From NCBI GenBank assembly GCA_028288625.1, contig JAQBNI010000148.1, positions 26,695 to 90,694 of the forward strand: a DNA stretch of 64,000 nt, given 5' to 3'. The stretch comes from Bacteroidota bacterium (GTDB taxonomy: Bacteria > Bacteroidota > Bacteroidia > Chitinophagales > JADIYW01). The notes beneath the pieces are model-generated. The model searched no databases, was not told the origin of the DNA, and saw nothing but the letters and a program-made list of their open reading frames with translations. Shown here piece by piece: positions 1-64,000 of the stretch (positions within the stretch are counted from its first letter, which is position 1; every line of letters starts with the position of its first letter). Position numbers and translations under genes: made by a program.

Positions 1-807
1 TCTGGATGCGAAAGACTGAGACAAGCTGTATCCGATCTCATCGATCGCATAGGTCAGCTTATCAATTTTGCTTGTAAAATAGTTATAAGCGATAATTGCA
101 AACGCTGAAGTGGAGATACCAAATGCAGTATTGACCAATGCTTCTGAGATACCCTGAGATAATTCGGAAGGGTCAGGATTTCCTGTAGTTGCCAAAGCCG
201 AGAATGATTTGATCATACCAATTACCGTACCCAAGAGTGCGATTAATGTTCCAATGGTTGCGATCGTAGCAAGTATTGGTAAATTTTGCTCCAGTGAAGG
301 CAATTCCAGTGAAGTGGATTCTTCTACTTCTTTCTGAATATTTAAAACTTTCTGTTCTCCCAGGAGCTCGGTATCTCTTTCCATTTCTTCATACTTGCGC
401 AATCCTGCCTGCACTACATTAGCCACAGAGCCTTTTTGCTTGTTGCATTCAGCTAATGCACCGTTAATATCATTAGCGGCTAATTTGGCTTTTACATTTC
501 GTAAAAAGGTTTCTATAGAACCTGTACCTGCTGCTTTAGAAATAGTTAAGAGGCGCTCAATCGAATAGGTGATCACCATTATTAACATCGTCATCAGGAA
601 GGGAACTATAAATCCGCCTTTATAAATTAATCCTATAAGATCACCTTGTTTTGCCGTTTTCCTCGATTCGTTTGTAAAATGTGAAACACTTCCGAAAACC
701 AGGTGGAAAACTAATTCTGCAACGAGTAATGCTACAAGAATCACTACAATTGGTGGCAATTTAAAACCGTGTTTTGCGGTGTTTGAAACTGAATTTGCTT
801 GAGCCAT
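1..807 (-). CDS. MotA/TolQ/ExbB proton channel family protein (3' end truncated by window edge)
   Basis: Reverse-strand reading from ATG at 807: MAQANSVSNTAKHGFKLPPIVVILVALLVAELVFHLVFGSVSHF...GGFIVPFLMTMLIMVITYSIERLLTI...LPILATIATIGTLIALLGTVIGMIKSFSALA...GISEALVNTAFGI; typical ExbB/TolQ signature, open to position 1. Not in the supplied ORF list because it lacks a stop. Confidence 0.93.
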   Translation of the reverse strand, partial: MAQANSVSNTAKHGFKLPPIVVILVALLVAELVFHLVFGSVSHFTNESRKTAKQGDLIGLIYKGGFIVPFLMTMLIMVITYSIERLLTISKAAGTGSIETFLRNVKAKLAANDINGALAECNKQKGSVANVVQAGLRKYEEMERDTELLGEQKVLNIQKEVEESTSLELPSLEQNLPILATIATIGTLIALLGTVIGMIKSFSALATTGNPDPSELSQGISEALVNTAFGISTSAFAIIAYNYFTSKIDKLTYAIDEIGYSLSQSFASR

Positions 808-1074
808 GATTGTCAATTTAAGTTTTAAATGATGTTTTTTAAATGATTGTTAAAGAGGTCGTAAAATTATACTATTTTTTGATTTATTCACACATTCGTA
901 ACGAAAAAATAGCAATTTTATTGCAACATGATTGCATATGACTTTGATAAATAAAGTATAGGCTATATTCGTCAAAACTAATTCCAAACAATGGAGTTCA
1001 AATCTTGTTTAACTAATAATCACTACTTTATCCATCTTTGAATCGATTTATAACATTTATTTAAAAAATACAAC

Positions 1075-1692
1075 ATGAAAACGATTTCCTTACCAGGCTT
1101 TTTACTGATCATTTTATTAGCTGTTATTTCCATTGCCAACGCTGAAACTGCGGCGGATCTCTATAAAAGCGGGTATGCTAAAAACTCAGCCGGCGACAGG
1201 AAAGGTGCAATAGCGGATCTTGATAAAGCGATACAGCTCGATCCTAAATATGCAGATGCTTATTTTACGCGCGGCGTTATCAAAGCTTTTTTAGATGATA
1301 ACGCGGGGGCGATCCAGGATTACACGAAGGTGATCGACATGAATCCAAAAAATGCCGATGCTTTCCTGAACCGCGGGATTGCAGAAAATAATCTGCAGAA
1401 ATACGCGGAAGCGATTGCCGATTTCGACAAGTCCATTGCCCTTGATCCGAAAAATGACGAAACCTATTTTAACCGCGCGATGGCGAAGAGTTTTTCAGGT
1501 GAGCGAAAGGGAATTGTGCAGGACTATGATAAGGTGATCGAGTTGAATCCGAAAAGTTCAAAGGCTTATTACAACCGCGCATTGTTGAAAATTATGGCGG
1601 GAGATAAAACCGGCGCTTGCCCGGATCTCAAAACGGCAACCGGGCTTGGACACAAAGGCGCCGAAGAGCTGCTGAAGAAAAATTGTCAGTAG
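1075..1692 (+). CDS. Secreted tetratricopeptide repeat (TPR) protein
   Basis: Signal peptide followed by ~34-aa TPR units (ADAYFTRGVIKAFLDDNAGAIQDYTKVIDMNPKNADAFLNRGIAE...). Confidence 0.92.
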   Translation: MKTISLPGFLLIILLAVISIANAETAADLYKSGYAKNSAGDRKGAIADLDKAIQLDPKYADAYFTRGVIKAFLDDNAGAIQDYTKVIDMNPKNADAFLNRGIAENNLQKYAEAIADFDKSIALDPKNDETYFNRAMAKSFSGERKGIVQDYDKVIELNPKSSKAYYNRALLKIMAGDKTGACPDLKTATGLGHKGAEELLKKNCQ

Positions 1693-1840
1693 AATTACCA
1701 GGTTCATATTTTTTATTAGGGCATTCCCCTGCGGGTCGGGCTGTCCGCTTCAACTTGTCCGAGCATGCAACACGGATTCCTCGCTATGCTCGGAACAAGT
1801 TTTCGCTTCCATCCCTAATGCGGGCAGTCTACTAAATCGC

Positions 1841-2030
1841 AATGTCATCCTGAGCGCCGCCATGACATTTTCCAATTTATAACCAAGTATTGCGTCGCGT
1901 GGGATCTCACCTTTTTTATACGCAGCAGTTTTAAAGAGTTTATAATACGCTTTCAATAAAGGCGAGATCCTTCACGACGCATTCTTTTTTGCTTAATTCA
2001 ATTTTCTCTCTGGCGACGCTCAGGATGACA
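1841..2030. repeat. Dispersed ~190-bp imperfect palindromic repeat, copy 1
   Basis: Termini TGTCATCCTGAGCGCCGCCA (about 1843) and TGGCGACGCTCAGGATGACA (2011-2030) are inverted repeats (19/20 by eye); interior shares GCGTCGCGTGGGATCTCACCTTTT and AAAGAGTTTATAATACGCTTTCAATAAAGGC with the copy at 2908-3095. Confidence 0.85.
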
Positions 2031-2119
2031 GTCTACAAATATTTATCATTCAACATTTCTTACAACTTACTTCCATTGAACATTCCTTTCCCTACACGGT
2101 TAAATTTAAAACGATCACC

Positions 2120-2866
2120 ATGGCAACAACTGCTTCAAAACCCAAAGCCAGAACACGCAAAAGCACTGCTTCGAAAGCTGCAAAATCAACAGTAAAGAAA
2201 AACAGCGCAGCGAAAAAAAATGGCGCAGGAAAAAAAGATCTTTCCGCTTCTTTTAATAAGTACAAAAAATTTTCAGGTCAGCAGTATACCGGCATGCAGG
2301 TGGGAAGGAGCCATCATTGGGCTTACGACAAAGGCGACTGGAAAGAAACAAAAATCACTCCTGATCTTTGGGAGATCTCTTATGAAGTGATCAAGCGCAG
2401 GAAGGGACATGCACCGGAAGGATCGGGCGTTCCGGTGGGTACGGAATATCAATGGTACATCATGGCGCACCAGAATGTAAAGAAGCTGGACGCGAATGAT
2501 TATTCAACGAAACTGATGGGTCTGAAATTCAAGTTGGCGCATAAGCGCGCGGAAAAAGGCAAGTGGAGTGCAACCGCGCCAACACAGCGTAAGCACTTGA
2601 TCGCATGGATGAAGGAGATGATCGTGCAGATGGAGAAAGAAATTATTCCGCTGGAATTTGAATACGACGAAAAAACATACAAGGGCGATGCAATACCAGT
2701 AAAGCTTACCTGTCACGGCGGAGTTTGCGACGAACTCGATATTACACTGAATGATGAAAACATCGGCATCATTAAATGCACGAAGGGCGGCTGGAAAATG
2801 GATAATGCCAAAGATCAGAAGCTGATCGAGAAGATCGGCGAGCAGGTTTTTCTGTGGTACGAGTGA
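2120..2866 (+). CDS. Hypothetical protein with Lys/Ala/Ser-rich histone-H1-like N-terminal tail
   Basis: ORF of 248 aa; N-terminal tail MATTASKPKARTRKSTASKAAKSTVKKNSAAKKNGAGKK followed by an unrecognised globular domain. Confidence 0.8.
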   Translation: MATTASKPKARTRKSTASKAAKSTVKKNSAAKKNGAGKKDLSASFNKYKKFSGQQYTGMQVGRSHHWAYDKGDWKETKITPDLWEISYEVIKRRKGHAPEGSGVPVGTEYQWYIMAHQNVKKLDANDYSTKLMGLKFKLAHKRAEKGKWSATAPTQRKHLIAWMKEMIVQMEKEIIPLEFEYDEKTYKGDAIPVKLTCHGGVCDELDITLNDENIGIIKCTKGGWKMDNAKDQKLIEKIGEQVFLWYE

Positions 2867-2907
2867 GAATGTTGAATGATGTATGATGAATGTTGAATTT
2901 AGTAGAC

Positions 2908-3095
2908 TGTCATTCCGAGCGCCGCAATGACAATTTACAATTCTGTGATAAAGGTTTTGCGTCGTGTGGGATCTCGCCTTTTGTACGGATGCAGGTTTAG
3001 AAAGAGTTTATATACGCTTTCAATAAAAGGCAAGGTTTCTCGGAGCGTATTCTCCATACTAAATTCAGTAATTGCATGACGCGCCTCGAAATGAC
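2908..3095. repeat. Dispersed ~190-bp imperfect palindromic repeat, copy 2
   Basis: TGTCATTCCGAGCGCCGCAATGACA ... GCGCCTCGAAATGACA; interior TTGCGTCGTGTGGGATCTCGCCTTTT and AAAGAGTTTATATACGCTTTCAATAAAAGGC match copy 1. Confidence 0.85.
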
Positions 3096-3108
3096 AGTGT
3101 GATAGAGA

Positions 3109-4749
3109 TCACCACTTCAGAAATTTTCCAACCACTACGGGATTGCCGTCTCCTGATACCGTTAAAAAATATAATCCTTTGTTGAGATCAGCGACATTAA
3201 TCTCCAATTGATTACCGGTAAAATTTCCCAGGTACTTCGTTGCACCCAAAACATCTGAGATCACAAAACGCTCATGAGGTGTTTTTTCATTCTTTAAATA
3301 TATATGTAATGTTTCGGTTACAGGATTGGGATATATACCGATCAAATCTACGGGTTGCTGAAACACTGCAGTTGCGATGCAGGGAGATATTTCAACATGC
3401 GCCGTATCTTCCCAGTATATCTCCGGGCGCTGATCCGGATGTGTAGTAGTGATACATACATTTTGCAGAACTACGCTATCGGCATGGCGGATAAATAATC
3501 CATATGCCGGCAGGTAATTTCCGAACATATCAAATCCAGGTTTGCCGTTGATATTCTCCGGAACGGTATCTCCTGCCGGAACAGGTCCCTTACCTCCGGG
3601 CACTGTTAGCGCTATATTTTGCAGGGTAATATCTCTTACAGGGAAGCCGGGAATGCCGGTGATAGAACTGGCAATATCGCCGGAAGTTTCTGCAGTAATA
3701 TTTCGCATTATTACATGGTGGAGGCTGCCCATTGCGGGACGGGGTCCACCTGTTTCAAAAGGGTCTCCGCGATCACCAAGGCGAATAAAGATGGGCGTCT
3801 GAACGCCTTTTATGTTGATGTTTTCAACTGTTACATCTTCCATCGCTCCTCCATCCACGATAGAAAGCTGTATGCCGCAATCACCGGGCACCAGGCTTCC
3901 CAAAGGACCGGCGGTGCTTTGTTTAACCGTGCAATCATGTATGTATACTTTCCTGACAGGTCCATAGGTTTCTGTCCCTATTTTGATCGCCCTTGAATAA
4001 GTGGAAAATGTACAATTTCGTATTTCGATATCCTCTGCTGTGCCAAGGTTAGTGGTTTTGATCACCATTGGATCATCATTGCAATCGGCAGTACAATTTT
4101 CTACGAGTACATGACGCGAACCATCAATATCAATTCCATCCCCGTTGCCGAAATTGTGGTTGATGATCTTCAGGTTGCGAATGGTCAGCGTATCACAATT
4201 CAGATTATGCATCATCCAGAACCCGGAGTTCTTCATGGTGATCCCTTCATAGAGCACATGAGTACAGGAAATAAATCTTACGCCCAGCGGCTTGTCGTGC
4301 GAATTCAATAAAAAGTCAAGTGATAAACCGTTGCCGTCCAAAGTGCCTTCGCCCCTGATCCCGATATTCTTTTTACCTTCTGCATAAATGAGCGAGCGCT
4401 GCGGGTAGCGATCTGTGTACGAACGGACAGCCGGAATTACATTGGGGTAAACACTTGTACTTGCGGCGCCGAGAAGAATTCCGTTCTTTGCAATTTCAAG
4501 CATCACATTATCTTTCAGAAATATTGTACCCGATAAAAAAAGTCCCTGGGGAATAATGACCGTACCTCCACCGGCTCTTTCCGCACTGTCAACGGCTGCC
4601 TGTATGTACACCGTTTGCAATGTGCCTGCACCGGGGGTGGCACCGAAGTCTGTAATATTAAGTACAACAGCGGCATGCGCTGAGTGCAGCAGAAAAACTA
4701 GAAACAGTGCGTAAAGAATTTTCATAGATGAATTTAATAATTTTTCCAA
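3109..4749 (-). CDS. Glycoside hydrolase family 28 (polygalacturonase-like) with T9SS C-terminal sorting domain
   Basis: Signal peptide; NITDFGATPGAGTLQTVYIQAAVDSAERAGGGTVIIPQGLFLSGTIFLKDNVML; NGDGIDIDGSRHVLVENCTADCNDDPMVIKT; C-terminal IYPNPVTETLHIYL...GLYFLTVSGDGNPVVVGKFLKW. Confidence 0.93.
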   Translation of the reverse strand: MEKLLNSSMKILYALFLVFLLHSAHAAVVLNITDFGATPGAGTLQTVYIQAAVDSAERAGGGTVIIPQGLFLSGTIFLKDNVMLEIAKNGILLGAASTSVYPNVIPAVRSYTDRYPQRSLIYAEGKKNIGIRGEGTLDGNGLSLDFLLNSHDKPLGVRFISCTHVLYEGITMKNSGFWMMHNLNCDTLTIRNLKIINHNFGNGDGIDIDGSRHVLVENCTADCNDDPMVIKTTNLGTAEDIEIRNCTFSTYSRAIKIGTETYGPVRKVYIHDCTVKQSTAGPLGSLVPGDCGIQLSIVDGGAMEDVTVENINIKGVQTPIFIRLGDRGDPFETGGPRPAMGSLHHVIMRNITAETSGDIASSITGIPGFPVRDITLQNIALTVPGGKGPVPAGDTVPENINGKPGFDMFGNYLPAYGLFIRHADSVVLQNVCITTTHPDQRPEIYWEDTAHVEISPCIATAVFQQPVDLIGIYPNPVTETLHIYLKNEKTPHERFVISDVLGATKYLGNFTGNQLEINVADLNKGLYFLTVSGDGNPVVVGKFLKW

Positions 4750-4752
4750 TTT

Positions 4753-4780
4753 CTATGTTCCTATGTGGTTAAAAAATCAT
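4753..4780 (-). repeat. Short dispersed repeat CCACATAGGAACATAGAAAT (reverse orientation)
   Basis: ATTTCTATGTTCCTATGTGGTT is the reverse complement of AACCACATAG..ACATAGAAAT found at 5736 and 5856. Confidence 0.7.
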
Positions 4781-4794
4781 CTGCACTAGTAACC

Positions 4795-5646
4795 CTAACT
4801 AAACAAACTCAGCTGCACAGTTGCATTTATAACTGGCATGATTATTTCAGGTAACTCTACGGTTACAAATTCCTCAGTTGATTTTGTAATTGTATATACT
4901 TCCGTTTCCTGGTATCGTGAAGCCACAATAATATTTGTTTGTCTTGCATGTTTCATAAACAAATTCTGTACAAGCTCCGGGCAATTATTATGTTTTGATA
5001 AATGCGACAACAATAAATGCGTCATGAACGGCGGCTTATGTTTCAGGAAAAGTTCAAGTGCCTGCGCATTGGATAAATGCCCGTTACCTCCGCGTATCCG
5101 TTGTTTTAAAAATATCGGATAACCTCCTTCCTCCAGCATTTTATCATCATAATTACTTTCAAGAAAACACGCGTGACACTGCCGGAAATAATGGATCACG
5201 CGATCGCATACTTTTCCGATGTCGGTGATCACACCCACTTTAATTCCGTTGTGCTCCACCATAAAACTAAAGGGATCTGTAGCATCGTGATACTTTGCAA
5301 ACGGTGTTACAGAAATGCCGCCGATGGTTACCGGTTCATTTGCTGTAAAGGTATGCTGCAAGCTTTTGTCGATATGTATTCTTGCATGCTTTAAGGTAGC
5401 CGGTGTAATATAAACAGGCAGCTTATATTTTCTCGAGAGCACTGCTGCTCCGCTGATGTGATCGGTATGTTCGTGAGAAATAAAAAGTGCTTTTACACAA
5501 GCTATCGGCAAGTGGAGGTTTGCCATTCGCTTTTCTATTTCCCGGCAGGATATTCCTGCATCCACCAACACTGCTTCGCGATCATTTCCTACATAGTAGC
5601 AATTTCCGTTGCTGCCTGAATTTAAGGAAGTGATAAAAAGCGCCAT
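4795..5646 (-). CDS. MBL fold metallo-hydrolase (YycJ/WalJ-like)
   Basis: MALFITSLNSGSNGNCYYVGNDREAVLVDAGISCREIEKRM...ALFISHEHTDHISGAAVLSRKYKLPVYIT...VITDIGKVCDRVIHYF...ESNYDDKML; HxHxDH motif. Confidence 0.93.
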   Translation of the reverse strand: MALFITSLNSGSNGNCYYVGNDREAVLVDAGISCREIEKRMANLHLPIACVKALFISHEHTDHISGAAVLSRKYKLPVYITPATLKHARIHIDKSLQHTFTANEPVTIGGISVTPFAKYHDATDPFSFMVEHNGIKVGVITDIGKVCDRVIHYFRQCHACFLESNYDDKMLEEGGYPIFLKQRIRGGNGHLSNAQALELFLKHKPPFMTHLLLSHLSKHNNCPELVQNLFMKHARQTNIIVASRYQETEVYTITKSTEEFVTVELPEIIMPVINATVQLSLFS

Positions 5647-5730
5647 GTTACAAAGGAAATAATTTTAAATTTTAAATTCTAAATTTTGAATGGAATGTGG
5701 AAACAAATATGAGATGCATTTAACTAAATA

Positions 5731-5826
5731 TTTTAAACCACATAGGGCACATAGAAATATAGAAAAAAGAAGAGAGCGAAAATGTCCGCGTTCAAGAAGC
5801 ACAGAGTAGGAGGCGGTGCAGCCTCT
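5731..5826 (+). repeat. Direct repeat unit 1 (AACCACATAG...TGTCCGCG...ACAGAG...GGCGGTGCAGCC)
   Basis: Aligns with 5851-5947: TTTTAAACCACATAG(G/A)(G/A)..ACATAGAAATATAGAAAAAA(A)GAAGAGA(G/A)CG(A/G)AAATGTCCGCG. Confidence 0.85.
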
Positions 5827-5850
5827 TCAGCGTATACTGTAATCGCGAAT

Positions 5851-5947
5851 TTTTTAAACCACATAGAAAACATAGAAATATAGAAAAAAAGAAGAGAACG
5901 GAAATGTCCGCGACAAGTAACACAGAGTTGTGGAGACGGCGCAGCCG
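5851..5947 (+). repeat. Direct repeat unit 2
   Basis: Second copy of the unit at 5731-5826, offset 120 bp. Confidence 0.85.
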
Positions 5948-5998
5948 CCTCATAGCGACACCGTCATCCCCGACCTGATCGGGAATCTAAAACGTATA

Positions 5999-7282
5999 TT
6001 ATTCTGCGATGATAAACTTACCCACGTATGCAGGTTTCGAAACATCGCCTGAATGCAATTTTAAAATATACATACCCGGATCAAAATGAACATCAAGCGT
6101 AAGCCGGTCGTTGCTTTCGATTCGATTTGAATACACCGTCTTTCCCGTTACATCCACTACTGTTACATCAAAGAATTTTTCTGTATGAGGAGGAAGCGAG
6201 ACGGTAATTGTTCCCGCAGCAGGATTTGGAAAAACATTTACCTGTGTGGAGTTGCTGCGATTTATTATTCCCGTAGCGGCACTGCAATCCATCAGGCTGT
6301 AACAGAAGTGCGCGATATGTCTCTCCGTGCTGTCGAGTATAGGTTTGTTGATGAGATTGAACGTAAGAATGTTGCCAACATCCAGGTTCATAAATGGCAC
6401 GTGACCTCTTCCGATCCAGTCTTCGAATTCAACACGTATTCCCTGGTTCAGCATGCGCGGATATTGTGTTTTCCCGCCGTAGAGTTTCGGAAGTGTGGTC
6501 AGGTTGAGTGGATACCCGTAAGAGTATGGAACAAATGCGTCGTAAGAACCGTGATCAAGTAAAAAATCAATATTGTTCGGCTTGATCCAGTTGGTGTCGA
6601 GCAATCCGCCCGAAACACTGATGGCGATTTTCGGCTTTACAAAATCGAAGCGGTGCCGCAAAATAGAATCCGCATTTATACCATCATTTGCATCGATCAC
6701 CCACTGCCGGTATTTCTCCGGCATCATTTGCAGGCTGTCGAGAAAACAGATAAACATCGTAGATACCGCACCCGCGGAAACACCACCCATAATTGTTTTG
6801 GAAGTGTCGATCCGGTAAGGGTTGCCATTCATGTATGTACTTATAAAATGGTCTACGGCATCCTTCGTGTCGATCAATGCGCGCGATACTGCTTTTACCA
6901 TTGCTTCTTCCGACAGGATGGATAACAGATTAGCTTCCTGGCGATAATCGATGGATACGCAAACATAGCCGCGCTTTGCAAAATAATCACACATCAGCAC
7001 AATGTCCGGGCTATTCTGATCGAGGATCTTCAAATAAGCGCCGCCGTGAATTAATAGCATCACAGGTCTTTTTAAAAGAGTATCGCCATGTGGTTGGTAC
7101 ACATCATATTTAAGGTTGATGAATTGCCCGTCACTTTGTTTTTTTCGTGCGTATTGAATATTTTTTGTGATGTCAACCTGCTGGAAGACAGGGTTTAAAT
7201 AACGACCGTTTGTGCAGTCGGAGGCAAATGTATTGCCAGCTAAAACAAGAAATATAAAGAGTGATAGTAAAAGTTTTTTCAT
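5999..7282 (-). CDS. Alpha/beta hydrolase (carboxylesterase-like) with T9SS sorting domain
   Basis: Signal peptide; RPVMLLIHGGAYLKILDQNSPDIVLMCDYFAKRGYVCVSIDYRQ; nucleophile region TIMGGVSAGAVSTMF; C-terminal VFPNPAAGTITVSLPPHTEKFFDVTVVDVTGKTVYS...PGMYILKLHSGD...VGKFIIAE. Confidence 0.92.
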   Translation of the reverse strand: MKKLLLSLFIFLVLAGNTFASDCTNGRYLNPVFQQVDITKNIQYARKKQSDGQFINLKYDVYQPHGDTLLKRPVMLLIHGGAYLKILDQNSPDIVLMCDYFAKRGYVCVSIDYRQEANLLSILSEEAMVKAVSRALIDTKDAVDHFISTYMNGNPYRIDTSKTIMGGVSAGAVSTMFICFLDSLQMMPEKYRQWVIDANDGINADSILRHRFDFVKPKIAISVSGGLLDTNWIKPNNIDFLLDHGSYDAFVPYSYGYPLNLTTLPKLYGGKTQYPRMLNQGIRVEFEDWIGRGHVPFMNLDVGNILTFNLINKPILDSTERHIAHFCYSLMDCSAATGIINRSNSTQVNVFPNPAAGTITVSLPPHTEKFFDVTVVDVTGKTVYSNRIESNDRLTLDVHFDPGMYILKLHSGDVSKPAYVGKFIIAE

Positions 7283-7336
7283 ACCATAAGTGAAGATAGA
7301 AAAAGTAACAGTATTAAATATTGAATTGATTAACCG

Positions 7337-7783
7337 TTATTTCTTATGGTTTTTTAGTGCCATTTCACCGGCTTTGATGAGATCATCGGGTCCGAGATAG
7401 CCTTCGGAAAAAAGAATGAGATGTGCATCAGTATCTAAGTAGATCAGCGTGGGGTAGGAATTCACATTGTATTGCTGCGCGAGTTGCAAGCCTTCTCCGT
7501 GTTCCGCATCCAGTTCTATACTGATGAAATGTTCGTTGTAATAATCTGCAGCTTTCTTATCTGTAAATGTGGAGGCTTTCATTTTCTTACACCAGCCGCA
7601 CCAGCTCGTCGACATATCCACCATAATGGGCTTATGCGTTTCTTTAGCTTTTTTCAATGCATCTTTTAAAGTTCCTTCGAAGAATTTAATGCCTTCGCCT
7701 TGTTGGGCGTTGCTGCACTCTGTAAAGCTTAGAAGCAAGAATGTGATCAGCGTAATTAATTTAAGAGGGAAGTATGTTTTCAT
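7337..7783 (-). CDS. Secreted thioredoxin-family protein
   Basis: Signal peptide; DALKKAKETHKPIMVDMSTSWCGWCKKMKASTFTDKKAADYYNEHFISIELDAEHGEGLQLAQQYNVNSYPTLIYLD; WCGWC active site, cis-Pro. Confidence 0.95.
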   Translation of the reverse strand: MKTYFPLKLITLITFLLLSFTECSNAQQGEGIKFFEGTLKDALKKAKETHKPIMVDMSTSWCGWCKKMKASTFTDKKAADYYNEHFISIELDAEHGEGLQLAQQYNVNSYPTLIYLDTDAHLILFSEGYLGPDDLIKAGEMALKNHKK

Positions 7784-7818
7784 AAAAATTTATACGAAAG
7801 TGAATGTTGATTATTTTT

Positions 7819-10800
7819 TTATTGCTTTACAAACCTCTTTGATTTAAAGATTCTATTGCCAATTTTTAATTTGAAAATATATTCAGCTTTACTGTATTCA
7901 CTTATATCAATTTTATATTTGGGTTTTAAATCCGCAATTTCATCTTTAAAAAGGATTTGACCAGAAACCGAATATATACTAATTTCAAATGGTCCTACTA
8001 AGGTTCCATTATAATCAATATTTAGTTCACTTTCAGCTGGATTTGGATATAATAAAAGCTCGTCTTCATCAACTCTAATGCGAACTGTATCTTTAATATC
8101 ATGAGATGAAAGCCTCAATCCAAAAGAATTAAATTCATCGGCACCGATATCCGGTTTTAATGGATTTCTAACCTGGCCGTCAATATCATTATATATACCT
8201 ACTTGTGTTCCGGAGCTGTCAGGAATGCCATTTCCGGAAATGTGTAAATCAGTACCAGATACAAATCGTACTGTATCAGTTAAAGAATGTGCATCCTGAC
8301 CTGTTAATTGGAATGAAGATAATGTAGAATAGTTTATATTATTCTTGCGTAATAGAAATCCATTAGCTGTTTTAGCGTAAATATTATAATCGGATATAAC
8401 ACCTGTTCCGTATTTACAGCAGAAAATACTGTCTGATCTGGATTTGAAGATATTATTCTTACATTTTACAGATGTTCCCGTTATACTCGCAACGGTTGTA
8501 TCTGTTTTTTGTAACGGCGGTGTTTGAATAAAATAATTGCTCGGAGTATAAACACTATTATGGTATATATTCGTGTGATTTGAGTTAGAGGTTAAAAACC
8601 CCACAATCATATTATTTGTAATTTGGATAGAATCACCGGTCCAAACCAAAAGTTTATGATTAATATTATTTCGACTAATTGTATCCGCCGTCGAACCGGA
8701 TTCGCAATAAAGCCCTGACGATAATGTGTTTAAATCTATGAGGGAATGTTTCAAATTATACACATGAATGCTTTGGCCGATATTTCCAATGATATAGAAA
8801 TTCTCTGGACTATTTTGGACAGATACATCATACATATTATTATTCTGAAATTTTATAGATTTAGATACACCTTTAATATATACATATTCAAATATATTGT
8901 TACTAATTGTACAATTAGCAATAGAATCGAAATTAAATTGAATAAGTGGATTATGAACGAAGATAATATTATTACTGAAGTCGCAATTATTGCATTTTGA
9001 GATTTGAACTATATGTCCATTCATAGGAGGATATGGATTTGAATTGAAGATGCAGCCGTTAAAAGTTATATTATCATTGTTGTACAGTTTTATATGTGTG
9101 CCTCCTGTAATAGGTATTTCAAATTGGAGACGTACAAAAGAAACATATTTAGTATTGCTCATTTTCAGATGATACGCCAGTATAGTGTCGCCATAGAATT
9201 TCACAGAATCAGTTGCATTATTTTCGCTAACAAATGTTACGGTGTTAACAGCATTTACCCCAGGAATTGTGTCTGGAAAATTAAGGAGATCATAATAATT
9301 ACCTTTTGTTACTACAAAAGTTATTGGACCATCCGCGCCACATTGATACATTGCAGTTATTGCTGCAGCAGGCGTATTAAATTTGCCAGATCGGCCACCA
9401 ATGGTATAGCTTCCATGCATTTTATTGCAATTTATAACCGGTACGTTTATTGAAGTGCTTACAGTACAACTATTCCGATCTTTTGCGGATACGGAATAAA
9501 TGCCGGGAGTTGTAATATTGATGCAACGGGTTGTTTCGGCAGTATTCCATAAATAAGTAAGGAGACCGTACGGTGCGCATAGTTGCAATTGATCCTTGAT
9601 TATTGAAATTATTTGTGCGGATGCCATTTTAATTTCATTAGTAGTAACTGATATCGTTCCTGCACAACCGAGATAAGTTACTATAGCATTGTAAACACCT
9701 GGAATAGTTGGAATAAACAACTTACCTGTTGAATCAACAATACTTATTATTGTGTCATTTCTTAACCATTTAATTTGAACAATATTATGCACGTAGGTTA
9801 GTGATAGTACAGGATTATTGCTAAGACAGGTTGTGTTAACCGATAAAATCGGCGAAGCAGTATCTTTTATTGTTACCAAGGCAGATTTATTTGCTACGCA
9901 TCCATTCATCCCTGTGACAGTAACCGTGTATATTCCAGTTGTTGCAAAGATATTTGTTGGTGAATTGGGATACGAACCGCCACTCCATAAATAATTAGCC
10001 CCACCGTTCGCTGTTAGAGTTACACTGTCGCAACCAATAGGATCTCCTAATATTGAAATAACGGGAAGAGGTTTTATAGTTACTGCAATATTAGCAGAGG
10101 AAGTACATCCCTGAAGACTTGTCACTATCAAAGTATACGTGCCAGTTGTAGTGAACGTATCAATTGAAGAGTATGGTGAAGTTCCACCGTTCCATAAACA
10201 AGAGGAATATGCTCCTACAATTGCCGTCAATGTAACTTTTTCACAAGCAGTTGTCGAACCGGAAATATTTATTACTGGGTTTGGATTTACAGTAATGTTT
10301 TTAGTTATAAAAGAAGAGCAACCGGCGGCACTTGTTACTGTTACACCATAATTGCCGCTGTAATAAAATGTATCCGATGCAGTGTTTCTAGAAGAACCAC
10401 TATACCATAAATAAGTAGTGCCGCCACTTGCTGTTAATATCACGCTACCACATCCGTTGTCTGGTCCTGTTATAGAAGCTGTAGGAACAGCATTCACTGT
10501 TACTGATTTCGTGGCAGTTGCAGTGCAGCCATTTGCTCCTGTTACAGTAACGGTATAAATACCACTAGAAGTAAAAGTATTAGTAGCAGAACTTAGCGAA
10601 GATCCTCCATTCCAACGATAGGATGATCCGCCGCTCGCGGTTAACGCAACGCTACCACATCCGGAAGACGGTCCGGTTATGATTGCTATTGGGTTTGGAT
10701 TTACTATTACGGAAACAGATCGTGTATTTGTGCACCCGTTTGAGTTTGTAACGGTGAGTGTATAAGTGCCGCTTGCTGTAAATGTATTGGTTGCCAGAGT

Positions 10801-11715
10801 TGGAGTAGTACCGCCACTCCAAAAATAAGTGCCACTTCCTGTAGCGGTAAGTGTAACACTTCCACATGCTGTTGTTGCCCCGAGAATATTTACGGATGGT
10901 AAAGAATAAACAGTCACTGATTTGGACAAGGAAGCCGTGCACCCGTTTGTGTCTGTTGCAGTAACTGTATATGTTCCACTTATATTAAATATATTGGTTG
11001 CTGTATTCCTTGAATTGCCACCGTTCCAAGAATAACTGTTTCCTCCACCGGCTGTTAATGAAACACTGCTACAGCTCGAGGCCGGGCCTGTTATTGTAAC
11101 ATTCGGGTTAGGATATATTGTGACGGCTTTTGATATTGTAGACTTGCAATTATTTGCGTCGAATACAAAAACAGTGTAGGTGCCAGTTGTTGTTACCGTA
11201 TTCGTACTTGTCCAGTTAGTACCTCCATACCATATATAATGAGTACCACCTGTGGCGACAAGTGTAACGGAGTTACATCCTGCAGCGAGACCTGTAATGG
11301 CAGCATTTGGCAAAGAATCAACGTTAACAGTAAAAAGAGCGGATTTTTTATCACATTCATTAGCGTAAATTATTGTGACAGTATAATTTCCTCCTGACTT
11401 GACAACAATGCTACGAGTTGTATCCCCGGTACTCCACAGGTATTTGGCAGCAGGTGTAGATGTAAGTATGGTACTGTCATTTTTGCAAAAATGATTCATG
11501 CCTGTGATCACAGGAATTGAATACTTATCACAAATATTATAGTCTTTCTCGCTTATTATATTTCCTGCTTTATCATAAACGATTTTTGTCCACGAAGAAT
11601 CCGGATATATTATAGAATCAATACGATTAAGATTATCTTGGTAACTATATGTAGATTGCGCAAAAGCAACAATATGAGTTATCAAGTAAAGTAATATGAG
11701 TAAAGCTCTTTTCAT
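7819..11715 (-). CDS. Large T9SS-secreted protein: RHS/YD-like N-terminal stub, seven tandem Ig-like repeats, beta-helix-like region, C-terminal sorting domain
   Basis: ORF track gives start 11736, but MKRALLILLYLITHIVAFAQ (start 11715) is the better signal peptide. YSYQDNLNRIDSIIYPDSSWTKIVYDKAGNIISEKDY; repeats of ITGP..GCGSVTLTASGGTxYxWxGG...GTYTVTVT..NGCT; C-terminal LLLYPNPAESELNIDYNGTLVGPFEISIYSVSGQILFKDEI...FKSKRFVKQ. Confidence 0.9.
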   Translation of the reverse strand: MKRALLILLYLITHIVAFAQSTYSYQDNLNRIDSIIYPDSSWTKIVYDKAGNIISEKDYNICDKYSIPVITGMNHFCKNDSTILTSTPAAKYLWSTGDTTRSIVVKSGGNYTVTIIYANECDKKSALFTVNVDSLPNAAITGLAAGCNSVTLVATGGTHYIWYGGTNWTSTNTVTTTGTYTVFVFDANNCKSTISKAVTIYPNPNVTITGPASSCSSVSLTAGGGNSYSWNGGNSRNTATNIFNISGTYTVTATDTNGCTASLSKSVTVYSLPSVNILGATTACGSVTLTATGSGTYFWSGGTTPTLATNTFTASGTYTLTVTNSNGCTNTRSVSVIVNPNPIAIITGPSSGCGSVALTASGGSSYRWNGGSSLSSATNTFTSSGIYTVTVTGANGCTATATKSVTVNAVPTASITGPDNGCGSVILTASGGTTYLWYSGSSRNTASDTFYYSGNYGVTVTSAAGCSSFITKNITVNPNPVINISGSTTACEKVTLTAIVGAYSSCLWNGGTSPYSSIDTFTTTGTYTLIVTSLQGCTSSANIAVTIKPLPVISILGDPIGCDSVTLTANGGANYLWSGGSYPNSPTNIFATTGIYTVTVTGMNGCVANKSALVTIKDTASPILSVNTTCLSNNPVLSLTYVHNIVQIKWLRNDTIISIVDSTGKLFIPTIPGVYNAIVTYLGCAGTISVTTNEIKMASAQIISIIKDQLQLCAPYGLLTYLWNTAETTRCINITTPGIYSVSAKDRNSCTVSTSINVPVINCNKMHGSYTIGGRSGKFNTPAAAITAMYQCGADGPITFVVTKGNYYDLLNFPDTIPGVNAVNTVTFVSENNATDSVKFYGDTILAYHLKMSNTKYVSFVRLQFEIPITGGTHIKLYNNDNITFNGCIFNSNPYPPMNGHIVQISKCNNCDFSNNIIFVHNPLIQFNFDSIANCTISNNIFEYVYIKGVSKSIKFQNNNMYDVSVQNSPENFYIIGNIGQSIHVYNLKHSLIDLNTLSSGLYCESGSTADTISRNNINHKLLVWTGDSIQITNNMIVGFLTSNSNHTNIYHNSVYTPSNYFIQTPPLQKTDTTVASITGTSVKCKNNIFKSRSDSIFCCKYGTGVISDYNIYAKTANGFLLRKNNINYSTLSSFQLTGQDAHSLTDTVRFVSGTDLHISGNGIPDSSGTQVGIYNDIDGQVRNPLKPDIGADEFNSFGLRLSSHDIKDTVRIRVDEDELLLYPNPAESELNIDYNGTLVGPFEISIYSVSGQILFKDEIADLKPKYKIDISEYSKAEYIFKLKIGNRIFKSKRFVKQ
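9865..11305 (-). repeat. Seven tandem ~69-aa (~207-bp) Ig-like coding repeats (approximate bounds)
   Basis: Recurring translated core GCxSVTLTAxGGxxYxWxGG....TNTFxxSGTYTVTVTxxNGCTxxxxxxVTVxPxP seen seven times in the 1305-aa ORF. Confidence 0.85.
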
Positions 11716-11716
11716 T

Positions 11717-12262
11717 TTATTGTTTTTTAAAATCATATTCTTGTGGAGAATTTACATTTGTCACTAACCTCCATCCTGATTCTAGTTTCCCCATAGCTTC
11801 TTTGCTAACATAAAAATCACCCACCTTATGAAAGTTTTTCTTAATCTTAGAAGAAATCAATTTATATAAATCTATAGATGTGCTATCCGTTGAAATGGTG
11901 CCTACTCTGCCCGCAACCAAAATACCATCTTTATAGATACCACCAAATTTTAAGGCAACACTTTTCATATTTATCATTTGATCAAATGCATATTTTGTGT
12001 TTCCATCTTTTTGAGGTACTATTCTTACATTTGCCTTAATAGTTTTTGGCATAACTAAATAATCATCTATATGATTCCAATCTCCATTATTTACAGTTCC
12101 TAAATTTTTTATTTCATGAATTGAGTTGAAATGCAATGTGCTTGGTTGGTTAAATAATCCAATCAGATAGTAGCAAATATTTGCAACGCTTTCAATATCA
12201 TTTTTAAAAATTATTTCCACGTCAGCTAATTCAGCGAAAAAAAAAATTTGTTTACTCTTCAT
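11717..12262 (-). CDS. Hypothetical 181-aa protein; candidate immunity protein for the upstream RHS toxin tip
   Basis: No signal peptide; overlaps the stop region of the RHS ORF (12259) and abuts the next start (11715). Position directly after an RHS C-terminus is the classic place for an immunity gene. Confidence 0.6.
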   Translation of the reverse strand: MKSKQIFFFAELADVEIIFKNDIESVANICYYLIGLFNQPSTLHFNSIHEIKNLGTVNNGDWNHIDDYLVMPKTIKANVRIVPQKDGNTKYAFDQMINMKSVALKFGGIYKDGILVAGRVGTISTDSTSIDLYKLISSKIKKNFHKVGDFYVSKEAMGKLESGWRLVTNVNSPQEYDFKKQ

Positions 12263-15200
12263 TTTATTTTTGGTATTAATAATAGCTTATCCCCTGGTGT
12301 TTGATTTCTTATTCTTTCTGCATTATTTAATTCTCTTAAAGTAGGTTGTCCATTTTTATATGTATCAACTGTATTTATTCTAATAGTTTGACCGTCTTTT
12401 ATTGCAGTTATATCAGGATAGGATCCTCCCTTTCTGCCCCCACCCAACGGTCTTAAATATTCTTCTGGCAATCTACTTCCACCTCCTGTAATTTGGTACC
12501 CTTGGCTTTCCATTTCAGTCGCAATATTTCCTACTTGAGTTCTTGTAGATAAATTTCCTAGCCTGCCACCCATTGCAACTTCTCCTTCACCAGTAAAAAA
12601 TGAGCCAATGAAAGCTAATGAGCCAAAAACTCCTCCAGTTTTATATCCGTAACTATAGGAAGGGTTATATGTAGACTCTATATATTCTGTTCTGCCAGGA
12701 TTGAAAACATTAAGGTTAAAACCTTCCACTAAGCCATGGCCTGCACCGAGGATGAAATTATAGATCACGTTGGACCCCTTGTAAAGTAAATTTTTGTTCG
12801 GTGCACTGATAGAGCTGTTATCATTATCACCGCATAGACCACTCCAATCAAATAAATTAACAGCATTATTCAACGCATAAACATATCGGTTAATTGTTTG
12901 TGGATTATTAAGATCATAATCGTAAGGATCTCGATTAATAAATCTTCCTCGCATGCCATCAAAATAACGTGCTCTTACAAAAAATAAACTATCGTTTTCC
13001 CGCTGTACGCCATATTCGCCTAACCAGGTATACGGCTGTTTAGAGGTGCCGGTGTGTTTCCATATTTTTCCATGCAGTGTATAGATATATCTATCAGTTA
13101 TGCCAGCTGTATCATCTGCAAGAGCGACTACATTGTGTTTAATATCCGTTATATAATAAACTATTTTTCCACTGTCTATCCTTGCCAACAGCCCTGCTCC
13201 ATAAATATTGTATGTATTTATTCCCCCTGAACTATTTTGTTCCATCAACACATTTGTCAACCCGGTGCCGGCATTTATAACATATCTTTTTTCTACTCCA
13301 TTTTCCGTTCGTTTTATACGATTAAAAAACGCATCATAACCGTACGAAACCTGGCTGTTAGTTGTGGAATAAGAAGTTAATATATTATTAGCCGAATATC
13401 TCATCCGCATTGAGCTGCTGTCACCTTGAATTAAAGTGTCATTACCGGCTTTGTCAAAAAAGTGTTTACCTATAGAATCCCGGATAACCTGGTTTGCATT
13501 ATCGTAAGATGCCCCATAGGATTTTGTTTGAGTAATTTTAGGATAACATTTGCCGCAAGCTATTGACTGTATATCACCCCACGCAGCTCGGGAGGCAGTA
13601 TCGGCATAAAGTACTGTGTTATTTTTTTTCCAGATTTTTGATGTTATCAATCCATTGTTGTCATACCGATAATCACAGTGCATACCGTTGGGATACGCTA
13701 CTGTAGACAGCCTGCCGGTTGCATCATACGTATAGGTATAATTTCCGCCACGCCAGTCTTTAACATTTAATATTTCATTAAGCCCGTTATAATTGATATT
13801 TAATTCTTTTCCCTGTTGATATTGCATCCAGGTTAGGTTACCTGCGGGGTCCAGGTTATAATTAATCTCATTACTAAAGGGGTCAATATATTTTTTGACA
13901 TGATTTAATGTGTCATACTCAAATTTTGAAATGCCTGAAGGTCCGGTTGCAGTTTTTGTATTTCCGTTTTCATCGTAACTAAAATTTAAATCTCCATAGC
14001 CGGAATAGGTTACTGTTTCTGGAAGATTTGCAGCTGTAAACGAAGTTGAAATTGTAACCCCATTTCCTTTCTCAATTTTTAAAATTCTTCCTATATTATC
14101 CAGTGTAAGTTCGTCGCCGTTAGAAAAAGCATCTAAATATTTATAAGGACGATTAGCATCATCATAAACAGTTTTAGTTTGATGTTGATTTGGATCAGTT
14201 ACCTTCGTTGGGTTTCCTAATTGATCATATTCGATGTGGGTGGGTATATTATTAGGATCGAGGATATCACTTACTTTCCCAATAGGTGTATAAGAAAATT
14301 TTGTGGGAAGGTTTCGGGTATTTGTCACAATATCTACCCATGAATTATTTAAATAATGTTTAGTAGTAGTTAAAGACCCTGAAGTTACTGAGATGTTCCT
14401 ATTTAATTTATCCCAAACATTTGTGGTACTTATTCCATGCAAATCATCTGTGCTAGTTTTAATATTTCCGTTGCCATCGCATTCAATTTGTGTTGTACCG
14501 CTAAGTGGATTTATTATCATCTTCGGCAGACCTCTTTTGTCATTATCATAACGGGTTATAGCTTTGTTCGCTCCTTTAATTGCTACAATGAAGTCACGAT
14601 CATCAAAATATTTGCGTTCGAGCGTATCTCCATTTGCACTGCATGTAGCAAATTGCCTGTCCTTTAAATCATATTTAATTTGAGTTGTAAAACCCCGTTT
14701 ATCTGTTATTGATGTTTTATTTCCGTTTTTATCATATTCTGTAACTATTGGAATATTGTCAATATCAACAAACCGTTTAACCAATCCGCGACCGTTATAA
14801 GATTTTAATGTTTTTTGTCCGATCTGATTTATAGATGCTGTATCCCAACCTATTGGGGTTGTAAAAATATCTATTCCACCGGTGGGTGTTTCGACGTGTG
14901 TAACATCGCCTTGCGAATTGTATGTGTAAGAAGTAGTATATACTTCATTTATTTCCGTTTGAAGTTGACCGGTATTATTGTCAAACGATCTTCGTATCCG
15001 GGTAAGATCCGGTAATACAGTTTGTATTTCATTTCCATCTCTATCCCTGCGATGAGATGTTACATAACCTTCGCCATCAGTTTCTTTGGTTAAGAGCGAA
15101 AATTTATCATACTCAAAGGTTTCATTAATATTGAGAGGGCGGTGAATAGCAATTATATTTCCCACGGAATCTTTATCGAAAGTGGTTAAATTATTATTCT

Positions 15201-17817
15201 TATCAATAAGAAATGAATCTGTATTGTCAATGTAATAGCCATGTTTTATATGATATCCTTCTTCATCTTCTTCATCGAGGATTCTATAAAAATCATCGGA
15301 TTGATAAATTTTAGATGTACCATTAGAGAATCGTACAGTTGTAAAATTATTTGAAGGTGTATTAGGGAAAAAATTTGTAGTATTTCCCAATGCATCAGAT
15401 TGGGATGTAACCTTTCCATTCAAATAAACATTGTGCAAAAGAAGGTTTCCTTCAGGATTAGCAACATCTGTCATGAGATGTGATCCATCATATTGAAATA
15501 TAGTAGCACCCAAATCAGGATCAACAATTCCTGTTATATCTGAACCGGTATAATTGAGTTGGACTGAACGGTTAGCCAAATCTTTAATGCTTGTAATCTT
15601 GCCGTTTTGATTTGTGAATGTCCAATATCGCTCACCGGGTGCAGTAATTTTTATTAAATCCCCGTTAGCAGCATATTCAATATCAGTGATGTTATTATAC
15701 CTGTCATGTATATTGTCTAATTTTCCTATAGAATTAAAATTGTATACAGTGCCATTTTTAAAAGTGAAAGCATAAGTGTTTGCGATAGTATCTTTTGTCA
15801 GGGTTTCAAAAATCCCTGCATATAATGGAAATGATTTGCTGCCGTCATCATGAAGTTTTATAAAGGGCACGTTGTATCCTTCTGCATAATACATTCTCCA
15901 AATTGTGTCGCCTTCATTCTGTATGTGATAATCAAAATTGTGAGACCAGCCTGTTCCCAGGTTACTATTATAAGTGGGTGTATTGGAATTATAATATACC
16001 TTGAATTCTATAAGACCTGCAACGGAATTCATATTTAATACGGCGTTATTGTATCCGTAATCCAGTGTAGGAATTTTTACCGGATCGCAAGCAAACGCAA
16101 TTTTATACCCATCCATATTGACAATAGTATTCGGAGGTGTTACAGCATTGTTAGTATGATTTGCATTTGCATTTACAGTTATAAATCCTGGGATATTTTT
16201 CGTTGCGGATAATCCGCAGGCATTTGTTATTGTTAAAGTTACCCGGTATGAACCTGCTGTGTTATAGGTAACTGTTTTTATCGGTTGACTTGAAGATGCA
16301 GGTGTTCCTCCAGAGAAACTCCACTGATAAGAACAGCCATTACAAGGATTTACAGGACTAAAGATGACTGATTCGCCGACATTAATATCGTTACTGGATG
16401 ATACAAAACTTGCATTCGGATTTGTGCCACTTGTAGTTACTGAAAGTTGGGAAGAGGAAGAGTTAGCCGTCGAGTTGTTACAGCCTGTTACTTCACAATT
16501 ATAAGAACCGGCATCAGAAGAAGTAATACCAGTTATTGATAATGTAGTAGAATTTACTCCCTGATATTTTGTTCCATTTGAAAGAAGTGTTGTGCCCTTT
16601 CTCCATTGATAACTGAATGGTGGCGTAGCATTCGGTTGAGTTACAGTAAAAGATGCCGTGCCACCAACGCAAACAGATAGTGCAGACGGTACTGGTAAAG
16701 CAACTGAAGTAACAGGTGTACACGAGTTAAAAATAAAATACCTGTCATTTGAAATCAAACTATTGCACTGCCCACATGATGATGAAGCGGTCATATTCCA
16801 TTTATAATTATGCCCACTAATTAAAATGGAAGAAGGTAAAGTGTACGTAGTTGTGGATGAAGCACAATTATAATTATATAGTTGGTTTGTTGTTAAATCA
16901 CGTACATAAATGTTATAGGTGTTCGCCCAATTCACTGTATTCCAATTCATAACACCAGTAGTTGCATTCGTTGGATTTGAACTTGACGTGTTGCCTGGTG
17001 AAATTGTACTCGGGGTAGAATTAGAAACAAAGTTATTTATATAAAGAGATAAAGATTGAAAGTTGTTATTATCTGCAGATTCGGAAATGCTTAGACCATT
17101 ATCAACCCATATAAATAAATAATAAGTACCACTACAAATTGTTGATGGAATCGATAAATCTTTATACATCATTCCAGTCTGGCTGTTGCCTGAAACTCCG
17201 CTTACCTGGTAGGACCCTAAAAAAGTCGATTGCGAAACAATCAAGGTGGAAGAAGGTGAAAGATAGAATCCGGCACTAAATGATCCTGTTGAAGCTGACC
17301 CCGTATTTTTTACTGCAAAGGATGCTGTTAAGCCATTACCAGCAGTATATGGACCTAAGGACATTGAATAACTAATAGGAGTTAAATCCGGTAAGGTTTG
17401 AATGAGAGTGCTAAAGGCAAAATTGTTATCTGATTCAGATGATTCTGACACTGCGTTGAGAGCATCAGCTCCTGCTAATATATATTTTACTCCGGGTGGT
17501 GTTGAGCTACCAATAACAATAGTAGTGCTATAGCTTCTTGTAGTATTCGCAGGGATTCCGCCTATCACCTGTATGTCTTTAATCCAGGTTTGCCCACCAT
17601 TGTAAGTATTAGAATTATTAATACTCAGGTTAATAATAAAATCTTTTGTTGTTAAAGTGGAACCGGAATTTTTTACGTTGATCGTTACAGGATAACTTTG
17701 ACCTGCATACATTGAGTTTGGCACTGTTCCACCGGTAATAATGAGATTTACAGCAGCAATACTGGGGGATGCGGTTACAAATAAAATTAAAAGAAGAGTA
17801 AGTAAATTTTTTTTCAT
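12259..17817 (-). CDS. RHS/YD-repeat protein with signal peptide, CARDB-like, Ig/PKD-like N-terminal domains and variable C-terminal toxin-like tip
   Basis: MKKNLLTLLLILFVTASPSIAA signal; CARDB-like 'SMYAGQSYPVTINVKNSGS'; PKD-like 'YNTAGSYRVTLTITNACG'; YD repeats (YDKNGNKTSITDKRGFTTQIKYD; YDENGNTKTATGPSGISKFEYD); RHS core end RARYFDGMRGRFINRDPYDYDLNNPQTINRYVYALNNAVNLFDWSGL. Confidence 0.93.
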   Translation of the reverse strand: MKKNLLTLLLILFVTASPSIAAVNLIITGGTVPNSMYAGQSYPVTINVKNSGSTLTTKDFIINLSINNSNTYNGGQTWIKDIQVIGGIPANTTRSYSTTIVIGSSTPPGVKYILAGADALNAVSESSESDNNFAFSTLIQTLPDLTPISYSMSLGPYTAGNGLTASFAVKNTGSASTGSFSAGFYLSPSSTLIVSQSTFLGSYQVSGVSGNSQTGMMYKDLSIPSTICSGTYYLFIWVDNGLSISESADNNNFQSLSLYINNFVSNSTPSTISPGNTSSSNPTNATTGVMNWNTVNWANTYNIYVRDLTTNQLYNYNCASSTTTYTLPSSILISGHNYKWNMTASSSCGQCNSLISNDRYFIFNSCTPVTSVALPVPSALSVCVGGTASFTVTQPNATPPFSYQWRKGTTLLSNGTKYQGVNSTTLSITGITSSDAGSYNCEVTGCNNSTANSSSSQLSVTTSGTNPNASFVSSSNDINVGESVIFSPVNPCNGCSYQWSFSGGTPASSSQPIKTVTYNTAGSYRVTLTITNACGLSATKNIPGFITVNANANHTNNAVTPPNTIVNMDGYKIAFACDPVKIPTLDYGYNNAVLNMNSVAGLIEFKVYYNSNTPTYNSNLGTGWSHNFDYHIQNEGDTIWRMYYAEGYNVPFIKLHDDGSKSFPLYAGIFETLTKDTIANTYAFTFKNGTVYNFNSIGKLDNIHDRYNNITDIEYAANGDLIKITAPGERYWTFTNQNGKITSIKDLANRSVQLNYTGSDITGIVDPDLGATIFQYDGSHLMTDVANPEGNLLLHNVYLNGKVTSQSDALGNTTNFFPNTPSNNFTTVRFSNGTSKIYQSDDFYRILDEEDEEGYHIKHGYYIDNTDSFLIDKNNNLTTFDKDSVGNIIAIHRPLNINETFEYDKFSLLTKETDGEGYVTSHRRDRDGNEIQTVLPDLTRIRRSFDNNTGQLQTEINEVYTTSYTYNSQGDVTHVETPTGGIDIFTTPIGWDTASINQIGQKTLKSYNGRGLVKRFVDIDNIPIVTEYDKNGNKTSITDKRGFTTQIKYDLKDRQFATCSANGDTLERKYFDDRDFIVAIKGANKAITRYDNDKRGLPKMIINPLSGTTQIECDGNGNIKTSTDDLHGISTTNVWDKLNRNISVTSGSLTTTKHYLNNSWVDIVTNTRNLPTKFSYTPIGKVSDILDPNNIPTHIEYDQLGNPTKVTDPNQHQTKTVYDDANRPYKYLDAFSNGDELTLDNIGRILKIEKGNGVTISTSFTAANLPETVTYSGYGDLNFSYDENGNTKTATGPSGISKFEYDTLNHVKKYIDPFSNEINYNLDPAGNLTWMQYQQGKELNINYNGLNEILNVKDWRGGNYTYTYDATGRLSTVAYPNGMHCDYRYDNNGLITSKIWKKNNTVLYADTASRAAWGDIQSIACGKCYPKITQTKSYGASYDNANQVIRDSIGKHFFDKAGNDTLIQGDSSSMRMRYSANNILTSYSTTNSQVSYGYDAFFNRIKRTENGVEKRYVINAGTGLTNVLMEQNSSGGINTYNIYGAGLLARIDSGKIVYYITDIKHNVVALADDTAGITDRYIYTLHGKIWKHTGTSKQPYTWLGEYGVQRENDSLFFVRARYFDGMRGRFINRDPYDYDLNNPQTINRYVYALNNAVNLFDWSGLCGDNDNSSISAPNKNLLYKGSNVIYNFILGAGHGLVEGFNLNVFNPGRTEYIESTYNPSYSYGYKTGGVFGSLAFIGSFFTGEGEVAMGGRLGNLSTRTQVGNIATEMESQGYQITGGGSRLPEEYLRPLGGGRKGGSYPDITAIKDGQTIRINTVDTYKNGQPTLRELNNAERIRNQTPGDKLLLIPKIK

Positions 17818-18010
17818 GGTACCTAATTAGATTTTTTTCGTCCGTTCATTTTATAATACTTCTTCTTGAAAGTAAATAGTGAGTAAGAGATTCTAAGTTA
17901 CAAGATTTGTTTAACTACTGATGAAATATATGGTAAACCGCGGATGATTTAATTTTCTTTATCTTGCTGATCATTCTATTCTTTCTAATCTTCTTTCTCC
18001 TCTTGATTAT

Positions 18011-19381
18011 TTATTTCTCTTTTCTCTTTTTTCGGTTTCTAATTGAATTAAATTTTAAATTACCAGTGTTTAAAATAAGTATTTTTTGTTCCGGGTTTAA
18101 TGTGTCTTCTTCTTCCAGCTGAAAAAAAAGTGCCAAGGATGATAAACCAGAAGGTTCCCCGATAATATTATTAAACTTGGCAAAATCAATTGCTTTATCA
18201 ATGAATTTATCTTGAACTTCAATTATTCTAGAATTTACACTACAATAGTTTCGATAGTCTAAAAATTTAAAGGTTTTACCTGTATTCCATTGAGTATACA
18301 ATTTGTCCATTTTTGTTTCTTTATGTTCGTATCTGCAACTTGCACCGACGAATTGACAATTTCTCAAAATTTTGATATCTCCGAAAAATCTGGGATCCTT
18401 TTTGCTTTTTTGCTGATTCTTATTTATTTCAAGAATATTTTCATATAATTGACCAGATCCAAATGGAATAATACAGATATCCGGATTCTGATTTAAAATT
18501 TCAAACGCTAACCAATCATAAAATTTGAATCTTAATTCGTTCAGTTCTTTACTAAGTGTAATTTCAATGCCATTTGCTCCATTATTTGTTTCTTTAAGAA
18601 TATCTTTTGAGGAAAGTTCTTTCGTGGTTAATGGATAAGGATAAAGTTCACATCCGTATTCTTGCATTGCGAAAATGATTGATTCCGATAAATGCGTTTC
18701 ATCATATAAAACTTTTAAGGGTGGGAAATTGTAAATATTTAGTAAATTCTGAATAGCAATGGCTGCACTGCCAGAAGAAATAATGGAAAGTCGAGGTTCT
18801 TTGATTTTTGTTTTAGCGTGTAGATACTCCTTATATTTTAACGCGTAGTATCTAACTATTTCCCAAGCAAATCTATCTTTATGCGTTCCGGTTGGATTAT
18901 ATGCTTCATTTTTTATCCATAGTTTCTTGAAATTTTTATACTCCATTGGAATATGTGGCGTCGCAGGGTATGAAGGGTTGTCAGGGGGAAATTCCGGCCT
19001 TGAAATGGTAAGCAGTTTTTTACTTGGTTTAATTTTTTTTATTCCTTCTTTACTAGGTCTAATTATATTATATGTACGAAATTCTTCATCGTAAGTTCCT
19101 TTTGTCTTTTCACTATACTTGTAGTAAAGGCAATTCAACATCTGTTCATTAAAAGGGAATTGATCTCCAGATTTCCGTGTCATTTTTTCTAGATATACTT
19201 CTTTATATAAATAAGTGGAGTTGCATTTATATGGGTTTTTATGATTAAGCCATTCTTCTAATTGACGGAAATAATCAGGAATTGACTCTGCCTTGTGTAA
19301 ATGTGTGCCTGTTGCAATTTCAAAATCTTTTTGCAATGTTTCCCATACTTGTCTGAATTCAGATTTTATGACTAAAGGCAT
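18011..19381 (-). CDS. PLP-dependent fold-type II enzyme (threonine synthase/cysteine synthase-like)
   Basis: LWIKNEAYNPTGTHKDRFAWEIVRYYA (PLP Lys context), SIISSGSAAIAIQNLL, IPFGSGQLYENILE, EPSGLSSLALFFQL...ILILNTGNLK. Confidence 0.75.
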   Translation of the reverse strand: MPLVIKSEFRQVWETLQKDFEIATGTHLHKAESIPDYFRQLEEWLNHKNPYKCNSTYLYKEVYLEKMTRKSGDQFPFNEQMLNCLYYKYSEKTKGTYDEEFRTYNIIRPSKEGIKKIKPSKKLLTISRPEFPPDNPSYPATPHIPMEYKNFKKLWIKNEAYNPTGTHKDRFAWEIVRYYALKYKEYLHAKTKIKEPRLSIISSGSAAIAIQNLLNIYNFPPLKVLYDETHLSESIIFAMQEYGCELYPYPLTTKELSSKDILKETNNGANGIEITLSKELNELRFKFYDWLAFEILNQNPDICIIPFGSGQLYENILEINKNQQKSKKDPRFFGDIKILRNCQFVGASCRYEHKETKMDKLYTQWNTGKTFKFLDYRNYCSVNSRIIEVQDKFIDKAIDFAKFNNIIGEPSGLSSLALFFQLEEEDTLNPEQKILILNTGNLKFNSIRNRKKRKEK

Positions 19382-19572
19382 AATACTAATTATAATTTTA
19401 TTAGAAAATAATTGATTAGTAAAAAAAGATTTTTGATGACAAGAGCTATCTAAATATACCTATTTATTTAATAAAATATTCGTTTATTTTCTTTTTTTGA
19501 TTATAATTAATTGTAAGACGGCGAATTATTGAGGAGTATATTCTGTAATGTTTTTTTGGGCAGATAACAATC

Positions 19573-20946
19573 TCACTTTCCGATACAAAATTTCGAAAAA
19601 ATATTATCCAATAAATCATCCGTTGTAATATCACCGGTGATCTCACCTAAAGCGTTTAATGCATAGCGGATATCCTGCGCTAAAAAATCGGTAGTGGTTT
19701 TTGAATCGAGCGCTGAAAGAACATTCTGCAAAGCTCCACGGCAGGCATTCAGCGCTTCGTAGTGTCTTATGTTCGTCACAATATTCGATTCAACATTCAC
19801 AGATTTATCTAAAACGATATCCGATAATTTATCTTTTATCTGATCAACATTTGTCAGCTGCTTCGCAGAAATAAATATCATGTTTTCAAAACCGTAAAAT
19901 TTATTTTCTAATTCTGTTAACGATGCCTTATCTGATTTATTTCCAATTAACAACAGCGGAATATTCTTTGATAATGTTTCAGACTCCATGCGAAGATCTT
20001 CAGCAGTCGTAGTCGTCACATCAAAAATATACAACACCACGGAAGCGGTTTCAATTTTCTGCATCGTTTTTTCAATTCCTAAACTTTCGATCACATCCAC
20101 ACTTTCGCGGATGCCTGCCGTATCAATAAAACGGAATAAAATTCCGTTGATATTTAATGTCTCCTCGATCGTATCGCGGGTAGTGCCGGGAATTTCGGAA
20201 ACGATCGCGCGTTCTTCGTTCAGCAGTGCATTCAGCAAAGTAGATTTTCCTGCGTTCGGCTTTCCCGCAATCACCACGTTCACACCATTCTTGATCACAT
20301 TGCCGAGCTTGAATGAATGAATCAATTTTTCCATCACCATCACAATTTCGTCGATCAGCGTTTTCAGTTTTGATCGGTCTGCAAATTCAACATCCTCCTC
20401 CGCAAAATCCAGTTCCAGTTCCACGAGCGATGCAAAATGGATAAGATCTTCCCGCAGCTTTTTGATCTCCAGCGAAAATCCGCCCTTCATTTGCTGCAAT
20501 GCACTTTTATGCGAAGCCTCGCTGTCCGATGCGATCAGGTCCGCCACCGCTTCCGCCTGGGAAAGGTCGAACCTGCCGTTCAAAAATGCGCGCATCGTAA
20601 ACTCCCCCGCCTTTGCCGCCCGCGCACCGGAATCGATCAGCGCTTCTAAGATCTTTTGTTGTATAAAAGGAGAACCATGACAAGAAATCTCCACCACATT
20701 TTCTTTCGTATAAGAGGAAGGCGCAATAAAAAGACTTACCAGCACTTCATCCAGAACCTGATCGTGGTAAACGAATTTCCCAAGGTGGATGGTATGCGAA
20801 GCTTGTTTGGCAAGGTTCTTTCCGCTAAACAACGAATTCACGATCTCCACCGACTTAGAACCCGACAACCGGATCACGCCGATAGCGCCAACGCCCTGCG
20901 AAGTAGACAAGGCAATTATGGTATCGGAAAATTCATCTGTGTACAT
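19573..20946 (-). CDS. mnmE: tRNA uridine-5-carboxymethylaminomethyl modification GTPase MnmE/TrmE
   Basis: DTIIALSTSQGVGAIGVIRLSG; GKPNAGKSTLLNALLNEERAIVSEIPGTTRDTIEE; LIGNKSD; C-terminal FSKFCIGK. Confidence 0.98.
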   Translation of the reverse strand: MYTDEFSDTIIALSTSQGVGAIGVIRLSGSKSVEIVNSLFSGKNLAKQASHTIHLGKFVYHDQVLDEVLVSLFIAPSSYTKENVVEISCHGSPFIQQKILEALIDSGARAAKAGEFTMRAFLNGRFDLSQAEAVADLIASDSEASHKSALQQMKGGFSLEIKKLREDLIHFASLVELELDFAEEDVEFADRSKLKTLIDEIVMVMEKLIHSFKLGNVIKNGVNVVIAGKPNAGKSTLLNALLNEERAIVSEIPGTTRDTIEETLNINGILFRFIDTAGIRESVDVIESLGIEKTMQKIETASVVLYIFDVTTTTAEDLRMESETLSKNIPLLLIGNKSDKASLTELENKFYGFENMIFISAKQLTNVDQIKDKLSDIVLDKSVNVESNIVTNIRHYEALNACRGALQNVLSALDSKTTTDFLAQDIRYALNALGEITGDITTDDLLDNIFSKFCIGK

Positions 20947-21008
20947 ACTGAAAAATGATTTGCAAAATTAAGATATTTTAAAGCATAATAGTATTCCAAA
21001 GTGAGTGC

Positions 21009-21121
21009 CGTCATTATGAGCGAAGCGTAATAATCCCGAATAGGTTTCTACTTGCGAAATACATTTTAGAAAGTGCCGAACTTTTCGGGATTGCCACGTC
21101 GCTTCACTCCTCGCAATGACG
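21009..21121. repeat. Dispersed palindromic repeat (CGTCATTATGAGCGAAGCG...CGTCGCTTCACTCCTCGCAATGACG)
   Basis: Inverted terminal arms around TAATCCCGAA...CTTTTCGGGATTG; related in style to 1841-2030 and 2908-3095. Confidence 0.75.
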
Positions 21122-21338
21122 TTCTCATTAACGGAAATTGATTAATCATGTAAAAGCTCGAAAAAATGGATACATTTTTTCATAGCAGTTCGATTACTAT
21201 TATTACAATCACATATATTCAAAAATCCAATTTTTTGAGTATTTTTAGTCTGAAATCTTGAGTTTTAGCTAACATTATTTAAGAATCACGTCAAGCCGGT
21301 TAATCATAATTGTCTATATAATTAACACATAGTTTATT

Positions 21339-21346
21339 ACCTTTGC
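21339..21346 (+). promoter_or_regulatory. Candidate Bacteroidota -7 element TACCTTTG upstream of EPS operon
   Basis: Exact match to TAnnTTTG 22 bp before the ATG at 21368; no well-spaced -33 TTTG seen. Confidence 0.45.
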
Positions 21347-21367
21347 CAATTCAACAACCCACTAATA

Positions 21368-23797
21368 ATGAGAAAATTATTTACGCTGAGTTTTTTATTA
21401 TGCTCAGTATGTATAATATACGCCCAGAGTTTCGGTAATTTTTCGGGATCTTTGACGGGTACGGGCGTCACCGCTGCCGCTGCATCCGCTGCAAAGCAGC
21501 TGCAATCCATGAATGCTGCAAACCCGGCTTCTGCGAACAATCTATCTCAATTACAATTATTAGGACTCGATCCGATCGCGGTTCAGAAATATTTAAAACA
21601 GAAGGCTGACGAAAACGCGGATAAATCTGATAAGCCGACTGAAGTGCAGGACATCGTGCAAACGATCATAGAAATGAAGGCAAAGCAGGATGCAATACAG
21701 ACCGCACTTGATAAAAAGAATGAAACCACCAGCACAACTACTCCTAACGAAATATTTGGTCACGACTTTTTCGCTAGTGGCAAGCTCGCCTTGTTTGAAA
21801 AGTCATCGGGAGCAAGAGCGCCGGATTCTTATATTCTCGATGTAGGCGACGAGATCAGCATCGCCGTTTGGGGCGCCGCGGATTATAACAATAAATTTAA
21901 AGTGAATGATGACGGCTTTATCCAGATCCCTGAATTCGGAAGAATTTATGTAAAAGGATTAACGTTTGGTGCCGTGAAAGCGCAGATCGGAAAGAGGCTC
22001 GCCACTTTTATAAATCCTGCCAATACACAATACGAGATCACACTGAATTATTCCAGGACGATAGAAGTGAATATCGTGGGTGAAGTGAAAACGCCCGGTA
22101 CTTACCAGATCCCGGCGATCAACTCGGTGTACAACGCGATCAACGCCGCAAACGGTATCAGCGATATCGGTTCCGTGCGCGACATCCAGGTGCGAAGGGA
22201 TGGCAAAACGATCAGGCGTTTTGATGTGTATGAATTTTTATTCAACCCTTTATCAGATCAGAATTTCTTTTTGCAAAAAGGAGATTTTATCTATGTGTCT
22301 ACTCAGCAGCGATTAATTAAAGTTCAGGGTGCGGTTCGCCGTCCCGCTAAATATGAATTGCTCGCACCGGAAAATCTCAACGAGCTGATCGCATTCGCGG
22401 GAGGATTTGCGCCGGATGCTTATTTGAAATCGATACAGGTAACAAGAATAGCAGGCAGTACTTCGCAGATCATAGATGTAAATTACGAGCAGCTGCAAAA
22501 TGCGCATACTAATTTTACTTTAATGGATGGTGATGTCGTCAACATTACTTCTATTCCGGGCGGCATCGAGAATTTTGTGAACATTACGGGAACCGTGCGT
22601 TACCCCGGAAAATACCAGTTCAAAACAGGCGATAGAATTTCCGACCTGATAAAAGTAGCGGGCGGCATTAAGCTCGATAGTTACCTGGAGCGTGCTTATG
22701 TAAAAAGAAAACTGGAAGACGATACATACGTCAATCAAAAATTTTCTCTGAAAAATATCCTGGAAGATGAAAATTCATCCGACAACTTTTTGCTGCAGCG
22801 CGCCGATCAGGTACAGCTGTTTTCAAAAGATGAATTCGTTGAAAAATTTATGGTGTCGATTGATGGCTCTGTGTTAAAGCCAACGATTACTGAGTATACG
22901 GAAAGCATGACACTGAATGATCTTTTATTTTTTGCAGGCGGATTAAAAAAAGAAGCTGCAAATTCTAAAATAGAAATTTCACGCGTGATGAATATCGATT
23001 CAACGGAAGCACTGCATTTTACACCGCAGCGTGTAGTGGTGCAAACGATAGAAGTAGGTCCGAACCTGGAGATCGATGAAGCTTCAAAGGCATATCTGTT
23101 AGCGCCGATGGATAAAATTTATGTGAGAAAGATCTATGGCTTTAATGAACAGATGACGGTTACCTTAAAAGGTGAAGTGAAATATCCCGGTGTTTACCCG
23201 ATTTTAAATAAGGATGAAAAAGTGTTGGATGTGATTGAACGCGCAGGAGGATTAACACCTTTCGCGTTTATTAAGAATGCAAAATTAACGCGACCTGAAA
23301 ACGGTTTGACGAATACGATCTTTCAATTAAAAGATGCATTTGCGGATACCGCATCAAGGGCAAATTATATTTTGAAGAACGGAGATATCATCGATATCCC
23401 GACAGTGAATCAATTGGTAAGCATTCAAGGTGCAATACGTTATCCGGGTATAGATTCCACGCAAACCGTGAACGGAAAATTTATTCCGGGAAAAAGTGCG
23501 CGCTGGTATATTAAAAATTATGCAGGCGGATTTAAGAAAGGCGCATGGAAAAAATCCACACTCGTCATTTATCCAAACAGGAAAGTAGATTACACGCATT
23601 CCTTCATCGGTATAAAAAATTATCCGACCGTAGATATTGAAGGTGCATTGATCACGGTAGAAATGAAACATAAAGCGCCAAAGCCACCGAAAGGTCCGGA
23701 ATCAGCCTTGAACTGGAACATTGTTCTGCCAAGTGTTATAGCTGCGATAACATCCATAGCTACAACTTTAACTTTAATTTTTGTGCTGAAAAAATAA
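21368..23797 (+). CDS. SLBB-domain polysaccharide export protein (Wza-like)
   Basis: YILDVGDEISIAVWGAADYNNKFKVNDDGFIQIPEFGRIYVKGLTFGAVKAQI...; repeated SLBB units (VNIVGEVKTPGTYQIPAI; VNITGTVRYPGKYQFKTGDRISDLIKVAGG; VTLKGEVKYPGVYPILNKDEKVLDVIERAGG); C-terminal TM helix. Confidence 0.95.
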   Translation: MRKLFTLSFLLCSVCIIYAQSFGNFSGSLTGTGVTAAAASAAKQLQSMNAANPASANNLSQLQLLGLDPIAVQKYLKQKADENADKSDKPTEVQDIVQTIIEMKAKQDAIQTALDKKNETTSTTTPNEIFGHDFFASGKLALFEKSSGARAPDSYILDVGDEISIAVWGAADYNNKFKVNDDGFIQIPEFGRIYVKGLTFGAVKAQIGKRLATFINPANTQYEITLNYSRTIEVNIVGEVKTPGTYQIPAINSVYNAINAANGISDIGSVRDIQVRRDGKTIRRFDVYEFLFNPLSDQNFFLQKGDFIYVSTQQRLIKVQGAVRRPAKYELLAPENLNELIAFAGGFAPDAYLKSIQVTRIAGSTSQIIDVNYEQLQNAHTNFTLMDGDVVNITSIPGGIENFVNITGTVRYPGKYQFKTGDRISDLIKVAGGIKLDSYLERAYVKRKLEDDTYVNQKFSLKNILEDENSSDNFLLQRADQVQLFSKDEFVEKFMVSIDGSVLKPTITEYTESMTLNDLLFFAGGLKKEAANSKIEISRVMNIDSTEALHFTPQRVVVQTIEVGPNLEIDEASKAYLLAPMDKIYVRKIYGFNEQMTVTLKGEVKYPGVYPILNKDEKVLDVIERAGGLTPFAFIKNAKLTRPENGLTNTIFQLKDAFADTASRANYILKNGDIIDIPTVNQLVSIQGAIRYPGIDSTQTVNGKFIPGKSARWYIKNYAGGFKKGAWKKSTLVIYPNRKVDYTHSFIGIKNYPTVDIEGALITVEMKHKAPKPPKGPESALNWNIVLPSVIAAITSIATTLTLIFVLKK

Positions 23798-23798
23798 T

Positions 23799-24863
23799 AT
23801 GCAGGAGCAATTCTCAGAAGAAGACATCAGGTTAGTGGACGTTCTCGAGTCCTTTAAAAGCTATTTCATTTATATCCTGAAGAAATGGTACATCTCCATT
23901 TTGGGTGTTGCCGCTTTAACGCTGGGCGGATATTTTTACGCCAAGTTGACGCCGCCGAAATACATTGCAAATATTTCTTTTAACGCCGTCGATTCGCGCG
24001 CAACTTCCATGGGCGGGATCATGTCTATGATGGGTGTGTCGTTTGCAGGTGGTTCATCCAACGATGTATTGACGGGTATCTTCACCTCCAGGAATATTTT
24101 TTATAATTCGATGCTGGATACGATGGATGTTGAAGGCAAGAGAGAAAAGATCGCGAATATATATATGCATGCGTATAAGTATGATGAAGGATTTGACCAG
24201 GATCCGGAATGGAAAGGTTTTAAGTTCAGGGCAAATTCAATTAAAGAGATCACCAAAAAAGAAATGGATATTTTAAGTGTCATGTTTGATGATTGGCAGG
24301 GCGGACTGATGACTGCAGAGCTTGATGCTCCGACAGGAATGATCAAGGCGGAAATAGAAACGCCGGATTATGAATTATCACGCCAGCTTGGATCAACTAT
24401 GCTCAAACACACCTTGCAATTCTACCAGAATAAACAAGTGGAAAACGCGAAGATCTCGTTAACCAATGTTACAAAAAGGCTGGATTCAATTTCCGGAGAG
24501 ATCACCCGGAGACAATCAATGATTGCCGCATCGCAGGATATAAATATTTTCAATCATAAAAAAGAAGTAGTAGTAGACCAGCAAAAGCTGATGCAGGAAA
24601 TTGCTACATTAAATATCATGTATAATGATGCGGCAAGTTCAAAGGAAAATGCAAAAGTAGGATTATCACCACAGAATAATATTGTAAGAGTTGTAGACGA
24701 TCCTATGTTCTCCACGGCGCCAAAACATTTAAGCAAACTGCTATATACAGCGATCGGGTTTGCAGCAAGTTTAGTGCTGATCATTATTCCGCTGCTGATC
24801 AGCAAGGCGGTTCAGGACGGGCGCGAAGAAGACAAAATGAGATCAGCCTTGTTGTCCTCTTAA
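23799..24863 (+). CDS. Wzz/chain-length determinant-type protein (no kinase domain)
   Basis: Two TM segments flanking a periplasmic domain: YFIYILKKWYISILGVAALTLGGYFYAKLTPPKYIANIS ... LSKLLYTAIGFAASLVLIIIPLLI; no Walker motifs. Confidence 0.85.
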   Translation: MQEQFSEEDIRLVDVLESFKSYFIYILKKWYISILGVAALTLGGYFYAKLTPPKYIANISFNAVDSRATSMGGIMSMMGVSFAGGSSNDVLTGIFTSRNIFYNSMLDTMDVEGKREKIANIYMHAYKYDEGFDQDPEWKGFKFRANSIKEITKKEMDILSVMFDDWQGGLMTAELDAPTGMIKAEIETPDYELSRQLGSTMLKHTLQFYQNKQVENAKISLTNVTKRLDSISGEITRRQSMIAASQDINIFNHKKEVVVDQQKLMQEIATLNIMYNDAASSKENAKVGLSPQNNIVRVVDDPMFSTAPKHLSKLLYTAIGFAASLVLIIIPLLISKAVQDGREEDKMRSALLSS

Positions 24864-24951
24864 TTTTTATTTAATTTCAATAGGTAAACATTAAATAAAA
24901 ATTAGTGATTGTTATTGTATGAAGTATCCAAATTAAACATCTGATGATAAA

Positions 24952-27900
24952 ATGGAAGACGTTAATTTATATAAAGATCGTTTAATCGAAACACAAAATT
25001 TATTGGCCGCTGTTCAGGACCAATTGGAAAAAGAACGATTAGAAAAGTTTGAACCAATTGCTGTGGTGGGCATGGCATTTCGTTTTCCCGGCAAGGTAAA
25101 TAACGCATCAGATTTCTGGAATTTATTGGTAAACGGGATCGATGGGATAGAAGATATCCCAACTTCGAGATGGGATAATAATGCTTTGTATGATTCCGGA
25201 AAGATCAATCACAGGCAAGGTGGATTTGTAGATAATATTGATCTGTTTGATCCTTCCTTTTTCGACATCACCCCGATAGAGTTGGAAAATACCGATCCTG
25301 AACAACGGCTGTTGCTTGAAACTACCTTTGAGGCGTTTGAGAATGCGGGAATAGATATTACTGCATTAACCGATACTAATACTTCTGTGTATATCGGTAT
25401 CAGCAATGAGGATTATCAGAACAAAAATTTCAGGACTGCTGACATGAACCTGATCAATATGTATTCATTTGTAGGAAATTCCATTGCAGCCGCATCCGGA
25501 AGAATATCTTACATGTTCGGATTCCAGGGCCCCAGTATGACGATAGATACCGGATGCTCCTCTTCCCTTGTATCAGCGCATCTCGGCGTGCAGGCATTGC
25601 GCAACCGGGAAACTGACCTCGCAGTAGTGGGAGCCGCTAACCTGCTCATTACGCCTGAATATTCCATTACCTATTCACAGTCGGGCGGCCTGTCTCCGGA
25701 TGCCCGCAGCAAAGCATTTGATAACAGCGCAAATGGTTATGTACGCTCCGATGGAATTTGTACCCTCCTGCTAAAAAGGCTTTCAGATGCGCAAAGAAAT
25801 AATGACAATATACTTGCACTGATCAAGGGAACTGCTGTCAACCAGGATGGAAGAAGCGAGCATTTTTCCGTGCCCAATAATAAAGCCCAGGCAAAAGCGA
25901 TAAAAGCTGCATTGGCAAATGCAAATATATCACCCGGTAAAATATCTTATCTCGAAGCACATGGCACAGGTACGCGTGTAGGTGATCCGTTGGAATTACG
26001 AGGTATTCTGGAAGTGTATAACGACATTAAATCCAGGGAAGACCCGTTGCTGATAGGCTCGGTAAAATCAAATATCGGACATACCGAAGGTGTTGCAGGA
26101 ATTGCAGGTCTCGCTAAAATAATCCTTGCATTAAAACACAATACGATCCCTGCCAATTTACATTTCAATACACCCAATACCCTGGTGGATTGGGAGACTG
26201 CCCCGGTTAAAGTAGTGAACATAAATACGGAATGGAAAGGAGAAGACCGGCATGCAGGCATCAATAGCTTTGGCATTACAGGAACTAATGCACATATTAT
26301 TGTAAGCGATCCGCCATCAGCTAAAAAAATGCAGGATCAGCCGCTCCTCAGGAAAGATATTTATGTGCTTCCCTTATCTGCAAGAAGTGAACAGGCGCTC
26401 ATAGATCTTAGTAAGAAATATGCTGATTTTCTCACTGCCGGAAATTATAATACCGAAGACATTTGCGCAATGGCGGCGCTTCGCAGAACGCACCACGAAT
26501 TTCGCGAAGTGTTTATAGCGGATAGCAAGGCAGGCATGATCGAAACACTCAATGATTTTTCCGCCGGCGCAACAGTGGAGAATAAAAAAATATTTGATAA
26601 TAAGGATGAAATAAAAACGGTTTTTATTTTTCCCGGACAAGGCGCGCAATGGATCCAAATGGGAAAAGCGTTGATGGAAAATGAATTGGTTTATCGCACT
26701 TCCCTGGAAGAAATAAATGTGGTTTATAAAAATTATATAGATTGGGATTTGCTTGAAGAGATAAATAAGCCGGAAGGGGAAAGCAGGTTAAATGAAATAG
26801 ACGTCGTGCAACCGGTTTTAATTGCTATTGAAATTGCGCTGGCAAGTTTATGGATGAGTAAGGGCGTCTTCCCGGATATCGTGGTAGGTCATAGCCTGGG
26901 AGAAGTTGCTGCAGCATATGTAGCGGGAAATATTTCCTTGCATGAAGCTGCACAAATTATTATTACGCGTAGTAAGCTGATGAAACAGCTGAGCGGTAAG
27001 GGAGAGATGGGCGTTACTGATCTTACAGTGGAAGAAGCGAATGAGATCTTAAAAGGATATGAAGGAAAATTATCCGTTGCTGTTATGAATAGTACAAATT
27101 CTACGGTGCTGTCTGGAGATGCACATGCACTCGATGAAGTTTTTTCTGCATTGGAAGCACAGGGAAGGTTTAACCGAAAAGTAAAAGTAGATGTAGCTTC
27201 ACACTCCCCGCAGATGGATGGTATCAGGGAGGATCTTAAAAATGCCCTGCACAATATTCAACCACAAAATTCAACGATACAATTTTACTCTACTGCCGAA
27301 AACCGGGTAAAAAACGGGGAAGCGCTGAATGCGGATTATTGGGCAGGTAATTTAAGGAACCCTGTGCAATTTGGCAACGTGATCCAATCCATTTCAAACG
27401 ATCATAACGCGGTATATATTGAAATGAGTCCGCACCCGGTTCTGGTTCATGCCATAAATGAAAATATCACCGGTAAGGAAACAAAGGCACTGGCGCTTTC
27501 TTCCTATGCGCGGGAGAAAAATGAATTGCAGGAATTCTTTCTAAACTATGTATCGCTATATAAAGCGAATTTTCCTTTCGACTGGAAAAATATATACCAG
27601 GATATCAGGGAGTTCATAGAGCTTCCTAATTATGCATGGCAGAAAGAAAGATTCTGGTTCGATGAGAAGCCGGATTATTCATCATTAGGCGAAACACCGG
27701 CAGCTAAAAATATCGAAAAATATTTTTATGAAATAGAGTGGAATGAAGTGCAGCCATCTCCCGAAACAACATCCAAAAATGTGCTGGTGGTAAAAGATGA
27801 ATATGGATACTCGGCGAATATTGAAAGTATATTGAGCGAAAAAGGTCATAATGTTGGGGTGGTGAACAATACAGATTCATTGGATGGAATAAAAGCTGAT

Positions 27901-29499
27901 ACCGTTATTTATTTAAGCAATTTAAAAAAGGATACTTCGTACCGTTTTAATTTTGAAACTGATATTCTTCCTATTCAATCAATGGTTAAGTATTTTTCAA
28001 AAACCATTCAAAAGACAACCATCAATATTGTAAGCAACGGCGCTCACATTGTAAATAAACAGACGAAGACGGTGAATTTAAACAGCTCATTATTATCCGG
28101 CTTTATCCGTACCATCGAAAATGAATACGCAGATATATCTTTCCGGCATATTGATATCTCCGCAGAGATCAGTGAATCTGAAATTCAACAAGCCGCAAGT
28201 CTTGCCTTCATAGAGAATGAATATAAAGAAATAGCTGTCAGGCAAAACAGGATATGGTCTGATGAGATCATCCCATTAAAGAGCAGGGAACATCAGCACA
28301 AAAAAACTATCGATCCGGATGCAACATATATTGTAACAGGGGGGAACAACGGTCTGGGTCTGGAAACGGTGAAATGGCTACTGGAACGAAACGCCAAAAA
28401 TATTGCTGTAATAAGCAGGAACGGATTGAAGAATGAATTTTCGGATCACCAGTACATCAAAGAATATAAATGCGACGTTGCTGATTACGAAGCCTTAAAA
28501 GAAAATATCGCCCGGTTAAAAATTGAAATGCCTCTTGTGAAAGGTATCATACATGCCGCTGGAGTGGTAGATGACGGAACTTTCGAGAACCTGACTAAGG
28601 AAAAATTTGAACACACCTTATATGCGAAATCACAGGGAGGCTGGAACCTGCACCAGATATTTATAAATGATCCTCTTGATCTTTTTGTCGGATATTCTTC
28701 GGTAGGATGTTTCTTAGGTGCGCCGGGACAAAGCAATTATGCGGCAGCCTGTACTTTTTTAGATAGCCTTTGCCAATTTAGAAGAAACAATGGAATGGCG
28801 GGAACAACTATCAATTGGGGTACCATTGCAGAAATAGGTTTGGCGGCGCAGCAGGCAAACCGCGGTAGTCGCCTGGTCGGACATGGGTTAAAGCCAATCT
28901 ATCCAGGAGAGCTGTTTCAATTTTTTGATCTGCTGATCTTATCGGAAGCCGCACAGGAAATAGTAATGAATATGGATTTTGATAAATGGGCGGAATACAA
29001 TCCTAAATTCAAAAACAATTATTTTTATTCAAAAGTATTAACCCATAAAACCCGCCAGCCAGAGCAAGGCAGTCAAAAAATTACTTCCTTTGTTAATATG
29101 CAATCCCTGCTAAAGCATGTTAAGCTGGAGATAAAACAGCATATTTCTTCTACCACAAAACTTTCGGTAAATAAAATTAAAGAGGATGATACTTTTAAGA
29201 GTATCGGGGTAGATTCCCTGCTCGCCCTGCAGATCAAAAATAAGCTGCAGACGTCATTCGACTTACCAATGAATGTATCCGTTATCTGGGCACACCCGAC
29301 AGTAAATAAGTTAGCTGATTTTATTGCCACTCAACTAAAAGAAGAAAATAAGATCACTATTTATTCAGGAGAAAATGAGGAGAGTACCATGGCTTCGAAT
29401 GCTGCAAAAGGGGTAATAAAGCCAGGCACATTGGAAGAAGAGATAAAGAAGTTAAGTTTGGATGAGTTGTTAAAGCAGTTAAGTGATGAAGTAAATTAA
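24952..29499 (+). CDS. Type I polyketide synthase, KS-AT-KR-ACP
   Basis: KS: FEPIAVVGMAFRFPG, DTGCSSSLVSAH (Cys codon 25555-25557), EAHGTGTRVGDPLE, NIGHTEGVAGIAG; AT: FPGQGAQWIQMG, VVGHSLGEVAAAYVAG; KR: YIVTGGNNGLGLETVKWLL, VGYSSVGCFLGAPGQSNYAAACTFLD; ACP: FKSIGVDSLLALQIKNKL. Confidence 0.97.
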   Translation: MEDVNLYKDRLIETQNLLAAVQDQLEKERLEKFEPIAVVGMAFRFPGKVNNASDFWNLLVNGIDGIEDIPTSRWDNNALYDSGKINHRQGGFVDNIDLFDPSFFDITPIELENTDPEQRLLLETTFEAFENAGIDITALTDTNTSVYIGISNEDYQNKNFRTADMNLINMYSFVGNSIAAASGRISYMFGFQGPSMTIDTGCSSSLVSAHLGVQALRNRETDLAVVGAANLLITPEYSITYSQSGGLSPDARSKAFDNSANGYVRSDGICTLLLKRLSDAQRNNDNILALIKGTAVNQDGRSEHFSVPNNKAQAKAIKAALANANISPGKISYLEAHGTGTRVGDPLELRGILEVYNDIKSREDPLLIGSVKSNIGHTEGVAGIAGLAKIILALKHNTIPANLHFNTPNTLVDWETAPVKVVNINTEWKGEDRHAGINSFGITGTNAHIIVSDPPSAKKMQDQPLLRKDIYVLPLSARSEQALIDLSKKYADFLTAGNYNTEDICAMAALRRTHHEFREVFIADSKAGMIETLNDFSAGATVENKKIFDNKDEIKTVFIFPGQGAQWIQMGKALMENELVYRTSLEEINVVYKNYIDWDLLEEINKPEGESRLNEIDVVQPVLIAIEIALASLWMSKGVFPDIVVGHSLGEVAAAYVAGNISLHEAAQIIITRSKLMKQLSGKGEMGVTDLTVEEANEILKGYEGKLSVAVMNSTNSTVLSGDAHALDEVFSALEAQGRFNRKVKVDVASHSPQMDGIREDLKNALHNIQPQNSTIQFYSTAENRVKNGEALNADYWAGNLRNPVQFGNVIQSISNDHNAVYIEMSPHPVLVHAINENITGKETKALALSSYAREKNELQEFFLNYVSLYKANFPFDWKNIYQDIREFIELPNYAWQKERFWFDEKPDYSSLGETPAAKNIEKYFYEIEWNEVQPSPETTSKNVLVVKDEYGYSANIESILSEKGHNVGVVNNTDSLDGIKADTVIYLSNLKKDTSYRFNFETDILPIQSMVKYFSKTIQKTTINIVSNGAHIVNKQTKTVNLNSSLLSGFIRTIENEYADISFRHIDISAEISESEIQQAASLAFIENEYKEIAVRQNRIWSDEIIPLKSREHQHKKTIDPDATYIVTGGNNGLGLETVKWLLERNAKNIAVISRNGLKNEFSDHQYIKEYKCDVADYEALKENIARLKIEMPLVKGIIHAAGVVDDGTFENLTKEKFEHTLYAKSQGGWNLHQIFINDPLDLFVGYSSVGCFLGAPGQSNYAAACTFLDSLCQFRRNNGMAGTTINWGTIAEIGLAAQQANRGSRLVGHGLKPIYPGELFQFFDLLILSEAAQEIVMNMDFDKWAEYNPKFKNNYFYSKVLTHKTRQPEQGSQKITSFVNMQSLLKHVKLEIKQHISSTTKLSVNKIKEDDTFKSIGVDSLLALQIKNKLQTSFDLPMNVSVIWAHPTVNKLADFIATQLKEENKITIYSGENEESTMASNAAKGVIKPGTLEEEIKKLSLDELLKQLSDEVN

Positions 29500-29523
29500 T
29501 TATCATTTCTTAGGATAAGAAAA

Positions 29524-32500
29524 ATGACAAACGAGCAAATGCAGGAGATTTTACAAAAATCTCTTATAAAAATAAAAAGCTTAGAACAGGAATTAGAGCA
29601 AGCTAAGGCGGGCGCTTCTGTTGCGCAAGCCCATGTGCCGAAGAAGGATCCCGTGGTAGTGATCGGTACCGGCGTGCGCCTGGCTAACAATATCAACAGT
29701 ACTTCCAAATTATGGAAATTGATCGGGGATAAAAAAAGCGCCATAGGCAGAATTCCCAAAGACCGATTCGATGTTGACCTGATATATGATGCAGACGCCA
29801 ATAAAGCAGGCAAGACGAATTCCATGTACGGCGCATTTTTAGAAAATGACATACGTGCTTTCGATGCAGAATTTTTCAGTATTTCTCCCAGGGAAGCAAA
29901 ATCCATAGATCCTTCCCAGCGGATGATACTGGAAGTGGTGTATGAAGCATTTGAGCGTGCAGGTATCGCAACAGATAAACTGAAGGCGAGTAATACCGGT
30001 GTATATATTGCACTTGGAAACTGCGATTACATTTCCGCGCGCTTCCGGAGCGGCAACCTGGAAACAGTAGATCTTTATGATACCACCGGTATATTTTTCG
30101 GAACGGCAGGCGGAAGGGTTTCTTTTCTCTACGATTTCCAGGGAACAAGCTACAATGTAGACGCTGCGTGTGCGTCTACGATCTTAGCGGTCCATCTGGC
30201 AAAGGAAGACTTGCAAAAAAAGGTGATCGATCTGGCAGTTGTTTCATCGGCTAATTTATTGCTGACCCCGGAAGCATATGTAGGCTTAAGCAAATTAGGT
30301 TCATTATCATCTACGGATCAATGTAAGGCTTTTTCAGATGATGCGGATGGATATGTAAGAGGAGAAGGCTGCGGTGTGGTGCTCCTGAAAAGGCTGAGCG
30401 ATGCAGAAAGAGATAATGATAATATTGAGTTGCATATCATAGGCTCTTCCGTAAAGCATAATGGCAGTAGCAATGGCTTTACCGCCCCTAACCCGGAAGT
30501 GATCTCGAATACTATAAAAGATGCGATCAAAGAAGCCAATATCGACGTGAACGATGTTGATTTTGTAGAAGCACATGGCATAGGTAACCGGTTTACAGAT
30601 GCGGTGGAAGTGCAATCTATTCACGAAGGTTACAAAGGAAGAAACAAGCCTGTTTATGTAGGTTCGGTAAAAGCGAATATCGGTCACCTGGAAGCAGGTA
30701 CAGGCATGCCGATGTTGTTTAAAGTGATAGAAGCGATCAAACACAAAACGATCCCGCCGCAAATAAATATCAATGGACTCAACAGCGATGTAGAATGGGA
30801 TAAGATTAATTCCAGGATTGCTACTGAAGCATTGGATTGGACACGCGACGACGGCAAACCGTTACGCGCCGCAATCAATCTCTCCGGCTACAGCGGAACC
30901 AATGTGCATATGATCTTTGAAGCACCAAAGCCAAAGAAAGCTTCGGATGAAATAAAAGGACCGTACCATTTTGTGATCAGCGCTAAAAATGCTGCCAGCT
31001 TAAAACTGTTAGCGCAGAAATATATAGATGAAATGGAAGAATTCGGTAACTGTACTTTAACGGAAATGTGCTATACCTTGCAAAAAGGAAGAAATCATTT
31101 CGATCATTCGCTATCCATTATTGCTCACCATAAGCAGGATATTACAGAGGGATTAACGGCATTTTTACAGGAGGAGAAGACAGGTAAATATGTGCTCTCT
31201 GATCCGGAATTATATCGCAACACGGAAGTTGCATTTTTATTTACAGGTCAGGGTGCGCAATATTTCGGTATGTGCAGGGGATATTATGAGAATTTTGAAA
31301 TATTCAAAGCTATCGTTGATGAATGCGAAACGATGCTGAAACCTTATCTAGAATATTCCATCAAAGATATTTTATGGAATGAGACCATCGATAAGAATCT
31401 CATCCATCAGACAAAATACACACAGCCTGCTTTATTTGTGGTAGAGTATGCCTTATCTAAATTATGGATGCAATTTGGTGTACGTCCATCGGTATTGATC
31501 GGGCATAGCATTGGAGAAATTGTAGCGCTTACGGTGGCGAAAGCTATTTCCCTGCCTGATGCATTAAAACTGGTCATTGCCCGTGCTGCCTTAATGAATT
31601 CATTACCGCAAAATGAAGGAAGCATGGCTTCGGTTTTTTGTAATGAAGAAGCGTTAAAGCCATTTTTACAGGATGCCAATGTAGATCTTGCCTCAATAAA
31701 TTCTCTTAAGAATTGCACGGTTTCAGGAAGGAAAGAAGACATCGCAAATTTTGTTGAAAAGCTGAAAGAGCACAACATCAGGGCAGTGGCATTAAATGTC
31801 TCTCATGCTTTCCACTCCAGGTTAATGGAACCCATACTGAATAAATTTATTGCTTTTGCAGGACAAACAACATTCAGGCAGCCTGAAATACCGGTGATCT
31901 CTAATTTAACCGGGAAGGAAATTACAAAGGAAGAACTGAGTGCGGATTATTTTGCAAGACACATTCGCAACGCAGTCCAGTTCTCGGATGGCATAGAATA
32001 TTTGCAAAAGGGACTTAATGTGGAGGTATACCTGGAAGTGGGTCCCAATCCGGTGCTGATCAGTTTAGCAAAGCAGACTAATACTAATGCCAATACACTG
32101 TGGCTGGCATCGGCTCGAAAAGATATAGAGGATGCGACTTATTTTCATGAAACTTTACGGCAGCTTTACTGTGCAGGCATTGCAATACACTGGGATCAGC
32201 TCTATATAGGTAAGAAAATAAATCGCGTGCAATTACCTACCTATGCCTGGAACTGGAAGGTGCATTGGGAAGATCCTGTTTTTGGCAATCAGTTCACAGT
32301 TCACAGTTCACAGTTCACAAAAGAGAAAAAACAAAAGAGCCGTGAACCGTCAACCGTGAACGGTGAACCAAACAAAAAAGCTACTCGCGACACACTGCTT
32401 GCGTATTTGCAATTAGAAGCGGCGAAAGTACTCGGTTTGGAAGCGGGGCAAAAAGTGGATATCCATAAGCCATACCGCGAGCAGGGATTTGACAGCATGA

Positions 32501-32793
32501 TGAGCGGAGAGTTCTTAGGCTTAATGGAAAAGCATATTGGCGCTGAATTAAAGATGGATATTATTTACCAATACAATACGCCAAAAGACTTACACCAATA
32601 CCTGATCGATACGTATTTTGGCGGCGGCAGCATCGATACTTCACAAGCCATTACCATTGCGGATATTATGTTCAACCAGGAAATGGAGGCAGTCCATACC
32701 GGCGATTGGCATGAAATAAAACCCCATGATAATGTATTGATGAAATGGTTTAAGAAATTTGATAAGCATATTCCGACAATTAAAAACCAGTAA
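29524..32793 (+). CDS. Type I polyketide synthase, KS-AT-ACP
   Basis: N-terminal coiled coil; KS: DPVVVIGTGVRLAN, NVDAACASTILAVH (Cys codon 30169-30171), EAHGIGNRFTDAVE, NIGHLEAGTGMPML; AT: FTGQGAQYFGM, LIGHSIGEIVALTVA, HAFHSRLMEPIL; ACP: YREQGFDSMMSGEFLGLMEKHIG. No KR/DH/TE seen. Confidence 0.96.
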   Translation: MTNEQMQEILQKSLIKIKSLEQELEQAKAGASVAQAHVPKKDPVVVIGTGVRLANNINSTSKLWKLIGDKKSAIGRIPKDRFDVDLIYDADANKAGKTNSMYGAFLENDIRAFDAEFFSISPREAKSIDPSQRMILEVVYEAFERAGIATDKLKASNTGVYIALGNCDYISARFRSGNLETVDLYDTTGIFFGTAGGRVSFLYDFQGTSYNVDAACASTILAVHLAKEDLQKKVIDLAVVSSANLLLTPEAYVGLSKLGSLSSTDQCKAFSDDADGYVRGEGCGVVLLKRLSDAERDNDNIELHIIGSSVKHNGSSNGFTAPNPEVISNTIKDAIKEANIDVNDVDFVEAHGIGNRFTDAVEVQSIHEGYKGRNKPVYVGSVKANIGHLEAGTGMPMLFKVIEAIKHKTIPPQININGLNSDVEWDKINSRIATEALDWTRDDGKPLRAAINLSGYSGTNVHMIFEAPKPKKASDEIKGPYHFVISAKNAASLKLLAQKYIDEMEEFGNCTLTEMCYTLQKGRNHFDHSLSIIAHHKQDITEGLTAFLQEEKTGKYVLSDPELYRNTEVAFLFTGQGAQYFGMCRGYYENFEIFKAIVDECETMLKPYLEYSIKDILWNETIDKNLIHQTKYTQPALFVVEYALSKLWMQFGVRPSVLIGHSIGEIVALTVAKAISLPDALKLVIARAALMNSLPQNEGSMASVFCNEEALKPFLQDANVDLASINSLKNCTVSGRKEDIANFVEKLKEHNIRAVALNVSHAFHSRLMEPILNKFIAFAGQTTFRQPEIPVISNLTGKEITKEELSADYFARHIRNAVQFSDGIEYLQKGLNVEVYLEVGPNPVLISLAKQTNTNANTLWLASARKDIEDATYFHETLRQLYCAGIAIHWDQLYIGKKINRVQLPTYAWNWKVHWEDPVFGNQFTVHSSQFTKEKKQKSREPSTVNGEPNKKATRDTLLAYLQLEAAKVLGLEAGQKVDIHKPYREQGFDSMMSGEFLGLMEKHIGAELKMDIIYQYNTPKDLHQYLIDTYFGGGSIDTSQAITIADIMFNQEMEAVHTGDWHEIKPHDNVLMKWFKKFDKHIPTIKNQ
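32290..32370. repeat. Palindromic repeat in coding sequence: (AGTTCAC)x4 ... GTGAACCGTCAACCGTGAACGGTGAACC
   Basis: Direct heptamer repeat 32291-32318 and inverted arm 32342-32369, within the PKS AT-ACP linker. Confidence 0.9.
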
Positions 32794-32808
32794 GGACTTA
32801 CACCTATT

Positions 32809-33513
32809 ATGAAAGCAATTCTACTACATCATGCCGGCGGAGATAAATATGCGTTTAATAATTTGAAAAAAAATTTAGCCGCAGATTTTGAATGCTTACC
32901 GATAGAATTGCCGGGAAGGGGAAACAGGTATAATGAACTGTTGATAAAGGATTTCGGTAACGCACTGAACGATTACTTTTACCGGCTGAAAAACGAACTG
33001 CAACAGGATTATTTTTTTGTCGGCGTCAGCATGGGTGCCGTCTTTGCATATGAATTAACGCATTTATTTTTGCAGCAGGCACTACCACTGCCGCACTATT
33101 TGTTCCTTGCATCCAGGAGAAGTGAAGAAGATTACGAAGACCCTCAGGTATATTCATATAGCTCCCCGGATAAGTTGTGGAAGCATGTGCTTTCGTTTGA
33201 TCAAAACTCGGAAAAGATAGCAGAGCATCCTGAATTGAGCCTGTTATTTGAGCCTATCCTGCGGGCAGACTTTGCCATCATAGAAGATTACAACAAAATA
33301 TATGAACCTAAAAAAACATTACCGGTTCCTGCATCTGTTATGTACGGCAAGAATGATTTTTTAAAGAATGACAGGAAAACAGCAGGCAACTGGCAGCGGC
33401 ATTTTGTTCCTGAAATAGATGTAAAGAAGTTTGACGGAGGTCACTTTTTTTTGTATGAGAATTCAGATGCCGCTAACTATATCAAACAAACCATGAAAGT
33501 TGGAAAACGATAA
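32809..33513 (+). CDS. Type II thioesterase (alpha/beta hydrolase, PKS/NRPS editing type)
   Basis: ILLHHAGGDKYAFNNL..LAADFECLPIELPGRGNRYNE; YFFVGVSMGAVFAYEL; FDGGHFFLYE. Confidence 0.93.
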   Translation: MKAILLHHAGGDKYAFNNLKKNLAADFECLPIELPGRGNRYNELLIKDFGNALNDYFYRLKNELQQDYFFVGVSMGAVFAYELTHLFLQQALPLPHYLFLASRRSEEDYEDPQVYSYSSPDKLWKHVLSFDQNSEKIAEHPELSLLFEPILRADFAIIEDYNKIYEPKKTLPVPASVMYGKNDFLKNDRKTAGNWQRHFVPEIDVKKFDGGHFFLYENSDAANYIKQTMKVGKR

Positions 33514-34207
33514 GGTCTATATTTTCTGCACTAGGCACAAGGAAAAACTGGAAGAAGCTGTTTTTCAAAAATTTCTGTCAATGCTTCCCGATGTATTTCA
33601 ATCGGAAATACGATCTTATAAGTATTGGGAAAGTGCTCAGGCATCCTTACTTGGGAAAATAATATTGCTGCATGGATTAAAGGAATTGCGGTTCGCTGAT
33701 TCACTGGATGATCTTCGGCAACAAGCAAAAGAGCGCCCGTTCATCAATGATAAAATAGATTTTAATATTTCACATTCAGGAGAATATGTAATAGTGGCGA
33801 TTTCCGGACATGCGAGAGTTGGAATAGATATTGAAATGCATCGAGAAATTGATGTTTCATTATTCAGAAAATATTTTGATGAGGATGAATGGAAGGAGAT
33901 AAAAACTTCTTCCAATGCAGCGAAAACTTTTTTCAAACTTTGGGCAATAAAAGAAAGTGCAATAAAATGCGACGGTCGCGGCGTGGAAGTTTTATCCAAG
34001 ACAAAAGTCGTCAGACCACTTCCAGCAGCAAGTCGTCAGACCCCTCAAAGTGGTCAGACGACTTCAAGAGTTATCTGCGATTCAAAAGAATTTTATTTCC
34101 GGATTTTGGATATTGAAGAAAATTATTCCTGTGCTGTTTGCAGCAACAAAGATCTGGAAGTAATACTCAGTCGGTTACCCTTAAAAAATATGGAACTTCC
34201 TTTTTAG
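33500..34207 (+). CDS. 4'-phosphopantetheinyl transferase (Sfp-type), TTG start
   Basis: ERPFINDKIDFNISHSGEYVIVAISGHARVGIDIEMHREID...FKLWAIKESAIKCDGRGVEV; overlaps end of thioesterase gene. Confidence 0.94.
   Translation: MENDKVYIFCTRHKEKLEEAVFQKFLSMLPDVFQSEIRSYKYWESAQASLLGKIILLHGLKELRFADSLDDLRQQAKERPFINDKIDFNISHSGEYVIVAISGHARVGIDIEMHREIDVSLFRKYFDEDEWKEIKTSSNAAKTFFKLWAIKESAIKCDGRGVEVLSKTKVVRPLPAASRQTPQSGQTTSRVICDSKEFYFRILDIEENYSCAVCSNKDLEVILSRLPLKNMELPF
34005..34064. repeat. Palindromic repeat in coding sequence: AAGTCGTCAGACCACTT ... AAGTGGTCAGACGACTT
   Basis: Arms 34005-34021 and 34048-34064 complementary at 16/17; a third partial arm AAGTCGTCAGACCCCTC at 34030-34046. Confidence 0.9.
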
Positions 34208-34348
34208 GCTCCAACTTACACAATAATTTATATTCCACTTTAAGTCAATCATTTATATTTTCTCTTTAATTTATTTTTATAATAATGCATTTTAATTGTA
34301 TTATAAAAACAACTATTCTTTCCACAATTTTATATTAAATGAAATGGA

Positions 34349-35551
34349 ATGGATATCACAAAGAATGCAGGTTTTGTTCAGGCGGATCTTAGTAAGCAGA
34401 TCAGCTTATCACCCGCCACTAAGCAAGCGGCAGTTGTTAAGGAGAAAAATTTAGGGTTGGATGTTGTCCGCACCACTGCCATCTTAATCGTAGTGCTTGT
34501 TCACATGAACCTGTGCCTGTACAATATTCACGTAACAGATACATTGCTGTACTTGCCGGATGGCGTAGGCGTTTTTTTTGTATTGAGCGGATATCTTATC
34601 GGCGGTATACTGATAAATACCATACAAGTAAATGGCAGCGGGAAGAAAGAACTTTTCAAATTCTGGTGGATGCGGTGGTTCCGAACCTTGCCTAATTATT
34701 TTTTATTTACTATGATTGTATTTTTGCTGTTTAACCATGGACATATAAAACTGGTCAATTTATTTTTTCTTCAGAATTTTTATAAAACCAGGAATGAAAT
34801 ATATGTTGAAACATGGAGCTTGTCTGTGGAAGAGTGGTTTTATTTGTTGTTCCCTGTTATCCTGTTTATACTTTGTGCCATTTCAAAGAATTTGAAACGG
34901 AGCATACTCATCACGATCGGAGTATTTTGTATTGCTGGCTTTTGTACCAAATATTATTACATCACACAGTATTTAAAGATCACCTTTTACAATATGAAGC
35001 TGCACGATCTCAAGTGGTTTGAAATAAAAACATTAGTGGTAAACCGGATGGATTGCATCAGTATCGGCGTCTTAGGTGCATACCTGAAATATTATTATCC
35101 TTCCTTCTGGAAAAAATATAAACGCATATTCGCTGTTCTTGGTATCAGCATTATTATTGTGTACACAATCATCGAGAATAAATTATTTCACAATATACCC
35201 ATTACGAAAAATCCGTTTTTCTGGTCGGGGTTTTATCTTGCATACAGTATAGGCGTATTATTATTATTGCCTGCTATAGAAGACATCGTGATAAAAAATA
35301 AACTGGTAAATCATTTCTTTTCACATACCAGCAAGATCTCTTATAGTATGTACCTGATCCACTTAACACTACTGAAGATTTTAGGTCTGCTATTTTCTGC
35401 ATTAAAATTTTCTTCCGATGCACTGAGTATAATTTTTATTTTATTTGTTTATATTGTACTGTTGTACATACTGTGCAATTTCATCTATAAATATTTTGAG
35501 AAGCGGTTTATAGATTACAGGGTCAGCTTTATCGCTAAATATTTTAAATAG
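34349..35551 (+). CDS. Acyltransferase 3 family (OafA/YrhL-like) membrane protein
   Basis: LGLDVVRTTAILIVVLVHMN; GVGVFFVLSGYLIGGIL; FWWMRWFRTLPNYF; ETWSLSVEEWFYLLFP. Confidence 0.95.
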   Translation: MDITKNAGFVQADLSKQISLSPATKQAAVVKEKNLGLDVVRTTAILIVVLVHMNLCLYNIHVTDTLLYLPDGVGVFFVLSGYLIGGILINTIQVNGSGKKELFKFWWMRWFRTLPNYFLFTMIVFLLFNHGHIKLVNLFFLQNFYKTRNEIYVETWSLSVEEWFYLLFPVILFILCAISKNLKRSILITIGVFCIAGFCTKYYYITQYLKITFYNMKLHDLKWFEIKTLVVNRMDCISIGVLGAYLKYYYPSFWKKYKRIFAVLGISIIIVYTIIENKLFHNIPITKNPFFWSGFYLAYSIGVLLLLPAIEDIVIKNKLVNHFFSHTSKISYSMYLIHLTLLKILGLLFSALKFSSDALSIIFILFVYIVLLYILCNFIYKYFEKRFIDYRVSFIAKYFK

Positions 35552-35552
35552 C

Positions 35553-36629
35553 TTAGATAGAATCCGCTTTCATCAATGCGACTAATTGCTTAGCCATATC
35601 GTAGCTTTGCAATTTAGCGCCTTTGTAATTTAAATGATGGAAATTATAGCCATAATCCGCCTTGTAATATTTAGGGTATTTTCTCGGGTCAGCCAATTCA
35701 ATTTTAGTTCCTTCAGGCATTGCGTTAAAGACAGGCAATAATATATCGTAGCTTATCCTTCCCTTTGGCGGTAAAATAAAAAATACCTGTATGCCTCTTT
35801 TCATGCATTTTTTATACGCCTCCATGCACAGATTTACCATCGCTTTATTAGGCTTTTCATCGCCTTTATAATTTTCAAAACTTTGCAGCACGTCGTTTGT
35901 CAGGCTATCGCGCCTGGCGGGGTTATTTTCATATTCATGCTTGGATTGACGTATCAGGGTATCTTCCCATTTATATTCCATGAACATGTGGTTTTCTTCG
36001 TAGTCGTATGGATAGAAACCATTTTGCAGCTTTCCTAAATAGCTTTTATCGTACTTATCCTTATTTACATAAAAATTCAGCACATCCGGCATCATGCCTA
36101 TCTTGAAAAGATTTTCCATCCAACTCATGGTATAGAACCAGGAAAATTTTGTCTTCGATTTTAAGTCATCTTTTGAAGTAAGAATTACTCTTAGCGCCCG
36201 GCAGGTGGAAGTGGCATCATGCCACGAAACCCATTTGGAAGTATGTAAATTCGCAGGAAAAAAATAAGCATCGCTGCTTATGCTGAAAAAAATGTATTTT
36301 AAATTGGGGTTGTGGATCTTTAATAAACCATCCAGGTCGGTGAGTTCCTGGATCAGTCCATGTCCGTCTACAGCAATGTTGAATGAGCGCAGGTCGATGC
36401 CGTTGTGTTGGGCAATGCTATCTACAATAGTCGGGTCGATATGGCGATACTCCAGACTGCCGCCTAAATAAACTGCGTTGAATTTATCTGCATTTTTTTT
36501 GTAAAACTCATACTTGACTGTTTGTGTGCTGTCGCCCCAGTAAAATGGCAACATCAGCTTTATAGCCAACGATAGCAGCAGTAAAGCGCCAAGCAGTATG
36601 CCGATATATTTTATTATCTTTTTTGCCAT
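35553..36629 (-). CDS. SGNH/DltD-like periplasmic protein, partner of adjacent MBOAT
   Basis: Single N-terminal TM; FNAVYLGGSLEYRHIDPTIVDSIA..NIAVDGHGLIQELTDL; start abuts MBOAT stop at 36629. Confidence 0.65.
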   Translation of the reverse strand: MAKKIIKYIGILLGALLLLSLAIKLMLPFYWGDSTQTVKYEFYKKNADKFNAVYLGGSLEYRHIDPTIVDSIAQHNGIDLRSFNIAVDGHGLIQELTDLDGLLKIHNPNLKYIFFSISSDAYFFPANLHTSKWVSWHDATSTCRALRVILTSKDDLKSKTKFSWFYTMSWMENLFKIGMMPDVLNFYVNKDKYDKSYLGKLQNGFYPYDYEENHMFMEYKWEDTLIRQSKHEYENNPARRDSLTNDVLQSFENYKGDEKPNKAMVNLCMEAYKKCMKRGIQVFFILPPKGRISYDILLPVFNAMPEGTKIELADPRKYPKYYKADYGYNFHHLNYKGAKLQSYDMAKQLVALMKADSI

Positions 36630-38137
36630 TAGTATTGAAAGTAAACGAAAGAGGTGTTGTTAAAGATTCCGAACCAGATGATAGATACAAATAGCAATAC
36701 ATACACCAGCCAACGCTGTTGTTCAGGCTTTGTTAATACTATATCTTCAATTCTATGGTCGCCGATGTATTTTTCTGTAATGAATAATATCAATACAAAA
36801 AACACAGCGATCATGAATTGTAAAATGCCTTTATGCATCACCCATTCTTTAAAATAATGCGCACTGTTCAGCTTAAACAGGTTAGCGTATAATACAGATG
36901 CAATCGCTGTCCAACTGATAAAGGATTCCGTATGAGCACGGTTAACGGTAACCTGGATACTGTGCACCCTGAATAATATAAAGCAAAATACAAAGATCAG
37001 AACAGTGATGGAAGCATGTCCCCAACCCGGAAAATACTTATCAAATAATTTATAAGTATTACTGGGTTTAATATACCGCACTACATTGTACTGCCATAAA
37101 TAACGGATAGACATAAAAATTCCTATCATGGTAAACGACAGCACCATGGGCCAGTTAGCGCCATGCCATAAGCCGCAAAGTGTGAGTACGAAGATCACAT
37201 TGAAAACTACTTTTGCACCGGTAGCCTTGTATGCTCCGAGATAAAAGAACACATAATCTGTGAGCCAGGTAGATAAAGAGATATGCCATCGGGTCCAGAA
37301 CTCCGCTAAATTTTTAGAGAAGAACGGTCGTCTGAAATTTTCCATTACATCTATTCCTATAACTTTAGCCGCACCCAATGCAATGTCGGAGTAACCGGAG
37401 AAATCACAATATACCTGGAGGAAGAAAAAAAAGCCTCCCATCCATATGGTCCAGCCCGTAGCTTCCCCATAATGCGAGAACATATCATTTGCATAAAAAG
37501 CCAAGCGATCCGCAATCACTACTTTTTTAAAAATTCCCCAAGCCATCCGGAATAAGCCATGCCGCATTCTGTCGTAATCAAAATGATGTTCCTGTTTTAT
37601 TTGCGGCAATAAATTTTTTGCCCGCTCAATCGGACCATTTACCATTACGGGCCAGAACGCAGTGAAAGAAGCGAAGTAACCAAAATGATGTTCGGCTTTT
37701 GTTACACCTTTATAAACATCTATGGTGTAGCTGAGCGATTGAAAAGTTAGAAATGATAAACCCACAGGAACTACCCAATGGTTGAACCACGGTTCCGGCA
37801 CAAACCATGGTATATGCAGAACACTTAAAAACGAGCGGATATTATTGTCGGCAAAATCGAGATATTTAAAAATAAAGAGGATGCCTAAATTTCCAAGCAT
37901 GCTCAGATACAGCCATTTCTTTTTTCTTTTTTGTGAAGATTCTTTCTCCATCATCTTCGCAGAAAAAAAATCATTGCAAGTGATCACAAATAAAATGATA
38001 GCAAAAAACGGGCTGAAATTTCCATAGAAATAATAACCGCCTGCAATTAAAATTTTATACTGATGTTGTTTTGGAACAGAAAAATAGATGTAACAGAATA
38101 TGGGAAAGAAGAATAAAAAATGTAGTGAATTAAATAA
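36629..38137 (-). CDS. MBOAT family O-acyltransferase (AlgI-like)
   Basis: MLFNSLHFLFFFPIFCYIYFSVPKQHQYKILIAGGYYFYG; VPVGLSFLTFQSLSYTIDVYKG; LQVYCDFSGYSDIALGAAKVIG; FWTRWHISLSTWLTDYVFF; LCGLWHGANW. ORF track start 38176; MLFNS at 38137 is the typical family start. Confidence 0.95.
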   Translation of the reverse strand, partial: LFNSLHFLFFFPIFCYIYFSVPKQHQYKILIAGGYYFYGNFSPFFAIILFVITCNDFFSAKMMEKESSQKRKKKWLYLSMLGNLGILFIFKYLDFADNNIRSFLSVLHIPWFVPEPWFNHWVVPVGLSFLTFQSLSYTIDVYKGVTKAEHHFGYFASFTAFWPVMVNGPIERAKNLLPQIKQEHHFDYDRMRHGLFRMAWGIFKKVVIADRLAFYANDMFSHYGEATGWTIWMGGFFFFLQVYCDFSGYSDIALGAAKVIGIDVMENFRRPFFSKNLAEFWTRWHISLSTWLTDYVFFYLGAYKATGAKVVFNVIFVLTLCGLWHGANWPMVLSFTMIGIFMSIRYLWQYNVVRYIKPSNTYKLFDKYFPGWGHASITVLIFVFCFILFRVHSIQVTVNRAHTESFISWTAIASVLYANLFKLNSAHYFKEWVMHKGILQFMIAVFFVLILFITEKYIGDHRIEDIVLTKPEQQRWLVYVLLFVSIIWFGIFNNTSFVYFQY

Positions 38138-38219
38138 CATGCCCTGATTTTGTGTCCATTTTCTTACAGCAGTCAAAAATAATAAAATTTAGCCATGTAC
38201 ATCAATTAAATACAATGCC

Positions 38220-38227
38220 TATTTTTG
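38220..38227 (+). promoter_or_regulatory. Candidate -7 element TATTTTTG overlapping the annotated flippase start
   Basis: Exact TAnnTTTG match; overlaps the TTG at 38225, implying a downstream start if it functions. Confidence 0.3.
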
Positions 38228-39610
38228 CAGCAAACAAGGCATTTGAATTTTCAATCATATAAAAACAAGCTGCAGCAGGCTTTAGAAGATAAAAACTTCA
38301 ATTTCATTTTAAAAGGCAGTTTGTCTACTGCGGTTTCTCTTTTCTTTGTCCAGGGTTTGCGTTTTATTTCCGGTGTGCTCATCGGAAGATTTTACGGAGC
38401 GACAGCATCCGGAAGATTGACATTAGTAGTGACGATCATGGGTATCTTCGCCATCTTCATCAATTTTGGTGTGAAGGATGCATTGCAAAAATTAATTCCG
38501 GAGTATCGCGAAAAATATAATCTTAAAACAGCGTATCATGTTTTCTTAAAAGGCAATCAGCTGATCATTTTTTTTTCTGTGATAGGCGCGATCGTGTTGT
38601 ATATCATTTCGCCATGGTTATGCAATTACTGGAACGAGCCGGGAATGCTTTGGCTGTTCAGGATATCCGGTTTGTTTCTGCCGTTTTTTGTTTTAGGTGA
38701 ATTGAATTATTTCAGCTTGCGCGCTGCATTGAAAGTGCATACCGCGAATATCTCGTTGATTGTTCCAACAATTATCCGGCTCATCGCATTATTTATTGTC
38801 ACGTTTTTCTTTTTCAATTTGAATAACCCTATTTATTTGCATTGGGCAACGTTGTGTATTTTGCCGTGGCTGTTTTCTCTCTATCCTGTTTTTAAATATT
38901 TCGTAAAACCTTCCAAAGCAGAAATTTCAAAACAGGAAGTGAAGCACACAGAAGTTTTAAATCTCGCATTTCCAATGTTGATGACATACGCCGCATTTAT
39001 TGTGACGAACAGCGCGGATGTTTTTATTTTGAAATCCTGTCATGTAGGAACTGATCTCGTGGGTATTTACAAAACGTGTACAAATATTTCGATGCTTGCT
39101 GCAACGCTGCTCGTCGCATTAAACACAACAGTGCAGCCGAAGATCACGCAGCTGTACACACAAAATAATCATTCCGAAGTTCAACGCATCGCAGCAAAAT
39201 CATCCAAATTAATTTTCTGGTTAAGCTTCCCGGTTTTTATCATCCTGCTTTTTTTATCAAAATACGTGATGTGGCTATATGGAAATGAATTTATGAAAGG
39301 AGCTATTAGTTTATCGATCTTGACTATCGGCCAGGTGATCAATACCACGTGCGGCCCGGTTGCGCAATTATTGAATGCAACAGGCTTCCACAAACAATTC
39401 AGAAACATTTCTTTTTTTGGTGCCGCTGTAAATATTATTGCGAACCTGCTGCTGATCCCGCATTTTGGAATTACGGGCGCGGCAATAGCGAATACGCTGA
39501 GTATGATACTCTGGAATATAGCGGCAACTGTTTATATCAAAAAGAAATTCGGTTTCTATATTTTTTATATCCCGTTCGTGTCTACTGCAAAACCTGCTTC
39601 CGTAAATTAA
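38225..39610 (+). CDS. Polysaccharide flippase (Wzx/MATE-like)
   Basis: Many TM segments; SLSTAVSLFFVQGLRFISGVLIGRFYGATASGRLTLVVTIMGIFAIFINFGVKDALQKLIPEY. Start uncertain (TTG). Confidence 0.92.
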   Translation: MQQTRHLNFQSYKNKLQQALEDKNFNFILKGSLSTAVSLFFVQGLRFISGVLIGRFYGATASGRLTLVVTIMGIFAIFINFGVKDALQKLIPEYREKYNLKTAYHVFLKGNQLIIFFSVIGAIVLYIISPWLCNYWNEPGMLWLFRISGLFLPFFVLGELNYFSLRAALKVHTANISLIVPTIIRLIALFIVTFFFFNLNNPIYLHWATLCILPWLFSLYPVFKYFVKPSKAEISKQEVKHTEVLNLAFPMLMTYAAFIVTNSADVFILKSCHVGTDLVGIYKTCTNISMLAATLLVALNTTVQPKITQLYTQNNHSEVQRIAAKSSKLIFWLSFPVFIILLFLSKYVMWLYGNEFMKGAISLSILTIGQVINTTCGPVAQLLNATGFHKQFRNISFFGAAVNIIANLLLIPHFGITGAAIANTLSMILWNIAATVYIKKKFGFYIFYIPFVSTAKPASVN

Positions 39611-39629
39611 ATTATTTATCTTTATTCAC

Positions 39630-40796
39630 ATGTTATCCGCGATAAAAAAATTCTTTACCATTGATGTTGATTACAAAAGCCGCGTTTTCGGTTTCGACAT
39701 CATGCGCGGAGTAGGCATACTCGTGGTCGTGTACGCACACGGGCGTTCGAAGATGCATTTTTTTCCGAGGTTTAATGATTTTGTTTCAGTGATCGGTTTC
39801 TGGCTGATGGATCTTTTTTTTGTATTGAGCGGATTTTTGATCGGCATGATCCTCATTAAATTTTATGAAAAAGAAAAAACATTTAATTTAAATATCGCTT
39901 ATAATTTCTGGATACGCAGGTGGTTTCGGACGCTGCCAAATTATTATTTCGTTTTATTTTTAACGGCAGCTTTGTGGACAATACTCAGCGGAAATTTTAT
40001 TTTTCTAAAAGCAAAATTTTTAATGTACATGGTATTTTGCCAGACAGTCGTAACGCCGCCGCCTTTCTTTATGATGGAGTCGTGGACATTGTGTATTGAA
40101 GAATGGTTTTACCTGTTGTTCCCCGTATTGTTGCTCCTGGGAAACAAAATTCTTTTCAGCGGTGAGCTGACGAGCAAACAAATAAAAAAAAATGTATTGA
40201 CCTGTATTCTTATTTTCTTCAGCGTGCCGATGCTGTTACGCATCATCATTTATATCGAGCGGCCTCCATTAGATTGGGTGGATATGTCGCGGATGACGTT
40301 TTTTAGAATGGATACCATCGCAGTTGGAATTTTTATGTCATGGGTGAATTTTTACTATAAAGATTTTTTCAGAAAGTACAGAAATATCTTTGGCATCGCA
40401 TTCGTTGTGTTGATCTCTTTGTACCTGCTGTATTTTTATAAAGTACTGTTACCGGATCTGAAATCGCAGGTATCAATTGTATCCTTTACTTTATTTTTCG
40501 TCTTATCGAGTGTTGCCGCACTTTGTTTAACGGTATACATGAAGGAAGTGAAGATGACACGCGTGAACTTCTTAGGCAAATTCATGACGATCATCAGCCT
40601 GGTTTCTTATTCGATGTATATTTTTCATCGCAGCGTGATCATGTATATCATTGATGAATTGTATACTCCGAAGAACGACATAGAAAATATTATTTTGTTC
40701 TTTGTATATTTTGCAGGAACAATTTTATTCTCCATGATGGTCTTTAAATATTTTGAATTCCCGATGACCGAAATCCGCGAAAAGCTAAAACGATAA
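39630..40796 (+). CDS. Acyltransferase 3 family membrane protein (second copy)
   Basis: FGFDIMRGVGILVVVYAHGRSKM; LMDLFFVLSGFLIGMILIKF; FWIRRWFRTLPNYYF; MESWTLCIEEWFYLLFP. Confidence 0.95.
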   Translation: MLSAIKKFFTIDVDYKSRVFGFDIMRGVGILVVVYAHGRSKMHFFPRFNDFVSVIGFWLMDLFFVLSGFLIGMILIKFYEKEKTFNLNIAYNFWIRRWFRTLPNYYFVLFLTAALWTILSGNFIFLKAKFLMYMVFCQTVVTPPPFFMMESWTLCIEEWFYLLFPVLLLLGNKILFSGELTSKQIKKNVLTCILIFFSVPMLLRIIIYIERPPLDWVDMSRMTFFRMDTIAVGIFMSWVNFYYKDFFRKYRNIFGIAFVVLISLYLLYFYKVLLPDLKSQVSIVSFTLFFVLSSVAALCLTVYMKEVKMTRVNFLGKFMTIISLVSYSMYIFHRSVIMYIIDELYTPKNDIENIILFFVYFAGTILFSMMVFKYFEFPMTEIREKLKR

Positions 40797-40797
40797 T

Positions 40798-41775
40798 ATG
40801 AAGATCGGAGTATGGCAGCCACAGCGTTATGAAACCAGTGTAAAAATTTATACGGAAAATGTTGTGCAGCATCTTCGGAAATTCGGTAACGAGATTATTT
40901 TTTTCGGGAAGAATGATGAAACACCAGATGTTGATATTGTCTGGGATCCCACCTGCACCGGCGCACAATACCCGAACAGGCGGATCATGCAAAGTCATTT
41001 TCCATGGATCGTCACATTGCACGGGGCTTCGAATCTTTCCCTTCCGTTAAAATATAATTTTTCTTCTTTCACTGATAAAATAAAAGGGCTCTACATCAAT
41101 TCAAAAAGAAAACTGATGTGGAGTATTTATAAAAATAACGTGAAGCATATTATCACGGTCTCGAAATATGCAAAAGAAGAACTCATTAACTATCTGAATA
41201 TTGACCCACACCAGATCTCTATTATTTATCACGGTTACGACGATAATATTTTTTTCCGGCAAAGCGGACCGAAAGAATACCTCTTACATATTTCCGTTTA
41301 TCAGCCTAAAAAAAATGTGGACGGGATCATCGCGGCTTATCAAAATATAAAAGGAGTAAAGCTTCCACTTATTGTGATCTGCCCGGGCTATCCAAAAACG
41401 ATATCTGCAAAAAACATCACATTAATTAAAACGCAAATAGAAAGAAAGCAGGTTGCGAAATATATGAAGGGTGCGTACACATTTATATTTCCTTCCATAC
41501 ATGAAAGTTTCGGCATGCCGTTGCTGGAAGCGATGGCATGTGGCGTGCCGGTGATCACAAGCAATACTACAGCTTGTCCCGAGGTTTGCGATCATGCGGG
41601 AATTTTTGTTGATCCTTTATCTGTAAGTGAAATACAATCTGCCATAGAAAAGATCATGCAGGATAAAGAGCTGCATGATCAATTGTCAAAAAATGCATTG
41701 GAAAGAACGAAAGATTTCAGCTGGGAAAAAACGGCACGTCTTCACGAAGAGCTTTTCAAACGGCACATTGTTTAA
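40798..41775 (+). CDS. Glycosyltransferase family 4 (GT-B, GT1 domain)
   Basis: HIITVSKYAKEELINYLNIDPHQISIIYHGYDDNIF; FIFPSIHESFGMPLLEAMACGVPVITSNTTACPEVCDHAGIFVDPLSVSEI. Confidence 0.95.
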   Translation: MKIGVWQPQRYETSVKIYTENVVQHLRKFGNEIIFFGKNDETPDVDIVWDPTCTGAQYPNRRIMQSHFPWIVTLHGASNLSLPLKYNFSSFTDKIKGLYINSKRKLMWSIYKNNVKHIITVSKYAKEELINYLNIDPHQISIIYHGYDDNIFFRQSGPKEYLLHISVYQPKKNVDGIIAAYQNIKGVKLPLIVICPGYPKTISAKNITLIKTQIERKQVAKYMKGAYTFIFPSIHESFGMPLLEAMACGVPVITSNTTACPEVCDHAGIFVDPLSVSEIQSAIEKIMQDKELHDQLSKNALERTKDFSWEKTARLHEELFKRHIV

Positions 41776-41849
41776 AGATTGTTAATTTATATTTCATCGT
41801 ACCTTTTTGTCAAATTCAGCGTCTAATCCCGTATATTTACAGACCTTTT

Positions 41850-43748
41850 ATGAAAACATTCTACACCATACTTTTCTTCTTTACGGTTGCTGTTTTTCCG
41901 GGAAAATTATTTGCTGATGTAATGGATCGCTCGGAACTCGATTCAACGATTCAACCTTTTTACCATGGTGTTGCCTCGGGCGATCCACTCAACGATCGCG
42001 TGATCATCTGGACTCGCGTCACCACTGATTCCTTATCTGTTAATGTAAAGTGGCGGTTTGCAACGGATACCGGCATGAATAATGTTATTGCACAAGGTAC
42101 AGTATCAACAGATACTTCAAAAGATTATACAGTGAAAGTAGATGTTACCGGGTTACAGCCTGGAACTTATTATTATTATGAGTTTGAGGCGTTGGGAAGA
42201 TTGTCGCAGCGCGGAAGAACAAAAACTATGCCTGCAGGAAATGTAAATAGTTTGCGCATTGGTTTCCTGGGATGCACGAATTACGAATTCGGGTATTTTA
42301 ATGCGTATGATATTATGAAGACAAGGAATGATATAGACCTTGTTATTCATTATGGAGATTACATTTATGAATATGGTCACAAAGGCGGCGGTGTAGATAC
42401 GATAAAACGAAGGACATTTCCGGAAGATCATGATTCTTATGATTTGATCAGTTATCGGCAGCGTTACGCCTGGTACCGGCTCGATCCTTCTACAAGAAAT
42501 TTACATCAGCAATACCCAATGGTCGTGATCTGGGATGATCATGAGTTTGCAAATGATGCGTTTGAAGATAATTCAGAAAATCATCATCCTGCAACACAAG
42601 GAACTTGGGCAGCGCGAAAAGCAAACGCAATTCGTGTTTTTAAGGAATGGATCCCTATGCGCGAAGACACTTCAAGAACAAACATCATCAACTTCACTCA
42701 AAATGTGGGAAGCCTTGCAGATATTATTTACACAGAAGACAGAATTCAGCGAAGCGAATTTAATTCAGATACTCAGCTTGTTCATATGTTGTTAACAGGT
42801 GAAGATCCGTTGCTGTACGATACGCCAAACCGCACGATGCATGGTCAGCAGCAAATGGAATGGATGTGCCAGCAAGTAAAAAATTCAACTGCAAAATGGA
42901 AGATCATTGCCAACCAAGTGGTGTTTTCGAGTTATTTTTTTAAAGGAATTGGCGGTCTCCCATTTCACCAGATCGAGGGCTGGGATGCAAATCCTTTAGA
43001 CCGTAAAAAAATACTTGATACTATCAATCAATATAATATTCAGAATGTTGTGGTGTTAAGTGGCGACATACATGTTGGGATGGCATTTGACATTCCGAAC
43101 GGCGTTGTGCCTTATAATCCTGCAACCGGCGCAGGAAGTGCGGGTGTTGAATTTGTTGGAGATAATGTTAGCCAGGGCGATGTGTTGCCGAATGCTGAAC
43201 AGTATATGTATGACAATAATCCGCATTTGAAATTTTTTAAACCCAAATCACAGGGTTATTGCATCATTGATATTACACCAAACAGCGTATGCGCGGATTA
43301 CTGGGAAACGGATTCAGTGGAAACTTCCAACCAGCATCAGAATTTCCTGGCAACTTTTTGCACGGTGCAAAATCAGAATCATTTGCAGGCATACCAGGGA
43401 CCTGCATTCACGCCGAGAACATTTCCTGCCTTAATTCCATACACGCCAAGAAATTCAGGTCTATCCGTAGGCGTGAAGCAGAATCAGAACACTGTTGAGT
43501 TGATGAGTATGTATCCGAATCCAACGAACAGTTATTTGCAATTCCAGTATTTTATGAAAAATACTGATCAGCTGAATATTGAAGTATATGATGTGACAGG
43601 AAAATTAGTGCAGTCGGAAAATTACGGACTGCGTTTAAAAGGATTGAACGAAGATGTACTGAATATAAAAAATTTAGCGCCCGCAGAATACCAGGTTCTC
43701 TTTAAAACATCCAACGAAGTGACCGTTAGGAAAGTGATAAAATATTAG
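41850..43748 (+). CDS. PhoD-like alkaline phosphatase with T9SS sorting domain
   Basis: FYHGVASGDPLNDRVIIWTRVT; LRIGFLGCTNYEFGYFNAY; VIHYGDYIYEYG; VVIWDDHEFANDAFEDNSENH; NVVVLSGDIHVGMAF; C-terminal MYPNPTNSYLQFQYF...VTGKLVQSE...VRKVIKY. Confidence 0.95.
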   Translation: MKTFYTILFFFTVAVFPGKLFADVMDRSELDSTIQPFYHGVASGDPLNDRVIIWTRVTTDSLSVNVKWRFATDTGMNNVIAQGTVSTDTSKDYTVKVDVTGLQPGTYYYYEFEALGRLSQRGRTKTMPAGNVNSLRIGFLGCTNYEFGYFNAYDIMKTRNDIDLVIHYGDYIYEYGHKGGGVDTIKRRTFPEDHDSYDLISYRQRYAWYRLDPSTRNLHQQYPMVVIWDDHEFANDAFEDNSENHHPATQGTWAARKANAIRVFKEWIPMREDTSRTNIINFTQNVGSLADIIYTEDRIQRSEFNSDTQLVHMLLTGEDPLLYDTPNRTMHGQQQMEWMCQQVKNSTAKWKIIANQVVFSSYFFKGIGGLPFHQIEGWDANPLDRKKILDTINQYNIQNVVVLSGDIHVGMAFDIPNGVVPYNPATGAGSAGVEFVGDNVSQGDVLPNAEQYMYDNNPHLKFFKPKSQGYCIIDITPNSVCADYWETDSVETSNQHQNFLATFCTVQNQNHLQAYQGPAFTPRTFPALIPYTPRNSGLSVGVKQNQNTVELMSMYPNPTNSYLQFQYFMKNTDQLNIEVYDVTGKLVQSENYGLRLKGLNEDVLNIKNLAPAEYQVLFKTSNEVTVRKVIKY

Positions 43749-43775
43749 CATCTTTGCTATATTTCGCTTTAAGAT

Positions 43776-45206
43776 ATGCTGTTCAATTCCATAGAATTTC
43801 TTTTATTCTTCCCGATAGTAACGATCCTTTATTATTTAGTGCCGCATAAATTCCGCTGGCTGCACCTGCTGTTGGCGAGTTGTTTTTTTTACATGTTCTT
43901 TATTCCTGTTTACATCTTCATTTTATTTTTTACAATAGTAATAGATTATTATGCGGGAATTTTGCTGGAGAACACAGCATCAAAAAATAAAAAGTTTTAT
44001 CTCATTTTAAGCCTTATCGCCAATATCGGCGTGCTTTCCGTTTTTAAGTATTATAATTTTTTTATAGATAATGTAAACACCGTGCTTCAGGGCATGCATA
44101 TCACTACGGTATCCATTCCATTTTTGAAGATCATATTGCCGATCGGCTTGTCGTTCCATACGTTCCAGGCGATGAGCTATACCATTGAAGTGTATCGCGG
44201 CAATCAAAAAGCGGAAAGGCATTTTGGCTACTATGCGTTATACGTGATGTTTTATCCGCAGCTGGTTGCCGGACCAATAGAGCGACCGCAGAATATTTTA
44301 CATCAATTGCACGAGTATAAAAAGTTTGATTACAATACGGTGGTGAGCGGGTTGCGTTTAATGCTGTGGGGATTTTTTAAAAAATGTGTGATCGCGGATA
44401 AGATCGCGCTGTTGGCGGATCCTGTTTTTTTCAAACCCGATCTCTTCAAAGGTTTTCCGATGGTCATTGCGATCCTCGCTTTCACCTTTCAGATCTACTG
44501 CGATTTTTCGGGCTATTCAGATATTGCGCGTGGCTCTGCTAGAACGATGGGCATTAACCTGATGCAGAATTTTAATGTGCCGTATATCAGCAAGAGCATT
44601 GATGAATTCTGGAGGCGATGGCATATTTCTTTGTCATCCTGGTTCCGCGATTATTTATACATTCCGTTAGGTGGCAACCGCGTTTCAGAAGTAAGGCGAT
44701 ATCTGAATGTATTTATTGTTTTTCTCGTGAGCGGTTTATGGCATGGTGCAAACTGGACGTTTGTGGTGTGGGGTGCGCTTCACGGAAGCTTTATTATACT
44801 GGCGTTGGGGCGCGATAAATTTTTTCCGAATATAAAATTGCCATCTTTCTTTCAATGGATGACAACTTTTATTTTAGTGGCGATGGTATGGACATTTTTT
44901 CGTGCCAAAGATATTCACCAGGCTTTATATGTTTTGCAGCATGCTTTAAGCGGCATTACGCATCCTGTTGAATATTTGTTGAAAGGTTTTGTCTATATTA
45001 AATTCTGGAAATTCACAGGAATAGATATGATCGTATTGCTCATTTCGCTCTTCCTGTTATTTTATATAGAGATGAAATCGAATGTACAGCAATGGCTGCA
45101 ACTACGTCCTGTTTGGGTTCGATGGAATATTTATATACTGATGACAGCATGTATTATTTTGTTTGGCGTGTTTGACAGCCGCCAGTTTATTTATTTTCAA
45201 TTTTGA
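43776..45206 (+). CDS. MBOAT family O-acyltransferase (second copy)
   Basis: MLFNSIEFLLFFPIVTILYYLVPHKFRWLHLLLASCFFYM; LPIGLSFHTFQAMSYTIEVYRG; IYCDFSGYSDIARGSARTMG; FWRRWHISLSSWFRDYLYIPLGGNR; VSGLWHGANW. Confidence 0.97.
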   Translation: MLFNSIEFLLFFPIVTILYYLVPHKFRWLHLLLASCFFYMFFIPVYIFILFFTIVIDYYAGILLENTASKNKKFYLILSLIANIGVLSVFKYYNFFIDNVNTVLQGMHITTVSIPFLKIILPIGLSFHTFQAMSYTIEVYRGNQKAERHFGYYALYVMFYPQLVAGPIERPQNILHQLHEYKKFDYNTVVSGLRLMLWGFFKKCVIADKIALLADPVFFKPDLFKGFPMVIAILAFTFQIYCDFSGYSDIARGSARTMGINLMQNFNVPYISKSIDEFWRRWHISLSSWFRDYLYIPLGGNRVSEVRRYLNVFIVFLVSGLWHGANWTFVVWGALHGSFIILALGRDKFFPNIKLPSFFQWMTTFILVAMVWTFFRAKDIHQALYVLQHALSGITHPVEYLLKGFVYIKFWKFTGIDMIVLLISLFLLFYIEMKSNVQQWLQLRPVWVRWNIYILMTACIILFGVFDSRQFIYFQF

Positions 45207-46195
45207 TGGAGAAGAAAGATCATCCATATCATTCAATAAAAAAATTTGCGATCAGGATCACAATTTATTTGCTGTCATTTTTTGCAATTATAGGGATAGG
45301 TTTTTTATTGCCGCCAACTTCCACCAACAATATTCTTTTTTCATTGTGCGATAAGATGTGGATGGTCGATAGTGTTCAGCAATTAAACCCGGACAAGCCC
45401 ATAGTTTACTGGATTGGCGGATCTAATGTAAACTTCGGACTGGATAGCAAGCTGATCTCTGATTCTTTGCGGCTGACTTGTATGAACACTGCAGTTCACG
45501 GCGGATTAGGATTAAAATTTGAAGTGAATAATGCGTTGAGGTTTGCAAGAAAAAATGATATTGTCGTGCTGATGCCGGAGTATGAGAATTTCTGGAATTT
45601 TAATAATGAAATGGCAGATGGTCAGGCAGAATTGCTTCATACAATTATTGATGTTTATCCTTCAGGAAAAAAATTAATAGAAAGCGATCAATGGCATCAC
45701 ATACTTACTTATCTACCCAGATACCTTCATGATAAATACATACAATATTTTCCAACTAATTATTGGAAGAGAAATAAAAAAGATCTCGGTGTGTATGTGC
45801 GCCATAATTTTAATGACCATGGCGATGCCATAATGCATCTGGATAAACAGCCCGTTCCGTTTTTAGCAATGCCAACAATTGGCGCCGGACTAAACTCAGC
45901 AGTAATCAATTTTTTAAAAGACAAGAATATAGAATTCAACCGCAAAGGCATTCACTTTTATATTCTCTTCCCGGCATATCAGCAAACATCTTACAACAAT
46001 AATAAAAAAGCCATCACTGAATTGTATGATGTTTTATTGAAAGAAAAATTGCCGGTTTACAGTACTCCTGAACGCTATGTTTTCCCCGATTCACTCTTTT
46101 ACGACACCTATTATCACTTGAATAAAAAAGGTCGGGAAATAAGAAGTATATTCGTTCAGCAAGACCTCAATGACCGTGTGGCAAAAAATAAATAA
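45203..46195 (+). CDS. SGNH-like membrane-anchored protein, partner of upstream MBOAT
   Basis: N-terminal TM; VYWIGGSNVNFGLDSKLISDSLRLTCMNTAVHGGLGLKFEVNNAL; 4-bp overlap with MBOAT. Confidence 0.65.
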   Translation: MMEKKDHPYHSIKKFAIRITIYLLSFFAIIGIGFLLPPTSTNNILFSLCDKMWMVDSVQQLNPDKPIVYWIGGSNVNFGLDSKLISDSLRLTCMNTAVHGGLGLKFEVNNALRFARKNDIVVLMPEYENFWNFNNEMADGQAELLHTIIDVYPSGKKLIESDQWHHILTYLPRYLHDKYIQYFPTNYWKRNKKDLGVYVRHNFNDHGDAIMHLDKQPVPFLAMPTIGAGLNSAVINFLKDKNIEFNRKGIHFYILFPAYQQTSYNNNKKAITELYDVLLKEKLPVYSTPERYVFPDSLFYDTYYHLNKKGREIRSIFVQQDLNDRVAKNK

Positions 46196-47831
46196 TTACA
46201 GCGAGAAGACTTTTTTAAAATGGAACACCTTCACCTTTGTCGGGATATTAATTATTGTCATTTGCGGAATTAAAGTTACCGCCGGTCTTGATAAGTACAT
46301 GGATGTTTTGTTCTGGGATGAGGCATTATATTTAAACCGCGGTATTCACTTCTTTCCGCATCCTCCGAAAACATGGGGCCCGTCATATTCGCTGTACTAT
46401 AAATTTTTGTCCTTTTTTATTCACGATAAAATTGCGCTGTATTATTTTAATTTCAAGCTCACCACGATTGTAATTTGCATTGCGCTTTTTCTTTTGTTGT
46501 TGTCGTGCGGCGTACAGCGTGTGCTTGCATTTATTTTCTCCATTTTTTTTCTTTCTACATTTATCAATATGCCGTTATGGCCCCGCGTTTCACATTATTG
46601 CGTAATCGTGATTATTGCGGGTATTATTATTTCAAAATATCAAAGAACGCTGGTGGCGAAGCTTGCCGTGGTTTCGTTTGCATTGCTGGTTTGCGCGTAT
46701 GCGCGACCTGAATTATTTGCGCCCTTCCTCGTTTGCGCAATAAGTGCATATATACTTGCTCTTGCAAATATTAAAAGGTTGAATAAGCGTGAATGGATAC
46801 TCATGTCAACGCTGACTGTTTTATGTGCATTCATTTTTTATTTTCTACAAACTCCGTTTAATAACGGCGACAGCGGGAGAGGCTTGCGTGTATTTTTGCA
46901 GCACTTTGCTTGGAATTATTCTCACTGGCATCATTTGCAGAATGTTTTCTGGCTCGATTTTCCCGACATCATTCACAACAATTTTAAAGATTCGTCTTCT
47001 TTAAAAGGGATCATTTCTTCTAACCCGCAAATGTTTGAGCAGCACTTGGTGTCAAATATTCTGAATTATATCACACAGATGTCGAAGATCATATTCAGTT
47101 TCTTCGCACCTATATTTACAACTGAGCTGCACTGGCTTTGCCTGATGGTGGGCATCATGTTGTTTTTTGTGTATTTCACTTTTACAAAAACCTCTAAATT
47201 CAAGAGACAGCGTTTCTTTGTATTTGCGCGACAAAATTTATTTACCATTTTCATTTTGCTGATCTTCAGCGCGCCTTCTTTTGTGGCATGTATTTACGCG
47301 TACCCGCGCGAGCATTATTTATTGCTGCAGGTGCCGCTGTTTTTATTGCTCATCGCTCTTGCTATATCATCTATACAAGTGGAAATTGTAAAGCCTGTCC
47401 AAAAGATCATCGTCGTTGGAGTGGTTTGGTTTTTCGTGATGCCGGTGTCGGAAGATTTTACATATTTCGATCTTTTCCGGAAAGAAACTTCTTTATGCAA
47501 TCTCAAAACAGTGGCGTATATAAAAAGAAATATCGTTACAGATGACAGTATCAGGATGTTTGATGTGGAAGGATATATTACAAATTTATTGCCTGAGAAT
47601 TTTACAAATTACAACGATCAGTATTACAGGAACAGGAATATTGTGTTGAGTGATTTTATCCGCGAAAAAAAAATTGATATTATTTATAAAACACCTTCAC
47701 TCTCAATGTTAAATAATGTTCAAAAAGATACAGCTATGCTGGATTTGTTAAAGAATCCGGAAAACTATGGATTTTTTGAGCAAAAAACAGGTAATTTTAC
47801 GCCTTCATTACTGATTAAAAAGAAACAGTGA
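46170..47831 (+). CDS. Multi-pass membrane protein, possible GT-C/ArnT-like glycosyltransferase
   Basis: About 10 hydrophobic segments; N-terminal loop DVLFWDEALYLNRGIHFF; C-terminal periplasmic tail. Family by architecture only. Confidence 0.6.
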   Translation: MTVWQKINNYSEKTFLKWNTFTFVGILIIVICGIKVTAGLDKYMDVLFWDEALYLNRGIHFFPHPPKTWGPSYSLYYKFLSFFIHDKIALYYFNFKLTTIVICIALFLLLLSCGVQRVLAFIFSIFFLSTFINMPLWPRVSHYCVIVIIAGIIISKYQRTLVAKLAVVSFALLVCAYARPELFAPFLVCAISAYILALANIKRLNKREWILMSTLTVLCAFIFYFLQTPFNNGDSGRGLRVFLQHFAWNYSHWHHLQNVFWLDFPDIIHNNFKDSSSLKGIISSNPQMFEQHLVSNILNYITQMSKIIFSFFAPIFTTELHWLCLMVGIMLFFVYFTFTKTSKFKRQRFFVFARQNLFTIFILLIFSAPSFVACIYAYPREHYLLLQVPLFLLLIALAISSIQVEIVKPVQKIIVVGVVWFFVMPVSEDFTYFDLFRKETSLCNLKTVAYIKRNIVTDDSIRMFDVEGYITNLLPENFTNYNDQYYRNRNIVLSDFIREKKIDIIYKTPSLSMLNNVQKDTAMLDLLKNPENYGFFEQKTGNFTPSLLIKKKQ

Positions 47832-49150
47832 ATTTCATTTATAAGCCTTTATATACTCGCGATCAGCCGTTGTTCGAATTGAGAATATTCGGATTATTTT
47901 TATTCAGTCTGTTATTTACAAGCAACATCTTACTTCAGTTTAAATCTGCAAACGCTTCCATCGGTTTGATCATGGTGATGGGCATGCCATTTATATTTAT
48001 TTTTACAGGCATCTATTATTACTATAAAATATTTAAACTAAAACAGCTGAACCCGTTTGATGTGATGATCTTTTTATGCCTGTTGGTTCCGTTGTACAAT
48101 GCAATCGTTGTGCACATCATTTTTGACGTGAAAATATTAAAAGCATTATTCAATTTATCAGCGCGGTTTTATATTGTCATGTGCAGCCTGATCTATTATT
48201 CTATCCGTTCAAAAAAGATCACCATCAAGCAATATATTTATGCGAATATAATTTTATGCTGGTTTTGTTTTTTCCTGTACACGTTTGTTTCGCTTACCAT
48301 AGATCCTGCACGATTTAAAGATTCATTAGGTGATGGACTTGTGGGTTATAACCCGTCCAAGGGAGGTTATTTATACAGGTTTTCAAGCGCCTTCCTGATA
48401 TTCGGAATGTTATATTATTTCCTTGATTACATTCTGGAAAATAATTTCGTCAGTCTTTTTTTATGGATAATATTGATCGCCTACCAGGTATTTATTGATA
48501 AAGGAAGAACCGAGCTGGTATCGGAAGTTATTCCAATGTTTTTATTCATGTTTATCGTGTTGAAATGGCATAAGATAGTACAGAAACTCTTTGCTATAGC
48601 TGTGCTCGCAGGTCTCGGCCTGATCATTGCATATTATATCAATCCCAAAATAATTTCCTTTACTGCAGACATGTACCTTATGTTTATTAAATTCTTTATG
48701 GGTAAAAAAACCGGTGAAGGCTCAGCGGATATGCGATGGACGGAAATGGCATATGTATATAATTATTTTTTAAAACATCCTCAGCATCTTTTCTTTGGAA
48801 TAGGTTGTCCAAAAAGAACTATTATGCTCATTAATGTAGGCGACGTTATTTTATCAGATATTGGAATTGTAGGTGGTTTGCTTTCCCAGGGAATTGTGGG
48901 CTTGATCTTTACTTACTCTTTGTTTTTGTATCCTTTATTTGTCTGGAGAAAAGTGAAATATTACCGGCATGATGTTTTATTCAATACGGGATTACTGGGC
49001 TGCGGCACTGTATTTATTCAATCACTTTTTTCCGGCGCCGTATTTTATAGTCCATTCTCACTCATGCTATTCATGGTGATCGTAGAATATTACCGCGTAA
49101 AAGAAAAATTTTACTGGAAGAGAATGCGCCTCGCTAAAGAAACTTCATGA
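47828..49150 (+). CDS. O-antigen ligase/polymerase-like membrane protein (Wzy candidate)
   Basis: About 10 TM helices with a large loop and 'GKKTGEGSADMRWTEMAYVYNYFLKHPQHLFFGIGCPKR'; 4-bp overlap with upstream gene. Confidence 0.75.
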   Translation: MNFIYKPLYTRDQPLFELRIFGLFLFSLLFTSNILLQFKSANASIGLIMVMGMPFIFIFTGIYYYYKIFKLKQLNPFDVMIFLCLLVPLYNAIVVHIIFDVKILKALFNLSARFYIVMCSLIYYSIRSKKITIKQYIYANIILCWFCFFLYTFVSLTIDPARFKDSLGDGLVGYNPSKGGYLYRFSSAFLIFGMLYYFLDYILENNFVSLFLWIILIAYQVFIDKGRTELVSEVIPMFLFMFIVLKWHKIVQKLFAIAVLAGLGLIIAYYINPKIISFTADMYLMFIKFFMGKKTGEGSADMRWTEMAYVYNYFLKHPQHLFFGIGCPKRTIMLINVGDVILSDIGIVGGLLSQGIVGLIFTYSLFLYPLFVWRKVKYYRHDVLFNTGLLGCGTVFIQSLFSGAVFYSPFSLMLFMVIVEYYRVKEKFYWKRMRLAKETS

Positions 49151-50670
49151 AGAACAAATACACGATACTTGTAATTGCCGTGCTTGCAATTTTTATGCTG
49201 CGTATCTGTTTGTCCAACGACAAGAAAAAAGAAAATGACATACTGAAGGTTCCCGATGCTGTTGTTCCGGTAAAAGTAACTGTAGATAAAACGGTGGCGA
49301 ATGTAGTGAACAGGGGTATTTTCGGGATCAATATGGGGTTTGCGTTTAAAAGAGAGCTGGATAAAGATTCAGGTTTTGTCCAACTGTTGCGCGGCATGCA
49401 TCCTGCATCACTGCGATTTCCCGGCGGCACCGTCGCAAATTATTATCATCCTCATTTGCCGGTGTACGGTTACAAAGTAGGAGAGTTTCCACCCGGCTTG
49501 GGAACGCTGTATATGGAACAGCTCAACCGAAAAGAAAATATTTTATACAATTATATCAGGCTGTGCAAGCTCGTTGGAGCAAGAGCAGTTTTTTGCGCGA
49601 ATGTTTACAACGGTACGCCGGAAGAAACGCTTTTTGTAATTGATGAATTGAAAAAAAATAATGTTCCAATTCTTGGAGTGGAATTGGGAAATGAATTCTG
49701 CTTGTCGGAATACCGTAAGCAATTTCCCGATGCAAATGTTTACCTCAAAAAAATAAAAACAACTGTTGATGCCATTCATGCAAAATATCCGGATATAAAA
49801 TTAGTGGTGATCGGCGGCGACGGCGTTTCTCCCAAAGATGTTGGCGGAAGAGGAAAATTTATGCGTGGATGGAATACGATGTTGAGCAAAGAAACTTTTT
49901 ACAAAGCATATACATGGCATCCGTATGAGAATTGTCCGGCGTGCGACCAGGAACCCTACTTCGATAATTTGTTTGTAAAGAATATAAATACGCTGGCACC
50001 GCAGCGAAGTAAATATTTATTAAGCCTCGGGTTGAATTTAGCAACGATCTATGGTCCGGATAGAAAATTATGGCTGACAGAGTGGAACATCGGCAACATG
50101 AGTTATCTCGATAATACATTTATGCAGGCGGCGTATGTTTCTGAATATTTTTTAACGCTGATCGATCTGAATGTGCAGTACAATAATTATTTTGAAGTGA
50201 CTAACCTGCATGCGATGGACGGTTTGATTAACCAGCAAAAAGGGAAACAGCCGTCGTTGCTCACGATCGGAACAGATAATGCAACCACGCAATATTTTGC
50301 ATTTCAATTTTTATCATCCACGATAAGCGGCGATGTTTTTAAAGCACGTGAAATTGTAACTTGCAGCGATACATCAGTTTCAAAAAATTTTGTTTGCAGG
50401 GCGTTTGTAAACAAGAAAGAAAATAAAGTGTATCTGCACTTCGTCAATCATTCCGGAAAAAATGTGCGGTTAACGGTGGGTGATAAAAACATGCAAATGG
50501 AGATCCGTTCTGTTGATGCAAGTTATCCTTATGCGGCTGCAGGAAAAACGCAGTATGAAAAAGATTATCCTAACAAGCTGAAGCCTGTTAAATTAAGGAG
50601 TGAAACAGTAAATGGAAATGCGGTAAAGCTTGCGCCGTATACTTTCGGTTACATCAGCTATTCGCTGTAG
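49147..50670 (+). CDS. Glycoside hydrolase, clan GH-A-like (GH51/GH79-type)
   Basis: N-terminal signal anchor; GMHPASLRFPGGTVANYYH; ILGVELGNEFCLSEY (acid/base NE); KLWLTEWNIGNMS (nucleophile candidate E); C-terminal beta domain. Confidence 0.75.
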   Translation: MKNKYTILVIAVLAIFMLRICLSNDKKKENDILKVPDAVVPVKVTVDKTVANVVNRGIFGINMGFAFKRELDKDSGFVQLLRGMHPASLRFPGGTVANYYHPHLPVYGYKVGEFPPGLGTLYMEQLNRKENILYNYIRLCKLVGARAVFCANVYNGTPEETLFVIDELKKNNVPILGVELGNEFCLSEYRKQFPDANVYLKKIKTTVDAIHAKYPDIKLVVIGGDGVSPKDVGGRGKFMRGWNTMLSKETFYKAYTWHPYENCPACDQEPYFDNLFVKNINTLAPQRSKYLLSLGLNLATIYGPDRKLWLTEWNIGNMSYLDNTFMQAAYVSEYFLTLIDLNVQYNNYFEVTNLHAMDGLINQQKGKQPSLLTIGTDNATTQYFAFQFLSSTISGDVFKAREIVTCSDTSVSKNFVCRAFVNKKENKVYLHFVNHSGKNVRLTVGDKNMQMEIRSVDASYPYAAAGKTQYEKDYPNKLKPVKLRSETVNGNAVKLAPYTFGYISYSL

Positions 50671-52053
50671 TTACTTCATCACTTGTTTTACTAACCCTAG
50701 CTTCCCGTTGTATGGCGGATAGCGCAATGGAATATCCGGCCACGTAACTTTATTGCAAATGCCTTTCTTATGACTGAACGTATCAAAGCTGAATTTACCG
50801 TGATACGCACCCGAGCCGCTGTTGCCAACGCCGCCAAATGGCAATTCAGGATTGATGAAATGAGAGACTGTATCATTTACACAACCACCGCCGAATTGAA
50901 TGGTGTTCAGACATTTTTGCTGGTTAGCATAGTTGTTAGAAAAGATATAGAGTGATAAAGGTTTTTCAAATTGCTTGATGATCGATATCGCTTCATCGAT
51001 TGATTGAATCGGCAGCACCGGCAATATCGGTCCGAAGATCTCATCGTTCATTAAAGGATGATCCAGAGAATTTATTTCGATCAGCGTCGGCGCGATGTAG
51101 CGAGTGTCTGCATCTGTTTTTCCGCCGGCAATAATTTCTCCATCCGTGATCATCGAAGATAGGCGGTTAAAATGCTTGTCGTTAATGATGCGTGGATAAT
51201 CGGCGCTGTCCTGCGGATCTTCTCCGTAAAAAGTAGTTATTGCTTTTTGAAAAGCCGTATAGAATTTTTCTTTTACGCTGTCGTGCAGCAGTAAATAATC
51301 CGGAGCTACACAGGTTTGTCCGCCGTTTAAAAATTTGCCCCATGCAATGCGTTTTGCGGCTATTTCCACATCGACGGTTTTATCAACTATGCACGGACTT
51401 TTCCCGCCCAACTCCAAAGTGGTCGGCGTTAAAAATTCCGCGGCTGCTCTTGCAATTGTTCTGCCGATCTCCACGCCGCCGGTAAAAAAAATATAATCAT
51501 AGCGGTGAGAAAGCATTTCCTTGTTGTCTGAATGCTCGTCTAAAACCGCGAGGAAATTATCGTTAAAGTTTTCTGAAATTATTTTTTGGATGACGTGATA
51601 CGTGTTGATCGTTGCACGAGGAGGCTTGATGATACAGGTGTTGCCGGCTGCAATGGCACCGATAACAGGCGCAAGCGTAAGCTGCAACGGATAATTCCAC
51701 GCGCCGATAATTAACGTAACGCCGTACGGTTCAGAATAAATATAATTGCGCGAAGGAAAATTCGCGATCGTATCTTTTACCAGTTCCGGCGTCGACCATT
51801 TCTTGATATGTTTCAGCATATGGCTGATCTCTTCATACATGATGCCGATCTCCGTCGCAAAAGTTTCAAATTTTGATTTACGAAAATCCGCGTTTAGCGC
51901 TGCGTAAATGTTTTCTTCGTTATCCTTGATAGCAGTTTTGAATTTCTTCAGCTGCTCGATGCGGAATTCAATATCGCGTGTCGCGCCGCTTTCAAAAAAA
52001 TCCCGCTGCTTGTCGAGCACGGATTTTATATTGGATAATGTTTTCGTCGCCAT
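50671..52053 (-). CDS. Aldehyde dehydrogenase family protein (ALDH3-like)
   Basis: NYPLQLTLAPVIGAIAAGNTCIIKPPRAT; FFTGGVEIGRTIARAAAEFLTPTTLELGGKSPCIVD; FLNGGQTCVAPDYLLL; NDEIFGPILPV. Confidence 0.97.
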   Translation of the reverse strand: MATKTLSNIKSVLDKQRDFFESGATRDIEFRIEQLKKFKTAIKDNEENIYAALNADFRKSKFETFATEIGIMYEEISHMLKHIKKWSTPELVKDTIANFPSRNYIYSEPYGVTLIIGAWNYPLQLTLAPVIGAIAAGNTCIIKPPRATINTYHVIQKIISENFNDNFLAVLDEHSDNKEMLSHRYDYIFFTGGVEIGRTIARAAAEFLTPTTLELGGKSPCIVDKTVDVEIAAKRIAWGKFLNGGQTCVAPDYLLLHDSVKEKFYTAFQKAITTFYGEDPQDSADYPRIINDKHFNRLSSMITDGEIIAGGKTDADTRYIAPTLIEINSLDHPLMNDEIFGPILPVLPIQSIDEAISIIKQFEKPLSLYIFSNNYANQQKCLNTIQFGGGCVNDTVSHFINPELPFGGVGNSGSGAYHGKFSFDTFSHKKGICNKVTWPDIPLRYPPYNGKLGLVKQVMK

Positions 52054-52093
52054 ATTGTAATTTTTATTTCGTGACTCCCTATTCCAATCTCTT

Positions 52094-52135
52094 TTTCATT
52101 CATCATTCAACATACATCATTCATCATTCATCATT
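52094..52135. repeat. Low-complexity CATCATTCAACATACATCATTCATC repeat
   Basis: CATTCATCATTCAACATACATCATTCATCATTCATCATT; reverse-complement form GAATGTTGAATGATGTATGATGAATGTTGAAT occurs at 2866-2898. Confidence 0.75.
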
Positions 52136-52988
52136 ATTTCACCTTCGTCTTCTTCTCCGGCACTCTTTCTTTCTCCGGTCTGCCTTCAAAGCTGTCCATG
52201 GAAGTATATACGCCGAGCCATTCCGCTACCACATCAAAAATGCGGATCGGGAAAATACCTTTCAGGAATGGAACGAGGTTCATGTTATCCGGCTGCAATA
52301 AAATGATGTCGTTTTTCTTAACTGCTTTAATAATTTTTGTGGTGATATCATCCGGCTGTAACAATGGAAACAGCAGCGGAGCGCGTACGCCCTTGAACAT
52401 GCCGGTATCAATATAGCTCGGACAAATGGTGGTGACGTGCAGTTCCTGTCCTTCTTTTTCAAGTTCTTTGCGGAGGCTTTCGCTCCAGCCGAGCACCGCC
52501 CACTTGCTTGCAGCATATACGGAACCTTTCGGTAACGGGATCAGCGCGGAAGCAGAAGAGATATTTACGATATGCCCCTTGCGCTGCTTGATCATGTCTT
52601 TGAGGAACACGCGGGTAACATGCATGACGCCGCTGATATTGATCTGCAAAGTTTTTTCGATATCTCGCGCGGAATATTCCCAGAATGATTTATTACCTGC
52701 CACGATGCCCGCATTGTTAAAGAGGATGTCGATGTTGCCGATCTCGAGGAGTACTTCTGTGGCTGATTTCTCGATGTCGTCGATATTGGAAACGTCGACA
52801 ACGAAGGTGTACACATTTTTGTAGCCTTTGGATGAAAATTCCTTTTGTGTTTTATGGAGATTCTCTTCGTTGATATCCCAGATGATGAGGTTGGCTGCGC
52901 CTTCCTGCAGGCATTTGAGCCCCATTAATTTTCCAATTCCGTTGGCGCCGCCGGTAATCAAAACATTAGCGCCCCTGATCTGTGACAT
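52134..52988 (-). CDS. Short-chain dehydrogenase/reductase (SDR)
   Basis: ANVLITGGANGIGKLMGLKCL; ILFNNAGIVAG; HIVNISSASALIPLPKGSVYAASKWAVLGWSESLRKEL (YxxxK). Confidence 0.97.
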   Translation of the reverse strand: MSQIRGANVLITGGANGIGKLMGLKCLQEGAANLIIWDINEENLHKTQKEFSSKGYKNVYTFVVDVSNIDDIEKSATEVLLEIGNIDILFNNAGIVAGNKSFWEYSARDIEKTLQINISGVMHVTRVFLKDMIKQRKGHIVNISSASALIPLPKGSVYAASKWAVLGWSESLRKELEKEGQELHVTTICPSYIDTGMFKGVRAPLLFPLLQPDDITTKIIKAVKKNDIILLQPDNMNLVPFLKGIFPIRIFDVVAEWLGVYTSMDSFEGRPEKERVPEKKTKVK

Positions 52989-53306
52989 ATGGTTTATTTT
53001 GGACTTTAAATTTAAGGGAAAATTGGGATTAAATGAGATATAAAAATAATTATTATCTGTTGTTTAAGGAAAAGGGTAGTTTTACTATTATTATAGCACT
53101 AGTCGGAAACTTGTATAGACATTATCAAAACAATCTTCTCATGATAAAAGGAAGATTACTTGAAGTATCAGAAAATTAGATGCAAAATCTTAAAAGTAAC
53201 TTCAAAAGTGAATAGATTAAGTTTGATATTCAGTGAAGAATTAATTCTTTCGATCAAACATAACTACGTTTTAAATTAATTCTTTAAAATCTTTAAATTA
53301 ATATAT

Positions 53307-56000
53307 ATGGGAGGCAATGCTGGAATAAGAGGATACATCATCCAAACAATTATCTGTGTTTTAGATACTCTCGAATCGGATAACAATTGGCTGTCAGTAA
53401 CGTTGGAGCCACTAGACGAATCGGAGAAAGTGGATATTAAATGGAAATATCCCAACAACAAGGTGAAAGTAACACAAGTAAAATCATCCGAAAACATTAT
53501 CGGTCTTGGTGCTGCTCAAAAGTGGTGCAAAGAACTTGAAATTAATTCCTCCAACTTAGAAGAATATGAATTGGTTTTGGTAGGAACTTTAGCAGCTAAC
53601 TTGTTGAAGAAAAAAGTACTTGGAAAAGTAAAAATTAGCGAAGCCAAACCGCTAAATATTCAAACGCTTATTGACCAAGCCTCAACAAAGATTGATTTTT
53701 ATTTTGTGAAAAAAGGTAAACCCAAAATATCTCCTAAGGTTAGAGAAATGATCATTCAGGTGCTGACAATTCATTTTGGAACAAGTTCAATAGTTGGAAC
53801 AGAAATAACACGAACAGACTTTGATTCAAAGTTGCTTGATTGGATTACTGCTATTGAAAAGCAAATGGAAACAAATCCATTTCTTTCTTTAGCACCACCA
53901 CTTGAAAATCAAAGCACCCCTTTCAATCAAAGAGTTGCCAAAAAGATATTAGAGTTAATAGGTTGGAATCAGTTTGGGGAAAATCAAAAAGTTGAAATTT
54001 TTAATGAGCATACTTCTGAAACTGATGTTCACCAAGTTGAATTTGTCGGCAACTTTGAGAGCAAACTGAAAGAAGATACTGGAGATTTTATAATGATTTC
54101 TTCTATTCACGACCTTAAATATCCTGATAGTTCAAAAGCAGAAATAGTAAAATATATCGAGGATACAGAAGTGGTTCTTAATGATTTCAAGCAGAACAAT
54201 TCTGTTCCACTTAAAGCATATCAAAAGACAGAATATTTCAGCTTACTTTTTTGGTTAACCACCGACCCAAGTGAGGTCTCAAAAAATTTCATTCATCATG
54301 CAAAAGATAATTATAGAAGAAATTTGTTGAAAGAGGATGTAAACTATTTTCTAATTGATAATAGCAAGGCGAATTTTTTAATAAGCAGTATTGCTACTGC
54401 TAAAAATTATCGTGATGATGTTCCAGTAAAATTTCTTTATCCCATTACAGAAGTAAATCAAAGTCCACGCAGAATTGGTGAAAGAGGTTTAAAACTTCCA
54501 GTTCAGTATATAAACTCATCAGTAATTCCAATTACAAAAGAAGATAAGTCTAAAATCAGTTTCCTCCTTTTTTGTTCCGACCCATTTTCAACAGAATCTT
54601 TGAAGAAACTCATTTGGCTTACGATTCGCCTGACAAGTGGGTTTGGGAACGAGTATCTATTGTATTTTCACGACTATGATGAAGCACAACATAAGAATGA
54701 TGCTAAAGAAGTCATTCGTTCTTTTAACGAAGAACTACTTGACGAAAAAATACAAATTCTTCGCTATATAGACGCAGATGCAAATGCTTTAGATACCTTG
54801 CCTAACACCAAAGTAGTAAGTAACAAGAACGAACAATATGACGAATCAGAACAACAACCAATTGATTCAGACAAGCATATAAATGAGGCGTTCATAAGTA
54901 TTTTGCCTTATGGCGACTTGCTAAAACCTTTCTTAAAGACTGAAGCAATCACTTCCAGTGATTTAGTTTATTTCTTAGCCAAAAAGGGAATTTATGTAAA
55001 GAGTGCTGATAAAACTAAGCTAATAAATCTAATGTCAACGCTACTTTTTAGCCCTGATGAAATAGAAGATTTCAAATCTTACATCAATGTAAAAAACAGA
55101 AATGTTCACACTAACAACGAGTTTTATAATATCAAACAAAATCAAAGTTTAGAAACAGTTTTCAAATCAGTTAAACCCAATCTTGATAATTTAACCGAAG
55201 GACTGAACATTAAAATTGTCAATCACGATAAAATAAAATTTGTTCAAGACCCAATAAATAAAGAGGAGTTCAAAATTACATTGATTACAGAAGTTAAAGA
55301 CCCGACAAGTAGTTTAGCAGTAAATACAAATTGGGGAAAATCCGAAGTTGTAGTTAGAAAGCAGGATAATAAACTTGTTGTTGTTTCTGAAAATACAATT
55401 ACACGAGAAGATAAATTAATAGCCAACAGAATTGTTAAGCAATTAGCAAGTGAGTTTCAAAGGGTAGATTTTATTGAAGAGAAAAAAATTAAAGTTATGT
55501 TCAACATGTTCAAATCCAACCTTGAAAGAGTGAACTTTCTTTTAGGGTTTAGCAATGTGATTTCTTCTTCCATTCTTAAAGAGCCGGACATCCAATCAAT
55601 AAAATTCAAATTTGATGAAAAGACAGAAATCCCCGATATGTATAAAGATAAAGCGGATAAAGATTTAGTAATTACATACACTGGAAAGGGTCTTAAAACA
55701 TTACAAGAGTTAACGGAACAAAATGCCAAAGAATCAATCTTCTTAGAAGAAATAGCGGTCTTCTACAAATTTGATTACCTTAATGTGAAGAACGGTTTTT
55801 ACAGAGTAACATATAGTTTTTCAAATGCATTAAAAAACAAACAAGGATGTGATGGAGTCTTTAAGTCAGAACCTTATCTATCTACAAATCATCATCAGGT
55901 TAAAGCATTGGAGAGCATTGAAGGTTTGAAAAAAGAATTATCCAAAGAGGTTGAAAGATTAAAACTTGAAAAGCTTAAACAATTCAATATAATAGAATGA
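53307..56000 (+). CDS. Candidate defence effector: N-terminal DUF4297/Cap4-like (PD-(D/E)XK-type) endonuclease motif, large uncharacterised remainder
   Basis: GIRGYIIQTIICVLDTLESDNNWLSVTLEPLDESEKVDIKWKYPNNKVKVTQVKSSENIIGLGAAQKWCKEL: RGYxxQ helix, VDI Asp, QVKSS (Q-x-K). No Walker A seen in the remainder. Confidence 0.7.
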   Translation: MGGNAGIRGYIIQTIICVLDTLESDNNWLSVTLEPLDESEKVDIKWKYPNNKVKVTQVKSSENIIGLGAAQKWCKELEINSSNLEEYELVLVGTLAANLLKKKVLGKVKISEAKPLNIQTLIDQASTKIDFYFVKKGKPKISPKVREMIIQVLTIHFGTSSIVGTEITRTDFDSKLLDWITAIEKQMETNPFLSLAPPLENQSTPFNQRVAKKILELIGWNQFGENQKVEIFNEHTSETDVHQVEFVGNFESKLKEDTGDFIMISSIHDLKYPDSSKAEIVKYIEDTEVVLNDFKQNNSVPLKAYQKTEYFSLLFWLTTDPSEVSKNFIHHAKDNYRRNLLKEDVNYFLIDNSKANFLISSIATAKNYRDDVPVKFLYPITEVNQSPRRIGERGLKLPVQYINSSVIPITKEDKSKISFLLFCSDPFSTESLKKLIWLTIRLTSGFGNEYLLYFHDYDEAQHKNDAKEVIRSFNEELLDEKIQILRYIDADANALDTLPNTKVVSNKNEQYDESEQQPIDSDKHINEAFISILPYGDLLKPFLKTEAITSSDLVYFLAKKGIYVKSADKTKLINLMSTLLFSPDEIEDFKSYINVKNRNVHTNNEFYNIKQNQSLETVFKSVKPNLDNLTEGLNIKIVNHDKIKFVQDPINKEEFKITLITEVKDPTSSLAVNTNWGKSEVVVRKQDNKLVVVSENTITREDKLIANRIVKQLASEFQRVDFIEEKKIKVMFNMFKSNLERVNFLLGFSNVISSSILKEPDIQSIKFKFDEKTEIPDMYKDKADKDLVITYTGKGLKTLQELTEQNAKESIFLEEIAVFYKFDYLNVKNGFYRVTYSFSNALKNKQGCDGVFKSEPYLSTNHHQVKALESIEGLKKELSKEVERLKLEKLKQFNIIE

Positions 56001-57034
56001 TAGATTTTACCAATGTTCAACTTGAACAAATCGCAATACATCAGGTTGGAAATAAATTAAGGGATGAAGGGCTAATAGTATCTTCAGAAAATGTAGATGT
56101 TGAAGATTCAAATACAAGAAATTACTTGCTGAAATATTTTCTATCTCCATTTGACAACAACGAAATTTACAATTTCACACACCCATCAGAGCTAAATTTA
56201 AATGAGATATATTTTTTTGCCAGGAAGATTTTTTCAAAGCCAGATTCTTTTTTTGAAAATTCTGTTGAAATAGCCAAACATCTTTACGAAAAATCCACTC
56301 ACCCTAAAATAAATGCAGGTGAGTTATGTATTTGCTATTTCAAAAAATGTTCTTTAGACGGTACTACAGCAGATGCAATAGGCTTTTTCAAATCTGAGGG
56401 AAAAGATGTCTTCTTAAAATTTGATTCAGTAAAAAGCAACTTTAAGATTAAATATGAAAGTGGTATCAATGTAAATAAACTTGACAAGGGGTGTATGATA
56501 TTCAACATTGAAAAGATAAATGGTTTTAAGGTTTGCATAATAGATTCTAATAAAAATGATACACAGTATTGGAAAAACGATTTTTTAAACATCAAACCCG
56601 CATCAGACGATTATCACTTTACAAAAGATTTTCTTTCAATCACAAAAAACTTCGTAACTAAACAACTGGACGAAGATTTTGAAGTAAGCAAAGCTGACAA
56701 AATTGATCTACTTAACCGTTCTGTTGAGTATTTCAAAACACATGAGAGTTTTGACAAGAAAGAATTCGAGAAAGATATTTTTCAAGATGCAGGAATAATA
56801 AAATCATTCAGAACCTTTGACAACAACTACCGACAAGAAAACGAAATTGAAAACATAGACAACTTTGAAATTTCATCAGAAGCGGTGAAAAGACAAGCAA
56901 GAGTTTTTAAAAGTGTTTTGAAGTTGGACAAGAACTTTCACATTTACATTCATGGTAACAGAGATTTGATTGAACAGGGAGTTGAGAAAGACGGTAGAAA
57001 GTATTACAAACTTTATTTTGACAAGGAAGTATAA
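55997..57034 (+). CDS. Nucleoid-associated protein, NA37/YejK (NdpA) family
   Basis: IAIHQVGNKLRDEGLIVSSENVDV...LLKYFLSPFDNNEIYNFTHPSELNLNEIYFFARKIFSKPDSFFENSVEIAKHLYEKSTHPKINAGELCICYFKKCSLDG...DAIGFFKSEGKDVFLK...GINVNKLDKGCMIFN; ATGA 4-bp overlap with upstream gene. Confidence 0.87.
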   Translation: MIDFTNVQLEQIAIHQVGNKLRDEGLIVSSENVDVEDSNTRNYLLKYFLSPFDNNEIYNFTHPSELNLNEIYFFARKIFSKPDSFFENSVEIAKHLYEKSTHPKINAGELCICYFKKCSLDGTTADAIGFFKSEGKDVFLKFDSVKSNFKIKYESGINVNKLDKGCMIFNIEKINGFKVCIIDSNKNDTQYWKNDFLNIKPASDDYHFTKDFLSITKNFVTKQLDEDFEVSKADKIDLLNRSVEYFKTHESFDKKEFEKDIFQDAGIIKSFRTFDNNYRQENEIENIDNFEISSEAVKRQARVFKSVLKLDKNFHIYIHGNRDLIEQGVEKDGRKYYKLYFDKEV

Positions 57035-57051
57035 TAGCTAAATAACCTCAA

Positions 57052-57193
57052 CTCTGGCGCGAGCCTTCCTTTCTGCGCGGTAGCAAAGAAAGGGCGACTC
57101 GTGTCTGAAAAATTTAGCAGTCTCAGACTGCGATCCGATCATAGATCGGTAAATTTATTACACACGAGAGCGCTTCGCTAACTCTCGCGCGAG
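57052..57193. repeat. Nested multi-hairpin dispersed element
   Basis: Outer arms CTCTGGCGCGAG/CTCTCGCGCGAG; CTCGTGT/ACACGAG; inner palindromes CCTTTCTGCGCGGTAGCAAAGAAAGG, GCAGTCTCAGACTGC, CCGATCATAGATCGG. Confidence 0.85.
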
Positions 57194-57317
57194 AAATGAC
57201 AGTTGTGGTATTGTTGCGACATACTATTTACCACAACCATTTTATTTCTTAAAATCTTTTACTAACTTTCAATTAGACAACAAGTTTAAAAAATATTCAA
57301 AATATAAATCCGGAATA

Positions 57318-57839
57318 ATGAAAAGAAAAATATTCATCATACTTGCATTTGCAATGACATTTGCACTTGGCTACGCTTTTAAATCCGTCACAACGGATAC
57401 ACGCGAAAAATCTACAAAAAAAGTAACAGGCATTGGGGGCATTTTTTTTAAATGCAAAGACCCGAAAAAAATGAGAGCATGGTATTCAACGCATTTGGGT
57501 TTAATTACAAATGGATATGGCGCAGTGTTTGAATGGAGACAAGGCGCTGACACTTCACAAAAAGGATTTACGCAATGGAGTCCGTTCAATGAAAAAACAA
57601 AATATTTTGAACCTTCCACAAAGGACTTCATGATCAACTACCGCGTAGAAAACCTGGAAGGATTGTTGGCTCAATTAAAGAAGGACAGTGTGGTAATTAC
57701 AGACACCATTGAAAGCGTAGAGTACGGCAAGTTTGTTCACATTATGGACATTGAAGACAACAAGATCGAGTTATGGGAACCTAACGATATAGCCTATGAA
57801 AAACTGGGCGAGCAGATGGGCGCGAAGACGACAAAATAA
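57318..57839 (+). CDS. VOC/glyoxalase superfamily protein with N-terminal signal/anchor
   Basis: IGGIFFKCKDPKKMRAWYSTHLGLITNGYGAVFEWRQ...IMDIEDNKIELWEP. Confidence 0.93.
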   Translation: MKRKIFIILAFAMTFALGYAFKSVTTDTREKSTKKVTGIGGIFFKCKDPKKMRAWYSTHLGLITNGYGAVFEWRQGADTSQKGFTQWSPFNEKTKYFEPSTKDFMINYRVENLEGLLAQLKKDSVVITDTIESVEYGKFVHIMDIEDNKIELWEPNDIAYEKLGEQMGAKTTK

Positions 57840-57891
57840 TTGATTGAGCAAACAACAACCCCGGGGGATACAAAACACTCAATTAGTAATA

Positions 57892-58539
57892 ATGAAAACG
57901 TATAACCAAATTTCTGGACAAAATATTCGACGTATGGAAGCATTAAGCGATGGAATATTTGCTTTTGCATTAACCTTACTTGTACTCGATATCAGGGTGC
58001 CCATTCGTGAGCATATCATTTCTGAAAAAGATCTGATGAGCGCATTTGGAACACTCACACCAAAGCTTCTTACTTATTTTCTGAGTTTTATGACGCTTGG
58101 TATTTTTTGGACAGCACACTCTTCACAATTTCATTTCATCGAAAAAAGCGACAGGAATTTTAACTGGATCAATCTTTCTTTTTTACTTTTTGTGACCATA
58201 ACCCCATTTACTACTGCCTTTTTAAGTGAATACATTACCTTCAAATTTGCCATCGCAATATATTGGCTTAATCTTTTTTTATTAGGCGTTATGCTAAGTA
58301 TGATTTTAAATTATGCAGCCAAACACAATTATTTTAGAAGTGACGTTGCCGGAAAAGATGAAATAACAAAAGCGATGATGCGAAGAGGAATTATCGCCCA
58401 ATCTTTATACGCATTTGGTGCATTATTGTGTTTTATCAGCACTTACCTGAGTATTGCCGTCCTGATCATTATTCAACTCTATTTTGTTCTGGGATTATTT
58501 TCAAAATCAAAATCTAAGAAAGCCTCTCCGTTATCTTGA
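57892..58539 (+). CDS. TMEM175-family potassium channel (DUF1211)
   Basis: RMEALSDGIFAFALTLLVLDIRVP motif and about six TM segments. ORF track start 57844 (TTG); ATG at 57892 is more plausible. Confidence 0.9.
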   Translation: MKTYNQISGQNIRRMEALSDGIFAFALTLLVLDIRVPIREHIISEKDLMSAFGTLTPKLLTYFLSFMTLGIFWTAHSSQFHFIEKSDRNFNWINLSFLLFVTITPFTTAFLSEYITFKFAIAIYWLNLFLLGVMLSMILNYAAKHNYFRSDVAGKDEITKAMMRRGIIAQSLYAFGALLCFISTYLSIAVLIIIQLYFVLGLFSKSKSKKASPLS

Positions 58540-58548
58540 TTATCATTA

Positions 58549-58601
58549 TACGCACTGCAGTAAATACGCACAGCGGTGCGTATCTACACAGTGCGTATTT
58601 A
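58549..58601. repeat. Hairpin repeat TAAATACGCAC...GTGCGTATTTA with internal GTGCGTAT
   Basis: 11-nt perfect inverted repeat (58561-58571 / 58591-58601) with extra alternating arms TACGCAC (58549) and GGTGCGTAT. Confidence 0.8.
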
Positions 58602-58697
58602 CATCGCGGCATACTTCTCCGCCGGAATAATCCCGCGGCGGCGGGCGCAAATAAAATATAATAAATCCTTCTATCTTTATTAGGACAACAATTCTTA

Positions 58698-60293
58698 ATG
58701 AGATTCTACTGCATTCTTTTTCTCTTTCTTTTATCCGGCAAATTATTTGCGCAGGAGTTGACCGGGTATGTGGACATGCATGCGCATCCCCGCGGCGACC
58801 TGGCGTACGGAACCGAGTTGTTTTTCGGCGCACCTTACGGAGATATTTCTGTGGCATTGGGCAATTGCAAGCCTGACCACGGCGCCTGGAGCGCGCGCAA
58901 TAAAAAAGGCAATTTGTTCAGGCAGGTATTGGCGCAGCAAACTGAAAAACAATATTGCCCAACGATCAAGGACAGCAAACAGGGTTATCCTGATTTTACC
59001 ACGTGGCCAACTCCGGCTTCGATATTGCACCAGCAAATGTGGGTCGACTGGATCCAACGCGCACACGAAGGAGGCTTGAACATTATGTGCGCACTGGCGG
59101 TGAGCAGTCACTGCATCGCTTCGGCTGCAAAGACCAGCGGTCCGCAGGATGATGAACAGGTTTTACTCAACTGCATCCAGGGTATCAAAGATTTGGTGTC
59201 ACATTCCACCTTTATGGAGATCGCGCTTACACCGGCTGATGTCCGGCGTATTGTAACCAATGGAAAACTTGCTGTCGTTCTTGGCACGGAGATGGATAAC
59301 ATCGGTAATTTTTATTCGCCGCAGGATCATTATAAAAATGCAACTTTTAATGCTGCTCCTTCTAACGAACAGGTACAATCCGAACTCGACAAACTCTGGG
59401 ATCTTGGTCTGCGATATATTTTTCCCGTTCACCTGACGAATAATGTTTTCGGCAGCTCTGCCATTGCGCTTGCTCCGTTAAATGTGGCGAACAAGTTTAA
59501 CACCGGCGCAGAATTTATTCCTGAAAAAGTAAATACAAAAGAAACCGGCATCGGCACGCATCTCGTACATCCCGGAGTGGGATTAAATGCGATCGCTAAA
59601 ATGTTTATGCCCTTCCTGCTTCCTAAAAATGTAAATCCCGGTAAGAAAAAAAATTATACTTTCTGGGATACGGTGCCGGGATTTGGAATGCGCAACAGCA
59701 CGGGCATTACCGAAAGAGGAAGGTTCGCGATAAAATATATGATGCAGAAAGGATTTCTCATCGACATCGATCACATGAGTGAGAAGATGACGGATGTAGT
59801 GCTCAGCATGGCTTTGGCAAATGACTATCCCGTGAATAGCGGGCATAACGGGTTACGCGGCGGGAACGGCAGTGAGAACGGGCGTACGGTGAAGCAATAT
59901 GAAGCATTAAAACAACTCGGAGGAATGATAGGATTAGGACATGGCAGCAGCGCCGGTGAGTTTGTAAATTCATACCGGCAGGTGGCGCAGATCATGGGCA
60001 ACACGCATATGGGAATAGGAACGGATGCAGGAGGTTTCTATCCGCTGCCTGCTCGCGATACTACTGCATTCGTAACTTACGACAGCACGTTCACGCGCTG
60101 CAAAACAGGCAACCGTACCTGGGATATTAATACAGATGGTGTAGCGCATTATGGACTAATGCCGGATTATATCCGCAGCTGGGATGTTGCAGGAATGACA
60201 GCGCCGGAGAAAAAAGTATTTATGAGTTCGGCAGAAGATTTTACGCGCATGTGGGAAAAGTGTGAAGCGCGAAAAACCAAGGTCATCAGGTAA
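58698..60293 (+). CDS. Secreted membrane-dipeptidase-like (peptidase M19/amidohydrolase) protein
   Basis: Signal peptide; GYVDMHAHPRGDLAYG; LIDIDHMSEKM; PVNSGHNGLRG; GMIGLGHGSS; MGIGTDAGGFYPLPARD. Confidence 0.85.
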   Translation: MRFYCILFLFLLSGKLFAQELTGYVDMHAHPRGDLAYGTELFFGAPYGDISVALGNCKPDHGAWSARNKKGNLFRQVLAQQTEKQYCPTIKDSKQGYPDFTTWPTPASILHQQMWVDWIQRAHEGGLNIMCALAVSSHCIASAAKTSGPQDDEQVLLNCIQGIKDLVSHSTFMEIALTPADVRRIVTNGKLAVVLGTEMDNIGNFYSPQDHYKNATFNAAPSNEQVQSELDKLWDLGLRYIFPVHLTNNVFGSSAIALAPLNVANKFNTGAEFIPEKVNTKETGIGTHLVHPGVGLNAIAKMFMPFLLPKNVNPGKKKNYTFWDTVPGFGMRNSTGITERGRFAIKYMMQKGFLIDIDHMSEKMTDVVLSMALANDYPVNSGHNGLRGGNGSENGRTVKQYEALKQLGGMIGLGHGSSAGEFVNSYRQVAQIMGNTHMGIGTDAGGFYPLPARDTTAFVTYDSTFTRCKTGNRTWDINTDGVAHYGLMPDYIRSWDVAGMTAPEKKVFMSSAEDFTRMWEKCEARKTKVIR

Positions 60294-60336
60294 CCCAAAT
60301 CTTTTTGATAAATTAAGCTAACGGCAAATATATAAT

Positions 60337-61065
60337 ATGGAAGTACATCACCATCCCAATCTTCATCACGGTAAAAAAAAGTTCAAAGAATATTTTTTAG
60401 AATTTTTGATGATCTTCCTTGCTGTTAGCATGGGCTTTATTGCAGAGAATATCCGCGAACACAAATCGGAAGCGAGAAATGCATGCCGCTACCTCAACTC
60501 CTACAAAAATGACCTCCTGCTCAATAAGAGACAAATAGAAAGATACGACAGCATTTTTACGTACCTGGTGCCACGGTATGACAGCATCGTCACTATTTTT
60601 TATGAAAAAAAGGAAAATGAAGAATTGCCTCTTTTAAGCCGGTTGCTGCTCGACGGGGCGAGAAACAGCATCATCACTTTGAGCACACCAACTTACCAGC
60701 AATTGATCAGCTCTGGAAGCATGAAATGCATCGATAATAAAAAAATTGATGACAGCATTGCCTATTACCATAACAGCATAAGCCTGTTGTATAATTATAA
60801 TGACAGGATAGTTTCTACTTTGAATAACGAGTTGGGAGCAGTTGGGGAAATTGAAGATATGCACGACTTCTGGAATCCAAAAAAGGGTATTGCAAACTAC
60901 GTGCCGGATATGCAGCCTTTTACTTTAACAGCCGGGCAACGGAATTTCATCATAAGCTATTATAAGGTTTTTGAAATTCAGGCGATCTCCAATATTCGCA
61001 ATCTGAAAAAATTAAAGTATACAAATTCCTCGCTTATTAAAATGATCAACGAGGAACTGCATTGA
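60337..61065 (+). CDS. Conserved Bacteroidota membrane-anchored hypothetical protein
   Basis: MEVHHHPNLHHGKKKFKEYFLEFLMIFLAVSMGFIAENIREH N-terminal signature with one TM. Confidence 0.8.
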   Translation: MEVHHHPNLHHGKKKFKEYFLEFLMIFLAVSMGFIAENIREHKSEARNACRYLNSYKNDLLLNKRQIERYDSIFTYLVPRYDSIVTIFYEKKENEELPLLSRLLLDGARNSIITLSTPTYQQLISSGSMKCIDNKKIDDSIAYYHNSISLLYNYNDRIVSTLNNELGAVGEIEDMHDFWNPKKGIANYVPDMQPFTLTAGQRNFIISYYKVFEIQAISNIRNLKKLKYTNSSLIKMINEELH

Positions 61066-61173
61066 TAAATCACAAACAATAAAATTCCATTAATCGTCAA
61101 CAGACTAAACCAAATGTTCTTTAACATTTAAAAAGAAACAGGAATTCAATTAGTTTTTATTTTTACCCTGTAA

Positions 61174-61473
61174 ATGGCAAACAGCACCTCGAAACATATT
61201 CTTTCAACGGCTGCAAATCTTTTAGGGTTTTGCCTTTTTGTTATTACTTCATTGCATATAACAGATAAATCGGCTTCGAGTATTATTGATGAATTTACTT
61301 CTGTGATCGCATTGATACTTGCATTCTCCTGTTTGCTTTCATTCATGTCAATAAGAACAGAAGATCTAATTAAAGAAAGACGCCTTGAAAATTTGGCAGA
61401 TTATTTGTTTATTATTTCGCTTTCAGGAATTATATTAATTATTTTGCTTTTGATATTCAACTTCATAAAATAA
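61174..61473 (+). CDS. Small hypothetical membrane protein
   Basis: 99 aa with three hydrophobic segments; stop/start adjacent to next gene. Confidence 0.6.
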   Translation: MANSTSKHILSTAANLLGFCLFVITSLHITDKSASSIIDEFTSVIALILAFSCLLSFMSIRTEDLIKERRLENLADYLFIISLSGIILIILLLIFNFIK

Positions 61474-61949
61474 TGGCAACTGATTTTATAATAAGATCAT
61501 TACAGGACAATGAATTCGCTTATCTTTTTAATCTGGAAGAAGCTGAATTGGAAAAAATGGGAATGATCAGGATGATAGTGGACGCTCATCCGGGTTTTCC
61601 ATGCAGGGTGAGTTTAGAGGATGCTAAGATCGGGGAAGAAGTTATTTTATTGCCTTATCAGCATCACAAAACCAATTCACCTTACCAATCCGGCGGACCC
61701 ATATTTGTAAGGAGAATTGCAAAGACCGCAAATCTGAATGTCAATGAAATTCCGGAAATGCTCCATCAACGCTTGCTTTCTCTTCGCGGTTTCGACCATC
61801 GCGGAATCATGAAACAGTCAACCGTGATAGAAGGAGAAAATTTGAAACAGGAACTTCAAAGGATCTTTGAAAACCCGGAGGTTGATTACATTCATATCCA
61901 TAATGCGAAACCCGGCTGTTATAATTGCATGGCGGAAAGAGCAAGCTAA
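61473..61949 (+). CDS. DUF1203-like protein
   Basis: HPGFPCRVSLEDAKIGEEVILLPYQHHKTNSPYQSGGPIFVR...LRGFDHRGIM...VDYIHIHNAKPGCYNCMAER. Confidence 0.85.
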   Translation: MATDFIIRSLQDNEFAYLFNLEEAELEKMGMIRMIVDAHPGFPCRVSLEDAKIGEEVILLPYQHHKTNSPYQSGGPIFVRRIAKTANLNVNEIPEMLHQRLLSLRGFDHRGIMKQSTVIEGENLKQELQRIFENPEVDYIHIHNAKPGCYNCMAERAS

Positions 61950-62079
61950 TAACCTACGCACCAAAGCTATTTTCCTATTCCTAACCCGCATTAATTACAA
62001 TAAATAACAAGACCTGTTGAGGGCAGTGTGGATGAAGGTTCTGCGTATACTTATTAATAAGAAACATAAAAAACATTGT

Positions 62080-62087
62080 TATATTTG
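62080..62087 (+). promoter_or_regulatory. Candidate -7 element TATATTTG
   Basis: Exact TAnnTTTG, 41 bp before ATG 62128 and inside the longer ORF-track call from 62017. Confidence 0.45.
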
Positions 62088-62127
62088 GAATAGGCTAAAA
62101 CATTATCCAACAATTAAAATTAATACT

Positions 62128-62544
62128 ATGTTTAATCATCCATTTTCATTTCAGGGAAGAATCAGAAGAACTGAATTCGGTTTAACCTTTATCATTTATG
62201 CAATTGCATACGGCATCATTGCTGCAATCGGTGCATCTGGTGGTGCTGCGGGAATTATTTTCATTTTAGTAATTCCACTGATTTGGTTTCTTTGGGCACA
62301 GGGTGCAAAAAGGTGTCATGATGTTGGTCATAGCGGGTGGTGGCAGGTCATTCCTTTTTATGTTTTTTGGATGTTATTTCAGGAGGGACAGCCCGGCTTA
62401 AACGAGTATGGCGAAAATCCCAAAGGCATGAGCGCCACAGGGGATCTTACTATTTTAGATGATTCATTCACCGGAACAACAAGCCGTAAAAGCAGTGATA
62501 ATCCTTCTCCCTCTGACGCCGACACAACGAATCCGCCCAGTTAA
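62128..62544 (+). CDS. DUF805 family membrane protein
   Basis: MFNHPFSFQGRIRRTEFGLTFIIYAIAYGIIAAIG...GAKRCHDVGHSGWWQVIPFYVFWMLFQEGQPGLNEYGENPKG. Confidence 0.92.
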   Translation: MFNHPFSFQGRIRRTEFGLTFIIYAIAYGIIAAIGASGGAAGIIFILVIPLIWFLWAQGAKRCHDVGHSGWWQVIPFYVFWMLFQEGQPGLNEYGENPKGMSATGDLTILDDSFTGTTSRKSSDNPSPSDADTTNPPS

Positions 62545-62555
62545 AATAGTTCAGA

Positions 62556-63134
62556 ATGAAAAAATTTCTTACGCTTAAACACTGGCAGCTTTTTGTAATA
62601 CTTATGGGAGTACCGATGATCTTTCAGTTTGTGCTCATCGCTTCTGTTATTACAAGTAATAATCCAAAAATTATTTTCGTTATGTTTCCTGTAATGATGA
62701 TCTTATTTATGGGTTTTTTCTTTGGCTGGTTCTATGCGCTTGGAACAAATCTTTATAATAAATTGCCGGAAACCGTAACCATGAACCTCTCACTTTTTAA
62801 GATTTTTATTTTTATTCCTGTTGCTTATATGCTGTTTCTATGTGTATTCTTATTTGGTATCTTTTCTAATCTCTTAACCGGCAAAGAACCAAATATTGCA
62901 ATTTTTATTTTGATTATTCCGCTGCATTTATTTTCTATGTTCTGTATGTTTTATAGTCTGTATTTCGTTGCAAAGGCGTTGAAAGCAGTAGAATGGCAAA
63001 AGCCTGTAACATTCAGCGATTTTGCGGGAGAGTTCTGCATGATCTGGTTTTTCCCTGTCGGCATATGGATCATCCAGCCAAGAATTAATAAATTATTTGA
63101 TCCTTCTCTTAATAACGTCAATCAAACAGTATAA
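62556..63134 (+). CDS. Hypothetical multi-pass membrane protein
   Basis: 192 aa, about four hydrophobic segments; directly downstream of DUF805 gene. Confidence 0.7.
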   Translation: MKKFLTLKHWQLFVILMGVPMIFQFVLIASVITSNNPKIIFVMFPVMMILFMGFFFGWFYALGTNLYNKLPETVTMNLSLFKIFIFIPVAYMLFLCVFLFGIFSNLLTGKEPNIAIFILIIPLHLFSMFCMFYSLYFVAKALKAVEWQKPVTFSDFAGEFCMIWFFPVGIWIIQPRINKLFDPSLNNVNQTV

Positions 63135-63196
63135 CACGAGTCAATTTTACATAAAGATCTTTTTCACTACATTTAATTTGGTATCAACGAAATGAA

Positions 63197-64000
63197 ATGA
63201 ATCCATTCCTGACTCAAATACTAATCAAAACTACCTTACGGCAAAAGCATAAGACGAGCGGAAAATATTCAGACGCTGAATTATCTAAAGGCTGGAAGGA
63301 GCTAAGGATTAATCTCCTTCGATATTTTAAAGAACTCATCCTGATCACACTTGGAATTTTTTCTGCAGCGTTCGGCTTCAAAGGATTTTTATTAACCAAT
63401 CATTTTATCGACGGTGGTGCAACAGGGATCTCGCTTTTAATTTCAGCTTTAACAGGTACGCCACTGTATATTCTTTTGTTACTGGTGAATATCCCGTTTA
63501 TCATTCTTGCCTACACTGTGATCGGGAGATCATTCGCGATGAAAACGGTGCTTGCAATTTCAGGGTTGGCATTGGTGGTTGCTACCGTTACTTTTCCTGA
63601 CGTAACAAAAGATAATTTACTCGTCGCATTATTCGGAGGATTTTTTCTCGGCGCCGGTATCGGTCTTTCCATGAGAGGCGGCGCCGTTATTGACGGAACG
63701 GAAGTGCTTGCCATATTTTTAAGCCGCAAGCTCGGTACAACTATCGGCGATATTATTATTGCCATCAACATTATTATTTTTTCCATTGCCGCTTATTTTC
63801 TGTCTGTAGAAATTGCGCTTTATTCCATGGTGACTTACCTGGCGGCATCCAAAACACTCGATTTTGTTGTAGAAGGAATTGAAGAGTACAATGGTGTAAC
63901 GATTATATCCGTCCAAAGCGATGCTATTCGCGAAATGATCATTGATAAGATGGAACGAGGTGTAACGGTTTATAACGGTAAAAGCGGATACGGTAAAACA
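63197..64000 (+). CDS. YitT family membrane protein (DUF161/DUF2179), truncated by window end
   Basis: Open frame from ATG 63197: MNPFLTQILIKTTLRQKHKTS...LITLGIFSAAFGFKGFLLTNHFIDGGATGISLLISALTGTPLYILLLLVNIPFIILAY...GGAVIDGTEVLAIFLSRKLGTTIGDIIIAINIIIF...VTIISVQSDAIREMIIDKMERGVTVYNGKSGYGK. Confidence 0.92.
   Translation, partial: MNPFLTQILIKTTLRQKHKTSGKYSDAELSKGWKELRINLLRYFKELILITLGIFSAAFGFKGFLLTNHFIDGGATGISLLISALTGTPLYILLLLVNIPFIILAYTVIGRSFAMKTVLAISGLALVVATVTFPDVTKDNLLVALFGGFFLGAGIGLSMRGGAVIDGTEVLAIFLSRKLGTTIGDIIIAINIIIFSIAAYFLSVEIALYSMVTYLAASKTLDFVVEGIEEYNGVTIISVQSDAIREMIIDKMERGVTVYNGKSGYGKT

Follow-up and report, generated by a model that had tools for sequence, protein, structure and literature searches.

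A heptanucleotide hairpin in the linker of a polyketide synthase gene

The window, a stretch of 64,000 nt that forms part of the 3.71-Mb draft genome studied here (161 contigs), carries a polyketide synthase (PKS) gene whose open frame reads through a conspicuous repeat. In this tract at 32290-32370, (GTTCACA)x4 is followed by a loop of 23 nt and then by an array of the GTGAAC type in inverted orientation, and the whole lies between the AT and the ACP domains that are recognised by Pfam. The features of the locus, all on the forward strand, are:

29524..32793, +, PKS gene, 1089 aa, KS-AT-ACP, with the tract in frame (ORF, translation; Pfam ketoacyl-synt, Acyl_transf_1 and PP-binding; orthologues of similar length in 7/7 congeners)
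31234..32172, +, AT domain, aa 571-883, upstream of the linker (Pfam PF00698; coordinates computed from residues)
32290..32379, +, coding stretch from the tract, peptide QFTVHSSQFTKEKKQKSREPSTVNGEPNKK, aa 923-952 (sequence, translation, orthologue alignment)
32291..32319, +, left (F) arm of four perfect heptamers, (AGTTCAC)x4; the arm bounded by GTTCAC is 32292-32318 (TRF, inverted-repeat search)
32319..32341, +, hairpin loop, 23 nt, not common to other copies of the family (inverted-repeat search, comparison with other copies)
32342..32368, +, right (R) arm, GTGAACc GTCAACc GTGAACg GTGAAC (sequence, unit parse)
32416..32604, +, ACP (PP-binding), aa 965-1027, downstream of the linker (Pfam PF00550; coordinates computed from residues)

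At period 7, TRF found 4.3 perfect copies at 32290-32319 and a second, degenerate array at 32340-32369. The two arms (32292-32318 and 32342-32368) are 27 nt long each, 85% complementary and 23 nt apart according to an inverted-repeat search. For the RNA, a fold of -28 kcal/mol is predicted (z -5.06), which none of 200 shuffles equalled, and the DNA fold has a z of -3.2. Sequence, TRF, folding and Pfam assignments therefore agree with the in-frame palindrome in the AT-ACP linker that the initial annotation had described. Within the window, AGTTCACAGTTCAC occurs four times with at most two mismatches, compared with 0.27 expected occurrences. The window also contains two mutually reverse-complementary period-7 arrays between genes, (GAATGAT)n at 2867-2898 and (TCATTCA)n at 52096-52135, which belong to a heptamer family distinct from the GTTCAC and GTCCAC families described below.

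A dispersed family of heptamer tracts

In the whole genome, GTTCACNGTTCACNGTTCAC has 8 exact matches and 89 matches with at most three mismatches, and its reversed control has none, which excludes that the array occurs only at the PKS locus. Among the GTTCAC matches, a second subfamily with the unit GTCCACN became apparent, for which 81 matches with at most two mismatches were counted genome-wide, compared with 0 for the control. When overlaps were merged, both families together amounted to 60 tract sites. Open frames of 100 aa or more contain 33 of them, and in 29 of these 33 cases the protein is recognised by Pfam, NCBIfam or orthologues; this number does not include the sites in the ORFs L060, L085 and L309, which have no family or orthologue support, nor the site in L058, LptE, near a probable signal region. 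The repeat had been described as being of an intergenic type, a description that is not supported, as about half of the copies are predicted to be coding on the basis of open frames and family matches.

The tract-bearing proteins comprise the PKS, a BtuF-like binding protein, NadE, Fmt, PyrD, TrpF, a SucB-type E2 (two tracts), ThiE, PurD, ValS (two tracts), MutY, AnmK, a chorismate-binding enzyme, UbiD, methylmalonyl-CoA mutase, two ABC-type ATPases, asparagine synthase, an acyl-CoA dehydrogenase with an SCP2 domain (two tracts), PrmC, PriA, an M28 peptidase, a class I tRNA synthetase, a polysaccharide deacetylase, a carboxyl transferase and a DUF4271 protein. Similar tract peptides recur in unrelated proteins of this set, such as SSRFTVHSSR...TVNSELSSVN in PyrD, TVNGELSTVN in PurD and SPQSTVHSEAVDSGLSSVD in ValS.

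Period 7 dominates also when no particular unit is presupposed: a period scan of 464 kb gave 23 tracts at period 7 and 0-6 at other periods, with the harmonic 14 as the sole exception, and it detected further heptamer families in this genome, for example ATTCAAC. A second ThiE-like gene (L153, contig C76:1-900) has (ATTCAAC)n in the loop in which the copy on contig C133 has a GTTCAC/GATCAC hairpin. In the E2 subunit of a 2-oxoacid dehydrogenase (L075:1263-2663, contig C131), several tracts of both subfamilies lie in flexible linkers and encode the peptides SPQSTVDSPQ, SPQSTDDSPQ, TVDSGQSTVD and TVNREPLTVN.

Arm order, unit composition and loops

Neighbouring arms that are at most 60 nt apart have an almost invariant order: 15 of 16 such pairs consist of a GTYCAC-type arm (F) followed by a GTGRAC-type arm (R), the opposite order does not occur, and one pair is direct. 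Both orientations are present within 90 nt at 17 of the 60 sites, and the other 43, many of which have one arm only, lack such a pairing. Among about 50 four-unit arms, the unit parse assigned 15 to the composition RRVR and 8 to RRRR, V being GTCGTC, GTCATC, GTCAAC and similar variant units. RRVR is common to intergenic and coding copies and to both subfamilies. No loop sequence, on the other hand, is shared between copies, and loop length varies between about 1 and about 60 nt, so that the period-7 arms are all that recurs.

The variant unit has a consequence for coding copies, because three consecutive GTGAACn units generate a TGA that closes every frame. In the right arm of the PKS tract, GTCAAC stands where this TGA would arise. 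Nevertheless, stop avoidance had to be rejected as the sole origin of V, and frame keeping cannot be its only cause, since intergenic copies also have V, as does the GTGGAC subfamily, in which no TGA arises.

Heptamers in the orthologous loops of congeners

Orthologues were obtained by protein searches from seven congeners (G001-G007), which at 65-79% protein identity are too distant to resolve single events. All seven have an orthologous PKS of similar length with a linker at the position of the tract. Compared with the study genome, this linker is of equal length within one residue in G006, G004, G002 and G005, three residues longer in G003, two residues shorter in G007 and nine residues shorter in G001. 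In the four congeners with near-equal length, the best match to four GTTCACA units lies at an identical offset (20-21 nt). In G006 it is a degenerate array in register, with 8/28 mismatches (0/2000 shuffles), and in G004 there are 10/28 mismatches (p 0.003 against shuffles); the matches in G002 and G005 are weaker, with 13/28 mismatches and p values of 0.08 and 0.10, respectively. No array was detected in the linkers of G001 and G003 when four-unit matches were compared with shuffles. The array of the study genome is the most regular one among the PKS orthologues compared. The arrays at the same offset indicate that the array predates the split of these species, and the recent insertion into the PKS linker that had initially been suggested is difficult to reconcile with a linker that is present in all seven congeners and that in four of them has near-equal length and an array match at the same offset.

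Other proteins give a mixed picture with respect to length. Relative to the congener orthologues, a net insertion is absent from PurD, from the ABC ATPase and from BtuF, so that the tract takes the place of a loop of the same length, PyrD, ThiE, AnmK and MutY are longer in the study genome than in most congeners, and the NadE loop is variable in length throughout the genus. The units that occupy orthologous loops are specific to the species: GTCGACn is present in the PurD and NadE loops of G006, GACTCAYn in the ThiE loop of G006, CTCAAATn in the PyrD loop of G007, and CTGAAATn in that of G002. GTCGACx3 arrays amount to 18 in G006, 1 in the study genome and 0 in four congeners (G001-G003, G005), whereas GTTCACx3 with at most one mismatch occurs in none of the seven congeners. 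In 40 congener loops of six genes, the autocorrelation at lag 7 has a mean z of 1.57 (t 4.3); the runner-up is lag 6 with a mean z of 0.42 (t 2.3), and the remaining lags are near or below 0.2. The loops were picked because the study genome has a tract there, and the lag-7 signal of the congeners is independent of that choice.

Distribution beyond the genus

Among 60 relatives, GTTCACx3 arrays (at most one mismatch) were found in one other genus of the family, represented by G010, in which inverted arm pairs were not detected. The heptamers of G010 (L100, L101, L104, L109) occur within longer intergenic repeat blocks with recurring phrases, for example ATACGAATATCGCTGTACTAAAAAA and AAATTTGGAGATGTG. 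By eye, the acyl-CoA dehydrogenase/SCP2-type protein appears to have tracts at two corresponding places in the study genome (L304:154-1692) and in G010 (L097), and these tracts appear to be GTCCAC in the former and partly GTTCAC in the latter.

In the phylum, GTTCACx3 is present in 12 of 396 genomes. The reversed control motif CACTTGN is itself arrayed in G156, G176, G168, G191, G234 and G337, with up to 27 matches on one strand, and period-7 arrays of varying sequence are therefore generic. In 84,980 genomes, the palindromic form was found in 61 stretches, against a chance estimate of about 0.05; these stretches belong to Planctomycetes, Methylomirabilota, Desulfobacterota, Nitrospirae, Patescibacteria, Clostridia, Chloroflexi, Acidobacteria and Bacteroidota, have a GC content of 32-73%, and several of them lie in frame in long ORFs. 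Two Nitrospirae sequences (L249, L287) have in-frame heptamer palindromes shortly before a histidine-kinase-like motif (EISVEDTGIG and EISVIDTGTG), apparently in the same loop. A horizontal spread of one GTTCAC element across phyla was rejected as an explanation, because the reversed control forms arrays in several other Bacteroidota and shared descent is thus not needed. Carriage by phages found no support either, as 2.9 million viral contigs contained two F-R and three R-F palindromes, with 0 for the control and 0 for GTCCAC.

Relation to known repeat systems

The nearest kind of known repeat is that of the bacterial heptanucleotide repeats (PMC4679880, PMC4692102, PMC2700814). STRR and related heptanucleotide repeats, such as the Calothrix/Nostoc heptamers, GGGAATC of Xanthomonas, TAACTGA of Beggiatoaceae and GGACCGG of Geobacter, likewise are tandem units of 7 nt that are species-specific and dispersed in the genome, with two to six units per set. 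In the study genome, too, period 7 is commoner than other unit lengths, and the arrays are dispersed with a genome-specific unit. When TAACTGA is read as GATAACT, it falls into a GTNNACN-like register that resembles the variant units of the study genome. TAACTGA repeats are direct and mostly intergenic, and those within ORFs are mostly at the ORF ends (PMC4679880), whereas half of the sites described here are inside conserved enzymes, many arms form inverted pairs, and other heptamers occupy the same loops in congeners. With 33 of 60 sites in open frames, the family is not mainly intergenic. We take a mainly intergenic location as a usual property and not as a strict criterion for STRR-like repeats, because coding heptamer families are on record (PMC2700814).

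A precedent for a change of units at one site is the P6b stem-loop of the cyanobacterial tRNA-Leu(UAA) group I intron, in which one of two heptamer classes occupies the site and the class has shifted repeatedly (PMC4476775). Both the hairpin made of complementary heptamer arrays and the replacement of one class by another at the same site have their counterpart in our tracts, but the P6b stem belongs to the RNA of a group I intron, while the arrays of the study genome are predicted to be translated in unrelated proteins, here in the coding sequence of a PKS. Our literature search returned nothing on the motif itself or on coding heptamer palindromes in Bacteroidota.

Rickettsia palindromic elements (RPEs) form families of about 150 bp with a conserved sequence and peptide, and they behave as insertions. 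They are palindromic repeats that lie in frame in unrelated genes and are tolerated in the protein, as recounted in PMC10969869, which cites Ogata et al. 2000. The in-frame presence inside unrelated protein genes is shared by our tracts, and the analogy to RPEs that the initial annotation had drawn holds to the extent that a genome-wide repeat, often a hairpin, occurs between genes as well as in frame in linkers and loops of many unrelated genes. Membership in the RPE class is not supported. The arms are only about 27 nt long, the loops are unrelated, there is no conserved element of about 100-150 nt that would be common to the copies, and several tracts, including those in the PKS, PurD, the ABC ATPase and BtuF, replace a native loop without net length change. 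PyrD, ThiE, AnmK and MutY are longer in the study genome, and the lengths thus point both ways with respect to insertion. The tetranucleotide CGTC, which is found at one end of RPEs (PMC3733652), was not detected at the termini of the arms in the unit parse and occurs only inside variant units (GTCGTC). REP and REPIN sequences are also short dispersed hairpins, some of which are inside genes (PMC3733652). REPs differ from the tracts in having a terminal GTAG and RAYT genes (PMC3733652), as the tracts have period-7 arms, no GTAG tag and no linked Y1 transposase among the genes examined.

Proposed origin and turnover of the tracts

How can such arrays have come to occupy the loops of so many unrelated proteins? 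The tract in the PKS linker is probably a copy of a dispersed, STRR-like heptanucleotide family (unit GTYCACR / YGTGRAC) that is old at many loops and whose units turn over by species under selection for an open frame. Arms of about four units, often paired to F-arm/loop/R-arm hairpins, occur in intergenic DNA and, frame and fold permitting, in the linkers and loops of proteins. Congeners have degenerate or differently spelled heptamers at the same place in many loops, where the array is thus older than the species. According to this turnover model, units of 7 nt may be gained, lost and homogenised by replication slippage together with template switching, or by conversion between dispersed copies, and the dominant unit would thereby drift between species, to GTTCAC and GTCCAC in the study genome and to GTCGAC in G006. 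Selection would purge frame-closing copies and those that interfere with folding, the loops and linkers would tolerate the resulting sequence, and no function at the sequence level would be needed to maintain the arrays. The turnover of units itself is deduced from a comparison of species with no more than 65-79% protein identity. An active spread of palindromes into coding sequence, as originally envisaged, agrees less well with the data than turnover at old sites.

Several observations count against this model, namely the F-then-R polarity in 15 of 16 pairs, the frequent RRVR composition, the greater length of PyrD, ThiE, AnmK and MutY in the study genome, and the lack of a PKS array in G001 and G003. 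As slippage alone does not predict the polarity or RRVR, a defined unit could still have been dispersed, and the longer proteins would fit insertion. One alternative is a palindromic element that is mobile in the manner of RPEs or MITEs, in which a transposase acting in trans moves whole F-loop-R units that are tolerated in frame in genes. The fixed polarity (15 versus 0), the RRVR arms that intergenic and coding copies of both subfamilies have in common, the added length at the four proteins, and the presence of the same units in one other genus of the family (G010) together with their absence from congeners would agree with such an element. We nevertheless consider it unlikely, because every copy has a loop of its own sequence and length, the two orientations do not occur together within 90 nt at 43 of 60 sites, paired arms are absent from G010, and no net length has been added to PurD, the ABC ATPase and BtuF, nor to the PKS linker, which is equally long in four congeners. 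A suitable transposase is likewise not indicated. Y1_Tnp genes are present in all genomes tested, including equally the congeners that do not have the repeat, and the best Y1_Tnp gene of the study genome has no tract in the surrounding 1.5 kb or so on either side (three weaker matches were inspected in part), nor do those sampled in congeners and G010 have one nearby. On the basis of the genes examined, mobilisation by RAYTs was therefore rejected.

Alternatively, the arrays could have arisen purely locally, with the polymerase slipping on the sequence of each loop independently and thereby creating period 7 without any exchange between sites. Unrelated heptamer arrays are indeed common, as seen with the reversed control in several Bacteroidota and with ATTCAAC in the study genome, and in most genomes, according to a report discussed in PMC4679880 and PMC4692102, no long simple repeats are more frequent than heptamers, for which slippage was given as the explanation. 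It is, however, quite improbable that independent events account for two unit sequences that recur at 60 sites of one genome, with GTTCAC arrays in 0/7 congeners, and for the recurring RRVR arm order. A regulatory network, in which selection maintains the arrays as mRNA hairpins or as sites that bind protein or RNA, also where the copies are coding, might explain the strong hairpin (z -5.06); binding-site roles have been proposed for the TAACTGA heptamers (PMC4679880), and heptanucleotide families of Geobacter have been annotated as putative global regulatory elements (PMC2700814). We regard this as very improbable, since the units differ between congeners at the same loops, the enzymes whose structural loops contain the tracts are unrelated and do not have them at a common distance from the gene ends, and many sites have one arm only.

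Implications

Roughly half of the tracts lie inside loops of ordinary enzymes, and related species have different seven-base units in these loops, which suggests an ongoing rewriting of protein segments by a DNA-repeat process. More tentatively, and with some reservation on our part, a genome-wide drive might rewrite loops of unrelated proteins in concert: a new heptamer would replace the old one at many coding and non-coding sites in each species, and the affected segments would co-evolve via the DNA repeat and not via protein function. Conserved-looking peptides call for caution, as they need not mean homology; SSQFTVHSSQ and TVNSELSTVN, for example, are found repeatedly in several phyla, in proteins that are unrelated. 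Because the orthologous loops of seven congeners hold different or decayed heptamers, the origin, the turnover and the tolerance of coding repeats can be tested with existing genomes. The family may offer a measurable case, outside Rickettsia, in which a DNA-repeat process and not selection at the protein level would set the sequence of loops in essential enzymes, among them PyrD, Fmt, ValS, PurD and PriA.
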